Under the pieces are notes generated by a model. It did not search any database. It was not told where the DNA came from and was given only the letters and a program-made list of their open reading frames with translations. The position numbers and the translations under genes were made by a program. Shown one piece after another: positions 1 through 64,000 of a stretch of 64,000 bases of DNA; the stretch's first letter is position 1; every line of letters begins with the position of its first letter. Source of the stretch: Skermanella rosea (GTDB lineage: Bacteria; Pseudomonadota; Alphaproteobacteria; Azospirillales; Azospirillaceae); contig NZ_CP086111.1 of assembly GCF_016806835.2 (NCBI RefSeq), positions 2,367,001 to 2,431,000 on the forward strand. The letters run 5' to 3'.

Positions 1-272
1 AGATAGCAGACTTCCAGGAAATTGCAGTTTTCGGCCAGATCCTCGATGGCATAGCCGCGGTGCAGCAGAATCCCCTCATCGCCGTCGATGTAGGTGATCT
101 TGGATTCGCAACTGCCGGTCGAGGTGAAGCCCGGATCGTAGGTGAAATATCCGGTTTCGGCATAAAGTTTGCGAATATCGATCACTTCCGGACCGGTCGT
201 GCCTTCAAGTACCGGAAAATTATAGGATTTCCCGGTGCTGTTATCAGTCAGCGTAACCGTTTTCTGGCTCAT
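1..272 (-). CDS. gltA: Citrate synthase, N-terminal part (partial)
   Basis: The reverse strand encodes the first 90 residues of a type II citrate synthase, which condenses acetyl-CoA and oxaloacetate in the TCA cycle. It begins [11 protein letters not shown] and contains the family signatures [19 protein letters not shown] and [11 protein letters not shown]. The ATG is preceded by an AAGGAAG ribosome site. The gene runs off the left edge, so the catalytic His and Asp are not visible. It lies downstream of gltX on the same strand with about 100 bp between them, an order common in Rhodospirillales. Confidence 0.95.
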
Positions 273-374
273 CTCGGCACTTCCTTGTGATTGCGGCCTC
301 GGATTTCCCCGGACCGTCTCATATCAGGAGAGAATAATGCTGCAAAGCGGTCTTGGCAACGCAGCGCGTCGGCC

Positions 375-1781
375 CTAGCGCGGCTGCGCAACATCAGCAA
401 TGCGCGCGAGGGTTTCGGTTTTCCCTAATAACTCTGCAACCTCGAAAATGGGTGGGGAAATTGTCGAGCCCGACAACGCCGCCCTGAGCGGCTGCGCCAC
501 CTTGCCCAGCTTCAGACCCCGGTTCTCCGCGAATTCCCTTACTTTCGTCTCTATATCGGTCGAATTCCAAGCGTCGAATGGCCGCAACTCATCGGCCAGA
601 TCGGCGAGCAGGGTGGCTCCGTCCCCGGCCACCAGGTCGGCCGCCTTTCCCGTCACGGCGATCGGCCTGTCTGCAACGTAGAATTGTGCGGACTCGGCGA
701 GTTCAACAAGCGTCTTGGCGCGTTGCTTAAGGCCCGGCATGGCCCGCGTCAACAGGTCGCGGCCCGAAGTCCCGATCGTCCTGCCAAGCCTGGTCTCGAT
801 GATCGGCGTGATCAGCCCGGTCAGGCGGTCGTCATCGGCCAGCCGCATGTAATGGGCGTTGAGGTTGTCCAGCTTGGCGAAGTCGAACCGGGACGGCGAC
901 CGCCCGATCCCGCCGAGGTCGAACCACTCGATAGCCTGCTCCGTCGAGATGATCTCGTCGTCGCCATGCCCCCATCCGAGGCGGAGCAGGTAGTTGCGCA
1001 CCGCCTCGGGCAGGTAGCCCATGTCCCTGTAGGCGTCAACGCCCAGGGCGCCGTGACGTTTCGACAGTTTCGCGCCGTCAGCCCCATGGATGAGAGGGAT
1101 ATGCGCGAATTCGGGCAGGTCCCACCCCATGGCACGGTAGATCTGCACCTGACGGAAGGTGTTGGTCAGGTGGTCGTCGCCACGGATCACGTGGGTCACG
1201 TTCATGTCGTGGTCGTCCACCACGACCGACAGCATGTAGGTCGGCGTGCCGTCGGCCCGCAGCAGGACCATGTCGTCGAGCTGCGCATTCTGCACCCGCA
1301 CCTCGCCCTGGACATGGTCCTGGACGACGGTCTCGCCCTCCTGCGGCGCCTTCAGCCGGACCACCGGGGCGACCCCGGCGGGAGCTTCGGACGGATCGCG
1401 GTCACGCCAGCGGCCGTCGTATCGCATCGGCTGGCCCGCCGCCTTCTGTGCCGCGCGCATGGCCTCCAGCTCTTCCTGGCTGGCGTAGCAGCGATACGCA
1501 TGACCGGCCTCCAGCATCCGATGGGCCACCTCTGCATGGCGGTCCCGCCGCTCGAACTGCGAGACGGCTTCGCCGTTCCAGTCGAGTTCCAGCCATTTCA
1601 ATCCGTCGAGGATCGCCTCGACCGCCGCGTCCGTGGAGCGGGCGCGATCGGTATCCTCGATGCGCAACAGGAAGGTGCCGCCGTGGTGGCGGGCGAACAG
1701 CCAATTGAAGAGGGCCGTACGCGCCCCGCCGATATGGAGAAACCCGGTGGGCGAGGGCGCAAAACGCGTGACGACGGACAT
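375..1781 (-). CDS. gltX: Glutamyl-tRNA synthetase
   Basis: Class I aminoacyl-tRNA synthetase of 468 residues, the usual GluRS length, which charges tRNA-Glu with glutamate in the cytosol. The N-terminus reads [19 protein letters not shown], with the HIGH-type motif at residues 16-19. The KMSKS-type loop appears as KLSKR near residue 238. An upstream in-frame start at 1952 would add 57 residues overlapping comEC with no similarity to the family, so the ATG at 1781 is chosen. It is divergent from comEC with an 88-bp shared upstream region and reads toward gltA. Confidence 0.97.
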
Positions 1782-1869
1782 CGTAACCGCAATTCCGATC
1801 TGCACTGACAAAATGGTAACGGCTGACATAGCACATAGGTGCCCGACATGCACCCCAACCGGCGGGACG

Positions 1870-3975
1870 ATGGTAAGGCTTGCTCTGCACGCGCTCGCCG
1901 GCTGCCTGGCGGCGGAGCGGGAACGCTGGATCCTCTGGGCGCCGGTCGGCATCGGGACCGGAGTCGCCGGCTATTTCGCGCTGCCCGCCGAGCCTCCGGA
2001 ATGGACCGGCCCGGCCGCCGCGCTGGTCCTCGTCGCGGCGGCCGTCCTGGCGCGGCGCCGCGTGGTGGCGCCTCTCGCCTGCCTGGCGGTCCTGACGGTG
2101 GTGCTGGGCTTCACCGCCGCCCAGGTCCGGACGGCGACGGTGGCGGCTCCCTTCCTGGCGCGGGAAATCGGACCGGTGCCGCTGACCGGCCGGGTGATCG
2201 CCATCGACCGGCTGGAGAAGGGCGGCCGGGTCCTGCTGGGCGACTTGTCGATCCCGCGGGTGGAGCCCGGGGCGACGCCCCGCCTGGTGCGCGTGCGGCT
2301 GCGCGATGCCGCCCAGTTGCCGGCGCCGGGCGAGCGGGTTCGCATCCTTGCCGTGGTCGGCCCGCCCGGAGTCCCGGTGGCGCCGGGAGCCTACGACTTC
2401 GCCAGGACGGCCTTCTTCGCCGGAATCGGCGGGGTCGGCTACGCGGTCGGGCGCGTGGAACGGGTGGAGCCGGTACCGGCCGGGCGCTGGGCGGACCTGA
2501 TGGCCCGGACCGAGCGCGTGCGTCTCGCCATGGCCCTGCGCATCGACGAGGCGGTGGGCGGCGCGGAGGGCGGGGTGATCGCGGCCCTGATGACCGGCCA
2601 GCAGACCGCCATTCCCGAGCAGGTGATGGAGGATTTCCGCGGTTCCGGCCTTGCCCACCTGCTGTCGATTTCCGGCCTTCACGTCGGGTTGGTCGCCGGC
2701 CTCGTGTTCTTCGCGGTCCGAGCCCTCCTGGCGCTGGTCGAGTCGGTCGCGCTGAACCGGCCGATCAAGAAGATCGCCGCCGTCGCCGCCATGGCGGCCG
2801 CGTTCTGCTACATGCTGGTGGTCGGTTCGCCGGTCCCGACCGAGCGCTCGGTCCTGATGACGGGGCTTGCGCTGGCCGCCATCCTGATGGACCGCAACCC
2901 GTTCAGCATGCGCCTGATCGCCTTCGCGGCGACGGTCCTCATGCTGAAGGAGCCGGAAAGCCTGCTCGGCGCCAGCTTCCAGATGTCCTTCGGCGCCGTC
3001 GTGGCCCTGATCGCGGCCTATGAGGTGATCAGCCCCCGGTGGGCCCGGATGCGGCGGGAGACGGGGCCGGTCGGACGCGCGGCGCTCCACATCGCCGGCA
3101 TCGCCCTGACGTCGGTGATCGCGAGCCTCGCCACCACGCCCTTCTCGATGTTTCATTTCCAGCAGGTGCAGTACTACGGCGTGCTCGCCAACATGGTCGC
3201 CGTGCCGGTCACCTCGTTCTGGGTGATGCCACTCTGCCTGGTGGTCTACCTGGCGATGCCGTTCGGTCTCGAACAGCTGCCGCTGACGGGCATGGGCTGG
3301 GGCGTCACCGTGATCATCGAGACCGCGCGGGTCACGGCCGGTCTGCCGGGCGCGTCCCAGCTGGTCGCGGCCATGCCCGGCTTCGCACTTCCCGTCATGG
3401 CGTGCGGCGGTCTGTGGCTCGCCCTTTGGCGGCAATGGTGGCGCCTGCTCGGAATTCCGCCGATCGCCGCCGGTCTCCTGACGCTGGCCCTGGACGACCG
3501 GCCCGACATCATGGTCGACGAGGCCGGCAAGCTGATGGCGGTGCGCGACGCGTCCGGCGCGCTCGCGCTGTCGTCGCGAAACGCCGGCCGTTTCGCGGCC
3601 GAGGTCTGGCTCCGCCGCGACGGGGCGCTTCAGGCCGGCGTCTGGCCGCAGCAGGGCACAGGCGCCGGCGGCATGCTGACCTGCGACAGGTCCGGCTGCC
3701 TCTACCGTGCCAAGGGCCACACCGTGGCGCTGGCAAGGTCCAGGCAAATGCTGGCGGAGGACTGCGCGGTGGCCGACATCGTGATTTCCGCCGATCCGGC
3801 GCCTCGCGGCTGCGCCGCCGGACTGGTGATCGACCTCTGGAGGCTGCGTCGCGACGGCGCCCACGCGATCCGTCTGGCACCGGGGTCCGTACGGGTCGAT
3901 ACGGTGGCCGCCGATCGCGGACGGCGTCCCTGGACCGGCACCGACGGATTACCGCAAGAAGGCCGCGAGCGGTGA
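1870..3975 (+). CDS. comEC: ComEC/Rec2-family DNA uptake channel protein
   Basis: Polytopic inner-membrane protein of 701 residues. A short cytosolic start is followed by a DUF4131-type domain, then the Competence domain, with the signature [11 protein letters not shown] near residue 238 and [11 protein letters not shown] near residue 264, then many hydrophobic segments. The family transports single-stranded DNA across the inner membrane during transformation. The C-terminal 150 residues resemble the degenerate tail of alphaproteobacterial homologues and lack the HxHxDH zinc motif of a beta-lactamase-like nuclease. The start at 1870 gives the family N-terminus (AAERERW); in-frame starts further left would overlap gltX antisense. 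Confidence 0.93.
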
Positions 3976-4032
3976 CGGTACGGCGAACTACCCCTTTCGG
4001 GCGCTGGCTTGAGGGGGCCTTTCGGGTGTTTA

Positions 4033-4058
4033 CACCTCTGACACGATGTTCAGAGGTG
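4033..4058 (+). promoter_or_regulatory. Hairpin covering the ribosome binding site of the next gene
   Basis: CACCTCTGA (4033-4041) pairs perfectly with TCAGAGGTG (4050-4058) across an 8-base loop. The right arm contains AGAGGTG, the only plausible Shine-Dalgarno sequence, five bases before the ATG at 4063. Folding would hide the ribosome site, as in simple RNA thermometers or translationally controlled envelope genes. The hairpin could also be the comEC terminator, but no T-run follows. Confidence 0.5.
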
Positions 4059-4062
4059 AATT

Positions 4063-4539
4063 ATGCGTAAGCTCGTCCTTTCGATCTTCCTGTCCGGATC
4101 CCTGCTGGCCACGGCCGGCTGCGCGGACGGGATCGGCACGAAGCAGGGCGTGGGTACCCTGGGCGGCGCGGCGGCGGGCGGATTGGCCGGCTCGCAGTTC
4201 GGCAAGGGCAAGGGGCAGCTGGCGATGACCGCGGGCGGCGTCCTTCTCGGCGCGTTGCTCGGCGGCGAGGTCGGGAAGTCGCTCGACCGGGCGGACCAGG
4301 CCTATGCGACCCAGGCGGCCAACCGGGCCTATGATGCGCCCGTGGGCGAGACCATCCAGTGGCAGAACCCGGAGAGCGGCAACTACGGGACGGTTACTCC
4401 GATCCGCGAAGGCCGCAACACGCAGACGGGCCAGTATTGCCGGGAGTTCAACCAGACGATCTATGTCGGCGGACGCGCGGAGCAGGCAACCGGCCGTGCC
4501 TGCCAGCAGCAGGACGGCACCTGGCAGATCGTCCCCTGA
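4063..4539 (+). CDS. Glycine-zipper outer-membrane lipoprotein (17 kDa antigen-like)
   Basis: A 158-residue protein with a lipoprotein signal peptide ending in the lipobox ATAGC. A glycine-zipper segment (GTLGGAAAGGLAGSQFGKG, then GGVLLGALLGGEVGKSLDRAD) is typical of the Rickettsia 17-kDa surface antigen / SlyB-like family, and the C-terminal half carries the motif GQYCREF. Such proteins sit in the outer membrane and stabilise the envelope. It is followed 47 bp later by a paralogue. Its ribosome site lies in a perfect hairpin. Confidence 0.85.
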   Translation: MRKLVLSIFLSGSLLATAGCADGIGTKQGVGTLGGAAAGGLAGSQFGKGKGQLAMTAGGVLLGALLGGEVGKSLDRADQAYATQAANRAYDAPVGETIQWQNPESGNYGTVTPIREGRNTQTGQYCREFNQTIYVGGRAEQATGRACQQQDGTWQIVP

Positions 4540-4586
4540 CGCTGCCGGGCATCCGGGAGCGGAGGAACCGCCGGGGAGGGGACTCC

Positions 4587-5150
4587 ATGAGAAATCCGAT
4601 CGCGGCGATCACCGTCATGGCACTGGTCGCCGGATGCACGCCCTACGCCGGCGTCGGCTATGGCACCGGCTACAAAGGCTTCAACGTGGGAACCGGGGTC
4701 AGTCTCTCCCCCGGTCTCCTGTCCGGCGGCGCCCTCGGGCTCGGCTCGGGAACCAAGCAGACCTTCGGGACGCTGGGCGGCGCGGCATTGGGCGGCTTCG
4801 CCGGGTCCCGCATCGGCGGCGGGACCGGCAGGCTGGCGGCGGTCGGTGCCGGCACGCTGCTGGGCGCCTTTCTCGGCTCCGGCATCGGCGGATCGCTGGA
4901 CCGGGCCGACGAGGCCTACGCCCGCCAGGCGGCGGCGCACGCCTATTCGGCGCCGATCGGGATGCCGGTCCAGTGGAGCAATCCCCAGACCGGGAACATG
5001 GGCGCCATCCGGACCACGCGGGACGGGTGGTCTACCTCGGGCGCCTATTGCCGGGAGTTCCAGCAGCAGGTGGTCGTCGGCGGCAGGGTGCAGTCGGCTT
5101 TCGGGCAGGCCTGCCAGCAGCCGGACGGGACCTGGAGAATCGTCGGCTGA
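4587..5150 (+). CDS. Second glycine-zipper lipoprotein, paralogue of the preceding gene
   Basis: A 187-residue lipoprotein with lipobox LVAGC near residue 16, a glycine zipper (GTLGGAALGGFAGSRIGGG, GTLLGAFLGSGIGGSLDRAD) and the same C-terminal motif, GAYCREFQQ, and ending TWRIVG, as its neighbour. The start at 4587 has a GGGGAGGGG ribosome site. The pair is clearly a tandem duplication that has diverged. The insert between lipobox and zipper (residues 17-55, Gly/Tyr-rich) is longer here. Outer-membrane location is inferred from the lipobox. Confidence 0.85.
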   Translation: MRNPIAAITVMALVAGCTPYAGVGYGTGYKGFNVGTGVSLSPGLLSGGALGLGSGTKQTFGTLGGAALGGFAGSRIGGGTGRLAAVGAGTLLGAFLGSGIGGSLDRADEAYARQAAAHAYSAPIGMPVQWSNPQTGNMGAIRTTRDGWSTSGAYCREFQQQVVVGGRVQSAFGQACQQPDGTWRIVG

Positions 5151-5236
5151 TGCGGATATAGCCGTATGCTTTCGTTGTCGCGGCCGGCCCGAAATCCGAT
5201 AATCGGCTTCCGGGAGCGAAACGCGAAAGAGCCGAC

Positions 5237-5920
5237 ATGCCGGCATATCGTATACTCATAGCCGACGACCATCCGCTGATGCGGGCGGCTCTCCGGCACG
5301 CCGTCGCCCAGTCCCTGCCGGACGCCGCCCTGATCGAGGCCGGGAACTTCGACCAGGTGATGGACATCGTCGGCAGCCGGCGTGACGCCATCGACCTGAT
5401 TCTGCTCGACCTGCACATGCCGGGCATGAACGGCTTCATCGGCCTGTTCCTTCTGCGCGGCGAACATCCGGCGATCCCGGTGATCGTCGTCTCCGCGCTG
5501 GAGGACGGGATGACCATCCAGCGCTCGCTGGAATACGGCGCATCGGGCTTCGTTCCGAAATCGGCGCCGATCGAGACGATCTCCGAGGCGCTGCACGCCG
5601 TCCTGGAAGGCGGCGACTGGTTTCCCGCGATCGAGGGGGAAGCCCCGCCCGAACCGGTTCCCGATTCGGACTTCGCGGAACGCATCGCCTCCCTGACGCC
5701 GCAGCAGCTCCGCGTCCTCTCGGGGATCACGGCGGGCAAGCTGAACAAGCAGATCGCCTTCGAACTCGCCGTATCCGAGGCGACCGTGAAGGCCCACGTG
5801 ACCGTCATCCTGCGCAAGCTGGGCCTGCACAGCCGCACGCAGGTGATCATCGCCGCCGGGCGCCTCGTGGTCGAGGCTCCCCGCGAGGAGTCCGCGACCG
5901 GGCGGATCTCGCCGGCTTGA
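5237..5920 (+). CDS. LuxR-type response regulator, CrbR/ErdR-like
   Basis: A 227-residue NarL/FixJ regulator. The receiver domain (residues 1-125) has acidic residues ADDH, phospho-acceptor Asp in LLLDLHMPGMNG and the conserved Lys in FVPKSAP. The LuxR HTH (about 150-215) contains LTPQQLRVLSGI and SEATVKAHVTVILRKLGLHS. It lies convergent with, and 26 bp from, a SLC5-type hybrid kinase that is itself divergent from actP. This arrangement matches CrbS/CrbR (MxtR/ErdR) systems that switch on acetate uptake and activation in other proteobacteria. The acetate link is inferred from context. Confidence 0.85.
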   Translation: MPAYRILIADDHPLMRAALRHAVAQSLPDAALIEAGNFDQVMDIVGSRRDAIDLILLDLHMPGMNGFIGLFLLRGEHPAIPVIVVSALEDGMTIQRSLEYGASGFVPKSAPIETISEALHAVLEGGDWFPAIEGEAPPEPVPDSDFAERIASLTPQQLRVLSGITAGKLNKQIAFELAVSEATVKAHVTVILRKLGLHSRTQVIIAAGRLVVEAPREESATGRISPA

Positions 5921-5946
5921 CGGGATCGCCGGTCGCAAGGGGCGGA

Positions 5947-8900
5947 CTACTCCGCGGCCTGGCGGGCGCGTGCGACCAGCTGCGCCACGAGGGCCCGCAA
6001 GGCGCCGGGGCGGAGCGGTTTGCGGGCCAGCGCGATGCCCCGGGCGGCAACCTCTTCCTGGACCGCGTGACCGTGGTCGGCGGTGATCAGGGCGGCCGGA
6101 ACGGACGTTCCCAGGTGCTTCTCCAGTTCGCTCAGCGCCTCGAGCCCGGTCGAGCCGAAATCGAGGTGGTAATCGGTCAGGATGGCGTCGGGAATCCGCC
6201 CGTCCAGCGCCGCCAGCGCGCTCCCGGCGTCGGCGGCGGTCACCACGCGGCAGCCCCAGCCCTCCAGAAGCGTCGCCATGCCGCGCGACACGGCGGGGTC
6301 GTTGTCGATGCACAGGACGAGCGCCGCGCCGAAATCCCGGCTGGGTCGCCGGGAAGGCTGGCGCCGCAGGATCACGGCGGCGGCGGCGTAGGGCACTTCG
6401 ATCGCGAAGCAGCTTCCGCGGCCGCGCTCTGACCGGACCGTCACCTTTTGGCCCAGGATGCCGGCCAGGCGCTCGACGATGCTCAAGCCCAGCCCCAGCC
6501 CCTTGCCGCGTTCCGCCGGGACGTCGTCGAGCTGCCGGAACTCCACGAAGATATCCTTCAGCTTGTCGTCGGGAATGCCGACGCCGGTGTCCCATACCTC
6601 GATCCGCAATCCGCCGCGCTTCCGGCGGCAGCCGAGCAGGACCCGGCCGGACCCGGTATAGCGGATCGCGTTCGCCAGGAAATTCTGCAGGATACGGCGG
6701 AGAAGGGCTGGATCGCTGCTCACCGCCGCGGTCGAGGCGACCATGCGAAGACCCAGCCCGTGCCGCGCGGCGAGCACGGTGAACTCGTCGCGGAGCGGAC
6801 CCAGCACGTCGTCGATCCGGAAATCGACCGTCTTGGCGGTCACGACGCCGGAATCCAGTTTGGAGACGTCAAGCAATTCGCCGAGCAGTTCCTCCACCGA
6901 CCGCAGGGACGCGTCGACCTGGCCGATCAGCGGATCGGCGTCCCGCTCCGCCAGGGCCGAAAGGAACAGGCGTGCCGCGTGGAGAGGCTGCATCAGGTCG
7001 TGACCGGCCGCCGCCAGGAAGCGGGTCTTGCTCCGGTTGGCCCGTTCGGCCTCGGCCTTGGCCGCGGCAAGGTCGGAGGTGCGCTCCTCGATCCGCCGCT
7101 CCAGCCCCTCGTTCGCCTCCCGCAGCGCGGCGGCTGTCCGGTGGCGCTCGGTCACGTCGGTGCAGGTCATCACGAAGCCGCCGTTCGGCATCGGATCCGC
7201 CGCCACCTCCAGGACGGTGCCGTCGGGCTGCCGCCGCTCGAACCGGCCGGAGCGCACAAGCCCGCTTCCCATGATCTCGGACAGCGGCATGTCGGCCTTC
7301 AGCAGACCCTCGGGCAGTCCGTTCAGGGCGACGAACCGCCGGTTCCAGGTCATCACCCTGTCGTCGTGATCGACGACGCAGACACCCTGGTGGATGTTCT
7401 CCAGCGTCGCGCGCAGCAGGTCATGCTTGGCGAGGATCGCCCGGGAAGCCTCGTCCAGCATCGACCGCGCGTCGAGCGGGGACAGACGGCCGCCCTTCAG
7501 CATGCCGGCGACGACGATGCGGGCGGAGGCCGACCCCAGGGCTCCTGCCAGCAGGTGCTCGGTGAGCCGCACCGCTTCGGCATCGGCCTTGTCGAGCCAT
7601 CCGGTCCGGCCGGCGAAGACGGCGTCGGCCCTCTCGGTGCCGACATAGCGGGCCGCCAGGGCATGCAGATCGGCCACGCGGGTCATGCCCCGGACCGCGC
7701 CGGACCTGCCGTCGGACCGCATCGCGACGAACCGTTCCGCCTGCTGACGCTCGACGTCGCGCTGCGGAACCAGGAACGACAGGACGATGTAGCAGGCCAG
7801 GTTCAGTCCGAGGCTCCACAGGACCGAATGGGTCAGCGGATCGGGGCCGGGCATGCCCAGCAGGGCGCGGGGATTCAGCCAGCCCACGCCCAACGGTCCT
7901 TCCACCAGCAGGGCAGCGTCCATCCACCCGGCATCCGCCAAGGACGGCAGCAGGGCGGTATAGGTCCAGACCGAGAAACCCGCGGCGATGCCGCCGATGG
8001 CCCCGGCGCGGTTGCCGCGCCGCCAGACCAATCCGCCGAACAGGGCCGGTGCGAACTGGGCCACGGCGGCGAACGAGACGAGGCCGATGGTGGTCAGCGG
8101 GTATGCGGCGCCGATCAGCCGGTGGAAGCCATACGCGAGCGCCAGGATGCCGACCACGGCGGACCGCCGGATGAGCAGCAGCATGCGCGCCGGATCGTCG
8201 CGCCACGCGGCGGCGCCCGGCCGCAGGCGGAGCAGGGCGGGAACGACCACGTCGTTGCAGACCATGGTGCTGAGCGTCACCGCGGCGACGATGATCATTC
8301 CGGTCCCGGCCGACAGTCCGCCGACGAAGGCGATCAGGGCGACGGTCGGCCAGCCCTCGGCCATCGGGATCGACACCATGAAGGTGTCGGCGCTGACGGT
8401 GCCGTCCGGGAACAGCAGGACGCCGGCCAGCGCCACGGGCATCACGAACAGGTTGATCACGACGAGATAGAGCGGGAACAGCCTGGATGCGGCCCTTACG
8501 TCGTCGACATGGACGTTCTCCACCACCGCCACGTGGAACTGGCGGGGCAGGCACAGGATCGCGAAGGCGGAAAGCAGCGTCATGGTCCACCAGCTCCAGC
8601 GCCCCAGGTCCGGCACGAGCATCCCGCGCAGGTCGGGATGGGCCGAGACCCTCTCCCAAAGGGCACCGGGGCCGCCCATGATCGCGAAGGTGACCACCCC
8701 GCCGACGATCAGGAAAGCCGCCAGCTTCACCACCGATTCGAAGGCGACCGCCAGCACGAGGCCGCGATGGTGTTCGTTGGCGTGGATGTGCCGCACGCCG
8801 AACAGGATCGAGAACACCGCCATCGCCGCGGTCACCAGCATCACGGTGTCGGTCGAGATCAGGCGGTCGCCGGCGTCCGCCCCGGTCAGAGCCTCGAAGC

Positions 8901-9321
8901 TGATCGTGATGGCCTTCAGCTGGAGCGCCAGATAGGGCATCACGCCGACCACCGCCGTGACGGTGACCAGCGCCGCGACGGTCTGGCTCTTGCCGTAGCG
9001 CGCCGCCAGGAAGTCGGAGATCGAGACGACGTTCTCCGCCTTGGCGATGCGGACCATGCGCGCAAGCACCCGCGAGCCGAGGCCCAGCATCAGGATCGGG
9101 CCGAGATATATGGGCAGGAAATCGAAGCCGCTGACGCTGGCCCGGCCGACCGACCCGTAGAAGGTCCACGACGTGCAATAGACCGCCAGGCTCAGGGAGT
9201 AGAGGATCGGCGCCCTGGGAGCGCCCCGGCCGGCCGTGGACCAGCGGTCGCCCTGCCAAGCGACGGCGAACAACACGCAGAGGGTCCCGAGCGACACGAG
9301 CGCAACGATCCAGGTCTCCAT
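5947..9321 (-). CDS. SLC5-STAC-PAS hybrid sensor histidine kinase, CrbS/MxtR-like
   Basis: A very large kinase of 1124 residues. Residues 1-500 form a sodium:solute symporter-like domain with about 13 membrane segments. It is followed by a STAC-like linker, a PAS domain (near 645-750, ENIHQGVCVVDHDD), HisKA with the phospho-His in AAGHDLMQPLHAA near 773, an HATPase domain with GVGIPD and GKGLGLGLSI, and a C-terminal receiver with Asp in LTDYHLDFG near 1049. The receiver suggests a phosphorelay to the adjacent LuxR regulator. It probably senses acetate or a related flux at the inner membrane. The start is ATG at 9321 or GTG three bases earlier, both close to a G-rich site. Confidence 0.92.
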   Translation of the reverse strand: METWIVALVSLGTLCVLFAVAWQGDRWSTAGRGAPRAPILYSLSLAVYCTSWTFYGSVGRASVSGFDFLPIYLGPILMLGLGSRVLARMVRIAKAENVVSISDFLAARYGKSQTVAALVTVTAVVGVMPYLALQLKAITISFEALTGADAGDRLISTDTVMLVTAAMAVFSILFGVRHIHANEHHRGLVLAVAFESVVKLAAFLIVGGVVTFAIMGGPGALWERVSAHPDLRGMLVPDLGRWSWWTMTLLSAFAILCLPRQFHVAVVENVHVDDVRAASRLFPLYLVVINLFVMPVALAGVLLFPDGTVSADTFMVSIPMAEGWPTVALIAFVGGLSAGTGMIIVAAVTLSTMVCNDVVVPALLRLRPGAAAWRDDPARMLLLIRRSAVVGILALAYGFHRLIGAAYPLTTIGLVSFAAVAQFAPALFGGLVWRRGNRAGAIGGIAAGFSVWTYTALLPSLADAGWMDAALLVEGPLGVGWLNPRALLGMPGPDPLTHSVLWSLGLNLACYIVLSFLVPQRDVERQQAERFVAMRSDGRSGAVRGMTRVADLHALAARYVGTERADAVFAGRTGWLDKADAEAVRLTEHLLAGALGSASARIVVAGMLKGGRLSPLDARSMLDEASRAILAKHDLLRATLENIHQGVCVVDHDDRVMTWNRRFVALNGLPEGLLKADMPLSEIMGSGLVRSGRFERRQPDGTVLEVAADPMPNGGFVMTCTDVTERHRTAAALREANEGLERRIEERTSDLAAAKAEAERANRSKTRFLAAAGHDLMQPLHAARLFLSALAERDADPLIGQVDASLRSVEELLGELLDVSKLDSGVVTAKTVDFRIDDVLGPLRDEFTVLAARHGLGLRMVASTAAVSSDPALLRRILQNFLANAIRYTGSGRVLLGCRRKRGGLRIEVWDTGVGIPDDKLKDIFVEFRQLDDVPAERGKGLGLGLSIVERLAGILGQKVTVRSERGRGSCFAIEVPYAAAAVILRRQPSRRPSRDFGAALVLCIDNDPAVSRGMATLLEGWGCRVVTAADAGSALAALDGRIPDAILTDYHLDFGSTGLEALSELEKHLGTSVPAALITADHGHAVQEEVAARGIALARKPLRPGALRALVAQLVARARQAAE

Positions 9322-9324
9322 CAC

Positions 9325-9450
9325 CCCCTACCCGCACAATAATTTCGACCCCCTAGACCAAGGTCGGGGCTCCCAACGACCGGGCTCTAGTATTAAAGCT
9401 TGTTCACGATGAGGGCGGCCACGAAAAACAGCCTTCCGAGGAGACCCCAA
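9325..9450. promoter_or_regulatory. Divergent promoter region of the kinase and the acetate-permease operon
   Basis: The 126-bp spacer separates the two divergent units. It holds the palindrome GACC-AA-GGTC at 9356-9365 inside a C-rich/G-rich frame, and a TATTAA box at 9391-9396 that could serve as a -10 element for the rightward operon. Whether the CrbR-like regulator binds here is inference; I cannot match its operator. Confidence 0.35.
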
Positions 9451-9756
9451 ATGCGACAAGAATTGACGCACAAGATCAGAAATAATCCCAAATTCGCCGA
9501 GTTAACCCAAAAGCGCACAAAGTTCGGTTGGCAACTGTCCATCCTGATGCTGGCGCTCTACTACGGCTTCATCCTGATCGTTGCCTTTTTCCCCTCCCTG
9601 CTCGGCGTTCCGGTCTATGGCGTGATCACGCTGGGCATTCCCTTCGGCATCGTGATCATCCTCGCGGCGTTCCTGCTGACCGGCATCTACGTGCGCCGCG
9701 CCAACAGCGAATTCGACGAGCTGAACCGGCAGATCATCGAGGAGAGCAGGCAATGA
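9451..9756 (+). CDS. DUF485 (YjcH-like) small membrane protein
   Basis: A 101-residue protein with an N-terminal soluble part ([12 protein letters not shown] is the DUF485 signature) and two transmembrane segments around residues 27-50 and 60-84. DUF485 genes nearly always precede actP-type permeases, and the product is thought to be an accessory subunit. The start at 9451 has a GAGGAG site eight bases upstream. Its stop codon overlaps the actP start as ATGA, implying translational coupling. Confidence 0.92.
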
Positions 9757-11474
9757 GAACGACCTCGCGGGGAAGCATCGCGTCGGGTGCCCTGGCGACC
9801 CTTGGCGCCGCCTCCATCCTGACCGCTGCCGGCTCGGCCTTCGCCGCCGACGCGATCAGCGGCGCCGTCCAGCAGCAGGCGACCAACTGGACCGCCATCG
9901 TCATGTTCCTGATCTTCGTGGCGGGGACGCTGGGGATCACCTACTGGGCCGCGTCCAAGACCAAGTCGGCCAAGGACTTCTACGCCGCCGGCGGCGGCAT
10001 CACCGGTTTCCAGAACGGCCTGGCGATCGCCGGCGACTACATGTCGGCCGCCTCGTTCCTCGGCATCTCGGCGCTGGTCTACACCTCGGGCTTCGACGGG
10101 CTGATCTACTCGATCGGCTTCCTGGTCGGCTGGCCGATCATCCTGTTCCTGATCGCGGAGCAGTTGCGCAACCTCGGCAAATACACCTTCGCCGACGTCG
10201 CCTCCTACCGCCTGCGGCAGACCCCGATCCGCACCCTGGCGGCCTCCGGCTCGCTGGTCGTCGTGGCGCTCTACCTGATCGCCCAGATGGTCGGCGCCGG
10301 CAAGCTCATCCAGCTCCTGTTCGGCCTGCAATACGTGTATGCGGTGGTCCTGGTCGGTATCCTGATGATCCTGTACGTCACCTTCGGCGGCATGCTCGCC
10401 ACCACCTGGGTGCAGATCATCAAGGCGGTCCTGCTGCTATCCGGCGCGTCCTTCATGGCGATCATGGTGCTGGTCAACTACAACTTCAACGTCGGCGCCC
10501 TGTTCCAGGCGGCCGTGGACATGCATCCGAAGCATGTCGCGATCATGCAGCCGGGTACCCTGGTGAGCGATCCGGTCTCGGCGATCTCGCTGGGCATCGC
10601 GCTGATGTTCGGGACCGCCGGCCTGCCGCACATCCTGATGCGCTTCTTCACCGTCGCCGACGCCAAGGAGGCCCGCAAGTCGGTCTTCTACGCCACCGGC
10701 TTCATCGGCTACTTCTACATCCTGACCTTCATCATCGGCTTCGGCGCCATCGTCCTGCTGATGAACAACCCGGAATTCTTCCGGCCCGGCCCCGACGGCA
10801 CGGTGAACCCGATCACCAACATGATCGGCGGCACCAACATGGCGGCCATCCACCTGGCCCGCGCGGTCGGCGGCGACCTGTTCCTCGGCTTCATCTCGGC
10901 CGTCGCCTTCGCGACCATCCTGGCGGTGGTGTCGGGCCTGACGCTGGCCGGCGCGTCCGCCGTGTCGCACGACCTCTACGCCTCGGTGTTCCGCCGCGGC
11001 CGGGTCAACGAGCAGCAGGAGATCCGGGTTTCCAAGATCGCCACCGTCTGCCTCGGCATCCTGGCGATCATCCTGGGCATCGCGTTCGAGCAGCAGAACA
11101 TCGCCTTCATGGTGGGTCTCGCCTTCGCCATCGCCGCCTCGGCCAACTTCCCGATCATCTTCCTGTCGATGTTCTGGAGCAAGCTGACCACCCGCGGCGC
11201 CCTGATCGGCGGTTTCATGGGCCTGATCAGCGCCACCGTGATGGTGATCCTCGGGCCGACCGTGTGGGAAAGCGTGCTCGCCCACCCCAAGGGCAGCGCT
11301 CCCTTCCCCTACGACAACCCGGCGATCTTCTCGGTCACCCTGGCCTTCTTCGGATCCTGGCTGTTCTCGGTACTGGACAAGAGCCAGAACGCGGCCGACG
11401 AGGAGCGGGCCTTCGAAGCCCAGTACATCCGCTCCCAGACCGGCATCGGCGCGGAAGGAGCATCGGCCCACTGA
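9753..11474 (+). CDS. actP: Cation/acetate symporter
   Basis: A 573-residue sodium:solute symporter (SLC5). It has an N-terminal signal-like segment ending SAFAAD and about 13 membrane helices. Family signatures include [20 protein letters not shown], then [12 protein letters not shown] and [12 protein letters not shown]. ActP imports acetate and other short monocarboxylates with a cation. It is translationally coupled to the DUF485 gene and sits next to a CrbS/CrbR-like system, which in other bacteria controls actP and acs. A strong terminator follows. No acs gene is present in the window. Confidence 0.95.
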
Positions 11475-11534
11475 GCTTCAACCATCGGGCCTTGGAAGGG
11501 CGTTCGACAGGCCCTTCCGACCCACCATCCTCGA

Positions 11535-11562
11535 CGCCCCGGGAAGATATCTTCCCGGGGCG
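11535..11562 (+). terminator. Terminator after actP
   Basis: A perfect 28-base palindrome, CGCCCCGGGAAGAT followed directly by its own complement, then TTCCCTTT. Such stems end the actP operon about 60 bp after its stop codon. The absence of an unpaired loop in the formal palindrome means the central four bases form the turn. Confidence 0.8.
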
Positions 11563-11703
11563 TTCCCTTTGTGCCACCCTCGTGACGCTGGGACACCGGT
11601 AAGCCTTTGAAACCGTCGATTTTCCTTTCCAGGAACATCGTGAGGTGGCATGTGTTTTGGGCCAAAACAACCTGATCCGAAACAAGCAGACGAGGAGGAT
11701 TTC

Positions 11704-12120
11704 ATGTCGCCTGAACAGGAAGACCGGATCAAGCAGCGCGCTTACGAAATCTGGGAGCGCGAAGGGCGGCCGGACGGGCGCGGCGATGTGCACTGGCACA
11801 TGGCCGTGCAGGAGATCAGGGCCGAGGACGGCTGGGTCGACGATGCTGCCGATCCTGCCGCACCGACCGACGATCTCGGCCGTCAACTGGGTTCCGCGGA
11901 AGCGGCCCTGTCTCCCGAAGGCGCCGCCGCGGAGGAGACGCCGCCGGCCGAAGCTCCGCCGGCCCGCAAGCCCCGCGCCCGGAAAGCCGCGGAGCCCAAG
12001 ACCGAGGAGGCGCCGCCGGCCGAGCCGAAGGCGAAGGGCAAGAAGGCGGCGGCACCCAAGGCCGCGTCGGACGCGCCCAAGGGCGCTTCGGAGAAGCCGA
12101 AACGTTCGGCCAAGGCCTGA
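11704..12120 (+). CDS. DUF2934 protein with Ala/Lys/Pro-rich tail
   Basis: A 138-residue protein. Residues 1-40 hold the DUF2934 signature (RIKQRAYEIWEREGRPDGR followed by DVHWHMA). The rest is a low-complexity Ala/Pro/Glu/Lys tail with repeated PPAE and KGKKAAAPK elements, resembling histone H1-like tails. The start at 11704 has a GAGGAGGA ribosome site; a longer reading from 11650 lacks one. Function is unknown; a stress-associated DNA-binding role is only a guess from the basic tail. Confidence 0.8.
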   Translation: MSPEQEDRIKQRAYEIWEREGRPDGRGDVHWHMAVQEIRAEDGWVDDAADPAAPTDDLGRQLGSAEAALSPEGAAAEETPPAEAPPARKPRARKAAEPKTEEAPPAEPKAKGKKAAAPKAASDAPKGASEKPKRSAKA

Positions 12121-12156
12121 CGCGGCCGCCGCATCACCGCTTGCCCCGGTCGGAGC

Positions 12157-12186
12157 GATGCCGCCCGGTCGTGCCGGACGGCATCA
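12157..12186. terminator. Hairpin between convergent genes
   Basis: GATGCCG-C-CCGG pairs with CCGG-A-CGGCATC around a five-base loop, 11 pairs with one mismatch. It lies between the convergent DUF2934 and DUF4383 genes and could end transcription from the left. Only a weak T-rich stretch follows. Confidence 0.45.
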
Positions 12187-12226
12187 TACGGCCTTTCCCT
12201 CCAGGTCCGCCTCCTGGACCCGGACC

Positions 12227-12673
12227 TCAGATCCGGTGCGTGGTCGTCGTCGTCGTGGTGTTGCGGCCCACCTCGGTGTCCTTCGCGGCGAACCCGAAGT
12301 AAGCGGCGGCAATGGCGATGACGGCATGCAGCCAGATGTCGTTGCCGTAAAGCGGGATCAGGCCGAAGGTCGTGTTCAGCCCCGGGATGAAGCCCATGAC
12401 CGCCAGGACGGCATAGATCACCGCCACGGCCCGGGAATAGACGCGTGCGCCGGCATAGCTCCGGTAAGCCGCGATGCCCCAGATGCCGAAGATGATATGC
12501 ACGATGTTGTGAAGGATATTGACCGGGAACAGGCCGAACAGGCGACCGAAGTTCTCGGTCACTTCCACGTCGGCAGCCTGTTCAGGCATGTGCATCAGCC
12601 CGGGAATGAAGCCGGCGACGCCGACCAGAAGGAATACGATTCCCAAGACGAGTGAGAAGTAGCGTGTGCTCAT
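12227..12673 (-). CDS. DUF4383 membrane protein
   Basis: A 148-residue protein with four predicted transmembrane helices (about 5-27, 50-70, 80-100, 108-130) and the family pattern NILHNIVHIIFGIWG and GLIPLYGNDIWLHAVIA. The tail is a run of seven threonines followed by HRI. DUF4383 proteins are small membrane proteins of unknown function, often near stress genes. It is a single gene, convergent with the DUF2934 gene. Confidence 0.82.
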   Translation of the reverse strand: MSTRYFSLVLGIVFLLVGVAGFIPGLMHMPEQAADVEVTENFGRLFGLFPVNILHNIVHIIFGIWGIAAYRSYAGARVYSRAVAVIYAVLAVMGFIPGLNTTFGLIPLYGNDIWLHAVIAIAAAYFGFAAKDTEVGRNTTTTTTTHRI

Positions 12674-12786
12674 GGCTGGATTTCCCCAAAGGTTGCACTA
12701 GACGTGTCTCGCCGCCCAACAGTGCGAAATCCCTAGGGTTCCCAAAATCCTTCGCGCCCCGAGTCGTCTCGGATCCGCCGGATCCG

Positions 12787-13749
12787 TCAGTCTTTCCGCG
12801 GGTTCAGAGCCTGTTCCAGGGACGCCGCCTCCAGGGCCCGTCGAACCATGAGGGTGATGGAACCGGGATCCAGGCGTGATACGCGACTGCGCACTTCGTT
12901 CGGAACCGGGCCGAAGCGGTATTCGAGCATCTCAAGCAACAGTTCCGTCTTGCCTTCGGTTCGACCTTCCGCGCGCCCATCGGCTTTGCCGTCCGCGTAG
13001 AGTCGTTGCGCCATCGTCGCCACTTCGTCGCGCTCCTCTTTCGACAAGGGGGCGGCAAGCATGTCCAGGGTCGGCCGGTCCAGATCAGTATAGACATTGA
13101 TCATGTAGATAAAAAGCTGGACGATCCTGTCGTCGCGATCGACCTCGTCGGTGGCCAGGGCAAGCAGCCGGCGTCGAAAGTCCCGCCGGCCGCGCGCCAG
13201 CTTCATGACCGCCAGACCGAACCGCAGGAAGGGATCGCATGACCGTTCCTCGTCCACCGTCGTGCGCATGTCGAAAACGGTATAGGCGAACTTCGGCACG
13301 AAGGGCGCCAGTTCCGGGCCTACGTCATACAGGCCGGAGTAGTCCGGCGGTTCCGCCCAGGGCCTGGTACCGTGACAGATCACCAGCGGAATGACGGGGG
13401 GCAGCGGAGGCTTTCCTCCGCTGGCAAAATGGTCCTCTCCGGTCAGCGCGATGTAGCGCAGGAGCTTGGACAGCACGGCGGATGTCGGTCGCCTGCGGCC
13501 GTCATGTTCGATCAGGACCTGGGCAAGCGCGCAGCCGCCGCTTCGCAGGCCTATGCGGCAGAGAAGGTCCGTGTCGCTGTCGCGTTGGTCGGAATCGATG
13601 AAGGAGCCCGATAGCCGCACGGGCGGATCGGGTGACATGAGGGCCACGATCGCGGGCGGCAGTCGCTCGCGCAGGAAGGTCGCGGCGGTGGCGGGGCGGC
13701 CGAGCAAAGTCTTTGCGATGTGATCGTGGTGGGAACTGCCGCGTGTCAT
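12787..13749 (-). CDS. Rpn-family recombination-promoting nuclease / putative transposase
   Basis: A 320-residue protein of the PD-(D/E)XK-like Rpn (PDDEXK_2/YhgA) family. It begins DHIAKTLLGRPATAATFLRERLP, shown here in part (DHIAKTLLGRP), and has catalytic-type residues in DTDLL and QVLIEHDG. The tail around residues 255-275 carries GKADGRAEGRTEGKTE, a repeat typical of this family. Rpn proteins cut DNA and are mobile in genomes. There are no flanking inverted repeats, so a full mobile element is not supported. GGAAGAG precedes the ATG. Confidence 0.82.
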   Translation of the reverse strand: MTRGSSHHDHIAKTLLGRPATAATFLRERLPPAIVALMSPDPPVRLSGSFIDSDQRDSDTDLLCRIGLRSGGCALAQVLIEHDGRRRPTSAVLSKLLRYIALTGEDHFASGGKPPLPPVIPLVICHGTRPWAEPPDYSGLYDVGPELAPFVPKFAYTVFDMRTTVDEERSCDPFLRFGLAVMKLARGRRDFRRRLLALATDEVDRDDRIVQLFIYMINVYTDLDRPTLDMLAAPLSKEERDEVATMAQRLYADGKADGRAEGRTEGKTELLLEMLEYRFGPVPNEVRSRVSRLDPGSITLMVRRALEAASLEQALNPRKD

Positions 13750-13824
13750 GCGGCTCTTCCGGACTACATCGGTATGCCCCGCAAGGCGGTCCAGGTGCGT
13801 CCGGCTGTCGCCCGAGGGTTCCTG

Positions 13825-14508
13825 CTACTGATGCTGGTTCAGGAGCTTGCGCTCCACCGTCTGGAGGTGGCGGCGCATCGCCTGGGCGGCCTGCTCCATG
13901 TCCCGATCCGCGATGGCGGCCACAATCGCCTCGTGCTCGACGAAGCTGTGGTGCTGGGGATCGGGCTGGGTCCTGTTGGCGCGAAGGCGGCCCCAGGCCA
14001 CCGCGCGCCGGACGGCGTTGAGCGTGTCGAAGATGGTCAGCAGGAGCGTGTTGCGCGTGGCCTCGGCGATCGACCGGTGAAGGCGGTTGTCCCAGCTCTC
14101 GTACTGGCGCCAGGTTGTCGCCGTCCGTGACCGCGCCATGCAGGTCCGCATTTCCGCGATGTCCGCCGCCGTCGCGTTGAGCGCCGCCATCCGCGCGATC
14201 TCCGGCTCGATCAGCAGTCGCGTCTGCATCACCTCGGCCGGATTGGTCCTGCTGGTCGTGACGGAAAGGTCGGCCAGGCTCTCCGTCGGCCGGCTGCCGA
14301 TGAAGGTGCCCTTGCCGACATGGCGCCACAACTGACCTTCCGCCTCCAGGGTCGCCAGGGCCTTGCGCAGTTCGCCGCGGCTGACTCCCAGTTGCCGGCA
14401 GAGTTCGCGCTCGGGCGGCAGGCGGCTGTCCACCGTCAGCGGCGCCTGTGCCAGGAATGCCCGGAGCTGGGTCAGCGTGCCTTGCGGATCGACACCGTTG
14501 GTCGTCAT
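13825..14508 (-). CDS. GntR-family regulator with FCD domain
   Basis: A 227-residue regulator. The winged HTH spans about residues 8-75 (RLPPERELCRQLGVSRGELR, then GKGTFIG). An FCD ligand-binding domain fills the rest, with metal-type residues in DNRLHRSIAEAT and FVEHEAIVAAI. It is divergent from a NitT/TauT-type ABC operon, so it probably controls it in response to a carboxylate ligand. A palindrome lies 10 bp upstream of its own start and a similar one lies nearer the operon, suggesting control of both. Confidence 0.9.
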   Translation of the reverse strand: MTTNGVDPQGTLTQLRAFLAQAPLTVDSRLPPERELCRQLGVSRGELRKALATLEAEGQLWRHVGKGTFIGSRPTESLADLSVTTSRTNPAEVMQTRLLIEPEIARMAALNATAADIAEMRTCMARSRTATTWRQYESWDNRLHRSIAEATRNTLLLTIFDTLNAVRRAVAWGRLRANRTQPDPQHHSFVEHEAIVAAIADRDMEQAAQAMRRHLQTVERKLLNQHQ

Positions 14509-14517
14509 AGAGCCTCA

Positions 14518-14535
14518 ACCAATTTGACGATTGGT
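14518..14535. promoter_or_regulatory. Candidate operator 1 of the GntR regulator
   Basis: ACCAATTTGACGATTGGT, a 6-bp inverted repeat with a 6-base spacer, lies 10 bp upstream of the regulator's start codon. A second copy lies at 14605. Position suggests autoregulation; binding is inferred. Confidence 0.5.
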
Positions 14536-14604
14536 CCCCCATGATCGTCAACGCCGAGGCCGAAATCAAGCCATATCGCTTGACTCCATCTCAAACCAAG
14601 CTTT

Positions 14605-14621
14605 ACCATTTTGTCATTGGT
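14605..14621. promoter_or_regulatory. Candidate operator 2 of the GntR regulator
   Basis: ACCATTTTGTCATTGGT resembles the site at 14518 (ACCA...TTGGT with a T-rich centre). It lies about 80 bp before the first transporter gene, where it could control the rightward promoter. The spacer is one base shorter than in the first site. Confidence 0.45.
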
Positions 14622-14701
14622 CAAGAATGGTCGGGATCAACCCGGCCCGCGAGCAGGTCTCGCAGATATCCGGTGACTGGCGAACCTATAGGGAGGAAGC
14701 C

Positions 14702-15718
14702 ATGGCTCTGTTGAATCGGAACGTCCTGTCCAAATCAGTGGCTCGCGCCGGCGCGGCGCTCGTCGTGGCCATCGGCCTGTCGGCGATACCGATCGCCGCA
14801 GAAGCGGCCGGAAAGATCCGCATCGCCTTCGGCGACATCGCTTCGGTCGAGGCGCTTGGCTTCCTGACCGCGATCGAGCGGGCCAAGGAGCGCGGCGTGG
14901 AGATCGACATCACCTACCTGAAGTCGGAGGACATCGCCGCCCAGGCCGTGGTCGGCGGGCAGGCGGACATCGGCGTCGGCACGCCATACGCGCTTCTCCA
15001 GAAGGTCCGCGCACCGATTCGGATCTTCTACCAGATGAGCACGCTGCGCTTCTATCCGGTGGTCAACACGGAGTTCTATCAGGACTGGAAGGATCTGAAT
15101 GGCCAGGAGATCGCGGTCCATTCCCGCGGGTCCGGCACCGAGGCGATCATGAACCTGCTGGCCAAGAAGAACGACATCCGTTACGGCCAGGTCAGCTACG
15201 TCCCGGGCTCGGAGGTCCGCACCGGAGCTCTCCTCCAGGGCAACGTCAAGGCGACCATCGTCGATTCAGCCGGCTGGCGCCTGCTCCAGGCGCAGGCTCC
15301 CGGCAAGTTCAAGGTGCTGCCGGTGGAGGGCATAGACGCCAGCGACGAGGCGCTCTACGCCAACACCAACTTCCTGGAACGCGAGCGGGAATCGGTCAAC
15401 ATCCTGACCGAGGAGCTGCTGAACACCTTCCGGGAAATCGACGCCAAGCCCGCCGTCGTCACCGAGTTCCGCCAGAAATACAACCTGCTCCCGGACCTGC
15501 CGGCCGAAGTCGTCGCCGACATGGAGCCCTACTACAAGGATGCGGCGGATGTCGGCCTGTTCCCGGCCAACGGCGGCGGGGAAGATGCGGCCCGGGACGA
15601 TTTCGAGTTCTACAGCGTGGCCGGCCAGCTCCAGGGCGATCCGGCGAGCCTGAAGGTGGCGGATTTCTGGACGCTGGAGCCCTTGTCCCAAGCGCTCCAG
15701 AAGGTCGGCCGGCGCTGA
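14702..15718 (+). CDS. NitT/TauT-type ABC transporter substrate-binding protein
   Basis: A 338-residue periplasmic protein with a Sec signal peptide ending IPIAAEAAG. The mature part follows the NMT1/SsuA-like fold: KIRIAFGDIASVEALGFLTA, then GQADIGVGTPYALLQK and ELLNTFREI. It delivers a small anion or aromatic/heterocyclic solute to the permeases encoded next. The start at 14702 has a GGAGGAAG site. It is the first gene of a five-gene operon divergent from the GntR regulator. The substrate is unknown. Confidence 0.9.
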   Translation: MALLNRNVLSKSVARAGAALVVAIGLSAIPIAAEAAGKIRIAFGDIASVEALGFLTAIERAKERGVEIDITYLKSEDIAAQAVVGGQADIGVGTPYALLQKVRAPIRIFYQMSTLRFYPVVNTEFYQDWKDLNGQEIAVHSRGSGTEAIMNLLAKKNDIRYGQVSYVPGSEVRTGALLQGNVKATIVDSAGWRLLQAQAPGKFKVLPVEGIDASDEALYANTNFLERERESVNILTEELLNTFREIDAKPAVVTEFRQKYNLLPDLPAEVVADMEPYYKDAADVGLFPANGGGEDAARDDFEFYSVAGQLQGDPASLKVADFWTLEPLSQALQKVGRR

Positions 15719-15749
15719 CGCCGGCCGCTGCCGTAAACAAGGACCCGTC

Positions 15750-16577
15750 ATGTCCCAGCTTCTCGTCCACAAGGCCGGTCCCCCGATCGGTCCCGCCCCC
15801 GCTTTCGTCCGCTGGGCCGCCACGCGCGACCATACCCTGTTGTGGCGGCTGCTCTCCCTGGCGCTGTTCTGCGGCGTCTGGGAGGTGGCGGGACAGATCC
15901 CGGTCAATTATGCGCTGCCGCCTTTCTCCCAGACCTTCAAGGCGTTCGTCGGGATGGTCCTGGACGGCAGCCTGATTTCCGCCTACGCCACCACGCTCCA
16001 GCCGCTGGTCATCGGGGTCGTCATCTCCGCCGTCATCGGCGTCGGCATCGGCATCCTGATGGGGCTGAAGCCGATGGCCGAGTGGCTGGCGGCGCCGGTC
16101 TTCATCGTGATGCAGGCGGCGCCCATGGCGGCGCTGATCCCGCTGATCACCTTCGTCTACGGCATCGGCATGACGTCCAAGGTCCTGTCGGTCTGCGTCC
16201 TGGCGCTGCCGGTGATCGTGCTCAACTGCTACAAGGCGGTCCGCAACGTCAATCCGTCGCTGGTCGCCATGTGCCGCTCCTTCCAGGGCACCCGGTGGCA
16301 GCAGGTCGCGAAGATCGTCATTCCCGACGCCAGCCCGCTGATCTTCGCCGGTCTCCGGCTGGGCATCTCCGCCGGCTTCATCGGCATCGTGCTGGCCGAG
16401 CTCCTGATCACGCCGACCGGCATCGGCGACCTGATCACCTACCACCGCTCGGTCGCGAACTATGCCGAGATGTACGCGACCATCACCTCCATCATCGTTT
16501 TCTCCGCGGTCACGGTCGGGTGCTTGCAGCGCCTCGAAGTGTCGCTGTTCCGTCCCGAGAAGAGGGAGATCGCCTGA
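15750..16577 (+). CDS. ABC transporter permease (NitT/TauT type)
   Basis: A 275-residue inner-membrane permease with six predicted helices. The ATPase-contacting loop reads CRSFQGTRWQQVAKIVIPDASPLIFAGLR in outline, with EAA-type residues at about 175-200. Its stop codon overlaps the ATPase start (TGATG). It probably pairs with the second permease at 17403 to form a heterodimeric channel. Confidence 0.9.
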   Translation: MSQLLVHKAGPPIGPAPAFVRWAATRDHTLLWRLLSLALFCGVWEVAGQIPVNYALPPFSQTFKAFVGMVLDGSLISAYATTLQPLVIGVVISAVIGVGIGILMGLKPMAEWLAAPVFIVMQAAPMAALIPLITFVYGIGMTSKVLSVCVLALPVIVLNCYKAVRNVNPSLVAMCRSFQGTRWQQVAKIVIPDASPLIFAGLRLGISAGFIGIVLAELLITPTGIGDLITYHRSVANYAEMYATITSIIVFSAVTVGCLQRLEVSLFRPEKREIA

Positions 16578-17380
16578 TGCCGGCCGCCATGCCTCGCATC
16601 CACGAAATGCCCGCCCCGGCCAAGGCCGACAACATCGTCGAGGTCCGCGGCCTGTCGAAGTTCTACGGCACCTTCGAGGCGCTGAAGGAAATCGACCTGG
16701 ACTTCCCCCGCGGCGAACTGATCTCGCTGCTCGGACCCAGCGGCTGCGGCAAGACCACCCTGCTGAAGATGATCGCCGGCCTGATCGAGCCGTCGAAAGG
16801 CGAGGTCCTGGTCAAGGGACGTCCGGTCACGGGGCCGGGGCCGGAGCGCGCCTTCGTCTTCCAGGACTTCGCGCTGATGCCCTGGGCGACCGTGATCCGC
16901 AACGTCGCATTCGGGCTGGAGCTCCGGGGGATGCCGAAGGCGCAGCGCCACGAGATCGCCCGGCGCTACATCGCCGAAGTCGGTCTTGCCGGTTTCGAGG
17001 AGCGCTATCCGCACGAACTGTCCGGCGGCATGCGCCAGCGGGTGGGGCTGGCCCGCGCGCTGTCCGTGGATGCCGACGTGCTGCTGATGGACGAGCCGTT
17101 CTCGGCCGTGGACGAGCAGACCCGCCGCAAGTTCCAGGAGGACCTGCTGAGCCTGCGCCGGGTGCAGCGCAAGACCTTCATCTTCGTGACCCACAGCATC
17201 GAGGAGGCCGTCTATGTCTCCGACCGGATCGTCCTGCTGTCGCGCGGTCCCGGCCGGGTGTCGCGGATCATCAAGCCCGACATCCCGCGCGACGGCACCC
17301 CCGACGAGATCCGCCGCGACAGGCGCTACCTGGATACCATCGAGGATATCTGGGACGGCCTGAAGCGGTTCGTCGAGTGA
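16577..17380 (+). CDS. ABC transporter ATP-binding protein (SsuB/TauB type)
   Basis: A 267-residue ATPase with Walker A GPSGCGKTTL near residues 55-64, Q-loop VFQDFALMPW, signature LSGGMRQRVGLARAL, Walker B VLLMDEPFSAVDE and the switch His in FVTHSIEEA. It starts inside the stop codon of the preceding permease, indicating coupling. It powers import of the operon's unknown substrate. Confidence 0.94.
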   Translation: MPAAMPRIHEMPAPAKADNIVEVRGLSKFYGTFEALKEIDLDFPRGELISLLGPSGCGKTTLLKMIAGLIEPSKGEVLVKGRPVTGPGPERAFVFQDFALMPWATVIRNVAFGLELRGMPKAQRHEIARRYIAEVGLAGFEERYPHELSGGMRQRVGLARALSVDADVLLMDEPFSAVDEQTRRKFQEDLLSLRRVQRKTFIFVTHSIEEAVYVSDRIVLLSRGPGRVSRIIKPDIPRDGTPDEIRRDRRYLDTIEDIWDGLKRFVE

Positions 17381-17402
17381 GCGGGGAAGGGGGAGGACGG
17401 CC

Positions 17403-18158
17403 ATGACCCTGTTCGGCTACCGCGTGCCCATGATGTCCTCGCTGCTGGTCTGGTGCCTGCTGTGGGAACTGGTCGGCCGCCTGGACCTGATGTTCCTGGT
17501 CCCGCCCTTCACCGCGGTCCTGGCGGCCATGGTGGAGCTGGTGCAGTCGCCGCAGTTCCAGTCTGCCACGGTGGTGACGCTGCGCAGCTTCGTTCTCGGC
17601 ATGGTGCTGGCGATCGTGGTCGGCGTGGCGCTGGGCGTCCTGATGGGGCGGTTCCGCGCCGCCGACCGGCTGCTCGGCATGTGGGTGAACCTGTTCGTCA
17701 GCGCTCCGCTGTCGGCGCTGGTGCCGATCCTGATGATCCTGTTCGGCCTGGGCGACGCCACCATCGTCGCGACGGTCTTCCTGTTCGCGGTCTGGATCAT
17801 CGCGCTGGACACCCAGGCCGGAGTGAAGCACATCTCCGGCTCGCTGGTGGAGATGAGCCGGTCGTTCGGCGCCCGGCAACGGGACGTGTATCTGAAAATC
17901 CTGCTGTGGGCGGCCCTGCCGGAGATCCTCGCCGGCATCCGCCTGGGCATGATCCGCGGCGTGAAGGGGGTGGTGATCGGACAGCTTCTCGTCTCGATCA
18001 TCGGTTATGGTGAGCTGTTCGAACTGTACTCCCGCAACTTCCTGATGGAGCGGTTCTGGGCGCTGACCATCCTTGTCTTCGCTTTCGCCATCCTGGTGTC
18101 CGAACTGGTCGGCGCCATCGAAAAACGCATCGAATACTACGCTGGAGTCCGTCAATGA
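17403..18158 (+). CDS. Second ABC transporter permease (NitT/TauT type)
   Basis: A 251-residue permease with about six helices and the loop motif EMSRSFGARQRDVYLKILL, then PEILAGIRLGM. The stop overlaps the start of the FAA-hydrolase gene by four bases (ATGA). Two different permeases in one operon suggest a heterodimer. Confidence 0.9.
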   Translation: MTLFGYRVPMMSSLLVWCLLWELVGRLDLMFLVPPFTAVLAAMVELVQSPQFQSATVVTLRSFVLGMVLAIVVGVALGVLMGRFRAADRLLGMWVNLFVSAPLSALVPILMILFGLGDATIVATVFLFAVWIIALDTQAGVKHISGSLVEMSRSFGARQRDVYLKILLWAALPEILAGIRLGMIRGVKGVVIGQLLVSIIGYGELFELYSRNFLMERFWALTILVFAFAILVSELVGAIEKRIEYYAGVRQ

Positions 18159-18856
18159 GTGCAAACAGCAACGGCCGCTGGGCCTTCGAACCCGCTGCCA
18201 TCCCCAGCCTGCCGATCCGCGGCTCCGACGCGCGCTTTCCGGTCCATCGCATCTACTGCATCGGCCGCAACTTCGCCGCCCACGCGATCGAGATGGGGCA
18301 CGACCCCAACCGCGAGCCGCCGTTCTTCTTCCAGAAGAACCCGGACAACCTGGTCACCGACGGCAAGTTCCCGTACCCGGACCGGTCCGAGGACGTGCAT
18401 TTCGAGATCGAGATGGTCGTGGCGCTGTCCAGGGGCGGCAAGAACATCCCGATCGACCAGGCGCTCGACCATGTCTTCGGCTACGGCGTCGGCCTCGACA
18501 TGACCCGGCGCGACCTGCAGGGCGAGGCCAAGAAGCTCGGCCGCCCGTGGGAGATCGGCAAGGCGTTCGAGGCATCCGCCCCGTGCAGCGAGATCATCCC
18601 GGTCACGGAGATCGGCCACCCGGCCCAGGGCCGCGTCTGGATGAAGTGCGACGGCGAGCAGCGGCAGGAAGGCGACCTCAACCAGATGATCTGGAAGGTG
18701 CCGGAAATGATCAGCTACCTGTCCGACTACTTCACCCTGGCCGCCGGCGACGTCATCTTCACCGGGACGCCGGCCGGCGTGGGCGGCGTGAAGCGCGGGA
18801 ACGTGCTGGTCGGCGGCGTCGACGGTGTCACCGAGCTGAACGTCACCGTGGTCTGA
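18155..18856 (+). CDS. Fumarylacetoacetate hydrolase family protein (fumarylpyruvate hydrolase-like)
   Basis: A 233-residue FAH-fold enzyme. It has YCIGRNFAAHAIEMG, metal ligands in DVHFEIEMVV (E-x-E) and D in GVGLDMTRRDLQ, and the C-terminal GDVIFTGTPAGVGG. The length and the FEASAPCSEI segment fit fumarylpyruvate/acylpyruvate hydrolases, which cleave C-C bonds in ring-fission products. Coupling to the transporter operon suggests that the imported solute, or a derivative, is degraded through a diketo acid, perhaps an aromatic acid. That pathway is inferred. Confidence 0.88.
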   Translation: MSANSNGRWAFEPAAIPSLPIRGSDARFPVHRIYCIGRNFAAHAIEMGHDPNREPPFFFQKNPDNLVTDGKFPYPDRSEDVHFEIEMVVALSRGGKNIPIDQALDHVFGYGVGLDMTRRDLQGEAKKLGRPWEIGKAFEASAPCSEIIPVTEIGHPAQGRVWMKCDGEQRQEGDLNQMIWKVPEMISYLSDYFTLAAGDVIFTGTPAGVGGVKRGNVLVGGVDGVTELNVTVV

Positions 18857-18879
18857 GCCTTCCGGCCCGAACCGCCGAA

Positions 18880-18909
18880 AGGGAGCATCGTCCGCCGACG
18901 ATGCTCCCT
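18880..18909 (+). terminator. Terminator after the FAA-hydrolase operon
   Basis: AGGGAGCATCGT pairs perfectly with ACGATGCTCCCT around CCGCCG, followed by GGATTTCGATTTTT. This is a strong Rho-independent terminator that closes the five-gene operon. Confidence 0.9.
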
Positions 18910-18980
18910 GGATTTCGATTTTTCGACGCTGTATCAGGGTATGGCCGGCTGCATCCAAGTCCCGCGCCTGGAGTTCCCTC

Positions 18981-20150
18981 GTGATACGCGTCAATCCTTT
19001 CCTGCACGACACCGCCAGTCCGCCGATCCCGGAAGCCCAGGGCTGGGCGCGGCGCTACGGCGGCGGCCGCGGTCCGCTGGTGGACCTGGCGCAGGCCGTT
19101 CCCGGATACCCTCCGCACCCCGACATCCTGGAAGCCTTGGCGAGCGCGGCGGCGTCGCCGCTGCTTGCCGGCTACGGCGGGATCCTGGGGGACCAGGATC
19201 TGCGGACCGCCTATGCCGGGCATGTCGCCGGCATCTTCGGAGTTCCGATCCGGCCCGCCGAGGTCGCGATCACGTCGGGCTGCAACCAGGCCTTCTTCGC
19301 CGCGGTCCTGGCCCTGGCGAAGGCCGGTGATGCCGTCATCCTGCCCAGCCCCTGGTACTTCAACCACAAGATGACGCTGGACATGCTCGGGATCGAGGCC
19401 CGGGCGGTGCCGGCCTCGGCGGAGGATGGGTTCGTGCCGGACCCGGGCCGGATATCCGAGGCCATCGACGGGCGCGTCCGGGCCGTCGTCCTGATCAGCC
19501 CCAACAATCCGACGGGCGCTGTCTATTCTCCGGAAACCCTGCGCGCGATCCATCGCATCTGCCGCGACCGGGGCGTGGCGCTGGTGCTGGACGAGACCTA
19601 CCGGGATTTCCTGGCCGATGCCCGGACGCGGCCCCATGACCTGTTCGGGCAGCCGGACTGGCAGGATACGCTGGTCGAGCTGTACAGCTTCTCGAAATCC
19701 TTCTGCATTCCCGGCCATCGGCTCGGGGCCGTGATCGCCGGGGAGGCCTTCCTCGCCGAGTTCGCCAAGGTGATCGATTGCATCCAGATCTGCGCGCCGC
19801 GGGTGGGCCAGCACGCGCTGGCGGCCACGCTGGAGCCCATGGCCGCCTGGCGGGAGGAGAACCGGCGGGAGATCATCGGCCGGGCCGAGGCCTTCCGGTC
19901 GGCGGCGGCACGGTTTGACGGCTGGCGGCTTGACGCCATCGGCGCCTATTTCGCCTTTCTCCGGCATCCCTTCGACGTGCCGGCCGCCGCCGTCGCCGAG
20001 CGGCTCGCGGAGGAGCGGGGCGTCCTGTGCCTGCCCGGCAGCTATTTCGGTCCGGGCAACGAAAGCCATCTCCGCATCGCCTTCGCCAACGCGGATCGGG
20101 CTGCCATCGAGGGGCTGCCCGACCGCTTCCTGAACCTGACGATAGGGTAG
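18981..20150 (+). CDS. PLP-dependent class I/II aminotransferase
   Basis: A 389-residue fold-type I aminotransferase. It shows TSGCNQAFFAAVL, the Asn/Tyr pocket in PNNPTGAVYSPE, Asp in LDETYRDF and the PLP lysine in YSFSKSFCIPGHRLG near residue 240. A C-terminal Arg in NESHLRIAFAN should bind the substrate carboxylate. It heads an operon with an agmatinase-family enzyme and a polyamine-type importer, so it may transaminate an arginine-like or guanidino substrate. The exact substrate cannot be read from sequence. Confidence 0.9.
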   Translation: MIRVNPFLHDTASPPIPEAQGWARRYGGGRGPLVDLAQAVPGYPPHPDILEALASAAASPLLAGYGGILGDQDLRTAYAGHVAGIFGVPIRPAEVAITSGCNQAFFAAVLALAKAGDAVILPSPWYFNHKMTLDMLGIEARAVPASAEDGFVPDPGRISEAIDGRVRAVVLISPNNPTGAVYSPETLRAIHRICRDRGVALVLDETYRDFLADARTRPHDLFGQPDWQDTLVELYSFSKSFCIPGHRLGAVIAGEAFLAEFAKVIDCIQICAPRVGQHALAATLEPMAAWREENRREIIGRAEAFRSAAARFDGWRLDAIGAYFAFLRHPFDVPAAAVAERLAEERGVLCLPGSYFGPGNESHLRIAFANADRAAIEGLPDRFLNLTIG

Positions 20151-20158
20151 GAAGAGCC

Positions 20159-21211
20159 ATGGACCAGGAAGAACTGGAGCGCCTGCGCGCGAAGTACGGC
20201 CAGCTGCACGGCGGCGAGGTCTTCGACCCGACCTTCCGCAAGGTCGCGGACACCATCTTCTCGAAGAGCGGCACGCGGCTCGCCCCCTATGCCGGAATGC
20301 CGACCTTCCTGTCGGCGCCGCACCGGCCGATCGATCCGCAGGCCCCGGACTTCGGCGACCTTCAGGTGACGATGCTCGGCGTGCCGATGGACCTGGGCGT
20401 GACCAATCGGAATGGTTCGCGCTTCGGCCCCCGCGCGCTGCGGACCATAGAACGCATCGGTCCCTACAACCACGTGCTCCAGACCGCTCCGGTGTCGGAG
20501 CTGCGGGTGGCCGACATCGGGGACGTGCCGTTCCGCAGCCGCTTCAGCCTGGACTCCTCCCACGAGGATATCGAGGCCCATGTGGCGAAGATCGTGGCGG
20601 CAGGCGTCGCCCCCCTGTCGGTCGGCGGCGACCATTCCATCTCCCTCCCGATCCTGAAGGCGCTGGGCAAGGACCGACCGGTCGGCATGATCCATATCGA
20701 CGCCCATTGCGATACCAGCGGCGGGTTCGACCAGACCAAGTTCCACCACGGCGGCCCGTTCCGCCAGGCGGTGCTGGAAGGCGTGCTGAACCCGAAGCGG
20801 GTGATCCAGATCGGTATCCGCGGCTCGGCCGAATACCTGTGGGAATTCTCCTACGACAGCGGCATGACCGTCATCCACGCGGAGGAGATCACCGGCCTCG
20901 GCATGCCGGCGGTGATCGAGCGCGCCCGCGCGGTGGCCGGCGACGGGCCGACCTATGTCTCCTTCGATATCGACAGCCTCGACCCGGCCTTCGCGCCCGG
21001 CACCGGAACCCCGGAAGTGGGCGGCCTGACCACGCGCGAGGCGCTGGAGCTGCTGCGCGGCCTGAAGGGCCTGGACATCGTCGGCGGCGACGTGGTCGAA
21101 GTCGCCCCGCAGTACGACGCCACGACCAACACGGCGCAGGCGGGCGCCCAGATGCTGTTCGAGATCCTCAGCCTGATGGTCTACAGCCCGTCGATCGGCG
21201 CCAAGGAATAA
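20159..21211 (+). CDS. Agmatinase/arginase-family ureohydrolase
   Basis: A 350-residue ureohydrolase that releases urea from a guanidino compound. All binuclear Mn ligands are visible: GGDHSIS, IDAHCDTS and SFDIDSLDPAFAPGTGTPE. The length and N-terminal extension fit agmatinase / guanidinobutyrase / guanidinopropionase rather than arginase. The start at 20159 lies 8 bp after the aminotransferase stop. With PotD-like transport and an amidase downstream, a guanidino-compound catabolic role is likely. The choice among agmatine, guanidinobutyrate and others is open. Confidence 0.9.
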   Translation: MDQEELERLRAKYGQLHGGEVFDPTFRKVADTIFSKSGTRLAPYAGMPTFLSAPHRPIDPQAPDFGDLQVTMLGVPMDLGVTNRNGSRFGPRALRTIERIGPYNHVLQTAPVSELRVADIGDVPFRSRFSLDSSHEDIEAHVAKIVAAGVAPLSVGGDHSISLPILKALGKDRPVGMIHIDAHCDTSGGFDQTKFHHGGPFRQAVLEGVLNPKRVIQIGIRGSAEYLWEFSYDSGMTVIHAEEITGLGMPAVIERARAVAGDGPTYVSFDIDSLDPAFAPGTGTPEVGGLTTREALELLRGLKGLDIVGGDVVEVAPQYDATTNTAQAGAQMLFEILSLMVYSPSIGAKE

Positions 21212-21256
21212 ACGACCAAGCAAGAAATCGAACGAACAGAACAGGAAGGTGAAGCG

Positions 21257-22348
21257 ATGACCGAAATGACCAAGTCCGGGATCACCCGGCGTTCCGTGCT
21301 GGCCGGCGCCGCGGCGGGCGCGGCCCTGCTGGCCATGCCGTCGATCCTGCGGGCGGCCGACCGCTCGCTGAAGGTCGGCGTCTACGGCGGGTACTTTCAG
21401 GAGTCCTTCGACGAGCACATCTTTCCCGACTTCACCAGCGCCACCGGGATCGAGGTGGAGTCCATCTCCGAGCCGACCGGAGAGGCCTGGCTGGTCCAGC
21501 TCTCCCAGGCCGCCCGGGCGGGCCAAGCTCCGGCCGATGTGTCGATGATGTCCCAGGTCGCCATTCTGAAAGGGCAGGCGATCGATCTCTGGGCACCGCT
21601 CGACCCGGCCAAGATCCCCAACCTGGGCAACCTGCTGCCGCAGTTCGTCAACAGGTATCCCGACGGGCGGATCGCCGGTGTCGGCGCCGTCGCCTGGTAC
21701 ATCACGCTGGTGACGAATACCGATGTCTATCCGGAGGCGCCGGATTCCTGGGCCGCCCTGTGGGACCCCGCCAACCGGGACCGCCTGGGCCTGCTGGCGC
21801 TGGTCTCCAACTCCTTCCTGCTCGAGGTGACCGCCAAGACCTTCTTCGGCGGCCCGGCCAAGCTCGACACCGAGGAAGGCATCCTGGAGGTCATGGACAA
21901 GCTGGCCGAGGTCAAGCCGAACGTCCGGCTGTGGTATCGGGACGAGGCGCAGTTCGAGCAGGCGCTCAAGTCGGGCGAGATCCCCATGGGCCAGTATTAC
22001 CATGACGTGACGGGGCTCGCCGCCGCCGACGGCAACCCCGTCCGCTCCACCTTCCCCAAGGAGGGCGGCATCCTGGATTCCGGCTCCTGGGCGGTGTCCG
22101 CCGCTTCCAAGAAGACCGCGGAGGCGCACGAGTTCATCAACTACATGAGCCAGCCGCAGATCCAGGCGAAGCTGTCGCGCAACGTCGGCACGGCCCCGAC
22201 CGTGGCCCGCAGCCTGACCGACCTGACGGACCAGGAGTTCGCGGCGGTATCGAGCGAGATCGAGCCGATCATCCCGCGCTACGACCTGTACCAGACCAAG
22301 TCCGACTGGCTGAACCAGAAATGGACCGAGCTGATCGTCGCCGGCTGA
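21257..22348 (+). CDS. PotD/PotF-type ABC substrate-binding protein (Tat-exported)
   Basis: A 363-residue periplasmic binding protein with a twin-arginine signal (TRRSVLAGAAAGAALLAMPS) cleaved after ILRAAD. The mature protein resembles spermidine/putrescine-binding proteins, with LKVGVYGGYFQESFDEHIFP and GAVAWYITLVTNTD. It should capture a polyamine or guanidino compound for the PotABC-like genes that follow. It lies 45 bp after the ureohydrolase with an AGGAAGG site. Confidence 0.9.
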   Translation: MTEMTKSGITRRSVLAGAAAGAALLAMPSILRAADRSLKVGVYGGYFQESFDEHIFPDFTSATGIEVESISEPTGEAWLVQLSQAARAGQAPADVSMMSQVAILKGQAIDLWAPLDPAKIPNLGNLLPQFVNRYPDGRIAGVGAVAWYITLVTNTDVYPEAPDSWAALWDPANRDRLGLLALVSNSFLLEVTAKTFFGGPAKLDTEEGILEVMDKLAEVKPNVRLWYRDEAQFEQALKSGEIPMGQYYHDVTGLAAADGNPVRSTFPKEGGILDSGSWAVSAASKKTAEAHEFINYMSQPQIQAKLSRNVGTAPTVARSLTDLTDQEFAAVSSEIEPIIPRYDLYQTKSDWLNQKWTELIVAG

Positions 22349-22370
22349 CTTGACCTGGAGGAGGCTATCC

Positions 22371-23417
22371 ATGTCCGGCCTGGTACTGGAGGGCATATCG
22401 AAGCGGTTCGGTGGCGTCGCCGCCGTGGACCATGTCGACCTCGCCGTTCCGAACGGAACCTTCGTCTGCATGCTGGGGCCGTCCGGCTGCGGCAAGACGA
22501 CCCTGCTGAGAACCATCGCCGGGCTGGAGGAGCCGACCTCCGGCCGGATCCTGATCGACGGCAAGGACATGACCCGGGTGCCGGCGCACCGGCGCGACTT
22601 CGGCATGGTGTTCCAGTCTCTGGCCCTGTTCCCGCACCTGAACGTCGGCGAGAACGTCGCGTATCCCTTGCGGATCCGCGGCGTCGGCCGGGCCGAGCAG
22701 GCGAAACGGGCGGAGGAGTTGCTGGCCCTGGTAGACCTGGGCGGCTACGCGGGCCGGCCGGTGTCGCAGCTTTCCGGAGGACAGCGCCAGCGCGTGGCCA
22801 TCGCTCGGGCCCTGGCGCTGTCGCCCAAGCTGTTCCTGCTCGACGATCCGCTGTCCGCGCTCGACGCCAAGCTGCGCGAGGCGATGCAGGTGGAACTGCG
22901 CAAGCTCCAGCAGCGCCTGGGCATCACGACGATCGTAGTGACCCACGACCAGCGGGAGGCGATGACCATGGCCGACCTTGTCGTCGTGATGGGGCAGGGG
23001 CGAATCCAGCAGGCGGCGTCGCCGGTCGAGATCTATCGACGTCCGGTCAACAGCTTCGTCGCCGATTTCATTGGCTCCACCAACCTGATCATCGTCCGGG
23101 CGGGCGGGCAGGGGGGCGGGCAGGGCGTCGAGGCTCCCGGCGGCACGATCCCGGGAGTGAGCCTGGCGCCCGGACAGTCGCAGGCGACCCTGTCGGTCCG
23201 GCCGGAGGACATCCACCTCGTCCCGGCCGGCGAGGCTCCGCTGACCGGCAGGATCAGCTTCATCCGGGACCTGGGCGCCAGCATCGAGACCTTCGTCGAT
23301 GCGGACGGCACCCAGATCGTCGCGGTCGCGTCCCCGCGCGAGCGGGCGCATTTCCGGATCGGCGATACCGTGGGCCTGAGGCTCGATCCCGAGGCCTGCC
23401 GGGTGCTCGCGTCGTGA
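22371..23417 (+). CDS. PotA-type ABC transporter ATP-binding protein
   Basis: A 348-residue ATPase with Walker A GPSGCGKTTL, Q-loop VFQSLALFPHLNV, signature LSGGQRQRVAIARAL, Walker B LFLLDDPLSALD and switch TIVVTHDQREA. A C-terminal TOBE domain follows (SVRPEDIHLVP). The second residue of Walker B is Asp (DDP) where many homologues have Glu after it. The start at 22371 has GGAGGAGG upstream. The stop overlaps the next gene's GTG start. Confidence 0.93.
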   Translation: MSGLVLEGISKRFGGVAAVDHVDLAVPNGTFVCMLGPSGCGKTTLLRTIAGLEEPTSGRILIDGKDMTRVPAHRRDFGMVFQSLALFPHLNVGENVAYPLRIRGVGRAEQAKRAEELLALVDLGGYAGRPVSQLSGGQRQRVAIARALALSPKLFLLDDPLSALDAKLREAMQVELRKLQQRLGITTIVVTHDQREAMTMADLVVVMGQGRIQQAASPVEIYRRPVNSFVADFIGSTNLIIVRAGGQGGGQGVEAPGGTIPGVSLAPGQSQATLSVRPEDIHLVPAGEAPLTGRISFIRDLGASIETFVDADGTQIVAVASPRERAHFRIGDTVGLRLDPEACRVLAS

Positions 23418-24268
23418 GGGCGGATGCTCCGAAGCGGGCGGCGGATTATGCCCCGCTGGCCTTCCCCGCCCTGATGCTGACCGTCTTCTTCGTGGTGCCG
23501 TTCGGCATCATGGTGATGGTCAGCTTCTTCCAGCGCCAGCCCGGCGGCTTCTACACGCCGGACTTCGTGTTCAGCAGCTACGAACGCTTCCTCTCCGCCT
23601 TCTTCGGCGGCGTGCTGGGGTTCTCCCTGGGGCTGGCGGCGCTGGTGGCCGTGATCTGCGTGGCGGTCGGGTTTCCCTTCGCCTACGAACTGGCCCGGAC
23701 CCGCCGCCGGGTCCAGGTCGCCTGGCTGGTGGCGCTGCTCGCCGTGCTGTCCCTGTCGGAGGTGATCATCGGCTTCGCCTGGTCCACGCTGCTGTCGCGG
23801 ACCGCGGGGATCTCCAACCTGCTGGTCTGGCTCGGCCTCATGGAAAAGCCGACGGCGCTGACGCCCAATTTCGGCGCCGTGCTGACCGGCATGGTCTACC
23901 AGGCGTTCCCCTATACCGTGCTGGTCCTCTACCCGGCGATGGCGCGGCTCGACCCGACCTTGATGGAGGCGTCGCGGACCCTGGGCGCCCACCCGCTCCG
24001 CGCATTCCTGACCGTCGTCGTGCCGGCGCTGCGGAACACGATCCTGGCGACCTTCATCATGGTCTTCGTCTTCGCGCTCGGTTCTTACCTGCTGCCCCAG
24101 CTCCTGGGCCGTCCGCAGCACTGGACCCTGTCGGTGCTGATCACGGACCAGGCGGTCTATCAGTCGAACCTGCCGTTCGCCGCCGCCATGGCGGTGTTCC
24201 TGGTGCTGGTGACGCTGTCGCTGGTGGGGCTCGCCCTGCTGGTCGGCCGCAAGGAGAGCGCGGCATGA
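23414..24268 (+). CDS. PotB-type ABC transporter permease
   Basis: A 284-residue permease with six helices and the loop LMEASRTLGAHPLRAFLTVV typical of PotB. It begins with GTG at 23414, overlapping the ATPase stop (GTGA), and ends overlapping the next permease (ATGA). This is strict coupling across the transporter genes. Confidence 0.9.
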   Translation: MRADAPKRAADYAPLAFPALMLTVFFVVPFGIMVMVSFFQRQPGGFYTPDFVFSSYERFLSAFFGGVLGFSLGLAALVAVICVAVGFPFAYELARTRRRVQVAWLVALLAVLSLSEVIIGFAWSTLLSRTAGISNLLVWLGLMEKPTALTPNFGAVLTGMVYQAFPYTVLVLYPAMARLDPTLMEASRTLGAHPLRAFLTVVVPALRNTILATFIMVFVFALGSYLLPQLLGRPQHWTLSVLITDQAVYQSNLPFAAAMAVFLVLVTLSLVGLALLVGRKESAA

Positions 24269-25065
24269 GCGGCAAGCTGTTCCGGCGTATCCTGTTCACC
24301 CTGGTGGCCCTGTTCATGGCGGCACCGCTGATCGTCATCGCCGGAGTGTCCGTCAATGCGCAGCGATCGCTGGTCTTCCCGCCGGCGGGCTTCTCCGCCC
24401 GCTGGTACGGCGAGATCTTCACCGATGCCGCCTGGCGGGGAGCCCTGACGGCGTCGGTGACCGTCGCGGCGCTCTCCGCGGCGGTGGCGGTGGCGATCGC
24501 GTTCCCGCTCTCCTGGTTCCTGTGGCGGCGCCATGCTCCCTGGGCGCGCGTGTTCCAGATGCTCGGCACGGCGCCCTTCATCCTGCCGCCGGTCATCACG
24601 GCCCTGGGCTTCCTGACGTTCTGGACGACGGTCGGGGCCTATGGGCAACCCTGGACGGTGGTGGTGGCCCACGGCATCTTCTTCGTGACCCTGCCGCTGG
24701 TCACGCTGTCCCTGGGATTCGCCTCGATCGACCGGGCGCTGGTCGAGGCGGCGGCGACCATGGGGGCCGACGACCGGACCATCCTGCGGACGATCGTGCT
24801 GCCCCTGATCCGGCCCTACATCGTATCGGGGTTCGCCTTCGCCTTCGTGCTGTCGCTGAACGAGTACATCGTCGCCTACATGACCGTAGGCTTCACGCTG
24901 GAGACGCTGCCGATCAAGATCTTCAACTCGCTGCGCTACGGCTACACTCCGACCATGGCGGCGGTCAGCATCCTGTTCGTCGCGGTGGCGGTCCTCGTCT
25001 TCGGCCTGATCGCCCGCTTCGGCGACCTGCCGAAACTGCTCGGTGCCTGGAGTTCACGGGATTGA
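24265..25065 (+). CDS. PotC-type ABC transporter permease
   Basis: A 266-residue permease with six helices and the loop LVEAAATMGADDRTILRTIV. It completes the polyamine-type importer. Its TGA stop overlaps a TTG start of the amidase gene. Confidence 0.9.
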   Translation: MSGKLFRRILFTLVALFMAAPLIVIAGVSVNAQRSLVFPPAGFSARWYGEIFTDAAWRGALTASVTVAALSAAVAVAIAFPLSWFLWRRHAPWARVFQMLGTAPFILPPVITALGFLTFWTTVGAYGQPWTVVVAHGIFFVTLPLVTLSLGFASIDRALVEAAATMGADDRTILRTIVLPLIRPYIVSGFAFAFVLSLNEYIVAYMTVGFTLETLPIKIFNSLRYGYTPTMAAVSILFVAVAVLVFGLIARFGDLPKLLGAWSSRD

Positions 25066-25877
25066 CGAAAGCACCCTTGCGCCTCGCCCTGCTGCAGATG
25101 GAAGCGGTCGCGGGCGATGTCGCCGCCAACCTGGACCGCATCGCCGCCGCTGCCGAAGAGGCCGCTGCGGCAGGGGCCGGCTGCCTGCTCGCACCCGAAC
25201 TGGCGCTGACGGGCTACGGCGCCGGCGCCGCCATCCGGGCCTTGGCCGAACCCGCCGATGGCGCGCAGGTCGCGGCCCTGGGCGCGATCGCCGCGCGCAC
25301 CGGGATCGCGGTGGCCTGCGGCTTCGCGGAGGCGGCGGATGGAGCCGTCTACAACAGCGCCGCCGCGGTTTTCCCCGACGGCACCCGCCATGTCTTTCGC
25401 AAGCTGCACCTGTACGGCGACTACGAGAAGGGCCTGTTCCGCCCCGGCGCCGCCGCTCCGGCGGTGTTCCCGCTGGGCGGCCTGAAGGCCGGCCTGCTGA
25501 TCTGCTACGACGTCGAGTTCCCGGAGACGGTGCGCCACCTGGCATCCTCGGACGCGGACCTGATCCTGGTGCCGACGGCCCTGCCGGCCAGCGAGCACGC
25601 GGGCTTCATCGCGCGGTCGATCATCCCGGTACGGGCCTTCGAGAACCAAGTCTTCGTCGCCTACGCCAACCATGCCGGCCGGGATGCCGCGTTCTCCTAT
25701 GCCGGCCTGGCCGGCATCGCTGCGCCGGACGGTTCCGATCTCGCCCGCGCACCGGCCACGGGCACCCATCTGCTGATCGCCGACATCGACCCCGCCGCTT
25801 TCGGTGACGCACGCGCGGCCAACCCGTACCTGATCGACCGCCGAATGCGTTTCATCAGCGGACCCAACCAGACCTGA
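25062..25877 (+). CDS. Nitrilase-superfamily carbon-nitrogen hydrolase
   Basis: A 271-residue amidase with the catalytic triad of the family: Glu in APELALTGYG, Lys in FRKLHLYGDYEKG and Cys in LLICYDVEFPE. The branch includes R-selective amidases and N-carbamoyl or omega-amidases. The only start giving the full domain is TTG at 25062, four bases inside the permease gene, the same overlap style as the rest of the operon. It probably hydrolyses an amide made from the imported nitrogen compound. The substrate is unknown. Confidence 0.88.
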   Translation: MTKAPLRLALLQMEAVAGDVAANLDRIAAAAEEAAAAGAGCLLAPELALTGYGAGAAIRALAEPADGAQVAALGAIAARTGIAVACGFAEAADGAVYNSAAAVFPDGTRHVFRKLHLYGDYEKGLFRPGAAAPAVFPLGGLKAGLLICYDVEFPETVRHLASSDADLILVPTALPASEHAGFIARSIIPVRAFENQVFVAYANHAGRDAAFSYAGLAGIAAPDGSDLARAPATGTHLLIADIDPAAFGDARAANPYLIDRRMRFISGPNQT

Positions 25878-25892
25878 AGAGGAACGCCTCCC

Positions 25893-27131
25893 ATGACCGC
25901 GACCCCGTTTCCGGAACCGGCCGTGCCCCCTCTGCCTGAGCCTTACCAGACTCCCTCGGCGCTCAACTTCTCCACCGTGGTCGGCTGGCCCGAGGGTCGG
26001 AAGCCGGCCGCTCCTGACGGCTTCGAGGTGACGCTCTACGCCGACGGGCTGGACTATCCGCGCTGGTTCCATCTGCTGCCAAACGGCGACGTCCTGGTGT
26101 CCGAAGCCCGGACCCAGCTGAAGCCGGACCATAACCCGAACTCGCCGGCGGTGCAGGGCGACAAGCGATCCCGCGCGCTCGGGCAGAGCGCCAACCGCAT
26201 CACCCTGCTGCGCGACGCAGATGGCGACGGTTTTCCGGAGACCCGCGAGACCTTCCTGGAGGGGCTGAGGCAGCCTTTCGGGATGGCGCTGCTGGGCGAC
26301 ACGCTCTACGTCGCCAACACCGACGGCGTCCTGGCCTTTCCCTACAAGGAGGGGCAGATCCGCATGGAGGCCCAAGGCCGCAAGATCCTCGACCTGCCGG
26401 CCGGCGGCTACAACAACCACTGGACCCGAAACATCCGCGTCGGTCCCGACGGGACGAAGCTTTACGTGACCGTCGGCTCCGCCAGCAATGTGGCCGAGTA
26501 CGGCATTGAGGAGGAGCATCGCCGCGCCGCGATCCTGGAGATCAATCCCGACGGCAGCGGCGAACGCATCTTTGCAAGCGGCCTGCGCAACCCCGTCGGC
26601 CTGGATTGGGAGCCGGAGACCGGCGTGATGTGGACGGCGGTCAACGAGCGGGACGAGCTGGGCGACGAGCTGGTGCCCGACTACATGACCAGCGTCCAGG
26701 ACGGCGGCTTCTACGGCTGGCCCTATTCCTATTTCGGCAAGATCGAGGACCCGCGGCTGCGCGGGCAGCGGCCCGATCTGGTGGCGAAGTCGATCGTGCC
26801 CGACATGGCGTTGGGCTCCCACACCGCGTCGCTGGGGCTGGCCTTCTATCGCGGAACCGCCTTTCCCGAGCGCTACCGCGGCGGTGCCTTCATCGGTCAG
26901 CACGGGTCATGGAACCGGTCCGAGCTGTCGGGCTACAAGGTCCTGTTCGTCCCCTTCGCCAATGGCCGACCGAGCGGACCGGGCGAGGATTTCCTGACCG
27001 GTTTCGTGGCCGAGCAGTCCAGGAGCGAAGTGTACGGCCGGCCCTGCGGCATCGCGGAGCTGCCCGACGGGTCGCTGCTGGTGGCCGACGATGCCGCCGA
27101 CAGGATCTGGCGCGTCGCGGCCGTCCGCTAG
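25893..27131 (+). CDS. L-sorbosone dehydrogenase-like / PQQ sugar dehydrogenase-type beta-propeller
   Basis: A 412-residue protein of the glucose/sorbosone dehydrogenase propeller family: DGFEVTLYADGLDYPRWFHL, GLRQPFGMAL, GGYNNHWTRNIRVGPDG, SGLRNPVGLDWEP and QHGSWNRSELSGYKV. These enzymes oxidise aldoses or sorbosone with PQQ. No signal peptide is visible, unlike periplasmic relatives, so location and activity are uncertain. It lies 15 bp after the amidase. Its TAG stop is formed by the end of the downstream inverted-repeat element. Confidence 0.8.
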   Translation: MTATPFPEPAVPPLPEPYQTPSALNFSTVVGWPEGRKPAAPDGFEVTLYADGLDYPRWFHLLPNGDVLVSEARTQLKPDHNPNSPAVQGDKRSRALGQSANRITLLRDADGDGFPETRETFLEGLRQPFGMALLGDTLYVANTDGVLAFPYKEGQIRMEAQGRKILDLPAGGYNNHWTRNIRVGPDGTKLYVTVGSASNVAEYGIEEEHRRAAILEINPDGSGERIFASGLRNPVGLDWEPETGVMWTAVNERDELGDELVPDYMTSVQDGGFYGWPYSYFGKIEDPRLRGQRPDLVAKSIVPDMALGSHTASLGLAFYRGTAFPERYRGGAFIGQHGSWNRSELSGYKVLFVPFANGRPSGPGEDFLTGFVAEQSRSEVYGRPCGIAELPDGSLLVADDAADRIWRVAAVR

Positions 27132-27308
27132 TGGTCCGGCACAGTGTTTTTGATTGATTCATCGTAGGTCGGCCCCGGCCGAAGGCCGACGCCGACAGCG
27201 TGGCCGGAGCGTTGACGCAGGGTGTCGGCATTCGCCCTGACGGGCGAAGGCCGACCTAACGCACTCCGCTCCGCCGAACGTCATCAAAAACACTATGCTG
27301 GACCGCTA
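27129..27308. mobile_element. 180-bp MITE-like element with 26-bp terminal inverted repeats and TA ends
   Basis: The left end (27129-27154, beginning TAGTGGTCCGGCACAGTG) matches the complement of the right end (27283-27308) at 23 of 26 positions. Both end in the TA dinucleotide expected of IS630/Tc1-type target duplications. The interior carries smaller inverted repeats built on GTAGGTCGG and GGCCGACCT and no coding sequence. It fits a non-autonomous MITE. The TA plus the first G of each end gives a TAG, and these two TAGs are the stop codons of the flanking convergent genes. Confidence 0.75.
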
Positions 27309-27803
27309 GGCGGAGCCCGCCTGGCTGCTTCCGGAGTCGACCGCGAAGTCGAGCTGGAGGCTGACGAGGTCGATCCCGCGCTCGTCCGGCTCGCTCTCCG
27401 CCAGGAGGAACGGTCCGTAGTCCGCCCGCTCGGTGCGGGCGATCAGCACTACGCCCGCGGGGAGCACGATGACCTGCCACAGCACGTCCTCGTGCTCCCG
27501 GCTGGCGGTCACGGGATCGATGCCGCTGGCCCCATGGGCGGCCATGCGGGAGAAGGCGACCATTCCCGCGGCGTCCCGCATGGCCGGCCGGTAGGAGGGA
27601 TGCCGCGACAGGGCGGCATCGCCCATCCGGGGCGGCAGGTCCAGCGTGGCGATAATCCTCGGGCCGAACGGGGTGTCCCGCAGGCAGCCGTCGATCAGCA
27701 CGGCCGGCGCGCCGAGATCGCGCATTATGGAGCGGCAATGGGCCAGCAGGGGACGCCATAGGGGCGGCGGATTGGAGACCAGGATCGGGATGCATCGAGC
27801 CAT
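27306..27803 (-). CDS. Unrecognised 165-residue protein
   Basis: I do not recognise the family. The likely start is ATG at 27803 (MARCIPILVSNPPPLWRPLL); a longer frame reaching 28046 overlaps the divergent kinase gene. The sequence looks globular and soluble, with LGAPAVLIDGCLRDTPFGPR, EDVLWQVIVLPAGVVLIART and an acidic C-terminal half. No membrane segment is present. The TAG stop is supplied by the right end of the MITE-like element, so the native C-terminus may have been altered. Codon use matches neighbouring genes. Confidence 0.6.
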   Translation of the reverse strand: MARCIPILVSNPPPLWRPLLAHCRSIMRDLGAPAVLIDGCLRDTPFGPRIIATLDLPPRMGDAALSRHPSYRPAMRDAAGMVAFSRMAAHGASGIDPVTASREHEDVLWQVIVLPAGVVLIARTERADYGPFLLAESEPDERGIDLVSLQLDFAVDSGSSQAGSA

Positions 27804-27915
27804 GGTTTGAAAGGTAAGGAGCGGGCGGGCGAAAATCGAGAGTTGTTGACCGCAGGTCCGCGAGCCGCCAAACATCGCACTCCCGTTCCATTCCGGTTCC
27901 TGCACGCTCCGCACC

Positions 27916-28758
27916 ATGGCCCGCATCCAGATCGTCGCCCGAATCAACCTCGATGTCGTGGTCAGGCTGGACGGTCCCGTCGCCAGCGGGGCACAGCTGA
28001 AGGGGCAGTTCGGCCAGGGCCGCCTAGGCGGCGGCGGATCGAACACCGGCGTGGCGCTGGCCTATGCCGGGCACGACGTGGCGCTGTTCGCCGATGTCGG
28101 CGGGGATGCCGGCGGTGCGGCAATGCTTGCAGAACTCTCCGCCCTGGGCATCGATGTCTCGCGCGTGCGGCGCCTCCCCGAACCGACGCCGCCGGTCCTC
28201 GTCCTGCTGGACCCGGACGGCGAACGGACGATCATCCGCGGCCGGCCCTCCCTGGTCCTGCCTCCGGCCCTGCCCGATCCCGCGGAGCCGGCGGACGCCC
28301 TCTACGTCAAAGCCTACGGGCCCGAGGTGGCGGACCTGCTCCGTGCCCGCCTGGAAACCTGCCTGGTGGTCAGCCACGCGCCACCCGCCGGTACGACAGG
28401 CTGGCCGGCGCATGTGGTCGTGGACTCCGCCGCCCACATGACCGACGAGGCGTTGGCCGATCCCTATGCGGCGGCCCGGCGCTTCGCCGGGGAAAGGCTG
28501 CGCTGGATGGTGGTGACCGACGGCTCCAGGGGGGCGACGGCCTTCGGCCCTTCCGGTCCGGTCCATGTTCCGGCGGTGCCGGCCACCGTGGTGGACAGCA
28601 CGGGTGCCGGCGACGTCTTCACCGCCGGTCTGATCCATGGTCTGGCCGGCGGTGCGCCGATCCGCGAGGCCCTGTCGATCGGAGCCCGCTGGGCGGCGCT
28701 GGCGGTCACGTCGCCGACATCGGTGCCGCCGCCTTCGCTCCGCGACCTGACGGCCTGA
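27916..28758 (+). CDS. PfkB/ribokinase-family sugar kinase
   Basis: A 280-residue kinase with the N-terminal pattern ARINLDVVVRL, the Gly-rich motif RLGGGGSNTGVALAYAG and the C-terminal signature DSTGAGDVFTAGLIHG carrying the catalytic Asp. It phosphorylates a sugar, nucleoside or similar alcohol with ATP. It is shorter than typical ribokinases (about 300), with a compact lid. There is no transporter or pathway gene beside it, so the substrate is unknown. It is convergent with the Ppx/GppA gene, only 2 bp apart. Confidence 0.85.
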   Translation: MARIQIVARINLDVVVRLDGPVASGAQLKGQFGQGRLGGGGSNTGVALAYAGHDVALFADVGGDAGGAAMLAELSALGIDVSRVRRLPEPTPPVLVLLDPDGERTIIRGRPSLVLPPALPDPAEPADALYVKAYGPEVADLLRARLETCLVVSHAPPAGTTGWPAHVVVDSAAHMTDEALADPYAAARRFAGERLRWMVVTDGSRGATAFGPSGPVHVPAVPATVVDSTGAGDVFTAGLIHGLAGGAPIREALSIGARWAALAVTSPTSVPPPSLRDLTA

Positions 28759-28760
28759 CC

Positions 28761-30311
28761 TCAGGCCCCGGCGAATTCGGTCTTGGGCACGCCCAGGATC
28801 TTCGCCAGCTGCTTCATCCTTATCTGCACGGCATCGCTGTCGGGGACGTCCTCGCTGCCTTCCGCGACCTCCAGGCGGACGGCATCGGCGGTGATCCGCA
28901 GCCGCGCCATGTCGAGGATACCCGGCACGCTGCCGGAGAAGCGATGGCCGAGCTGCATCGCGCGGCCGAGGATCTGGGCGCGACGATGCACGGCCGGGGT
29001 CAGCAGCGACAGCGCGGGCTGAAGGCACGCATCATCCGGTTTGCCGCCGTAACGGGCATGCAGGGTCGCCGCGATGAACACCCGCTCCGTGTGCGTTACG
29101 CCGATGAACGGGAAATGGACGACCCGCGCGAAGCACTGGTGTGCCTTGACGTCGGCATGGTCCGCCCAGGCCATGTCGGAGAGCGCGCAGGCCGCAAGCC
29201 TGAGCCGGCGTTCCCCAGCGGTTTCGTCGGGGAACAGGGATTCCGTCCAGCGTACCAGCGCCGGCGCGAAGGCCGGGACCCGCGCGATGGGGAGGCCGAA
29301 TGCCTGGGTGCCCTCGATCAGCGGATCGCGTTGCCGCAGGGCGGGGGAGAGCCGCGAATAGAGCCATCCCTCGCGCAGGCCCAGGGCGGAGAAGACGACC
29401 CGCTCCGGGCGCAGGTTCTTCAGCAGCCTGTCCATCACCAGTGCCGCAGCCGGAAGCGTCTTAGCCCGCCGGCCGGGCACTCCGGGAAGCGCCGAGATCT
29501 TTTCCGGCGTCATCTTCCAGACCAACTTGGCGAAGCTTCTCAGGTCGTTCGCATCCACGTCGTAGCCGTGCGCGACCTTCAGGGGAGCATTGACCGATTC
29601 CATGTGGGCGCGGGCCAGGGCGCGCCAGCCGCCGCCGACGGCATAGAATACCGGCTTGGTCAGCAGCGGCGGAAGCTGGCCTTTCATGACCTCGTCGATC
29701 TGCCGCTTGGCACTTTCCGCCGAGTCCTCCAGCATCGCTTCGACCGGCAAGGCGCCCAGGGGAAGGCTGACCGAGCGCTCGCCGACATGGTCTTCCAGTG
29801 CTTCGGCGACCTCGAGGCTGCCGCCGCCCATGTCGCCGACCAGTCCCTTCGGCCGGTAGAAGCCGGAGATGACGCCGAGCGTGGCGAAATGCGCCTCCTC
29901 CGATCCCGACAGCAGGCGCAGCTCGCGACCCGTCCGCTTCCTGATGGCCTTGATCAGGTTCTCGCCGTTCGTGGCCCTGCGCACCGCCTCGGTCGCGATG
30001 ATGTCGATCCGGGATGCCCCCATGGCCTCGGCGATGGCGCAGAAGCGGTGGGCCGCCTGCACCGTGCAGGCCATGGGTCCCGCCGCAAGCTCGCCCGTCT
30101 TGTCCAGTCCGGAACCAAGGCCGCACAGGGACTTCTCGTTGAACCGGGGGAGAGGTGCCCTCCCGAGATCGTTGTAGACGACGAGGCGGACGGAGTTGGA
30201 GCCGATATCGATGACGGCATAATGGGCGTGATCGGCGGCGAGGACCTCATCCGGATCTAGCTCCTGATGAAGGCCGGTCAGGTCGGCGCGCTGGCCGGTA
30301 GCGTCGAGCAT
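28761..30311 (-). CDS. ppx: Ppx/GppA family exopolyphosphatase
   Basis: A 516-residue ASKHA-fold phosphatase. Phosphate-binding motifs are AVIDIGSNSVRLVVYN near the start and GDMGGGSLEVAE near residue 160. A C-terminal HD-like region contains HRRAQILGRAMQLGHRFSGS. It removes terminal phosphate from polyphosphate or converts pppGpp to ppGpp. The ATG at 30311 follows a GGAGGGACAG site; a TTG at 30350 is less likely. No ppk gene is adjacent. Confidence 0.9.
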   Translation of the reverse strand: MLDATGQRADLTGLHQELDPDEVLAADHAHYAVIDIGSNSVRLVVYNDLGRAPLPRFNEKSLCGLGSGLDKTGELAAGPMACTVQAAHRFCAIAEAMGASRIDIIATEAVRRATNGENLIKAIRKRTGRELRLLSGSEEAHFATLGVISGFYRPKGLVGDMGGGSLEVAEALEDHVGERSVSLPLGALPVEAMLEDSAESAKRQIDEVMKGQLPPLLTKPVFYAVGGGWRALARAHMESVNAPLKVAHGYDVDANDLRSFAKLVWKMTPEKISALPGVPGRRAKTLPAAALVMDRLLKNLRPERVVFSALGLREGWLYSRLSPALRQRDPLIEGTQAFGLPIARVPAFAPALVRWTESLFPDETAGERRLRLAACALSDMAWADHADVKAHQCFARVVHFPFIGVTHTERVFIAATLHARYGGKPDDACLQPALSLLTPAVHRRAQILGRAMQLGHRFSGSVPGILDMARLRITADAVRLEVAEGSEDVPDSDAVQIRMKQLAKILGVPKTEFAGA

Positions 30312-30435
30312 CTGTCCCTCCGGTGGCGGGCTGGATCCATGCCCCTTCAACTCCGGACAGGTCGCTTTGATCCCGCAGCCCGAAGATTATGTCAGGAAAA
30401 CGTCATCCAGCCCGACCGGCTCCGGCCTGCGCCGA

Positions 30436-30876
30436 TCAGGCCTTGATCAGGTTCAGGTCCCGCAGTACCGCGACCTCGCTGGCCTGCTCGTCCAGCCGCG
30501 CCTTCACCGCGTCGCCGATCGAGACGACGCCGATCAGCTCTCCGGTCGTATCGCACACCGGGACATGGCGGTGGCGGCGCAGCGTCATCATCCGCATCAG
30601 GTCCTTGACCGTCTCCGTCGGCAGGCAGGTCTTGACTTCCTTGGTCATCAGATCCTCGACGCGGAGGCCCAGCGCGGCGGCCCCGCGATCCGCGATGGCG
30701 CGGACGATGTCGCGCTCCGACAGGATGCCGGCGAGCTTGCCGCGGCGGTCGCGCACGACGACGGCGCCGATGCGCTTCTCCGTCAGCAGCCTGGATGCCG
30801 ACTCCAAGGTCTCCGTCGGCAGGATGGAGACGATGGTGCGGCCCTTTGAATTCAGGAGATCGGAAACGGTGGTCAT
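30436..30876 (-). CDS. Tandem CBS-domain protein
   Basis: A 146-residue stand-alone pair of CBS domains (about 10-65 and 75-130), with GKLAGILSERDIVRAIA and HRHVPVCDTTGELIGVVSIGD. Such proteins bind adenosyl ligands such as AMP or ATP and modulate partner proteins. The start at 30876 has a GGGGAAG site. It lies downstream of a long regulatory-looking spacer and upstream of ppx on the same strand. Confidence 0.9.
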   Translation of the reverse strand: MTTVSDLLNSKGRTIVSILPTETLESASRLLTEKRIGAVVVRDRRGKLAGILSERDIVRAIADRGAAALGLRVEDLMTKEVKTCLPTETVKDLMRMMTLRRHRHVPVCDTTGELIGVVSIGDAVKARLDEQASEVAVLRDLNLIKA

Positions 30877-31314
30877 ATCTTCCCCATGAGGTTGACGGCG
30901 CGGGTGAACTGACCGCTGCACCTGGGATCTGTCGGCCCGGTGCATTCAGTATCGCATCCTTCGCATTCACCGGAAATGCGAGGCAGTAACCTGGGCTAAT
31001 CCGATATGCCGGCCGGAAATGGGGCACCCACTGGGGCCTGTCACGTGTTAACCCATTGGGCGATTTTATCACCGTGCCGCGCTTGACGGCAATTAACTTC
31101 TCGCAACACAGGTTTCTTTTATAACTAAATTTCCATTTTCGAGGCGCGGCATGCCCTTGGTTCCTGAAGAACGGGCTCGCGCCGCGGCCGGGGCGTCGCT
31201 GTGCAGACCATCCGCGGGACAAGGTCGATCGGAATTCGCGCAGCTTGCGGAAGAGACTCGCATCCGGAACGCCCGTGATGATAAGCATTGTCCGGCCGCT
31301 TACGGAGATCCCCG
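30877..31314. other. 438-bp intergenic region between divergent genes
   Basis: No coding sequence is supported. It contains a small hairpin (TCGCATT...AATGCGA near 30958) and an AT-rich block around 31085-31135 (GTTTCTTTTATAACTAAATT) that stands out against the GC-rich background and could hold promoters for the CBS gene or the YtfJ-like gene. Confidence 0.5.
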
Positions 31315-31785
31315 ATGCTGACGAATCCCTTCATGCCCGATCCGGTGCAGGACCTGATGGTCTCGACTCTGCAGGAATTTCAGAAGATCCTGGGAAAGGG
31401 CGTCGCGGGAACGCCGATCCAGGTGGGTGACACGACGCTGGTCCCGATCTATGTCACGACCTTCGGAGTCGGCGCGGGGGGAGGCTCGGTCTTCGGCGAG
31501 GCTTGCGGTGGCGGCGGCGGGGGCGGCGTGGTTCCCTGCGCGATCATCGTCGTCCGCCCGGACGGGGTGACCGTCCAGCATCTCGACTCCCAGTTCGTGA
31601 CGTCGGCGGCCAAAGCCCATTCCGACGTCGCGAACGAGTTGAGCAACGCCTACCGCCGGGACAAGTCGGCGGCAGCGGGATCTGCAGCGGCCAAGCCGGC
31701 GGCGGAACCGGCACCGGCAGCGGTCCCGGCGCCCGCCCCGGCACCGTCGGAATCCACGGCGGTCGCCGTCGCCGCGCTGGACTGA
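31315..31785 (+). CDS. GerW/YtfJ-like protein with glycine-rich loop
   Basis: A 156-residue protein. Residues 1-95 match the sporulation-protein YtfJ/GerW domain: VQDLMVSTLQEFQKILGKGV, then TTLVPIYVTTFGVGAGGGS and a GGGGGGGVVPCAIIVV stretch. The C-terminal 45 residues are an Ala/Pro-rich low-complexity tail. Although named for Bacillus spores, the domain occurs in many non-sporulating bacteria with unknown function. The start at 31315 has a GGAGA site. Confidence 0.8.
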   Translation: MLTNPFMPDPVQDLMVSTLQEFQKILGKGVAGTPIQVGDTTLVPIYVTTFGVGAGGGSVFGEACGGGGGGGVVPCAIIVVRPDGVTVQHLDSQFVTSAAKAHSDVANELSNAYRRDKSAAAGSAAAKPAAEPAPAAVPAPAPAPSESTAVAVAALD

Positions 31786-31794
31786 ACGGCGGCG

Positions 31795-32499
31795 CTACTT
31801 GGACGTGCCCGTGGTCGCGGCAGTCTGGCCGAACATGATCTTCTTGGCTTCCTCGGTCATGGTCGGCTGGCTGTTGATCTCGGCGGCGCGTTCGTAGGCG
31901 CGGATGACGGCCGGCCGCTCCCGTATGGCCTCGAACCAGCGCTTGAGGTTCGGGAAGTCGTCCAGGTTCTGCTGCTGGCGCTCGTACGGGACGATCCACG
32001 GATAGGACGCCATGTCGGCGATGGAGTAGTCGCCCGCGACGAACTGCCGGTCGGCCAGCCGCCGGTCCAGCACGCCGTAAAGTCGGTTCGTCTCCTTGAC
32101 GTAGCGCTCCATGGCATAGGGGATGCGTTCCGGCGCGTACTGGACGAAATGATGGTTCTGGCCCGCCATCGGTCCGAGCCCGCCCATCTGCCACATCAGC
32201 CATTGCAGCACCTCGGCCCGGCCCCGCGGGTCCTTGGGCAGGAACTTCCCGGTCTTCTCGGCCAGATAGATCAGGATCGCCCCGGACTCGAAGACGGAGA
32301 TCGGTTCCCCGCCGCCGGCCGGGTCGTTGTCCACGATCGCGGGGATGCGGTTGTTCGGGGCGATCTTCAGGAATTCCGGCTTGAACTGCTCGCCGGCGCT
32401 GATGTTGACCGGGATGATCCGATAGGGGAGACCGGTCTCCTCCAGGAACATCGTGACCTTGTGGCCGTTGGGCGTCGTCCAGTAATGCAGATCGATCAT
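31795..32499 (-). CDS. Glutathione S-transferase (YfcG/Nu-class-like)
   Basis: A 234-residue GST. The thioredoxin-like N-terminal domain has LHYWTTPNGHKVTMFLEETG, with TPN at the thiol-binding site as in disulfide-reducing Nu-class GSTs, and PNNRIPAIVD and FESGAILIYLAEKTG. The helical domain ends in YSIADMASYPWIVPYE. It probably reduces disulfides or detoxifies electrophiles with glutathione. A 24-bp perfect hairpin lies 21 bp upstream of its start. Confidence 0.9.
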   Translation of the reverse strand: MIDLHYWTTPNGHKVTMFLEETGLPYRIIPVNISAGEQFKPEFLKIAPNNRIPAIVDNDPAGGGEPISVFESGAILIYLAEKTGKFLPKDPRGRAEVLQWLMWQMGGLGPMAGQNHHFVQYAPERIPYAMERYVKETNRLYGVLDRRLADRQFVAGDYSIADMASYPWIVPYERQQQNLDDFPNLKRWFEAIRERPAVIRAYERAAEINSQPTMTEEAKKIMFGQTAATTGTSK

Positions 32500-32520
32500 A
32501 TCGATGGCCTTCCGAAGCTG

Positions 32521-32576
32521 GGGGGCGGCGGGACATGTTATGGACTGATCGTTCCATAACATGTCCCGCCGCCCCC
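32521..32576. promoter_or_regulatory. 24-bp perfect inverted repeat upstream of the GST gene
   Basis: The arms 32521-32544 and 32553-32576 are exact complements around CTGATCGT. The core, ATGTTATGGA...TCCATAACAT, looks like a TetR- or MarR-type operator. The outer GC-rich arms could instead make it the terminator of the receptor gene upstream, though no T-run follows in the leftward direction. Such length and perfection in a 130-bp spacer are unlikely by chance. Confidence 0.7.
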
Positions 32577-32628
32577 GGCAACCATCGGCAGGCCGTTCCG
32601 TTCCAGGAGCCGGCCGTCGGAGGCCGGG

Positions 32629-34866
32629 TCAGGCGGCAAGCTCCTTCTCGAACAGGCGTTCCACCTGCGCCCTGGTCTCGGCGTCGAACCGGAACTGGAT
32701 GCGGACCAGTCCGTCATGCTCCTCGACGAGGCGGCCGGCGATCCGGTGCCCGGCGAAGACCAGCGTCAAAGCCGTGCCGATCGGCCAACTGCCATCGACC
32801 CGAACCGCGGCACCGCCGCTGGAGATGTCGACCATCCGCCCGGCGATCGACTGGCCCCCCATGATGACCGTGATCGGGGCGTCGTGCGGCCGCCGCTCGT
32901 AGGTGCGGCGTTCCCCGGCGCTGGCCATGGCCGACAGGAACTGGTCGACCTCGCCGCGCAGCGTCTCCGCCTGGATCGACAGTTCGGATGCGGCCGACAG
33001 AAGCTCCGTCGCCGCGGCCCTGGTGAAGTCGGTCGTATCCTTGACCATGCCGATGTTGCCGGACGCATGCATGCTCTTGTCCGCCGCCTCCTTGACGTTG
33101 CGGCTGATCTCCGACGTCGAGGCGTCCTGCTCCGTCACGGCGGCGGCGATCATGCCGGAGCTTTCGTCGATGGCGCCGATCGTCCGGGAAATCTCGCCGA
33201 TCAGCCCGGCGACCCCATTCGCCGATTCGACGACCGCGTTGACCCTGGCGGTCACTTCCTCGGTCGCCTTGGAAGTCTGGGTCGCGAGGTTCTTGACCTC
33301 GCCCGCGACGACGGCGAAGCCCTTGCCCGCCTCGCCGGCGCGGGCCGCCTCGATCGTCGCGTTGAGGGCCAGGAGATTGGTCTGCGAGGCGATGTCCTGG
33401 ATGAACTGGACGATCTGCGTGACGCCGGCCGCGACGCTCGTCAGTTCCCGGGTGGTGGATTCGGCGCGTCCGGCCTGTTCGACCGCAGCCCGCGTCGTCA
33501 GCGTCGTGCGTTCGACCTGCACGCCGATCTCGCTGCTGGCCCCGGCCAACTCGTCCGCCGCGGCCGAGACGAGCTCGGCGTTGCGCGCCGCGGCATCCGC
33601 GCTTTCCGCCGCCTGCACGGCCTGCTCCGACGCCCGCTCCGCTTCAGCGTTCAGGGATCCCGCCGTTGCCTGCAACTGGGTCGCGGCGGCTGCCACCGCC
33701 CGGAGTTGCCCTGAAATGGCCGCCTGGAAATCATGGGTCAGGGCTTCCAGGGCATCCTGGCGCCGTGCCCTGTTCGCCTGCTGCTGGGCCTGTTCCGCCT
33801 CCAGTTCCCGGTTCCGCCGCGCGGCGTCGCGGAATATCGCGGTGGCGGAGGCCATGGCGCCAACCTCGTCGCTCCGCCCGATGCCGGGAACGGCGCAGTC
33901 CAGATCGCCCTGGGCGAGGCGCTGCATGGCCTGGGTCAGGCCGAGCAGCGGCGCCAGGACGCCACGCCGGACGACCAGGAGGACGGCGAGTGCCGCCCCG
34001 CCGAACAGCAGCGCCGTGATCAGCAGGGTCCAGAACTGGGACGACCGGAAACCGCCGATCCGGGCTTCCAGCAACCGTTCCAGGTCGGACGATGCCGCGC
34101 GGTAGAAGCTGCTCCATTCGGCGACCAGGGCTTCCACCGCCGCCGGCTCCGGCGCACCGCGCTCGATCGAGGCCAGCAGGGCGGTCAAGTCGCCGATCAG
34201 GGCGCCTGCGGGCCCGTCGAGCGCAGCCTTGACCGATCCGTCCGCGCTGCCGCTGTAGGCCGAGGCGAGCGATGACCCGAGGCCGTCGGTCACCGTCTTC
34301 AGTCCGCCCAGCTCGACATAGAAGGCGACCCGTTCCTCCGGGTCCAGCGTGCCGTCGGCGAAGGTCCGGCGGGCCAACGTCACCATGGCGACGATCCGGT
34401 CTAGCGCCTCGGGCAGCTTCACCAGCATGAGGTCCATGACATAGAAGGAGTCGAGGTCCGGATCGAGGATCAGGTTGCTCTTGTCGCCGACCCGGGCGGT
34501 CAGCGCCCTCAACGCCGCCCGCGCCTCGTCGAGGCCGTTCCCGCTCGCCGCCGAGGACCGTACTGCCGCCACCGCGGCGCGGGTCAGTTCCGCGCTTTCC
34601 ATTCCATCGCCGAAGCTTCGCTCGGCCGACTCCAGCGCCGCGATGCCGCCGTCGGCCGGCTTGCCGCCCCGGAGGCTCGCAAGTGCCAGATCCTTGTGGA
34701 CCGCCGCGACCTCCCTAAGCTGGAACGTACCGGTGAGCTCCTTCTCGCTGAACCGGATCGTCGTGTTCTGGTTGCCGATAAGCGCCGCCAGGACGAATCC
34801 TACCGGAGCCAGGAACAGCAGCGCAGCGATCGCCAACCGCTGTGCGATCCCGAGGGAACGGAACAT
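32629..34866 (-). CDS. Methyl-accepting chemotaxis protein fused to a PilZ domain
   Basis: A 745-residue chemoreceptor. Membrane segments lie near residues 8-30 and 280-302, enclosing a mostly helical periplasmic domain. HAMP follows, then the signalling hairpin with [20 protein letters not shown] and [20 protein letters not shown]. The last 90 residues form a PilZ domain with the c-di-GMP motif RxxxR (RRTYERR) and [11 protein letters not shown]. It couples chemotaxis signalling to c-di-GMP. ATG at 34866 is preferred over TTG at 34878 because the GGAGAG site fits only it. No flagellar genes are nearby. Confidence 0.92.
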
Positions 34867-35190
34867 CCATCTCTCCAACGATCGGGAGTTGAGTTGTCGA
34901 AAGGATTACCATGATCGTTCAATCGAATGAAGGTTTTGTGGTATAAATTTCCTGCCTAATCGGTTGGCATTATTCCGCAGGCCAATAGTAGGGGTGGAAA
35001 ACCACCTGCCTCGACCCCTCGGCGAAGTTCCCGTCATTTTATTACTTATGAAATTTTGCTTTGTTGCCGATCGGATCGGATGCGAAGAGGGACTGTCGGC
35101 GCGTCAGGCAACCGGATCCGTCCGATTCGCGTTCGTTTCCCGATGAGCAACGCGACCATAGAACCAGTGAAAAGCGACAAGGAGACCGAC
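34867..35190. other. Intergenic region between divergent receptor and aldo/keto reductase genes
   Basis: The 324-bp spacer is less GC-rich than the genes, especially near 34930-34960 and 35030-35070. No gene is supported. It must hold both promoters, but I can assign no specific sigma-factor boxes. Confidence 0.4.
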
Positions 35191-36027
35191 ATGCCGATCC
35201 GTTCCATTTCCCTGGCATCCATGCAGGTGCCCGGCCTGGGGCAGGGTACTTGGGGAATGGGGGAGGACCGGCGTCAGCGCGACCGCGAGGTCCGTGCGCT
35301 CCGGCTGGGCCTGGATCTCGGCCTGACCTTGATCGACACGGCGGAAATGTACGGGGACGGCGGAGCCGAGGAGGTCGTCGGCGAGGCTCTTGCCGGGCGC
35401 CGGGACGAGTGCTTCCTGGTCAGCAAGGTCTATCCGCACAATGCCGGGCGGCGCAGTGCCGTCGAAGCCTGCGAACGGAGCCTGAAACGTCTCCGCACCG
35501 ACCGGATGGACCTGTACCTGCTGCATTGGCGCGGCGGAGTCCCCCTGGCCGAAACCGTCGAGACCTTCGAGCGGCTGAAGGAGCAGGGCAAGATCCGCGC
35601 CTGGGGCGTCAGCAACCTGGACCCCGACGACATGGCCGAACTGATGGAGGTGCCGGGCGGCGAAGCCTGCGCCACCAACCAGGTTCTCTACAATCTCACC
35701 CGGCGCGGCATCGAATGGGATCTGCTCCCCTGGTGCGTCGAGCGCTCCATCCCGGTCATGGCCTACAGTCCGATCGAGCAGGGGCGGATGCCGGCCAAGG
35801 GCGCGTTGCGGACGATCGCCGAACGCCTCGGCGCCAGCATGTTCCAGGTGGCGCTCGCCTGGGTGCTTCGGCACGAGGGCGTCGTCGCCATCCCGAAGGC
35901 CAGCGATCCGGACCACGTGAAGGCCAACCGCGCCGCCGCCGACCTGGTCCTGAGCGACGAGGACATGGCGGCGCTCGACCGGGCGTTCCCGCCGCCGACC
36001 GGACCCCGGTCGCTGGAAATGCTCTGA
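35191..36027 (+). CDS. Aldo/keto reductase
   Basis: A 278-residue NADPH-dependent oxidoreductase with TIM-barrel fold. The catalytic tetrad is visible: Asp and Tyr in LIDTAEMYGDGGAEEVVGEA, Lys in FLVSKVYPHNAG and His in DLYLLHWRGG. The cofactor region includes AIPKASDPDHVKAN. It reduces aldehydes or ketones. ATG at 35191 follows AAGGAGA; an in-frame ATG at 35143 would add 16 residues. It is a single gene. Confidence 0.92.
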   Translation: MPIRSISLASMQVPGLGQGTWGMGEDRRQRDREVRALRLGLDLGLTLIDTAEMYGDGGAEEVVGEALAGRRDECFLVSKVYPHNAGRRSAVEACERSLKRLRTDRMDLYLLHWRGGVPLAETVETFERLKEQGKIRAWGVSNLDPDDMAELMEVPGGEACATNQVLYNLTRRGIEWDLLPWCVERSIPVMAYSPIEQGRMPAKGALRTIAERLGASMFQVALAWVLRHEGVVAIPKASDPDHVKANRAAADLVLSDEDMAALDRAFPPPTGPRSLEML

Positions 36028-36338
36028 TCCTGCCGCTCCCCCCGCCGCGATGCGTTGGGCCAAGGCTCAACCTGTGGTTCGATGCAGGGTGGAAGTGATG
36101 CGGGCCGTCGATCTGCACTCATACGCTCCCGACGAGGGCCATTGGGGGCTGCCGCCCGGCACGCCGGCGCTTCTCGCAGTTCGATCTGGAGGATCACCAC
36201 CTGCGCGCGGTACGCTGGCATCCCGCGCGAACTCTTGGACCTGATGACCGCTCCCAACGGGGGCATAGCCAGCGCCCGAGTCCGGGTCCCTCCGGGGAGC
36301 GCTTCGACGCTCCCGGCGGCATGCACGGGTTTTCGCCC
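36028..36338. other. Non-coding spacer after the aldo/keto reductase
   Basis: Several short open frames exist on both strands, but none has a ribosome site or a recognisable product. One leftward frame (about 36090-36240) reads like a protein fragment (MPAYRAQVVILQIELREAP) and could be a gene remnant. I do not annotate it. Confidence 0.4.
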
Positions 36339-36380
36339 GACCCCCTCACCCCGACCCTCTCCTCCAGGGGGGCGAGGGGG
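36339..36380. repeat. REP-like GC-rich repeat, intact arm
   Basis: The segment begins GACCCCCTCACCCCGACC and ends GGGGCGAGGGGG. It is nearly the exact complement of the arm that lies at 36412-36429 plus 37933-37956, which the IS element splits. Together they form a REPIN-like inverted pair of about 42-base units with a 31-base spacer. Confidence 0.7.
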
Positions 36381-36429
36381 ATTTGCTCGCGACGATCGCT
36401 TTCCATACAGCGCCCCCTCGCCCCTTGGG

Positions 36430-37923
36430 CTAATCTATCAACAGATCTTTTTAGGTGCGGCAGGTTGACTCGGGTTTGTCGCTGTAGTTGCGTAGTTTGG
36501 CGGGGATGTGATTCTGTTCGTGACGTTCTCAGGCGGAGGGCGTCACGAATGGACATTCAGGTTGATATCGTCGGCCGTTTCAACGATGAACGGCTGAAAA
36601 AAGGGGGCGGCAACTGCTGCAAAGGATGGTCGAGCGCTCGACCGTCCGCATTCGGCGTTTGTCGAACGACCGGATCGAAGAGGCTCGCTTCGGGCGTTGG
36701 CTGAACAATGCCAAGGTAAGACTGGTGGAAATGGAATGCACGATCGGCGAGCAGATGCGGGCGCGCGTCGTCGGCCTGCATGTTCTGGCCATCCAGGACA
36801 CCAGCGAATTGAACTATCAGGCCCATGCCGGACGAACGCGGGGCCTGGGCACCGTGGGCAATGGCCGGGACGCCGGGCTGTTCGTCCATCCGGTGCTGGC
36901 GGTCGAGGCCGAAAGCGGAGCTTGTCTGGGACTTGTCGGAGCGCAGGTCTACGCCCGTCATGAAACCGCGGCCAAGCACCGTCGGGCTCTGCCGATCGAG
37001 AGCAAGGAATCGATGCGCTGGCTGGAGGGCGCGCAGACAGCCAAGCACTATCTCGATACGGCCCGGCACGTCACGGTCGTCGCCGACCGCGAAAGCGACA
37101 TCTACGAGGAATGGGAGCGGCTGCCGGAAACGGGTTTCGATCTTCTGACGCGGGCCTGCCGCGACAGGGCGCTGGCCGGAGGCGGCTACTTATACGCCTG
37201 GAGCGACGCGCTGGCGGTGGCGGAGCGCTTCACGCTGGACCTTCCCGAACGCCCCGGCAAGCGCTCGGCCCGCACGGCGACCCTGGAACTGCGCTACGGC
37301 GCGGTCGCGGTGAAACGGCCCAGGAACGGGACACACCCCGGCGCCGCACCGGCGCTCGCCCTTCGAATGGTCGATGTTCGCGAAGTGGACGCCCCCGCCG
37401 GAGAAGACCCGGTACATTGGCGGCTGCTGACGACACATCAGGTCGAGGACACCGCAAAAGCCTTGGAAATCGTGCTTTGGTACCGGCGGCGCTGGACCAT
37501 CGAGCAGCTTTTCCGTACTCTCAAGACGCAGGGGCTGGATATCGAGTCGAGCCAGGTCGAAAGCGCCGACGCCCTTCAGCGGCTGGCTTTCGTCGCCCTG
37601 GTCGCCGCCACGCACATCCTGCAACTGCTCGGCGTTCGCGACGGCGTCCTGGTTCGCCCGATCGACGACACTTTCTCCGCACAGCAGGTCAGCGTCCTGA
37701 TCGCCCTACAACCACGTCTGGAAGGCCGCACCGCCGCCCGCAAAAACCCACATCCGCCCGACACGCTGGCTTGGGCCGCATGGTTTATCGCCCGTTTGGG
37801 CGGCTGGGACGGCTATCCCAAATCCAAGCCGGCTGGACCCATCACTTTTGCCAGAGGCTACGCCCGTTTCGCAACAATGTGCGAGGGCGTAGCTCTCCGG
37901 CAAAAGATCTGTTGATAGACTAG
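36430..37923. mobile_element. IS4-family insertion sequence, 1494 bp, with 9-bp target duplication
   Basis: The ends at 36430-36451 and 37902-37923 are 22-base inverted repeats with one mismatch (core TCTATCAACAGATCTTTT). CCCCTTGGG lies directly outside both ends (36421-36429 and 37924-37932) as the target-site duplication. A 9-bp duplication and the transposase motifs match the IS4 family, IS50/Tn5-like branch. The element sits in one arm of a REP-like palindrome between the aldo/keto reductase and the terminase-like gene, so it disrupts no gene. Confidence 0.92.
36549..37915 (+). pseudogene. IS4-family transposase, reading frame broken near residue 18
   Basis: The DDE transposase has catalytic Asp in AIQDTSEL, Asp in VVADRESDIYEEW and the Y-x2-R-x3-E-x6-K signature YRRRWTIEQLFRTLK with catalytic Glu. 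The natural N-terminus starts at ATG 36549 (MDIQVDIVGRFNDERLKK), but a one-base shift at AAAAAAGGGGG (about 36597-36607) is needed to continue into RQLLQRMVERSTV and the long frame that is open from 36626. A -1 slip restores the expected KKRGRQLLQRM. It is either a recent inactivating indel or programmed frameshifting. The 429-residue downstream frame alone retains all catalytic residues. Confidence 0.85.
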
Positions 37924-38040
37924 CCCCTTGGGGGAGAGGGTCGGGGTGAGGGGGTCAGCGCCACCTCAGCGTGGCTTGAATGCAACGCGAATTCACGCTA
38001 ATGTTCATGAATTGTTCCCTTCCGGCCAAGGCGCCCAGCC

Positions 38041-38691
38041 ATGCTCGACCACCAGCCCCAGACACAAGCCGCCTCCGCCCAGCCCGTGATCGTGCTTTCT
38101 TCCCGCCAGGAAGCCTTCTGCCAAGCCATGGCCCGCAACGTCGGCGCGGCGGAGGCGGCGCGGCGGGCGGGCTATTCGCCCAAGGGCGCGAAGCAGCGCG
38201 GGGTGGTCCTGATGGGCCAGCCGGAAATCCAGGTCCGCGTGGCCCAACTCCGCGCCGACCGCCGCGCCGGCCATCAGGCCGACCTGGAGGAGGCGGCCGC
38301 CCTGGTCCGGACGATCATGGAAGAGGCGCTGGAGCGCAAGAGCCTCGGGCTGAGCCTGCGCGCCGTCGAGCTGTGGCTGAAGCTCCGCGGCGTGGTCCAG
38401 GACAAGCGCATACCGCACCACTTCCTCGGCGACAAGCCCCATCCCGACGCCGACCTGGAGAGCCTGGACTGCGACCCGGACGACGAACCCGTCGCGGCGA
38501 AGGTCCCCGCAGGTCCCGACTCGGCCGGCAAGCGGGGCAGGAGGCGAAATAGTGACCTTTCCGCCCTTCCGATAGTGACCTCGGCCGCTTCCGCCGGTCT
38601 TTTCGCCTCCACCGCGCTGTCTTCTCCGGCATCGGCCTTTCAGGCTGCCGTTCCGCTCCCCGCGATGCGCGGTGTTGGGGCCATGGCTTGA
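38041..38691 (+). CDS. Terminase small subunit-like DNA-binding protein (orphan)
   Basis: A 216-residue protein. Residues 20-75 match the HTH of phage terminase small subunits (LSSRQEAFCQAMARNVGAAE, then AARRAGYSPKGAKQRG). The central part is helical, and the last 60 residues are low-complexity Ala/Ser/Pro. No large terminase, portal or capsid gene is near, so it is not part of a visible prophage. It may be a remnant or a chromosomal regulator using this HTH. It lies 85 bp right of the IS-split repeat. AAGG is the only ribosome site. Confidence 0.65.
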   Translation: MLDHQPQTQAASAQPVIVLSSRQEAFCQAMARNVGAAEAARRAGYSPKGAKQRGVVLMGQPEIQVRVAQLRADRRAGHQADLEEAAALVRTIMEEALERKSLGLSLRAVELWLKLRGVVQDKRIPHHFLGDKPHPDADLESLDCDPDDEPVAAKVPAGPDSAGKRGRRRNSDLSALPIVTSAASAGLFASTALSSPASAFQAAVPLPAMRGVGAMA

Positions 38692-38739
38692 CGCATCGGT
38701 TCGGCTGCCCCGGGCGGACCGACCTGATCGGGCACAGCT

Positions 38740-39492
38740 CTAGATCCCGGCGGCCCGGATCCGGTAATGGTACCGGTAAGCCTCCCGGAAGCCCGCCGCC
38801 TCATAAAGGTTGAGCGCCCGTTCGTTGGACGCGACGACCTGGAGATAGGCGCGGTCGGCGTTCCGGGCGCCACCCCAGGCGAGAAGGGCTGCGACCATCC
38901 GGCGGGCGAGGCCGCGACGCCGGAACTCAGGCACCGTCACGATGTCGAAGAGGCCGACCATGCCGCGTTCGGCGACCGCCAGGCCGTATCCCGCTGCCCG
39001 CCCGCCATCGAAGACGGTGGCGAAGGCGGTCGGCAGCAGGATGGAGCCCAGCATCCGGTCATGGATGTCCCGCATCGACGTGTTGATCCCGTTCGCCGCG
39101 GCGAAACCCTCGCTCCAGGAGGGATCGGGAAATTCGGTGATCGCCACCTCCGGATCGGCAGGCATCCTGTCGCCCAGGGATGCCGTCATCACCAGGGTCT
39201 CGTCCATCCGCCGGTAGCCGACCCGGTGGAGGATATCGTCCGGCTCGTCGCCGGCCAGGGGCGACAGCCGGAAGATCACCGGCAGGCGCTGGCGGGGATA
39301 CAGGTCCTCGGCCAGACCCAGCGTGTCCCGGAACGGGCCGGCGGGCTGCAGCGCGTTGACGGAATTGGCCCGCTTGGTCAATCCTTGGGAAAATCGGAAC
39401 AGCCAGCCGTCGCACTGGACGGATGCGAGCGCCGGCCAGGCGTTGAAGGCGCGCTCCTCGATGTCGCGCACCGTAGCAATCCGGTCATCCAT
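38740..39492 (-). CDS. GNAT-family N-acetyltransferase
   Basis: A 250-residue acetyltransferase. The C-terminal GNAT core has FDIVTVPEFRRRGLARRMVA (acetyl-CoA loop) and ASNERALNLYEAAGFREAYRYHYR. The N-terminal 120 residues form a degenerate second domain (DGWLFRFSQGLTKRANSVNA) found in this two-domain subfamily. The substrate is unknown. The start is ATG at 39492, with a GGAGACGG site. Confidence 0.87.
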   Translation of the reverse strand: MDDRIATVRDIEERAFNAWPALASVQCDGWLFRFSQGLTKRANSVNALQPAGPFRDTLGLAEDLYPRQRLPVIFRLSPLAGDEPDDILHRVGYRRMDETLVMTASLGDRMPADPEVAITEFPDPSWSEGFAAANGINTSMRDIHDRMLGSILLPTAFATVFDGGRAAGYGLAVAERGMVGLFDIVTVPEFRRRGLARRMVAALLAWGGARNADRAYLQVVASNERALNLYEAAGFREAYRYHYRIRAAGI

Positions 39493-39617
39493 TCCCGTCT
39501 CCGTCCATCCGCCGTCCCTGGTGAGACTATCCTCGACATCCGGCCGGAGACAAAACGGTTCCGGCAAACGTTACTCCGTCAACCAGCACCCGACAGGATC
39601 GAGAGGTAGCAAGTCAC

Positions 39618-40469
39618 ATGTCCGATAGTTCAGCGCCGGAAGGCCGTCCGGCAACCGCTCCCCGGCTCCGGGGGCGCCATGCCCTGATCACCGGAGCATC
39701 CCGGGGCATCGGAAGCGCCGTCGCCGTCCGCTATGCCGAAGAGGGCGCCGTCGTGGCGATCAACTATGCCGGGTCGGAGGATGCGGCGAACGAGACGCTG
39801 CGGCAGGCACGCGATGCCTCCACCCGGGCGGGCTTCAGCGAGGCCGCTGGCCGCCACAGGACCATCCAGGCCGACGTCGGCGACGAGCGGGCTGCGCTGG
39901 CGATGGTGGACGACGTGCTGGCCGACTGGGGACGCCTCGACATCCTGGTGAACAATGCGGGCGTCCAGTCGGAGGCCGAGAGCCACGACTACACCATGGA
40001 AGAGTTCCACAGGATCCTGAACATCAACCTGACCGGTGCCCTGGTGTGCTCGCAGGCAGCCATCAGGCACTTCCTGTCCCGGCCGGGCGGCGGGATCATC
40101 GTGAACTGCTCCAGCGTCCACCAGATGATCCCGAAGCCGGGCTTCATCGCCTATTCGATCTCCAAGGGAGGACTGGGCAACATGACCCGGACCCTGGCGC
40201 TCGAATATGCCGACCGCGGCATCCGGGTCAACGCGGTGGCCCCGGGCGCCATCCTGACCGACATCAACAACGCCTGGCGCAACGACGAGGAGGCCCGCGA
40301 CAACGTCGAGTCCCACATTCCCATGGGCCGCGCCGGCACGCCGGAGGAAATGGCCTCGGTCTTCGCGTTCCTCGCCTCGGACGAGGCATCCTACATCACC
40401 GGCCAGACCATCTATGCCTGCGGCGGCCTGACGCTGTTCGGCGATTTCAAGCAGAACTGGGCTTCCTGA
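39618..40469 (+). CDS. SDR oxidoreductase, glucose 1-dehydrogenase-like
   Basis: A 283-residue short-chain dehydrogenase. The NAD(P) motif is TGASRGIGSAVA. NNAG and the catalytic Ser-Tyr-Lys appear in VNCSSVHQ and YSISKGG, and the end has SYITGQTIYACGGLTLF. It matches the glucose/ribitol dehydrogenase branch. An insertion around residues 65-85 is slightly longer than usual. It is convergent with the Hsp70-like gene, 12 bp away. Confidence 0.88.
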   Translation: MSDSSAPEGRPATAPRLRGRHALITGASRGIGSAVAVRYAEEGAVVAINYAGSEDAANETLRQARDASTRAGFSEAAGRHRTIQADVGDERAALAMVDDVLADWGRLDILVNNAGVQSEAESHDYTMEEFHRILNINLTGALVCSQAAIRHFLSRPGGGIIVNCSSVHQMIPKPGFIAYSISKGGLGNMTRTLALEYADRGIRVNAVAPGAILTDINNAWRNDEEARDNVESHIPMGRAGTPEEMASVFAFLASDEASYITGQTIYACGGLTLFGDFKQNWAS

Positions 40470-40481
40470 ACGGAAGCCCCC

Positions 40482-41786
40482 TCATCGGGCAAGGTTGCGG
40501 GCGGCAAGCGCGAGGCCGCTCGCGACCGATGTCAGCTCGCCGCCGGTCCTCAGCTTGTCCTCACCGAACCGGTCGGCGAACAACCTGCGGATCACCGGGA
40601 TGAACGACGATCCGCCGGTCAGGAACACCCGGTCCACCCCGGCCGCGCCGACGCCGGTGCGCGCCATCAGGTCGTCGACGCAGGCGGCGATGGCCTCGGT
40701 CTCCGGCCTCACCCAGTCCTCGAACTCGGCTCGGCGGATCGGCGTCTCGATGACGGTGCCGGGCAGGGCGAACCGGAACAGGGTCTGGGGCTCCGCCGAC
40801 AGCGCCACCTTGGCCTGCTCCACCGCGCGGTGGAGATGGAAGCCCAGGCCCTCCTCGATCACGGTGATCAGGGCGCGGACCCGCTCCGGCTCCTCCGCGG
40901 TGCGCAGGATGTCGGCCAGCATGCGCCGGGTCTGGCCGGTGTTCAGGAACGACAGCAGGTGCCAGCGGCGCATGTACTCGAAGGGCCAGACCGGCATAGG
41001 CAGCATCTGCCCGTCCATCGCCCGGTAGCGCGTTCCCCTGCCCAGATGCGGCGTCACGCAGTGCTCGACGATCCGGCTGTCGAAGCTGTCGCCGGCGATC
41101 CCGACGCCGCCCACGCCCAGGATGTCGCCGGCGCGGTCTTCCCCGGCCTCCGCCCGCGCACGGGCCTTCGGCCCTACCCGCAGCAGGCAGAAGTCGCTCG
41201 TGCCGCCGCCGAAATCGGCGATCAGCACCGTCTCGTCGCGGTCGAGGCCGCTCTCGTAATGATATGCCGCGGCGACCGGCTCCAGTTCGAACCGGATATC
41301 GGTCATGCCGGCCCGCCCGAAGGCGTCGCGCAGCCGGTCCAGCGCCAGGGCCTCGGCGTCCTCGCCCGCCTCGCCCACGAAATGCGCGGGACGCCCGACC
41401 ACGACGGCGGAGGGCAGCGGGCCGGCCGAGGCTTCGGCCTTCGCCTTCAGGTCCTTCAGGATCAGCGATACAAGCGGCTCGATGCCGAACTGCTTGCCCA
41501 GGATGCTGGTGCCGGTGAAGTCCTTCGCGGCCAGGTAGGACTTCACCGACTGGACGAACCGGCCCTCGCCGTCGCTGTCCAGATAGGCTTCGATGGCTTC
41601 GGGTCCCGCCCGGTGGACCAGCGTCGATCCCAGCCGATCCTCATGCTTCTCGAAGAACAGGACGGAGCGGAAGGTGTCGAAGGTCCGGCCGGCGGCCGCC
41701 AGCGGCACCAGCCGCGACGGGCCGGACGCCTCCGCCACGGCGACCGCGCTGTTGGTGGTGCCGAAATCGATGCCGACGTAGGTCAA
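40482..41786 (-). CDS. YegD-type Hsp70-family protein
   Basis: A 434-residue actin-like ATPase with DFGTTNSAVAVAEA, the second phosphate motif LIADFGGGTSDFCLLRVG and the adenosine motif VFLTGGSSFIPVIRRLF. The length, and absence of a substrate-binding domain, match E. coli YegD rather than DnaK. It is a putative chaperone or cell-wall-related ATPase. The start appears to be TTG at 41786 with a weak ribosome site. It is 46 bp downstream of purC on the same strand. Confidence 0.9.
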   Translation of the reverse strand: MTYVGIDFGTTNSAVAVAEASGPSRLVPLAAAGRTFDTFRSVLFFEKHEDRLGSTLVHRAGPEAIEAYLDSDGEGRFVQSVKSYLAAKDFTGTSILGKQFGIEPLVSLILKDLKAKAEASAGPLPSAVVVGRPAHFVGEAGEDAEALALDRLRDAFGRAGMTDIRFELEPVAAAYHYESGLDRDETVLIADFGGGTSDFCLLRVGPKARARAEAGEDRAGDILGVGGVGIAGDSFDSRIVEHCVTPHLGRGTRYRAMDGQMLPMPVWPFEYMRRWHLLSFLNTGQTRRMLADILRTAEEPERVRALITVIEEGLGFHLHRAVEQAKVALSAEPQTLFRFALPGTVIETPIRRAEFEDWVRPETEAIAACVDDLMARTGVGAAGVDRVFLTGGSSFIPVIRRLFADRFGEDKLRTGGELTSVASGLALAARNLAR

Positions 41787-41832
41787 CGGTCAAACCCTGC
41801 GGTGACGGGGAGGAAGCCCGCCGGCGGAGCGG

Positions 41833-42837
41833 TCAGAAATAGCGCGCGAGGTTGGCGCGGATCCGCTCCAGGACCGGCGTCGGGTCATCGGGAATGGGGA
41901 AATCCGTCCCGGTGATCCGCTGGAAGACGTCGGTATAGAGGGCGGCCGCCTGGAGCACAACCTCGTCCGGGATGTCCGGGATCGGGTCCTTGTACGGATC
42001 GCAGCGCGCGGTCACCCAGGTGCGGACGAAGTCCTTGTCGAAGCTCTCCGGCCGCTCGCCCGCCGCGACCCGCCGACCATAGCTTTCGCCGAACCAGTAG
42101 CGGCTGCTGTCGGGGGTGTGGATCTCGTCCGCCAGGATGATCCGGCCGTCGGCATCGAACCCGAACTCGTACTTCGTATCGACCAGGATCAGGCCCTGCC
42201 GCGCCGCGATCTCGCGCCCGCGGTCGAACAGCGCCAGCGCCAGCGCCGACACCTCGTCCCACTGCGCCCGGGTCAGCAGCCCGCGCCCCGTGATCTCCGC
42301 CGGGGTCAGCGGCTCGTCGTGGCCGGCGTCGAACGCCTTGGTGGTGGGGGTGATGATGGTGTCCGGCAGCTTCTGGTGCTCGGTCATGCCGTCCGGCAGG
42401 CGGACGCCGTACATCTCGCGTTGGCCCGTCTTGTACATCGACCAGATCGACGTGCTGGTGGTGCCGGTGAGGTAGTCGCGGACGACGATCTCGACGGGCA
42501 TGATGTCCAGCCGGCGGCACACGACGACATTCGGATCGGGATAGTCGATCACGTGGTTGGGGCACACGTCGGCGGTCCGCTCGAACCAGAAGCGGGCGAT
42601 CTGGGTCAGCGCCTCCCCCTTGAACGGCACGGCGGTCAGGATGCGGTCGAACGCGCTGAGCCGATCGGTGGCGATGATGATGCGCCGTCCGTCGGGCAGA
42701 TCGTAGTTGTCGCGGACCTTGCCCCGGTAATGGCCGGGCAGTTCGGGGATCGTCGCGTCGCGCAGCACGTTGCCGAGATGCGCTTGGGAAATCTTGTTGG
42801 TCACCACAGGGCCCCGGTCGGGAAATGAGGCGCGCAT
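41833..42837 (-). CDS. purC: Phosphoribosylaminoimidazole-succinocarboxamide synthase (SAICAR synthetase)
   Basis: A 334-residue purine-synthesis enzyme that joins CAIR and aspartate using ATP. It has [20 protein letters not shown], then RLSAFDRIL and [30 protein letters not shown] in outline. The long form resembles yeast Ade1-type enzymes rather than the 237-residue E. coli form. ATG at 42837 is assumed; the first 10 residues are not conserved and a later start is possible. Confidence 0.93.
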
Positions 42838-42948
42838 GATAGCCCGGCGGGGTCGTTGCGCCTACCGCGCCGTTTGCAGCCCTGTTGCCCGTGGCATCAA
42901 AGGATCGGTTCCGCTAAACCAATCCCCCGAAACAGGGAGACCCGACTT

Positions 42949-43434
<486 letters not shown>

Positions 43435-43674
43435 ATGTTCAGGCGATACAAGGTCCACTTCTCGCAGCCGGCGCCGGCGCGATCGCGCGGGCGCCAGGAA
43501 CGCGACGTAAACGTGGAAATTCTTAAGGAGTTTCTGTCAGCCAATGGCCTCGTGGGGGAACTCGACAGGGTTCTCCCCTCTTCGGCCTTCGGTATCCTGG
43601 AAGTGAACTGCACGCCGCTGCTTGCCGAGCGGCTGAGCGACATGCCGGAGGTCGAGGTCGTCCTGGAAGCCTGA
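43435..43674 (+). CDS. Small protein of unknown function (79 residues)
   Basis: The frame starts at the base after the YchJ stop codon and ends 18 bp before sapC. It encodes MFRRYKVHFSQPAPARSRGR, then an acidic half with VNVEILKEFLSANGLVGELD. The C-terminal half looks like a small beta-alpha domain. I do not recognise a family. Tight spacing between two same-strand genes and sensible codon use support it; the ribosome site (GGAG 11 bases upstream) is distant. Confidence 0.55.
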   Translation: MFRRYKVHFSQPAPARSRGRQERDVNVEILKEFLSANGLVGELDRVLPSSAFGILEVNCTPLLAERLSDMPEVEVVLEA

Positions 43675-43691
43675 GAACAGGAGCACCACGC

Positions 43692-44468
43692 GTGACCGAC
43701 AGCATCGCCGTCCAAAACTCCGGCAGCCCCGAAACGGCAGCCGATTCGGCATCCACACTGCCTCTTTTCTACCGCAGGCCCGTTCCGCTCGACCGGAACC
43801 GCCACGGAGCGGCCCGCCTGCGCGCGCCGTCGGATCTCGGCTTCGCGGCCGAGGCCAACAGCTTGCCCGTGATGATCGAGGAGTTCGCCCTGTCGGCGCG
43901 CGATTACCCGATCCTGTTCACCGACGGCCCCGTCTGCATGCCGATCGTCCTGCTGGGGCTGCGCGATCGGCAGAACCTGTTCCTGCGCGAGCAGGACGGC
44001 CGGCCGGCGTGGCGGGCGGACACCTATGTGCCCGCCTATGTCAGGCGCTATCCGCTGGTGCTGATGGAAACCGCGAAGGCCGGCGAGTTCACCGTCTGCA
44101 TCGACGAGGCGGCGGAATTCCCGGACGGCCCGCTGGTTTTAGAGGCAGGCGGCGAGCTCTCGAAAGCGGGCCAGGAGGCCATGGAGTTCTGTCGGGCCTA
44201 CCAGAACCAGATCGCCGACACCCGGCAGTTCGCCGAGGCTCTCAAGAGCCATGACCTGCTGGACCGCTATTCGGCGGAAATCAAGCTGAACGGCGGGGAG
44301 GTGTTCAACCTGACCGGCTTCCTGGCGATCAACCCTGGGAAGTTCGACGCCCTGCCGGACGACGTGTACCTGGACTTCCGCCGGAAGGGCTGGATCGGTC
44401 TGATCCACCTCCAGATCGCGTCATCGCTCAACTGGCAGCGGTTGATGGCGCTGGCGTCGGGATACTGA
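43692..44468 (+). CDS. SapC-family protein
   Basis: A 258-residue protein of the SapC family: FYRRPVPLDRNRHGAARLR, then PVMIEEFALSARDYPILFT, and ending in GWIGLIHLQIASSLNWQRLM. Named after the Campylobacter S-layer locus, the family is common in Proteobacteria, usually without an S-layer, and the role is unclear. The start is GTG at 43692 with AGGAG eight bases upstream. It may be cotranscribed with the YchJ and 79-residue genes. A strong hairpin follows. Confidence 0.85.
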   Translation: MTDSIAVQNSGSPETAADSASTLPLFYRRPVPLDRNRHGAARLRAPSDLGFAAEANSLPVMIEEFALSARDYPILFTDGPVCMPIVLLGLRDRQNLFLREQDGRPAWRADTYVPAYVRRYPLVLMETAKAGEFTVCIDEAAEFPDGPLVLEAGGELSKAGQEAMEFCRAYQNQIADTRQFAEALKSHDLLDRYSAEIKLNGGEVFNLTGFLAINPGKFDALPDDVYLDFRRKGWIGLIHLQIASSLNWQRLMALASGY

Positions 44469-44474
44469 CGGTTC

Positions 44475-44513
44475 GGGGACCGGACGGCCGGCCGAGGCCG
44501 CCGTCCGGTCCCC
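44475..44513. terminator. Hairpin between convergent sapC and ferredoxin reductase genes
   Basis: GGGGACCGGACGG (44475-44487) pairs perfectly with CCGTCCGGTCCCC (44501-44513) over a 13-base loop that is itself GC-rich. It fills the gap between two convergent genes and probably ends both transcripts. There is no T-run. Confidence 0.75.
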
Positions 44514-44518
44514 ATGGG

Positions 44519-45292
44519 TCAGCGCTGGGCGAAAGCCTTCTCGATGACGAAGGTGCCCGGCTTGTTGTTGGCACCCATCTCGAACCCGAGCTCTTCCATG
44601 TACTGGGTCAGCTCGGAGGTCATGTGCGGGTTGCCGCAGATCATGACGCGGTCGCCGGCGGGGTCCAGCGGCGTCAGCCCGAGGTCCTGGTACACCTTGC
44701 CGGATCGCAGGAGGTCGGTGATCCGGCCTTCGTTGCGGAATGCCTCCCGCGTCACGGTCGGATAGTAGACCAGCCTCTCGGCGGCCAGCTCGCCGATATA
44801 TTCGTTCTCGCGAAGGATCTCCAACGCCTTCTCCCCGCACTCCAGCTCCGCCTTGTGGCGGACGGTGTGGGTGAGGACGATCCGGTCGAACCTGTCATAG
44901 ACGGTCGGGTCCTTAGCGATCGACAGGAAGGGCGCCAGGCCGGTGCCGGTGGACAGCAGCCACAGGGTCTTGCCCGGCAGCAGATTGTGCAGCAGCAGAG
45001 TTCCCGTGGCCTTCCGGTTAATCAGGATGGTGTCGCCCGGCTTGACGTGCTGCAGGCGGCTGGTCAGGGGGCCGTTGGGAACCTTGATCGACAGGAACTC
45101 CAACTGCTCCTCGTAGGGGGAGCTGACCACGCTGTAGGCGCGCAGCAACGGACGCCCGTCGACTTCGAGTCCCATCATGGCGAACTCGCCGCTGTCGAAG
45201 CGGAAGCCGGGATCGCGCGTGGTTTTCAGGCTGAACAGGCTGTCGGTCCAGTGGTGGACCTCAAGGACCGTCTCTCTCAGAATATTGGACAT
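44519..45292 (-). CDS. fpr: Ferredoxin/flavodoxin-NADP reductase
   Basis: A 257-residue FAD enzyme that transfers electrons between NADPH and ferredoxin or flavodoxin. The FAD motif is RAYSVVSSPYEEQLEFLSIK, the NADPH region has LLSTGTGLAPFLSI and VMICGNPHMTSEL, and the C-terminus is EKAFAQR. This matches bacterial subclass I Fpr proteins, used in oxidative-stress response and Fe-S biogenesis. It is a single gene. Confidence 0.94.
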   Translation of the reverse strand: MSNILRETVLEVHHWTDSLFSLKTTRDPGFRFDSGEFAMMGLEVDGRPLLRAYSVVSSPYEEQLEFLSIKVPNGPLTSRLQHVKPGDTILINRKATGTLLLHNLLPGKTLWLLSTGTGLAPFLSIAKDPTVYDRFDRIVLTHTVRHKAELECGEKALEILRENEYIGELAAERLVYYPTVTREAFRNEGRITDLLRSGKVYQDLGLTPLDPAGDRVMICGNPHMTSELTQYMEELGFEMGANNKPGTFVIEKAFAQR

Positions 45293-45597
45293 CGCGTCTT
45301 ATCTGGCTGTCACCGGGTTTGCCGTCATATATGTACAAACGCAGCGCACCGCACAACAATATTTTCCGCGGCAGGGCGCCGCAGATGGTCTCGGTATGAC
45401 ATGGCTGGTATGTAATTAGACCGCTGCAGGACCTCCCCGAGGGGAAGCGCACGTCCGTCAAGATAGGTTCCGCAGCCGGGGGCGCCACGCCCGACAACAG
45501 TCGTACGTCCAATGAACGCTGGCTTCGCGGCCCCGTCGGGTTGTTATGCAACGTCGTTCCGCTCAGGGTGAATTTGGAAGACAGCTGCGCGATCAAG
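45293..45597. other. 305-bp intergenic region between fpr and the CelD-type gene
   Basis: No gene is supported. An AT-richer patch (TCATATATGTAC near 45327) may hold the fpr promoter. An upstream TTG-started extension of the next gene into 45541 has no ribosome site. Confidence 0.35.
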
Positions 45598-46779
45598 ATG
45601 GATGGTGGTTCGTTGAGACAAGACCTGGCGGTGGAAATCGAATTCCTGCCGGCCGGCCGCATGCCCGGCCTGGAAACCGCCTGGAAGGATCTGGAGTCGC
45701 GGGCCGACGGCTCGTTCTTCCTGTCGTGGCACTGGATCGGTTGCTGGCTGGATCATCTGCCGGACTGGGCCAGGCCCCACGTGATCGTGGCGAGGCGCGC
45801 CGGGCAGGTGGTCGGCTTGGCGATCCTGTGCAGGCGCACGGTCTGGCGCTACGGCGTGGTCCGGACACCATCCTGGCTGCTCCACGAGACCGGCGACCGC
45901 GGAATAGACAACCTGACGATCGAGTACAACGGGATCCTCGCGGACCGGTCCTGCGCGGACGAGGTGACCTCGACCTGCCTGCTCTGGATGGCGCGCAATC
46001 TTCCCGGATGCGACGAGTTGGTACTGGCGGGCCTGGATCAGCGGACGGAGCGGTGCGCGCGCGCCCTGGCGGACCAGCTCGGATTCCGGCTGCAGGTGCG
46101 GCGCTCGGACTCGGCCAAGTGGGTCGATCTCGATGTCGTGCGCGGGCAGGGCGGGAACTATCGCGCCGGCCTCGGCAAGAGCACCCGCGCGGGCGTCAAC
46201 CGGGCGATCCGTCTGTACGAGGCGCGCGGCGGCGTCGATTTCCAGGTGGCCTCCGACGAGCGGCAGGCCTTGGCCTTCTTCGACGGGCTTGAAACCCTGC
46301 ACCGCCAAGTATGGGCGGCGCGTGGGAAGACCGATGCCTTCAGCAATCCCGTGTTCGGCCCGTTCCATCGCGAACTGATCCGGCGCGGCATCGGCTCCGG
46401 CGTCGTGCGGCTGTGCCGCGCCGCGGCCGGCGGGACGGATTTCGGCTATCTCTACAATTTCGTATGGCGCGGCACGGTGCTGAACTACCAGAGCGGGTTC
46501 GCCTACGAATCCGACAACAGGATGAAGCCCGGCCTTGTCAGCCATGTCCTCGCCATCGAGGATGCCCTGGCCCGCGGGGAGGCCGCGTACGACTTCATGG
46601 CCGGGTCGTCGGGCCACAAGGCCCATCTGTCCAATGAACAGTCACCCATGACCTGGGTTTCCATCGGTCCCGACCGGCTGGCCCGGAAGGTCGAGGCCGG
46701 TCTCGGCCGGGTCGACAGGTCGCTCAGGCTGCTGCGCCGCCGGCTGCTGAAGCCGAAGGCGGCGCCAAGCGGTTCATGA
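45598..46779 (+). CDS. GNAT-family protein of the CelD/BcsL type
   Basis: A 393-residue acyltransferase-like protein. The first half has SFFLSWHWIGCWLDHLPDWA, and the C-terminal GNAT_6 domain contains LGKSTRAGVNRAIRLYE and the core FGYLYNFVWRGTVLNYQSGFAY, then PGLVSHVLAIEDALARG. The family includes CelD of cellulose clusters and FemAB-like enzymes of exopolysaccharide loci. It probably adds an acyl or aminoacyl group to a polymer or peptide. The start is uncertain: ATG at 45598 or TTG at 45613. It is convergent with an ATP-grasp operon. Confidence 0.78.
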   Translation: MDGGSLRQDLAVEIEFLPAGRMPGLETAWKDLESRADGSFFLSWHWIGCWLDHLPDWARPHVIVARRAGQVVGLAILCRRTVWRYGVVRTPSWLLHETGDRGIDNLTIEYNGILADRSCADEVTSTCLLWMARNLPGCDELVLAGLDQRTERCARALADQLGFRLQVRRSDSAKWVDLDVVRGQGGNYRAGLGKSTRAGVNRAIRLYEARGGVDFQVASDERQALAFFDGLETLHRQVWAARGKTDAFSNPVFGPFHRELIRRGIGSGVVRLCRAAAGGTDFGYLYNFVWRGTVLNYQSGFAYESDNRMKPGLVSHVLAIEDALARGEAAYDFMAGSSGHKAHLSNEQSPMTWVSIGPDRLARKVEAGLGRVDRSLRLLRRRLLKPKAAPSGS

Positions 46780-46795
46780 CCGTTCCGCCGCTCCG

Positions 46796-47596
46796 CTACG
46801 CCCGGCCGCGGAGGGCGTGATAGATCCGGCGGATCGGTCCCCTCAGGGGCTCCGGCACCCGGGACAGACGCGCGGCCAAGCCGGCCTTCCGGGTCTTCGC
46901 CATCGCTGCCCGGTAATCGTAGGGAACGCGGCGCAGCTGGACGGTCCGGGCCGCGGGATCGATCAGCATGAAGCTGGCGCGACGGTCCGAAGTCCGAGGC
47001 TGGCCGACGGTCCCGGGGTTGACGAGGTAGTACGAACCGTCCCGGATGGCCACGCCGTCGCCCTGGTGGGCGGTCATTGCACCGTCCCGCATCTCGAAGA
47101 TCCCGATACGGTGGGTGTGTCCGAAGGCGCAGATCCGGGCGCCTGTCGGGTGGCTCTCGAGCGCCTCGAAGCTCAGCGCGCGCTTGTCGTCGGTGTCCAG
47201 CCGGACCAGTTCGCAGCCGGTTTCGGGATGAAGCGCACCATGGACGGCCACGATGCCGGGGCCGTCCTCCCCGGCCAGATCGAGCTTGAGGGGGAGGCGC
47301 CGCAGCCAGTCCATGTCGCCGGGGCCGAGTTGCGTCCTGGTCCACTCGACCGCCCGGGCGGCGAGCGGGTTGAAGCCTTCGGTCGTGATCTGGCCGGTCA
47401 CGGCACGGTCGTGGTTCCCGGCGACGCAGACGGCGCCGGCCTCTCTCAACCGGCGGATGCACCCGGCAGGATCGGCATTGTAGCCGACGATGTCGCCGAG
47501 GCAGAGGATACGCCCGACCCTCTCGTCCCGGATCGCATCGAGCGTCGCGTCGAGGGCTTCCAGGTTGGCATGGATGTCCGAGATGACGGCGATCAT
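46796..47596 (-). CDS. Calcineurin-like metallophosphoesterase
   Basis: A 266-residue phosphoesterase with all five metal motifs: ISDIHAN, CLGDIVGYNADP, AGNHDRAV, AVHGALH and GHTHRIG. It belongs to the YfcE/MJ0936-like branch of small phosphodiesterases. It overlaps the ATP-grasp gene by four bases (ATGA), so the two are coupled. The substrate is unknown; a phosphorylated intermediate of the ATP-grasp reaction is one possibility. Confidence 0.9.
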   Translation of the reverse strand: MIAVISDIHANLEALDATLDAIRDERVGRILCLGDIVGYNADPAGCIRRLREAGAVCVAGNHDRAVTGQITTEGFNPLAARAVEWTRTQLGPGDMDWLRRLPLKLDLAGEDGPGIVAVHGALHPETGCELVRLDTDDKRALSFEALESHPTGARICAFGHTHRIGIFEMRDGAMTAHQGDGVAIRDGSYYLVNPGTVGQPRTSDRRASFMLIDPAARTVQLRRVPYDYRAAMAKTRKAGLAARLSRVPEPLRGPIRRIYHALRGRA

Positions 47597-48756
47597 CGCC
47601 AGCGCGCCGGCAGTACGCGCGACACATGTTTTCGCAGGAACGGCATGGGATCCCTCAGGGTGATCGACTTGGCCTCGCACCGGATCATCCAGGCCCACCA
47701 CTCCGCCATGGGCACTCCGCTCTCCCGGGCCGCCAGCTTGTCCCGGGTGATGTTGCACCAGGAGGCGCCTGCCCGGGCGCGGGGCACCGGGGGACGGCGC
47801 AGGCCCAGCAGGTCGCCGTAGACCAGGGCAGGGAGGTTGACTCCGGCGACCGCCCCGACATAGTGCCACAGGTTGTAACGGGGATTGACCTCCAGCAGGT
47901 GCAGCGTGCCGTCCGGCGCGCGCTTGAAGTCGAACTTGGCGACCCCGGTCAGGGCCAGCTTGTCGACCATCTCCCGTCCCAGCGTCCTGACGTCGGCCTC
48001 GTCGGTTATGGTCAGGGCCGTGCTGTGCCCGAGGGCTTCGGGATAGGTCCTGATCTTGCGCCCGCTATACTCGCCGACCACGCTGCCAGCGCCGTCGACA
48101 TAGCAGTGGTAGCTCTCGATCCGGGTTTCCGGACCGGGGATCATCTCCTGGGCGAGCAGGTCCATTCCGCCGGCGATCAGGTCGGGCCACAGCGCCTGGA
48201 GTTCACCCGGGCTCTCGATCCGAAGCGCCTTGCCGGCGCCCCCGATGGCGCCCCATGCGATGTAGCGGGTCAGCGGCTTGACGACGATCGGGAAGCGCAG
48301 GTCGATGTCCGACGGGCCCGTGTCCGGCGCACCGACGGAAAAGTCGATCCGCCGGGTGCGCGGAACCGGCAGCCGCAGGCGTTCCGCAAGGATCTGGAAC
48401 CGGGCCTTGTCCACCAAGTCCTCGACCAGTTCCGCCTCCGGCACGACGAACCTGAAGGACTTGGCCAGCCTGTCGCGGTGCCTCGACACCATCAGCAGCT
48501 GGGCATCCTGCTGATAGTAGAGGACGGGCGGTTCGGGCTGGCGGGACGCGAAATCGACCAGGAGGTCGATCAGTTCGGCGTGGCGGTTCTCGAAATCGTC
48601 CCAGAAGACGGCCTGCCGCGTGTAGCGCGAATGGAGGGCGGGGTCGCCGGGCTGCGTTACCAGGGCGCAGCCGATACCGCCCATCCCCAGGGCGCGCACC
48701 ATGTTCATGTCGCCCATGACGCAGGCCAGTGCCCGCTTGTCCTGTTTCTCACTCAT
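47593..48756 (-). CDS. ATP-grasp carboxylate-amine ligase family protein
   Basis: A 387-residue protein. The N-terminal part (GIGCALVTQPGDPALHSRYT) is a pre-ATP-grasp domain. The ATP-grasp core spans about 115-310, with FPIVVKPLTRYIAWGAIGGA, then DLLAQEMIPGPETRIESYHC and the Mg site FDFKRAPDGTLHLLEVNPRYN. Such enzymes activate a carboxylate with ATP and couple it to an amine or thiol. It is middle gene of a CPBP / ATP-grasp / phosphoesterase operon, next to a CelD-type GNAT gene, a context resembling peptide- or glycan-tailoring loci. Confidence 0.88.
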   Translation of the reverse strand: MSEKQDKRALACVMGDMNMVRALGMGGIGCALVTQPGDPALHSRYTRQAVFWDDFENRHAELIDLLVDFASRQPEPPVLYYQQDAQLLMVSRHRDRLAKSFRFVVPEAELVEDLVDKARFQILAERLRLPVPRTRRIDFSVGAPDTGPSDIDLRFPIVVKPLTRYIAWGAIGGAGKALRIESPGELQALWPDLIAGGMDLLAQEMIPGPETRIESYHCYVDGAGSVVGEYSGRKIRTYPEALGHSTALTITDEADVRTLGREMVDKLALTGVAKFDFKRAPDGTLHLLEVNPRYNLWHYVGAVAGVNLPALVYGDLLGLRRPPVPRARAGASWCNITRDKLAARESGVPMAEWWAWMIRCEAKSITLRDPMPFLRKHVSRVLPARWR

Positions 48757-48786
48757 GCAACTTCACTCATTCCGGAAAGGGGTCCC

Positions 48787-49518
48787 TCATGCATTGGCCG
48801 CGACGGCGAAGACGAGCAGGGTCGAGATCGCGTTGAAGCATCCGTGCAGCAGGATGCAGGGAAGCAGCGAACCGCTCCGCTCGTAGACCCAGGCTAGCAC
48901 CAGACCGACCAGGAACGTTCCGGGCAATAGGATCAGGCTTCCGTGCAAGATGGCGAACACCATGGCGCTCGCCAGGGCCGACAGGAGCGGGCCGGCATGG
49001 CGGCGGAGCCAGCCATAGAGTACCGCCCTCAGGGCAAGCTCCTCGGCGACGGGAGCGAGCAGCGAGGTCGCCAGCAGGATGCCGACCATGGCGGTCCAGT
49101 CGCCCGGGTCGGGCATGATCAGGGCGATCTGCGGATTGTCGAACGGCTCGCCCAGGGCCAGCGAAATGAGGACGTTGGTCAGGATGACCGCGACCTGGAC
49201 CAGCAGGGCCAGGGGAACGACCCTGCGGTACCACCGTCCGCCGGGGGAGACGAACCCCAGTGCGTGCCAGGGCGTGCGCCGCCAGACGACCGCGATCAGC
49301 CAGATGATCGCCACCAGGGCCACGTTCTGGCCGATCAGGAACGATATCACCAAGCCGCTGGTGATCTCCCGGGGGCTCAGGAACAGCCGGAGGGCCAGCA
49401 GTGCGCCGATCGCCAGCGCGACGATGATTACCAGGTCCGCCAGCCGCAAGGGCAGGTCGGCCCAGGGGTGGCGGGCCGGCGGATCGAAGCCGGGTTCCGT
49501 CGGTCCGGTCATGGTCAT
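48787..49518 (-). CDS. CPBP-family intramembrane metalloprotease
   Basis: A 243-residue protein with about seven membrane helices. The Abi/CPBP motifs are visible: EELALRAVLYGWL, then FAILHG and LLHGCFNAIS. Members process prenylated or peptide substrates in the membrane, and several act in bacteriocin immunity. It is the first gene of the operon with the ATP-grasp and phosphoesterase genes (30-bp gap). The ATG at 49518 or 49512 may be used. Confidence 0.88.
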   Translation of the reverse strand: MTMTGPTEPGFDPPARHPWADLPLRLADLVIIVALAIGALLALRLFLSPREITSGLVISFLIGQNVALVAIIWLIAVVWRRTPWHALGFVSPGGRWYRRVVPLALLVQVAVILTNVLISLALGEPFDNPQIALIMPDPGDWTAMVGILLATSLLAPVAEELALRAVLYGWLRRHAGPLLSALASAMVFAILHGSLILLPGTFLVGLVLAWVYERSGSLLPCILLHGCFNAISTLLVFAVAANA

Positions 49519-49811
49519 GGGGCTGCCCGATCCGGCAGGCCGGATATCGTCAATTGCTCCGCATCCTGCTGCGCGCGGGGTCCGCTACGGCCGCAGTCGT
49601 GGAAAATGTCGGCTCGGGCATTCGTCGCATCGCCTCGGCATGATGCCGGCCCAACGGTCGAGCGGATTCCTTTGTTCCGGGTCGCCCCGTTTCCCGGCGT
49701 TTGCTGGCCCCAAAAACTCATTTTCAGCATTCCTCATTATTGAAAACTTCGTTTTAAAGCGTTACTTTCGCGGATCCCGAAGGCGAACGCCACGCGCAGA
49801 ATGAGGACGCC

Positions 49812-51044
49812 ATGACCCCCGACCAGCAGCAGACGATCCGAGACAGCATAGACCGCCGGCACAAGGCCCAGACCGAGTTTCTGGCCGAACTGGTCAAGGT
49901 GCCGTCGGACAACCCGCCGGGCGACTGCGTCGCCCACGCCGAGCGTGCCGCCGAATTGCTGGAGGGGATGGGCTTCACCGTCGAGAGGCATGCCGTGCCC
50001 GAGGCGACGGTCAAGGCGAACGGCATGATCAGCGCCACGAACCTCGTGATCCGCAAGAAGTTCGGGCCGGGGCCGGTGGTGGCGCTGAATGCCCATGGCG
50101 ACGTGGTGCCGCCGGGCGAAGGCTGGTCGACAGACCCCTATGGCGCGGAGATCCGCGACGGCGTCATGTACGGGCGGGGGGTCGCCGTCTCGAAGTCGGA
50201 CTTCGCGACCTACGCCTTCGCGCTGAAGGCCCTGGAGGAAAGCGGGCTGCCGCTGGCCGGCACCATCGAACTGCACCTGACCTATGACGAGGAGGCCGGC
50301 GGGCTGATCGGTCCCGGCTGGCTGCTGGAGCAGGGGATCAGCAAGCCGGACTTCGCGATCAGCGCCGGTTTCTCCTACAACGTCGTCGTCGCGCACAACG
50401 GTTGCCTGCACCTGGAAGTGCGGATCGAAGGCAAATCGGCCCATGCCGCCCGGCCGGATACCGGTGTGGATGCCCTGCGGGCCGCCAACCGGCTGCTGAC
50501 CGCGCTCTATGCCCTCAACGACGATTTCGGGAGCATCAAGTCGGAAGTGGACGGCATCGATCACCCGACCCTGGTGGTCGGGCTGATCAGCGGCGGCATC
50601 AATACCAACGTCGTGCCGGACGTGGTGACGCTCCGGATCGACCGCCGCATGATCCCGGAGGAGAACCCGGAGCAGGTGGAAGCCGACATGCGCGCCTTCA
50701 TCGAGAGGACCTGCGCCGAAACGCCCGGCATCCGGGTCGCGATTCGCCGAATCCTCCTTGCCCGGCCGCTCACTCCGCTGCCGGGCCACGAGACGCTGGC
50801 GGCGCTGATCCAGCGCCACGCGCGCGCGATCGTCGGCGAGGAGATCCCGGCGAACGGCGTGCCGCTCTACACCGATGCCCGGCTGTACAGCGCGGCGGGC
50901 ATTCCGACCGTGCTGTACGGCGCGGGACCGCGCTCGCTGCTGGAGGCCAACGGGCATCGGGCGGACGAGAAGCTGGTCCTGGAAGACCTGCGGAAGGCGA
51001 CGCAGGTGATCGCCCTGACGCTGGCCGACCTGCTGGCCGCCTGA
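49812..51044 (+). CDS. M20-family metallopeptidase (ArgE/DapE-like)
   Basis: A 410-residue amidohydrolase. The zinc ligands and catalytic residues appear in LNAHGDVVPPGEGW, GRGVAVSKSDFAT and LTYDEEAGG, and the dimerisation domain starts at HLEVRIEGKSAHAARPDTG. It ends with the last His in LEANGHRADEK. One feature is unusual: GRGVAVSKSDFA replaces the common GRGAxDMKG, so the bridging Asp of the typical M20 site sits in a different context. The substrate is probably an N-acyl amino acid. Confidence 0.88.
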   Translation: MTPDQQQTIRDSIDRRHKAQTEFLAELVKVPSDNPPGDCVAHAERAAELLEGMGFTVERHAVPEATVKANGMISATNLVIRKKFGPGPVVALNAHGDVVPPGEGWSTDPYGAEIRDGVMYGRGVAVSKSDFATYAFALKALEESGLPLAGTIELHLTYDEEAGGLIGPGWLLEQGISKPDFAISAGFSYNVVVAHNGCLHLEVRIEGKSAHAARPDTGVDALRAANRLLTALYALNDDFGSIKSEVDGIDHPTLVVGLISGGINTNVVPDVVTLRIDRRMIPEENPEQVEADMRAFIERTCAETPGIRVAIRRILLARPLTPLPGHETLAALIQRHARAIVGEEIPANGVPLYTDARLYSAAGIPTVLYGAGPRSLLEANGHRADEKLVLEDLRKATQVIALTLADLLAA

Positions 51045-51084
51045 GGCGACCGGGCGGAGCCTCGCGCGGCTCCGCCCGCCATCG

Positions 51085-51378
51085 TCACTTCCGCCACAGC
51101 TTGGTCAGCCAAGGCCGCCGCGCGTCCTCCAACTCGGCGCGCAGGCGCCTGAGCGTGGATTCCAGCCGTTCGACCTCGATCTGGTGGCGGTCGGCATCCG
51201 CCACCCTCTGGTCGTTCGCTTCCTCCAGGCGCTGGGTGAGGCTTCCGACCTCCTGGCGCAGGCGGTCGATCTCGGCCCGCAGCCGGTCGCGCTCGATGGT
51301 CTCTCCCGTCTGCTGGGCGATGGAAGTCGCGGCGATCGACGCGGCGGAACCGCCGGCCTTGGCTTTACGGATAGCTAT
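51085..51378 (-). CDS. Small coiled-coil protein with apparent ATA start
   Basis: A 97-codon frame on the minus strand has no ATG, GTG or TTG near its beginning. A textbook AGGGGAGG ribosome site stands six bases before an ATA codon, followed by AIRKAKAGGSAASIAATSIA. Residues 28-85 form a strong coiled coil (ERDRLRAEIDRLRQEVGSLT, RLESTLRRLRAELEDARR), and the end is PWLTKLWRK. Codon use is that of a real gene. Initiation at ATA is rare; a mutated start is the alternative. The next gene on the strand is an SDR, 94 bp upstream. Confidence 0.6.
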   Translation of the reverse strand: MAIRKAKAGGSAASIAATSIAQQTGETIERDRLRAEIDRLRQEVGSLTQRLEEANDQRVADADRHQIEVERLESTLRRLRAELEDARRPWLTKLWRK

Positions 51379-51472
51379 GGTCGCCTCCCCTACCTGCGGA
51401 TGCTGAACACCTCAACGTTCCGTTGGGTTCAACCTATCCCGCGCGGACTGCCCGCTTCAACATCCATCAGCG

Positions 51473-52480
51473 TCAGAGAAGCCGACCGTCGCGCTGGTAC
51501 CTGTAATAGGCGGCGAGCCCGATCGGCACGGCCAGCGCCAGCGCGCCTGCAACCGCCTTGCCGCTGCCGCTCCGGCTCTGGCGGCGCTGCCGTTCCCGCC
51601 AGCCCGCGGACGCCGAGGTGCCGGCCGGAACCGGGCGGATCAGGGCATTGTCCGAACGCGGCTCGCGTCCTTCCCCCAGGAGGCTCTTGGCCGTCTGCTT
51701 CGCCATCATGCGCTCGACCGTGCCTTGTGCAACCGCCATCCCAAGCTCCAGCAGCCACGGCGGAGCGCCGACGCCGACCTCGCGACGGGGACGCTCGATC
51801 AGGCGCAGGATGGCGTCAGCTACCTGTTCCGGCGGTTTGGCCGGGGAAAGGGCCTGGATCTCACGGCCGGTGAAGTTCGCCGAATGCTGCCAGAACGGGG
51901 TGTCGACCGGTCCGGGAAGCACGCTGCAGACATGGATGTCGTCCAGCTTGTCCAGCAGCAGTTCCTGGCGGACCGTCTCGACGAATCCGAGGACGGCGTG
52001 CTTCGCCGCGTTGTAGGGCGCCTGGAATGGGGTCGGCACGCGTCCGGCGACCGAGGCGGTCGTTATGATCGTGCCGCGCCTGCGCTCCCGGAAATGCGGA
52101 AGGACCGCCCGGAAGCCGTGGACGACGCCCTGGAACGTTGTGGCGATGACGGCGTCGAACGCCTCGGTCGGCGTTTCCTCGAACTTGCCGAAGCTGCCCA
52201 ATCCCGCATTGTTGACCCAGACGTCGATTCCGCCGAACGCATCTATGGCGCGCCGCGCGAGATGCCGGACCTGCTCGCCGTCCCGCACGTCCGTCGGTAT
52301 CGACATGGCCCGGCCTCCGGCCTCGATGATTTCGCCTGCGACGTCGTGGAGAGCCGTTTCGCGGCGGGCGGCGAGCACCACCGTCGCTCCGTGCCGTCCC
52401 AGGAGTCGCGCCGTCGCCCGGCCGATGCCGCTCGATGCGCCCGTGATGACGATGACCTTCCCGTCGAGTCTTCCCACCAT
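51473..52480 (-). CDS. SDR-family oxidoreductase with C-terminal membrane anchor
   Basis: A 335-residue SDR. The cofactor motif is TGASSGIGRATARLLG. The catalytic Ser, Tyr and Lys are visible in TTASVAGR and YNAAKHAVLGF, with NNAG at the expected place. The last 20 residues (GKAVAGALALAVPIGLAAYY) form a hydrophobic helix after a basic linker, as in membrane-tethered SDRs. The start is ATG at 52480; upstream coding is out of family. Confidence 0.88.
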   Translation of the reverse strand: MVGRLDGKVIVITGASSGIGRATARLLGRHGATVVLAARRETALHDVAGEIIEAGGRAMSIPTDVRDGEQVRHLARRAIDAFGGIDVWVNNAGLGSFGKFEETPTEAFDAVIATTFQGVVHGFRAVLPHFRERRRGTIITTASVAGRVPTPFQAPYNAAKHAVLGFVETVRQELLLDKLDDIHVCSVLPGPVDTPFWQHSANFTGREIQALSPAKPPEQVADAILRLIERPRREVGVGAPPWLLELGMAVAQGTVERMMAKQTAKSLLGEGREPRSDNALIRPVPAGTSASAGWRERQRRQSRSGSGKAVAGALALAVPIGLAAYYRYQRDGRLL

Positions 52481-52670
52481 CGATGCCCGCCTTTCGCTCT
52501 TCCGTTCGATTCGATCTTCGATGCGGCGCAAACAGGAGCGGGAGCGGAAGGTTACGGGGCGGTCGGCCGATGCCGTACCCCTGGCCGTCACGGTGTTCCG
52601 AACCCATAATAGGAGTGTCCTTCGGTTCCGGCCGCCCCGGTTCAGCGGTCCATGCAGTCACGAGGCGCAT

Positions 52671-53063
52671 TTGAGCAACAGCCAGTCCAACCCAACGCCG
52701 TCGATCCTGGTCGTCGAGGACGAACTTCTGGTCGCGATGGTGGTCGAGAACATCCTGGAGGACCTGGGAGCCGGTCTCGTCGGTCCGGCCACCTCGGTCG
52801 GGCAGGCGCTCGAACTGGTCGAGGCGGGGGGCTTCGGCGGTGCGCTCCTCGACGTCAGCCTGGGAGGGGAACGGATCGATGCCGTCGCGGACGCCCTCGC
52901 CGCCAGGAGGATCCCGTTCATCTTCACCACGGGCCATGGCGCCGACGCCCTGCCAGACGCCCACCGCGACCGTCCCATTCTCACCAAGCCGTTCAGCGAC
53001 GAGGGCCTCGTCGCGGCCTTGAGGAGGTACGTCCTCGACCGTGACCTCAGCTCAATCCCGTGA
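52671..53063 (+). CDS. Single-domain response regulator
   Basis: A 130-residue receiver with acidic pair VVEDELLVA, phospho-acceptor Asp in GALLDVSLGGE, Thr in FTTGHG and Lys in PILTKPFSDE. No output domain is present. It resembles the PhyR-pathway and FATGUY-type (here FTTGHG) receivers of alphaproteobacteria. The start is TTG at 52671 with GAGG upstream. The gene overlaps the convergent SDR gene by 17 bp, and no kinase is adjacent. Confidence 0.85.
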   Translation: MSNSQSNPTPSILVVEDELLVAMVVENILEDLGAGLVGPATSVGQALELVEAGGFGGALLDVSLGGERIDAVADALAARRIPFIFTTGHGADALPDAHRDRPILTKPFSDEGLVAALRRYVLDRDLSSIP

Positions 53064-53751
53064 CCGGCACGGCGGCCCCGTGGACGGCTCGGGCGGCGTC
53101 GGACGCCAGGAACAGGATGACGGCGGCAAGATCGGCGGGGGCGACCCAGCGGGAAGGGTCTGCCTTGGGCATGTCGGCCCGGTTCTCGGGCGTGTCGATG
53201 ATGGTAGGCAGGACGCAGTTGACGTTGATGCCCCGCTCGCGAAGTTCAGCCGCCATCGCCTCGGTCAGCCGGATCACCGCGCCCTTGGCCGCGCAGTAGG
53301 CGCCCATTCCGGCTACCCCTTGCTGGGCCGCCCTGGCTCCCACATTGACGATCCTGCCGCCTCCCGCGCCCAGCATGTGCGGCACGACCGCCCCGGCGGC
53401 GTGGATCAGCGAGCGCGCGTTGATGTCCATCAGGAAATCCCATGTCGCGTCGCTGGTCTCGTGGACCGGATCGCCCATGCGGAACCCGCCCGCGATGTTG
53501 CACAGGACGTCGATGCGGCCGAACCGATCGACGACCTGCCGGACGGAACCCTCGACGGCCTTCCGGTCCAGCAGATCGACCGCGATCGTCAGGCGGGTAT
53601 CGCTCGCATCCGAGAAGACCTTGTCGAGCATGCCCCGGTTGTGGTCGAGCAAAGCCAAGCGGGCACCGCGCTCCGCGAAGGCGACGGCGACAGCCCGGCC
53701 CAGGTTTCCCGCCGCTCCCGTGATGACGACGGTGCGGTTCTCGAAGTCCAT
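53047..53751 (-). CDS. SDR-family oxidoreductase
   Basis: A 234-residue short-chain dehydrogenase with TGAAGNLGRAVAVAFAERG, a central CNIAGGF and the Tyr-Lys in AYCAAKGAVIRLTEA. The Ser position reads NVGARAAQQG, so the usual catalytic serine is replaced in this line (Gly-Ala). Activity may therefore differ from classical SDRs. ATG at 53751 has GAGGAG five bases upstream. It ends inside the 3' end of the receiver gene and lies 31 bp after phhA. Confidence 0.85.
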   Translation of the reverse strand: MDFENRTVVITGAAGNLGRAVAVAFAERGARLALLDHNRGMLDKVFSDASDTRLTIAVDLLDRKAVEGSVRQVVDRFGRIDVLCNIAGGFRMGDPVHETSDATWDFLMDINARSLIHAAGAVVPHMLGAGGGRIVNVGARAAQQGVAGMGAYCAAKGAVIRLTEAMAAELRERGINVNCVLPTIIDTPENRADMPKADPSRWVAPADLAAVILFLASDAARAVHGAAVPVTGLS

Positions 53752-53782
53752 CATCGCTCCTCGCAATCCTCTGCTGCCCGCC

Positions 53783-54661
53783 TCAAGCCACCCGCCGCCG
53801 GGCCGCGTGGTAGGCGCCGGTCCCCCTGTGCAGAAGGTCGTCGCCCGGGTCGATCGTTCCCGGTTCCAAGTCCGGCAGCGCCGCCACCCGCCGGTAGATC
53901 GGTCCGAAATCGATGTCGGCCAGGGCCAGCAGGTCGTCGAAACTCTCTATGACGAAGTAGGTTTCCTGGAAATCGTCGATCCTGTAAAGCGTCCGCATGA
54001 CTCGCTCCAGGTCGAAGCGGACGCGGTTGGGCGATGGATCGTCGAGCGCGAAGATGGTTTCGGTGTAGGACGAGGCGATCCCCGAGCCGTAGATCCGGAG
54101 GGCGTCCCCGCTCCTGATCAGGCCGAACTCCACCGTGTACCAGTAGACACGAGCCAGATTGGCCAGAACGCCCAGACCCCGGGCCCGCAGGCCGCCCTTG
54201 CCGTAGGCTTCCATGTAGTCGGCGAAAACCGGATGGACCAGCATCGGAACATGGCCGAAGACGTCGTGGAAGACGTCGGGCTCCTCCAGATAGTCGAGCT
54301 GGTCGGGCCTGCGGATGAACTGCCCGGCCGGAAACCGCCGGTTTGCCAAGTGGTCGAAGAAGACCTCGTCGGGGACCAGCCCCGGAACCGCCACGACGCT
54401 CCAGCCGGTCCGCTTCTCCAGCACCTCGCTCAGGCGGCGGAAGTCGGGAATGCGGTCGGTATCCATCGACAAGGCGCGCATGCCCTGGACGAACTCGTCG
54501 CAGGCCCTGCCGGGCAGCAGCTTGCTCTGGCGTTCGTACAGGGTCTTCCAGACCGCGTGCTCCTCGGCGGTGTACGACTCCCATCCCTGGTCGATGGTCC
54601 AGTCCGCGCTGACCGGGGGCTTGGCATCACCGGCCGCCGCCCCGTGCTTCGTCGACTCCAT
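53783..54661 (-). CDS. phhA: Phenylalanine 4-monooxygenase
   Basis: A 292-residue aromatic amino acid hydroxylase that makes tyrosine from phenylalanine using iron and pterin. The iron ligands are the two His of DVFHDVFGHVPML and Glu in YWYTVEFGLI. The length fits the bacterial monomeric form without an ACT regulatory domain. The start is ATG at 54661 after GGGGAGGAAG. It precedes an SDR gene on the same strand. A pterin-4a-carbinolamine dehydratase gene is not present. Confidence 0.95.
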   Translation of the reverse strand: MESTKHGAAAGDAKPPVSADWTIDQGWESYTAEEHAVWKTLYERQSKLLPGRACDEFVQGMRALSMDTDRIPDFRRLSEVLEKRTGWSVVAVPGLVPDEVFFDHLANRRFPAGQFIRRPDQLDYLEEPDVFHDVFGHVPMLVHPVFADYMEAYGKGGLRARGLGVLANLARVYWYTVEFGLIRSGDALRIYGSGIASSYTETIFALDDPSPNRVRFDLERVMRTLYRIDDFQETYFVIESFDDLLALADIDFGPIYRRVAALPDLEPGTIDPGDDLLHRGTGAYHAARRRVA

Positions 54662-54834
54662 CGCTTCCTCCCCTGTTCGGCGTTGGATACAGGATAGTCC
54701 GATGTCCGAGCCCGCTGGAGGCCCGGCTCAGCCGAAAACCGATCGGTCATGATCATATTGTGCCTGCCAAGGGCTACAGGCAGGGGGAAGCCGCTTGAAA
54801 AGAGGTCGCGGAAGGCTGGACCGATGCAGGGACG

Positions 54835-55245
54835 CTATTTCGCATCGCCTGTGCCGCGATGCTTCGCCGTCTTCCCGGCGACGTCGGGCGGCTGTCCCGA
54901 ATACTGCCTGCCCTCGCGCATGTCCTTGCGCTTCTTCGCGGTCGTGCGTCGATACTCCTCCTGGCTCAGGGTGTCGCGCGCCTCCTTCGGGAGGTAGCGT
55001 TCCCCGGTCTCGGTGCTCTTCCCGCCCGACCGCGTTCCCCAGTCCTCCTCGGTCCACTGGCGAAGGCTGTTGTCCTTCTTCTTGCCGCCCTCGTAGCCGC
55101 CGCCGCGCCGCTTGTACTCCTGCACGGCGAACTGGGCCTTGCGGGCCGACCACTGGCCGGCGTGACCGCCCTTCTCGCCGGCGGTCACCTCCTGCTTCAC
55201 CTTCTCCCAAAGCTCGGGGTCGGTCCGTTTCGCAGTGCTCGCCAT
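54835..55245 (-). CDS. DUF5872-type basic protein
   Basis: A 136-residue, highly charged protein: PELWEKVKQEVTAGEKGGHA, then GQWSARKAQFAVQEYKRRGG and NSLRQWTEEDWGTRSGGKS. It matches the DUF5872 family of short basic proteins of unknown function found across many bacteria. The start at 55245 follows AGGATG. Codon use matches its neighbours. Confidence 0.8.
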   Translation of the reverse strand: MASTAKRTDPELWEKVKQEVTAGEKGGHAGQWSARKAQFAVQEYKRRGGGYEGGKKKDNSLRQWTEEDWGTRSGGKSTETGERYLPKEARDTLSQEEYRRTTAKKRKDMREGRQYSGQPPDVAGKTAKHRGTGDAK

Positions 55246-55294
55246 GCCGTCATCCTGTCGTGATTGCACCGTCGCGGTGGGGTGTCCCGGGGGA

Positions 55295-55831
55295 TCACGC
55301 CTCCTCGACGCTGCAATCAAGCCTAAGGCTGCCGGCCGTGTTGGCCACTGCCGAAAGGCAGATTTCGGCCCGGGCCGGCGGAATGGCGACTCCGAACCGC
55401 GTCATGTAGCGGTCCCCGCCGGAACCCGGGACCGTCTGCGCCTCGAGACGGACGATGTTCGCGCCGTACTCCCGGAAGACCTCCGCCAGCCGGGCGATCA
55501 GCCCCAGCTGGTCGCCGCCGCTCAGCTCGATGATGTGGGTCACGAGCGTTCCGGGACCCGGCGTCGCTTCATACTCGTAGTCGGTCACCTCCACCCTGGC
55601 CTCCGCCAGTTCGGGAAGGGCGCTCAGCTCGCGCTCCAGTTCGGCGGTCCCGAGGTCGCCCGGAAGCTCGCAGACGGCGCTGAACTCGGCGCCCTGGCCC
55701 ATCGCCGCGAAAGTCGTGTCCCGCAGGTTGATGCCGAGGTCGTAGAGACGGCCGGCGATGGCGGAGACCAGGCCGACCCGGTCGGCCGCGAGTATCGAGA
55801 CCAGCGCGAGCGGTGGCTTTGCTGAGGGCAT
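55295..55831 (-). CDS. Tandem ACT-domain protein (GcvR-like)
   Basis: A 178-residue protein with two ACT domains (about 8-80 and 90-170): LAADRVGLVSAIAGRLYDLG and GGDQLGLIARLAEVFREYGA. It lacks any catalytic domain, like the glycine cleavage regulator GcvR and other ACT-only regulators. It probably senses an amino acid and acts by protein-protein contact. The start at 55831 has a GGGAG site. Confidence 0.85.
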   Translation of the reverse strand: MPSAKPPLALVSILAADRVGLVSAIAGRLYDLGINLRDTTFAAMGQGAEFSAVCELPGDLGTAELERELSALPELAEARVEVTDYEYEATPGPGTLVTHIIELSGGDQLGLIARLAEVFREYGANIVRLEAQTVPGSGGDRYMTRFGVAIPPARAEICLSAVANTAGSLRLDCSVEEA

Positions 55832-56004
55832 CTGTGACTCCCGTTTGGTATTCTTCGTGATTCTTCGCAATGAACCTATAGGTGTCCTGACGGTTCCGTC
55901 AAACGGCCGGATCGCAGGCCCGGATCGTGGCCGCAACGGCCACGCCCGCGGAGCGCCCCGCCGAGCCTCGCCGCCGGATCGAGCGCTCCGCTCCCGGACC
56001 GGAA

Positions 56005-56021
56005 ATGCTGCGCTGCAGCAT
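56005..56021. promoter_or_regulatory. Palindromic operator, copy 1 (PhaR-type motif)
   Basis: ATGCTGCGCTGCAGCAT contains CTGC-GCT-GCAG, matching the CTGC-N3-GCAG motif reported for alphaproteobacterial PhaR. A second copy follows 77 bp later. Confidence 0.55.
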
Positions 56022-56081
56022 CAGCCATATACTGGTTAACGCTCCGTTTTCACTGCGTCATTTGTTTCATCCCCCCATTCA

Positions 56082-56098
56082 ATGCTGCCATGCAGCAT
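56082..56098. promoter_or_regulatory. Palindromic operator, copy 2 (PhaR-type motif)
   Basis: ATGCTGCCATGCAGCAT repeats the first site with only the centre changed. The flanking ATGCTGC/GCAGCAT arms are identical. It lies 175 bp before the first DUF1127-type gene. Confidence 0.55.
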
Positions 56099-56272
56099 AT
56101 GCGTTGGCGAGGCTGTCGGGGCAAACATACCTTACTAAGCATCGGGCCGACCAAGAGCCACGCCCAGCCGGGGAGGGAAGACGCGCCACAAGGATGCGGC
56201 TTGCAATCTACTCCTGGCCATCGCGGGGCTCGATCGACCTCGCCGGCGCCAGTCAACGTCGGAGATCGAGTT

Positions 56273-56512
56273 ATGAACCTCTTCAAGCATATCGGCCAGA
56301 TCTGGAGCCAGTACCGCGCGTTCCGGTCCACCTATTCGGAACTGTCGCAGCTGTCCGATGCCGAACTCAAGGACATGGGCCTCTATCGCGGCGACATCGT
56401 GCGGATCGCCTACGACGCCGCCGAAACCAGCCTGACGCCCGCGAAGGCCGCCAACAGCCAGGGTGGCGAGAAGGCCGCCGGCACATTCGGCATCCTGCGT
56501 GAGAGCCACTGA
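56273..56512 (+). CDS. Small DUF1127-type protein (79 residues)
   Basis: MNLFKHIGQIWSQYRAFRST is followed by the DUF1127 core LSQLSDAELKDMGLYRGDI. DUF1127 proteins are short, Arg-rich and often RNA-binding or stress- and phosphate-responsive in alphaproteobacteria. The start at 56273 has GGAGAT upstream. It is the first gene of a three- to four-gene cluster of small proteins. Confidence 0.8.
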   Translation: MNLFKHIGQIWSQYRAFRSTYSELSQLSDAELKDMGLYRGDIVRIAYDAAETSLTPAKAANSQGGEKAAGTFGILRESH

Positions 56513-56600
56513 GCCTCACGCCGCCAAAGCCAATCGAAGAAGAGCAAGTTACGGATATCCGGGAGAGAGGCGCCGTCCGCCAGTCAAAAGGAACGGCACT

Positions 56601-56891
56601 ATGTCGAGCATGAACGTCACTCAGCACACCCACGTCGGGTTCTTCCACGCTGCCCGCCGGATGCTGGCGAATACCGTCGCCGGATGGTTCCACCGGGCCG
56701 AAGCACGCCTGGAGCAGCGTCGCCTGCAGGCCGAGCTGGACTCGCTCTCCCCCCGCGACCGCCAGGATATCGATGTCACCGGCGGCAATCTTTCCTGGGC
56801 TGCCGCCGCGCTGGAAGGCCGCCATGGCCTCCGTATCAACACCGGCGGCCTGAACAGCGTCGGGGCGCTGCGGGGCAACATCGGTAACTGA
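56601..56891 (+). CDS. Small DUF1127-like protein (96 residues)
   Basis: A 96-residue protein with an N-terminal HTHVGFFHAARRMLANTVAG and a divergent DUF1127-like core (EQRRLQAELDSLSPRDRQDI). The C-terminal end is Gly/Asn-rich. AAAGGAA precedes the ATG by eight bases. It is likely cotranscribed with the previous gene, 88 bp away. Confidence 0.65.
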   Translation: MSSMNVTQHTHVGFFHAARRMLANTVAGWFHRAEARLEQRRLQAELDSLSPRDRQDIDVTGGNLSWAAAALEGRHGLRINTGGLNSVGALRGNIGN

Positions 56892-57007
56892 AGGGCTGGA
56901 ACTTCCGGCCGCCCAGGCGGCCCAACCCGAACCGAACAAGCATTCGAACCGAAGAATCGAAGCAGGGAGAGAAGCGCTACCCGTACTGTTTTCATTGGGA
57001 GCGACTC

Positions 57008-57400
57008 ATGACCGCCTACACCACCAATTCCAACGAGATGATCCAGCCGACCATTTCCGGCTTCCTCGGCTCCAGTCCCGAGACCGCGAAGCGGCCCGAG
57101 GATCGCAGCATCTTTGCCAGGATTTCCTCGTTCCTGTACCGGTACTGGACCGTTTACCAGACAAGGGCCCAGCTGGACCGCCTCAGCGACCGTGCCTTGA
57201 GCGACATCGGCATCGACCGTGACGGCATCCCGTCGATCGCGCGCCGGCAGCAGGGAGGCACCCTGGTACGCCACTCCGATCTCAACAAGCTGCTCAACAT
57301 GACCGACGAAGATCTGGCGGACATCGGGGTCTGCCGCGGCGATCTCGAAGACTTCCAGGCCGGCCGCATCAAGTATGTCCGCCGCCGGCTGGCCGCTTGA
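57008..57400 (+). CDS. Double DUF1127 protein
   Basis: A 130-residue protein carrying two DUF1127 cores: YQTRAQLDRLSDRALSDIGI at about 50-75 and LNKLLNMTDEDLADIGVCRG at about 93-112. Tandem duplication of this domain in one chain is unusual. A GGGAG site precedes the ATG. It is followed 11 bp later by a 28-residue frame. Confidence 0.8.
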   Translation: MTAYTTNSNEMIQPTISGFLGSSPETAKRPEDRSIFARISSFLYRYWTVYQTRAQLDRLSDRALSDIGIDRDGIPSIARRQQGGTLVRHSDLNKLLNMTDEDLADIGVCRGDLEDFQAGRIKYVRRRLAA

Positions 57401-57411
57401 GGAGACACGGC

Positions 57412-57498
57412 ATGACCGGCTCCCCGCTCGAGACGGCCATCCTGCTGAGGGCCGTGTTCGGCTTGGCGATGATGAATGTCGGCCTATGGCTCGGATGA
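57412..57498 (+). CDS. Putative 28-residue single-helix membrane protein
   Basis: The frame encodes 28 residues, MTGSPLETAILLRAVFGLAM then MNVGLWLG. A GAGGAGA ribosome site overlaps the end of the preceding gene, and a strong terminator follows immediately. The hydrophobic stretch could cross the membrane once. Short length keeps it tentative. Confidence 0.5.
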   Translation: MTGSPLETAILLRAVFGLAMMNVGLWLG

Positions 57499-57518
57499 GT
57501 CCCGGGAAGACCCGGAAA

Positions 57519-57551
57519 GGGGAGTGCCGCAACGCTGGCGCTCCCCTTTTT
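57519..57551 (+). terminator. Terminator of the small-protein cluster
   Basis: GGGGAGTGCC pairs with GGCGCTCCCC (one G-U pair) around GCAACGCT, followed by TTTTT. This is a classical Rho-independent terminator. Confidence 0.9.
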
Positions 57552-57564
57552 CGTTGACCGGGCC

Positions 57565-57882
57565 TTACTGGCTCCTCGCCGCCCGCCGGCGGCGCCACTC
57601 CACCCAGCGGCGTTCCAGGCGGATCATCGCGCTGCTGGTCGGGCGCTTCAGGACGGGTATGTCCTGGGCCAGCAGCAGCAGGCCCAGGGGCAGCATCCAG
57701 ATCCCGAGGATCGGCAGGAAGCTGAAGAGGCCGCCGATCACCAGCAGCACTCCCACGGGAATCCTCACCCAAGTGGACCGGGGATCGCGCAGCCAGCGCA
57801 GGACGCGCGCGGCAGTCGCAGGCAGTTGCCGCTCCAGTCGCTCGAAACGGCGATCGAGCCTGCGGTCGTCGATGTGTGTCAT
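57565..57882 (-). CDS. Small membrane protein (PGPGW-like)
   Basis: A 105-residue protein with a basic N-terminus (RRLDRRFERLERQLP), one long or two short membrane helices at about 38-72 (WVRIPVGVLLVIGGLFSFLP, then ILGIWMLPLGLLLLAQDIP) and a basic tail. It resembles the PGPGW-type transmembrane proteins often misnamed as tryptophan synthase subunits. Function unknown. Confidence 0.75.
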   Translation of the reverse strand: MTHIDDRRLDRRFERLERQLPATAARVLRWLRDPRSTWVRIPVGVLLVIGGLFSFLPILGIWMLPLGLLLLAQDIPVLKRPTSSAMIRLERRWVEWRRRRAARSQ

Positions 57883-58028
57883 GGCCTCAATCTAAGGTCC
57901 CATATGGGATAATCAAAGGCTGTATCGTTGCCGGACGCGGGGGACGCCCGGCAAAAAGAAATTTTCCCGGATGGTGGAAGCTCCGGGAATAAATCGGCCG
58001 GCCGCGCGAATATGTGCGGAACGAGAAG

Positions 58029-58556
58029 ATGGCCATGCACCCGCTGCTCAAAGACCATATCCTGCCGCTCCGCCGATACGCCCTGGCGCTGACCGGCAAC
58101 AGCGACCAGTCCGACGATCTGGTCCAGGAAACCCTTGCGCGCGCGATCGAGGGCGCCGGATCGTGGGATCCGCGCCGGGATCTGCGCAAGTGGCTGTTCG
58201 GCATCATGCACAATACGCATGTTTCGGCCGTCCGGCGGCGCGTGCTCGAGGGCGAGGTCGCCGGCCAGATCGCGTCCCTCGCGTCGGAGGCCGTCCCGGC
58301 ATCCCAGTTCACCCAGGTCCATTTCAGCGAGACCATCGCGTCGTTGATGCGCCTGCCGGACGACCAGCGCGAGGTGATGGTGCTGATCGCCGTCGAAAAC
58401 TTCAGTTACAAGGATGCGGCGGAGCTGCTGGACATTCCGGTCGGCACCGTGATGTCGCGGCTGGCCCGTGCCCGCGAGGCCCTGCGAGGCAGCCCCGCGA
58501 CGTCCCCCTCCGACGCGCCGGCCGCGAACAGACCCGCCCTGCGCCTGGTGAGGTGA
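58029..58556 (+). CDS. ECF-family RNA polymerase sigma factor
   Basis: A 175-residue sigma factor. Region 2 includes LLKDHILPLRRYALALTGNS and DDLVQETLARAIEG; region 4 has LPDDQREVMVLIAVENFSYK followed by an HTH (LDIPVGTVMSRLARAREAL). It directs RNA polymerase to specific promoters. The next gene, 3 bp away, is its anti-sigma factor. Starts at 58014 (GTG), 58029 or 58035 are possible. Confidence 0.92.
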   Translation: MAMHPLLKDHILPLRRYALALTGNSDQSDDLVQETLARAIEGAGSWDPRRDLRKWLFGIMHNTHVSAVRRRVLEGEVAGQIASLASEAVPASQFTQVHFSETIASLMRLPDDQREVMVLIAVENFSYKDAAELLDIPVGTVMSRLARAREALRGSPATSPSDAPAANRPALRLVR

Positions 58557-58559
58557 GCC

Positions 58560-59330
58560 ATGACCGAACCGATCTCCGAATTCGACCTGATGGCCTATGT
58601 CGACGACCAGCTCGACGCGGGGCGCCGCATCGAGGTCGAGGAATACCTGTCGCGGCATCCCCATCTCGCCGCGCAGGTCATGGACGACCTGTGCCGACGC
58701 GATGAATTGCGGCTGGCCCTGACCGAAGCCGCGACCGTCACCGGCGTGGACCGGGCGATCCTTCCCGCCGAGCGCCTCGGCCGCCGTCTGTCCCTGCGCA
58801 AGGTGCTCCATCGCAGCCGTCGCGCCATCGCCGCGTCATTTTTGCTCGCCACGGGCTGGCTCGCCCACGCGACCTTCGGCGGCTTCGGCGCGGACCCCGC
58901 GTCGGCGGCGCACATCATGCCCGTCTACGCCGACGAGGCGGTGGAAGCCCACCGGACGATCCTGGTGGAGGAGCGCAACGCCCTTTTCACCCGAACCGCC
59001 GCGGCACCGGAGCGGATCGCGGACCTTGCCACGGGCGGCAATCCGGCGATTCCGCTGCCGCACCTTCCCAGGACCTTCACGCCGGTCGCCTCGCACCTCG
59101 TCCCCTGGGACCACGGCAATGCGGTCCAGGTTCTGTTCCATAACCCGTCCGGGGATTCGCTGACCCTCTTCGCGGTCGAGACCGACAGCTTCAGCATCGA
59201 GCAGCCTTATGCCGAGGAGGTCGACGGCGTGACCATCGCCTATTGGCAGTCGGGGTGGTTCGCCTATGTGCTGGGCGGTTCGGGGGACCGGGACGACCTG
59301 CTGACGCTGGCCGTCCGGATCAGCCGGTGA
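58560..59330 (+). CDS. Transmembrane anti-sigma factor
   Basis: A 256-residue protein. The N-terminal zinc-less anti-sigma domain (EFDLMAYVDDQLDAGRRIEV) is followed by one membrane helix near residues 88-108 (IAASFLLATGWLAHATFGGF) and a periplasmic domain (residues 110-256) with DSLTLFAVETDSFSIEQPY. It should hold the ECF factor inactive until an envelope signal arrives. The zinc-binding HxxxCxxC motif is absent. Confidence 0.88.
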   Translation: MTEPISEFDLMAYVDDQLDAGRRIEVEEYLSRHPHLAAQVMDDLCRRDELRLALTEAATVTGVDRAILPAERLGRRLSLRKVLHRSRRAIAASFLLATGWLAHATFGGFGADPASAAHIMPVYADEAVEAHRTILVEERNALFTRTAAAPERIADLATGGNPAIPLPHLPRTFTPVASHLVPWDHGNAVQVLFHNPSGDSLTLFAVETDSFSIEQPYAEEVDGVTIAYWQSGWFAYVLGGSGDRDDLLTLAVRISR

Positions 59331-59391
59331 TTTAGGGCCTGTGACCAAGCATCGATCAACCTGTTGAGACAACCAGGATCAGGGAGCAACC

Positions 59392-60129
59392 ATGTTCAAC
59401 CAGTATCCAAACCGGCAGCCGCCCAACCAACCGGGCGCGTTCGGCCGTGCCGTCGACCAGGGCGCCTTCGACGAGGGCCTGCGCAAGCATATGCTGCGGG
59501 TCTACAATTTCATGGTGCTCGGTCTGGCCATCACCGGCCTGATCGCCGCCTTCGTCGCGAGCACGCCTGCGCTCTACGTGCCGATCTTCACCACGCCGCT
59601 GAAATGGGTGGTGATGCTGGCCCCGCTCGCCTTCATCTTCGTGCTGTCCTGGCGCTTCGACCGGATGTCCTCGTCGGCGCTCCAGATGACGTTCTGGGCG
59701 TTCTGCGCCGTCATGGGCGTATCGATGGCGTCGATCTTCCTGGTCTTCACCGGGGCCAGCGTCGCCCGCGTCTTCTTCATCACCTCCGCGATGTTCGCGG
59801 CGACCAGCCTGTGGGGCTACACGACCAAGACCGACCTGTCCAGGATGGGCTCGTTCCTCATCATGGGTCTGATCGGCATCGTGATCGCCAGCATCGTCAA
59901 CATCTTCCTGGGGTCGAGCGCGCTGCAGTTCGCCATTTCGGTGATCGGCGTCGTGGTCTTCACCGGCCTGACCGCCTATGACACCCAGAACATCAAGGAG
60001 AGCTACGCCGAGCATTACGGCCATGACACCAACACCAAGCTGGCCGTGATGGGCGCCCTCAGCCTTTACCTGAACTTCATCAACCTCTTCCAGATGCTGC
60101 TCCAGCTCACCGGGCAGCGCGAGGAGTAA
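59392..60129 (+). CDS. Bax inhibitor-1 (YccA/YbhL) family membrane protein
   Basis: A 245-residue protein with seven predicted helices and the family end motif FTGLTAYDTQNIKESYAEHY, containing the Asp residues that gate calcium flux in bacterial BI-1. E. coli relatives interact with FtsH. It stands alone between the sigma operon and a DUF2076 gene. Confidence 0.92.
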   Translation: MFNQYPNRQPPNQPGAFGRAVDQGAFDEGLRKHMLRVYNFMVLGLAITGLIAAFVASTPALYVPIFTTPLKWVVMLAPLAFIFVLSWRFDRMSSSALQMTFWAFCAVMGVSMASIFLVFTGASVARVFFITSAMFAATSLWGYTTKTDLSRMGSFLIMGLIGIVIASIVNIFLGSSALQFAISVIGVVVFTGLTAYDTQNIKESYAEHYGHDTNTKLAVMGALSLYLNFINLFQMLLQLTGQREE

Positions 60130-60194
60130 GCGGGCGGAAGCCTTGTCCTTCGCCCCATCGCCATCAGACCCATAACAATCTCAGCGGGACAACC

Positions 60195-60791
60195 ATGGAC
60201 CAGAACGAACGCCAGATCATCGAGGAACTCTTCGGCAAGCTGCGCCAGGCCGAGGCCCAGTCCGGGCCGCGCGACGGCCAGGCGGAGAGCTTCATCCGCG
60301 AGCAGGTGACCCGGCAGCCGGCGGCCCCTTACCTGATGGCGCAAGCGATCGTCATCCAGGAGCAGGCCCTGGCAGCTTCCCAGGCCCGCATCCAGGAGCT
60401 GGAGCAGGAACTGCAGTCGCGCCCCGCGTCGGGCGGCGGCGGGCTCTTCGGCAGCCTGTTCGGCGGCGGTTCGCAGCAGCGCCAGCCGGCGCCGCCGTCC
60501 AACTCGCCGTGGGGAAGCCAGCGGCAGGCGGTCCCTCCCGGTGACCCGCGGGTGGCGGCCTATGCCAACCCGCAGTACCAGCAGCGCCAGGGCGGCGGCT
60601 TCATGGCGGGCGCCATGCAGACGGCCATGGGCGTCGCCGGCGGCATGCTGATCGGCAACGCGCTCGGCAGCATGTTCTCGTCGGGCGAGGCGATGGCGGA
60701 GGACGCCGTCGGCGCGGTCGAGGAGCAGGTTCCGGAAGACTTTGCTGCCGACGACGGCGGCGATTTCTTCGGGGGCGACGAGGAGCTCTGA
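60195..60791 (+). CDS. DUF2076 protein
   Basis: A 198-residue protein of the DUF2076 family. The helical N-terminal part (MDQNERQIIEELFGKLRQAE, then LMAQAIVIQEQALAASQARI) is followed by Gly/Gln/Pro-rich linkers, a glycine-zipper-like helix (GFMAGAMQTAMGVAGGMLIG) and an acidic tail (EDFAADDGGDFFGGDEEL). It is a periplasmic ligand-binding protein by family name; evidence here is sequence pattern only. A strong hairpin follows. Confidence 0.82.
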   Translation: MDQNERQIIEELFGKLRQAEAQSGPRDGQAESFIREQVTRQPAAPYLMAQAIVIQEQALAASQARIQELEQELQSRPASGGGGLFGSLFGGGSQQRQPAPPSNSPWGSQRQAVPPGDPRVAAYANPQYQQRQGGGFMAGAMQTAMGVAGGMLIGNALGSMFSSGEAMAEDAVGAVEEQVPEDFAADDGGDFFGGDEEL

Positions 60792-60828
60792 CCCTTCCCC
60801 CCTCGTCGGGGCTGAGGCAATGTGATCA

Positions 60829-60861
60829 CCGGGGGCGCGGGCATCCTGTCCGCGCCCCCGG
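60829..60861. terminator. Terminator-like hairpin after the DUF2076 gene
   Basis: CCGGGGGCGCGG pairs perfectly with CCGCGCCCCCGG around a nine-base loop. No T-run follows, so it may be Rho-assisted or a boundary before the two-component genes. Confidence 0.65.
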
Positions 60862-60915
60862 ACCGTATTGCGGGCCGGCTTCCGCCAGCGGTCCGGTGCC
60901 TCGGGAGATCCCACC

Positions 60916-62313
60916 GTGTCGTTCAAGTTCCGCTTCGTCCTGCTGTTCTCCTCCGTGCTTGCCTTGGCGGTGCTGGTCGCCGGCGTCGCGGTCGTGGTCA
61001 ACGCCCGGACCGCGGTCGAGACCGAAGTGGAAGCGGGAATGGAACTGGCGACGACGCTGGTGATCCGGACGTTGGCGGGAGCACCCGATCCCAGATCGGC
61101 GGCGGACGCCATCAGTTCCGCGCTGGCGATGCTTCCGCTCAGGCATGTCCGGATCGCGATCGCCGCCGACGGAGCCGCGACCGCCCTGCCGGCGCTCGTG
61201 GCTACCCGGGTTCCGGACTGGTTCTACCGTCTGATCGGTCCCGACCATCGTCAGCAGGAGATCAGGATGCGCCTGTCCGACGGCGCGCCCGCGCGCGTCC
61301 TCGTCGTCGCGGCGCCGGAGGACGAGATCGCCGAGGTCTGGGCCGACCTGTCCAACCTGGCGCTGATCCTGGCGGCGGTGTCGGCCGCGGCGATCATCCT
61401 TTCCTGGATCGCCATAGACAGGGCCTTGCGGCCGCTGACGCAGCTGTCCGGCGCCCTGGAGCGTCTGGGGCGCCACGAGTACCAGGTTCGCCTGGAGCCG
61501 ATCCGTGTCCACGAGCTCCGGCGCATCGGAGACACGATCAATACCCTGGCACAGGAACTGCGCCGGGCGGAGGACAGGAACCGCGAACTCGGCCGCAAGC
61601 TGATCGAGGTGCAGGAAGCGGAGCGGCGCCAGATCGCGGGCGAGATCCACGACGAACTGGGGCCATGCCTTTTCGGCATCCGGGTCGAGACCCGGTCGCT
61701 GGCGCAGGTCGCGCGGACGCTGCCCGACGGTCCCGGCAGCGCCGTCACGGAAAGGTGCGACGCCGTGCTGGAACTCGCCGATACGGTTCAGCGCATGAGC
61801 CGGCGTCTGCTCGACCGGTTGCGGCCCATGGCACTGGAGCATCTGCCGCTCTCGTCCGTGCTCGCCGAGACTGTCAAGCGCTGGCACGTCAACATGCCGG
61901 GTATCGACTGGCGCCTTCGCCTGCCAGCCGACGTTGCCCGCACCATCGACCGACTTGACGACACCGCCTCGGTGACCCTCTATCGGGTCGTCCAGGAGAG
62001 CCTGATGAACGCGGCCCGACACGCCGGAGCCACCCGGGTGGAGGTCGAGATCGGTTGCGCGCCGGAACCGGACGCCGGTGCCGCGGTCGGGTTCAGCGTT
62101 CAGGACGATGGCCGGGGGATCGCTTCCGACGGCCGGGCCGGGATCGGCATTCACGCGATGTCCGACCAAGTGAGGGCGCTGGGCGGTTCCATCGCCATCC
62201 TGTCGCCACCCGGGGGCGGCGTAACGGTCCAGGGAAGGATCCCGTTCGTCCCGGGCTGCGACCCGGCGTCAGAGGAGATAGAGGATGACAGCAGCGCCCG
62301 CCGCAACGCCTGA
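60916..62313 (+). CDS. Sensor histidine kinase (NarX/UhpB type)
   Basis: A 465-residue kinase. Membrane segments near 6-28 and about 150-175 flank a periplasmic domain, followed by HAMP, then HisKA_3 with the phospho-His in RRQIAGEIHDELGPCLFG and a HATPase_c domain with NAARHAGATRV and DDGRGIASDGRAGIGI. The GTG start at 60916 (VSFKFRFVLLFSSVL) has a GGGAG site; TTG at 60868 is unlikely. It overlaps the regulator gene by 29 bp. Beside a PQQ-associated propeller, it may sense an alcohol or aldehyde, as FlhS-type kinases do. Confidence 0.9.
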   Translation: MSFKFRFVLLFSSVLALAVLVAGVAVVVNARTAVETEVEAGMELATTLVIRTLAGAPDPRSAADAISSALAMLPLRHVRIAIAADGAATALPALVATRVPDWFYRLIGPDHRQQEIRMRLSDGAPARVLVVAAPEDEIAEVWADLSNLALILAAVSAAAIILSWIAIDRALRPLTQLSGALERLGRHEYQVRLEPIRVHELRRIGDTINTLAQELRRAEDRNRELGRKLIEVQEAERRQIAGEIHDELGPCLFGIRVETRSLAQVARTLPDGPGSAVTERCDAVLELADTVQRMSRRLLDRLRPMALEHLPLSSVLAETVKRWHVNMPGIDWRLRLPADVARTIDRLDDTASVTLYRVVQESLMNAARHAGATRVEVEIGCAPEPDAGAAVGFSVQDDGRGIASDGRAGIGIHAMSDQVRALGGSIAILSPPGGGVTVQGRIPFVPGCDPASEEIEDDSSARRNA

Positions 62314-62935
62314 GAGATTGCTGCTGGTGGACGACCATCCCGTGGTCCGGACCGGCTGCCGCCGGCTTCTGGCGTCCGCCGGTCCCTACGAGATCATGGA
62401 AGCCGATAACGGAAGCCGGGCGCTGGAACTCTGCGAGGGCGAGCCGCCCGACGCGGTCGTCCTCGACCTGGGGCTGCCGGACATGGGCGGACTGGAGTTG
62501 TTGGACCGGTTGCGCCGGGCAGTTCCCGATATCCGCGTCCTGGTCTTCAGCATGCATGACGACCCCGTATTCGCGGCGCGCGCGCTGGAGGCGGGGGCCC
62601 GTGGCTACGTCACCAAGAACGACGCCCCCGAGGAACTGGTCGCCGCGGTCGAGACGGTGCTGGCCGGCGGCATCTATCTGAGCCGCGACATGGCGCGGGA
62701 GGTCGCCGTGATGAACTTCGCACCGAACCGCAGCTCCTTGCAGGGATTGACGGCCCGGGAACTCCGCGTCCTTGCGGAACTGGGGCAGGGAAGTGCCATA
62801 GCCGACATCGCCGATCGCCTGGGCGTCAGCTACAAGACGGTCAGCAATACCTGCACCGCCATCAAGACCAAGCTTGGCGCCCGCAGCGTAAGGGATCTGA
62901 TTCGCATCGCCGTCGAGCATCGCGTGACGCCCTGA
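62285..62935 (+). CDS. NarL/FixJ-type response regulator
   Basis: A 216-residue regulator. The receiver has acidic residues LLVDDHPVV, phospho-acceptor Asp in VVLDLGLPDMGG and Lys in YVTKNDAPEE; the HTH follows from LTARELRVLAELGQGSAIAD with YKTVSNTCTAIKTKLGARS. It is encoded inside the 3' end of the kinase gene and 162 bp before the propeller gene, which it may control. Confidence 0.93.
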   Translation: MTAAPAATPERLLLVDDHPVVRTGCRRLLASAGPYEIMEADNGSRALELCEGEPPDAVVLDLGLPDMGGLELLDRLRRAVPDIRVLVFSMHDDPVFAARALEAGARGYVTKNDAPEELVAAVETVLAGGIYLSRDMAREVAVMNFAPNRSSLQGLTARELRVLAELGQGSAIADIADRLGVSYKTVSNTCTAIKTKLGARSVRDLIRIAVEHRVTP

Positions 62936-63003
62936 CCCGGGTCCCGAAGGGACAACCGGGAAATTTCGGCAAGTTCGCCCGGGAAGAAGAGGAAATCCGG
63001 GAG

Positions 63004-63031
63004 TTCCGAAACAAGAATACAGATTGTTCGA
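63004..63031. promoter_or_regulatory. Imperfect dyad upstream of the beta-propeller gene
   Basis: TTCCGAAACAA and TTGTTCGAA form an imperfect inverted repeat in the spacer between the response-regulator gene and the propeller gene. LuxR-type regulators bind such dyads, but no binding data can be inferred here. The surrounding 80 bp are AT-rich. Confidence 0.35.
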
Positions 63032-63097
63032 AAAGAAAACTGTTGCGCAGTATCACATGTCTTATGAAACTATGCCCGGAAAAGAAGAGCGATAAAC

Positions 63098-64000
63098 ATG
63101 AGGAAACGTCACATGGTGGTTCCCATTGACACATTGAAGCGTATTTTGCTTGGCAGCGTCCTGGCGATCGCCTCGGCCTTGCCGGCCGCCGCCGACACGA
63201 TCTACGTCTCGAACGAAAAGGATAACACCATTTCGGTCGTGGACGGCGATACGCTGACCGTCACGGAAACGATCCGCGTCGGTCGCCGGCCGCGGGGGAT
63301 CACCTTCAACCACGACATGACGCAGCTTTACGTCTGTATCGGTGACGAGAACCGGATCGACGTGATCGACCTGTCCACCAACAAGGTCGTCAACCGCCTG
63401 CCGTCCGGCCCGGATCCGGAACTGTTCGTCCACCACCCGACCGAGAACGTGCTGTACGTCGCGAACGAGGACGACAACATGGTCTCCGTCGTGGACACGA
63501 AGGAACGTAAGATCCTGGCCGAGATCCAGGTCGGCGTCGAGCCGGAGGGGATGGGCATCAGCCCGGACGGCAAGTTGCTGGTCAATACGTCCGAGACCAC
63601 CAACATGGCCCATTTCATCGACACCTCCACGAAGGAGATCGTCGCGAACGTGCTGGTGGACAGCCGTCCCCGAGTGGCCGAGTTCACCTCCGACGGCAAG
63701 AATGTATGGGTTTCGGCCGAGATCGGCGGTACCGTCAGCGTGATCGACTCCGCGACCCGCCAGCCGGTCAAGAAGATCGAGTTCGCCGTCAGCGGCGTGT
63801 CGAAGGAGGCCATCCAGCCGGTCGGCATCCAGATCACGAAGGACATGAAGCGCGCCTTCGTCGCCCTGGGGCCCAGCAACCGCGTGGCGGAGGTCGATCC
63901 CGCGACCTACGAGGTGCGCAAGTACCATCTGGTCGGCCAGCGCGTCTGGAACCTCGCGCTGTCGCCCGACGAAAAGCGTCTCTATTCCACCAATGGCGTC
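63098..64000 (+). CDS. PQQ-dependent catabolism-associated YVTN beta-propeller protein (partial)
   Basis: The first 301 residues of a secreted seven-bladed propeller. The signal peptide LLGSVLAIASALPAAADT is followed by repeats such as IYVSNEKDNTISVVDGDTLT, LYVANEDDNMVSVVDTKERK and VWVSAEIGGTVSVIDSATRQ. This order matches the family found in PQQ alcohol-dehydrogenase clusters, typically beside an ABC exporter and cytochrome c550 genes. The start is ATG at 63098 with an AAGAAGAG site (or ATG at 63113). The gene runs off the right edge. Confidence 0.9.
   Translation, partial: MRKRHMVVPIDTLKRILLGSVLAIASALPAAADTIYVSNEKDNTISVVDGDTLTVTETIRVGRRPRGITFNHDMTQLYVCIGDENRIDVIDLSTNKVVNRLPSGPDPELFVHHPTENVLYVANEDDNMVSVVDTKERKILAEIQVGVEPEGMGISPDGKLLVNTSETTNMAHFIDTSTKEIVANVLVDSRPRVAEFTSDGKNVWVSAEIGGTVSVIDSATRQPVKKIEFAVSGVSKEAIQPVGIQITKDMKRAFVALGPSNRVAEVDPATYEVRKYHLVGQRVWNLALSPDEKRLYSTNGV

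Follow-up and report, generated by a model that had tools for sequence, protein, structure and literature searches.

ATP-grasp enzymes form amide bonds by way of an acyl phosphate. Amidoligase systems in which ATP-grasp and GNAT domains stand side by side were reportedly described by Iyer et al. 2009. According to the available excerpt of its report, SfmE (SO_3265) of Shewanella oneidensis is an ATP-grasp protein which acts in flagellin modification and belongs to the operon sfmABCDE (PMC3765264). The available excerpt of a second report places an ATP-grasp amino-acyl ligase, in the surroundings of CA_C2195, beside glycosyltransferases and N-acetyltransferases in surface-carbohydrate clusters (PMC4000134). 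We analyzed here a group of genes from Skermanella rosea in which a predicted ATP-grasp ligase (AG) adjoins a putative calcineurin-like metallophosphoesterase (MPE) and a putative GNAT-fold acyltransferase (GNAT). No description of this trio was noticed in the open literature searched, which lacks most subscription journals.

The four genes of the locus and their families

The window, that is, the whole stretch of 64,000 nucleotides that was analyzed, comes from a genome of 7.76 Mb in 7 contigs (G000), whose nearest named relative is S. aerolata. In it the GNAT gene (45598..46779, plus strand, 393 aa, with an alternative in-frame GTG start at 45571) converges on the MPE gene (46796..47596, minus strand, 266 aa), their stops lying 16 bp apart, MPE overlaps the AG gene (47593..48756, minus strand, 387 aa) by 4 bp (ATGA), and a gap of 30 bp separates AG from the gene of a putative CPBP/Rce1-like intramembrane protease (CPBP; 48787..49518, minus strand, 243 aa). 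An earlier note on this DNA had placed the four genes in the same way, and its coordinates, strands and spacings were confirmed from the open reading frames. A SapC-family gene (window 43692-44468, plus strand; PF07277, 180 bits) lies two genes from the locus, and a scan for promoters and terminators at the locus gave nothing informative.

All four proteins passed Pfam cut-offs in the profile search. AG barely did so, with 30.7 bits against PF15632 (ATPgrasp_Ter; cut-off 29.1, passed by 1.6 bits), and its scores with PRK12767 models were weak and fell far short of the cut-offs (33.9 bits against 316, or lower). Its residues K160, E204, D276, E289, N291 and R293 were, however, invariant in 27/27 aligned relatives, and we take them to be catalytic or nucleotide-Mg ligand residues. 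Profile matches to PDB entries 2pn1 (7e-7) and 8evy (1e-6) aligned through the same core, so that the profile match, the conserved residues and these alignments together mark AG as a predicted member of the ATP-grasp superfamily. No Ter stress-response protein was found among the scanned neighbours, which cover part of the neighbourhood. At another locus (L100, 290-2425, minus strand) a protein of 711 aa carries two ATP-grasp regions, PF15632 and PF02655, one of which is related to AG.

MPE scored 65.9 bits against PF12850 (cut-off 27). Its residues D7, H9, D35, N61, H62, H119, H160 and H162 were invariant in 21/21 relatives and the motifs DxH, GD, GNHD, VHG and GHTH were all conserved, and by profile and motifs it is a predicted calcineurin-like phosphoesterase. 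It is a clear homologue, over 241 residues (E 1.2e-45), of PDB 3rqz, a metallophosphoesterase of Sphaerobacter. CPBP, with 72.5 bits against PF02517 (cut-off 22.4) and six TM-like stretches, is a predicted rhomboid-like (Rce1-like) glutamic protease embedded in the membrane.

GNAT matched PF13480 with 91.3 bits (cut-off 22) over residues 194-341, which assigns it as a predicted member of this CelD-like family; a search against PDB sequences gave zero matches at E 1 or better. PF13480 is part of a wide GNAT-fold group which includes aminoacyl and acyl transferases. AG, MPE and GNAT carry no TM-like stretch and look cytoplasmic. Both the GNAT-fold membership and the cytoplasmic appearance of all three proteins would suit a trio that modifies a lipid or a protein, with AG, for example, coupling an amino acid and GNAT attaching it to the headgroup of a lipid or to a side chain of a protein. 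However, in the contexts seen the trio has no recurring neighbour for lipid synthesis or for a target protein, and we regard such a role as unlikely.

Other memberships were considered and rejected. None of the four proteins matched a PADLOC model of anti-phage defence at E 0.01. As to an exosortase/PEP-CTERM system, GNAT had no match in NCBIfam, in which a FemAB-type PEP-CTERM protein was sought, and CPBP reached 26.6 of 81.05 bits with TIGR03008, the model of a CAAX-protease-related protein; a neighbour of one distant AG relative (L122) scored 558 of 817 bits with TIGR03108, below the cut-off. Structure models of AG and GNAT made from two-sequence alignments were discarded, their pLDDT being 38.4 for AG and an unusable 41.8 for GNAT.

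Distribution and gene order in the family and beyond

The family sample comprised 82 genomes of the Skermanella/Azospirillum family. AG was detected at E 0.001 or better in 44/82 genomes, strongly (E 1e-139 or better) in 41 of these and only weakly in three (G024, G048 and G054). MPE was likewise strong (E 1e-118 or better) in 41/82 genomes, with a further match at 2e-44 in G053, and the sets of 41 genomes with AG and with strong MPE were identical; these 82 genomes do not amount to independent trials, because the presence sets partly follow genus lines. Strong GNAT (E 1e-171 or better) occurred in 39 genomes, of which 38 are among the 41 with AG and one (G081) is among the 41 without it. Three AG genomes lacked strong GNAT (G001, G033 and G055), and weaker GNAT homologues were found in G001, G012, G054 and G067.

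Four of the 41 genomes (G011, G028, G029 and G030) have two AG loci apiece, which gives 45 loci in all. At 40/45 loci (39/44 fetched loci and the window) MPE is the next gene after AG on the same strand, with a gap of -4 to 29 bp. At the other five, a DDE transposase gene (7973-9013, plus strand) separates the two genes in one Azospirillum genome (L067), MPE lies 3.9 kb upstream of AG at L044 and L052, and no MPE is found nearby at L037 and L073; in G033 it is on a different contig. GNAT is within the group at 38/45 AG loci, in three gene orders. The order GNAT-AG-MPE was found at 33 loci and AG-MPE-GNAT on one strand at a single locus (L056), and in the four Skermanella loci (the window, L033, L034 and L035) AG-MPE converges on GNAT; the S. 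aerolata contig is G078:C269, where L032 and L035 are the same locus and were counted once. When loci sharing at least two gene families within about 20 kb were joined, the 38 trio loci fell into six groups by their shared flanking genes, one of which, through L036, includes glycan-cluster loci.

The proteins share 83-95% identity with those of the two closest congeners and 51-76% with those of other aligned relatives, and this conservation, together with MPE following AG directly at the loci counted above, argues for a grouping beyond chance. Correlations between the pairwise identities of the three proteins (0.92-0.96) were excluded as evidence, since vertical descent fits them as well as co-evolution does. 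Chance neighbours without a common function might differ in orientation, as GNAT does in Skermanella, and GNAT is indeed missing at 7/45 loci, but the presence of AG and MPE is identical over the 82 genomes and adjacency is kept in six flanking groups, which makes chance scarcely credible. We conclude that AG, MPE and GNAT form a genuine lineage-specific trio of enzymes, the core of which is AG and MPE.

CPBP, on the other hand, was found by protein search in 5/82 family genomes, all of them Skermanella. Its spacing from AG is tight (three Skermanella genomes have 30 bp, a fourth has 50 bp), which suggests co-transcription in this genus and would agree with a four-gene peptide or amidoligase pathway whose product is matured by CPBP, or against which CPBP protects. 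Such a pathway is very improbable, for CPBP is confined to one genus, AG-MPE-GNAT occurs without it in other genera, and it falls below the cut-offs of NCBIfam equivalogs such as MrtJ. Furthermore, CPBP is kept in G081, a Skermanella that lacks AG and MPE. At this site (L092, G081:C2:409000-428500, region 9139-10970) GNAT and CPBP are present and neither AG nor MPE could be traced between them, GNAT with 69% identity over residues 10-361 (its last ~30 residues unaligned) and CPBP with 72%. As AG and MPE are absent together, this strain offers a natural comparison. CPBP is probably a local Skermanella neighbour and not a functional part of the module.

The earlier note had taken the four genes together as a candidate biosynthetic or modification locus and had pointed out that CPBP proteases mature such products or protect against them. 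A conserved unit of all four genes was not borne out, and CPBP as a working part is not supported, as CPBP was found only in Skermanella. The note had also held that independent occurrence of the genes in relatives would refute its reading; such independence was seen for CPBP and in part for GNAT, which seven AG loci lack and which G081 has although it carries neither AG nor MPE, whereas AG and MPE did not show it. The synteny check it had suggested, carried out over the 82 family genomes, accordingly retained AG, MPE and GNAT as a conserved set and removed CPBP from it. The linkage it had drawn between the ATP-grasp, GNAT and phosphoesterase genes held, GNAT being present at 38 and MPE adjoining at 40 of the 45 AG loci.

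Outside the family, a search of the class (385 genomes, the top four candidates per genome being scored) gave only two partial AG matches beyond the genus of the window, and a search of the phylum (398 genomes) gave 13 matches beyond the genome of the window, of which 12 were examined and one (G615) was left out. One of the 12, G761 from another family of the same class (L116, 8071-10256, minus strand), is a near relative and has AG (62%) and MPE (58%) with the same 4-bp overlap and no GNAT, and the neighbours of this pair are DegT, GDP-mannose dehydratase, PGA_cap and asparagine-synthase genes; the presence of the pair in a sugar cluster is probably due to its horizontal transfer. Two distant AG relatives (L122 and L124) each have a weak GNAT-profile match nearby; the first (3e-16) is two genes away, and the second (4e-13), truncated where the stretch ends, is at a distance of about 9 kb.

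Polysaccharide context of the trio and its relatives

The glycan context was examined with nine marker types (GT4, GT2, Wzx, Wzy/ligase, DegT, asparagine-synthase-like, WbqC, Wzz and PGA_cap), drawn from proteins with Pfam or NCBIfam assignments and searched in stretches of about 20 kb with self-hits dropped. Controls were 20 stretches at round coordinates in 11 of the genomes used, and these stretches played no role in the choice of markers; the short contigs of the two partial matches from the class search (L099 and L100) were left out of the count. At least two marker types were found at 4/7 AG loci without GNAT, 5/12 loci of other AG relatives, 2/7 loci of GNAT homologues outside the trio and 0/20 controls, and at least one type at 5/7, 6/12, 5/7 and 1/20, respectively, a test which favours the loci of AG and GNAT relatives since the markers were taken from such loci. 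After removal of self-hits no marker remained at 6/12 loci of other AG relatives and 2/7 GNAT-less AG loci. By Pfam, L044 also has a glycosyltransferase, Wzy_C and WbqC, and a flippase-type protein and a GT4 protein occur at L119; these were not counted because the loci's own proteins had served as queries. At the trio loci, including the window, not even one marker type was found (0/38). The trio's own loci are thus not surface-polysaccharide clusters by this test, and their relatives alone show such a setting.

Since no trio locus carries a marker, the link of the trio to glycans rests on its relatives. The earlier note had suggested an amidoligase-type locus that either builds small peptides or tailors glycans. 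Its glycan-tailoring half gains independent support, as relatives of AG and, separately, of GNAT lie in polysaccharide clusters. Its small-peptide half found no positive evidence, the internal gaps (30, -4 and 16 bp) being too small for a precursor gene; with gaps considered within the cluster only, none was large enough for a graspetide/RiPP precursor.

In the AG tree (57 rows), L037, L044, L052, L060, L073, L074 and L116 grouped together with support of 81/89, below the star level; this glycan-cluster grouping adjoins the Azospirillum trio copies, and Skermanella and L075 fall outside. On this tree the glycan-cluster label has to change three times or more, which implies either repeated interchange of glycan and stand-alone contexts or unresolved deep branches. 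At a support of 81/89 only, the glycan-cluster copies of AG do not appear cleanly apart from the trio copies.

In five AG clusters (L044, L052, L060, L073 and L037) a WbqC-family gene is paired with a gene of 253-285 aa (c50/c51), for which those scanned gave no Pfam or NCBIfam match. WbqC, which lies beside AG in several clusters, was also followed up in the literature and led nowhere.

ATP-grasp ligases also join amino acids in metabolites. The absence of polysaccharide markers from all 38 trio loci could accordingly mean that the trio makes a free small molecule, such as an N-acylated dipeptide-like or phosphate-protected metabolite, the glycan-cluster relatives having been recruited separately, and a phosphatase removing a protecting phosphate would suit such a dedicated pathway. 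However, there is no gene for a transporter, for resistance or for an additional biosynthetic step that all trio contexts share, and AG relatives and GNAT relatives lie separately in glycan clusters; we consider a free metabolite possible but doubtful.

Proposed function and comparison with described systems

We propose, with about an even chance of being right, that AG, MPE and GNAT form a portable cytoplasmic module for the synthesis of an amide-linked substituent, whose most likely destination is a surface glycan. AG would use ATP to turn a carboxylate into an acyl phosphate and would join it to an amine, the partner being an amino acid, an amino sugar or a uronic acid. MPE would remove a phosphate from the intermediate or the product, and GNAT would acylate the product or pass the group to a sugar. 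Action of the trio on the glycan itself, its substrates, the order of the steps and the acyl donor are given here as we infer them. In Skermanella the module would stand alone on the chromosome, merely adjoined by the genus-specific CPBP. More tentatively, and to be taken as a speculation, the trio may be an undescribed, self-contained three-enzyme pathway to a new amide substituent through a phosphorylated intermediate, with AG ligating, MPE dephosphorylating and GNAT transferring the acyl group, the substituent being supplied in trans to glycans assembled elsewhere, the copies in glycan clusters being specialised versions of it.

Azospirillum and Skermanella inhabit plant roots and dry soils, habitats in which surface polysaccharides are important, and a strictly co-inherited AG-MPE pair with its GNAT partner, in 41/82 genomes, would be a compact target for finding a surface modification. 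The trio is also present in Azospirillum brasilense, which is available as a laboratory strain. The glycan-cluster versions and the G081 site provide ready comparisons.

Among described proteins, PDB 3rqz is homologous to MPE, and an association with an ATP-grasp gene was seen here for MPE. AG resembles PRK12767/carbamoyl-phosphate-synthase-like proteins (PDB 2pn1) and PF15632 in its ATP-grasp core and ligand residues, its full C-terminal core aligning to 2pn1; it differs from them in a conserved C-terminal tail of its own and in PRK12767 scores far below the cut-offs. The amidoligase systems of Iyer et al. 2009 reportedly have the same kinds of domain, ATP-grasp and GNAT, side by side. SfmE is, like AG, an ATP-grasp protein, and its role is in surface-glycan modification, but the likeness to AG is one of family, and its partners in the available excerpt are PseI-like, reductase and methyltransferase proteins, with no GNAT-MPE pair reported there (PMC3765264). 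The CA_C2195 genes, as the excerpt of their report presents them, form a large sugar cluster, whereas the trio described here stands alone (PMC4000134). The trio of AG, MPE and GNAT would be a lineage-specific form of the ATP-grasp tailoring already known.
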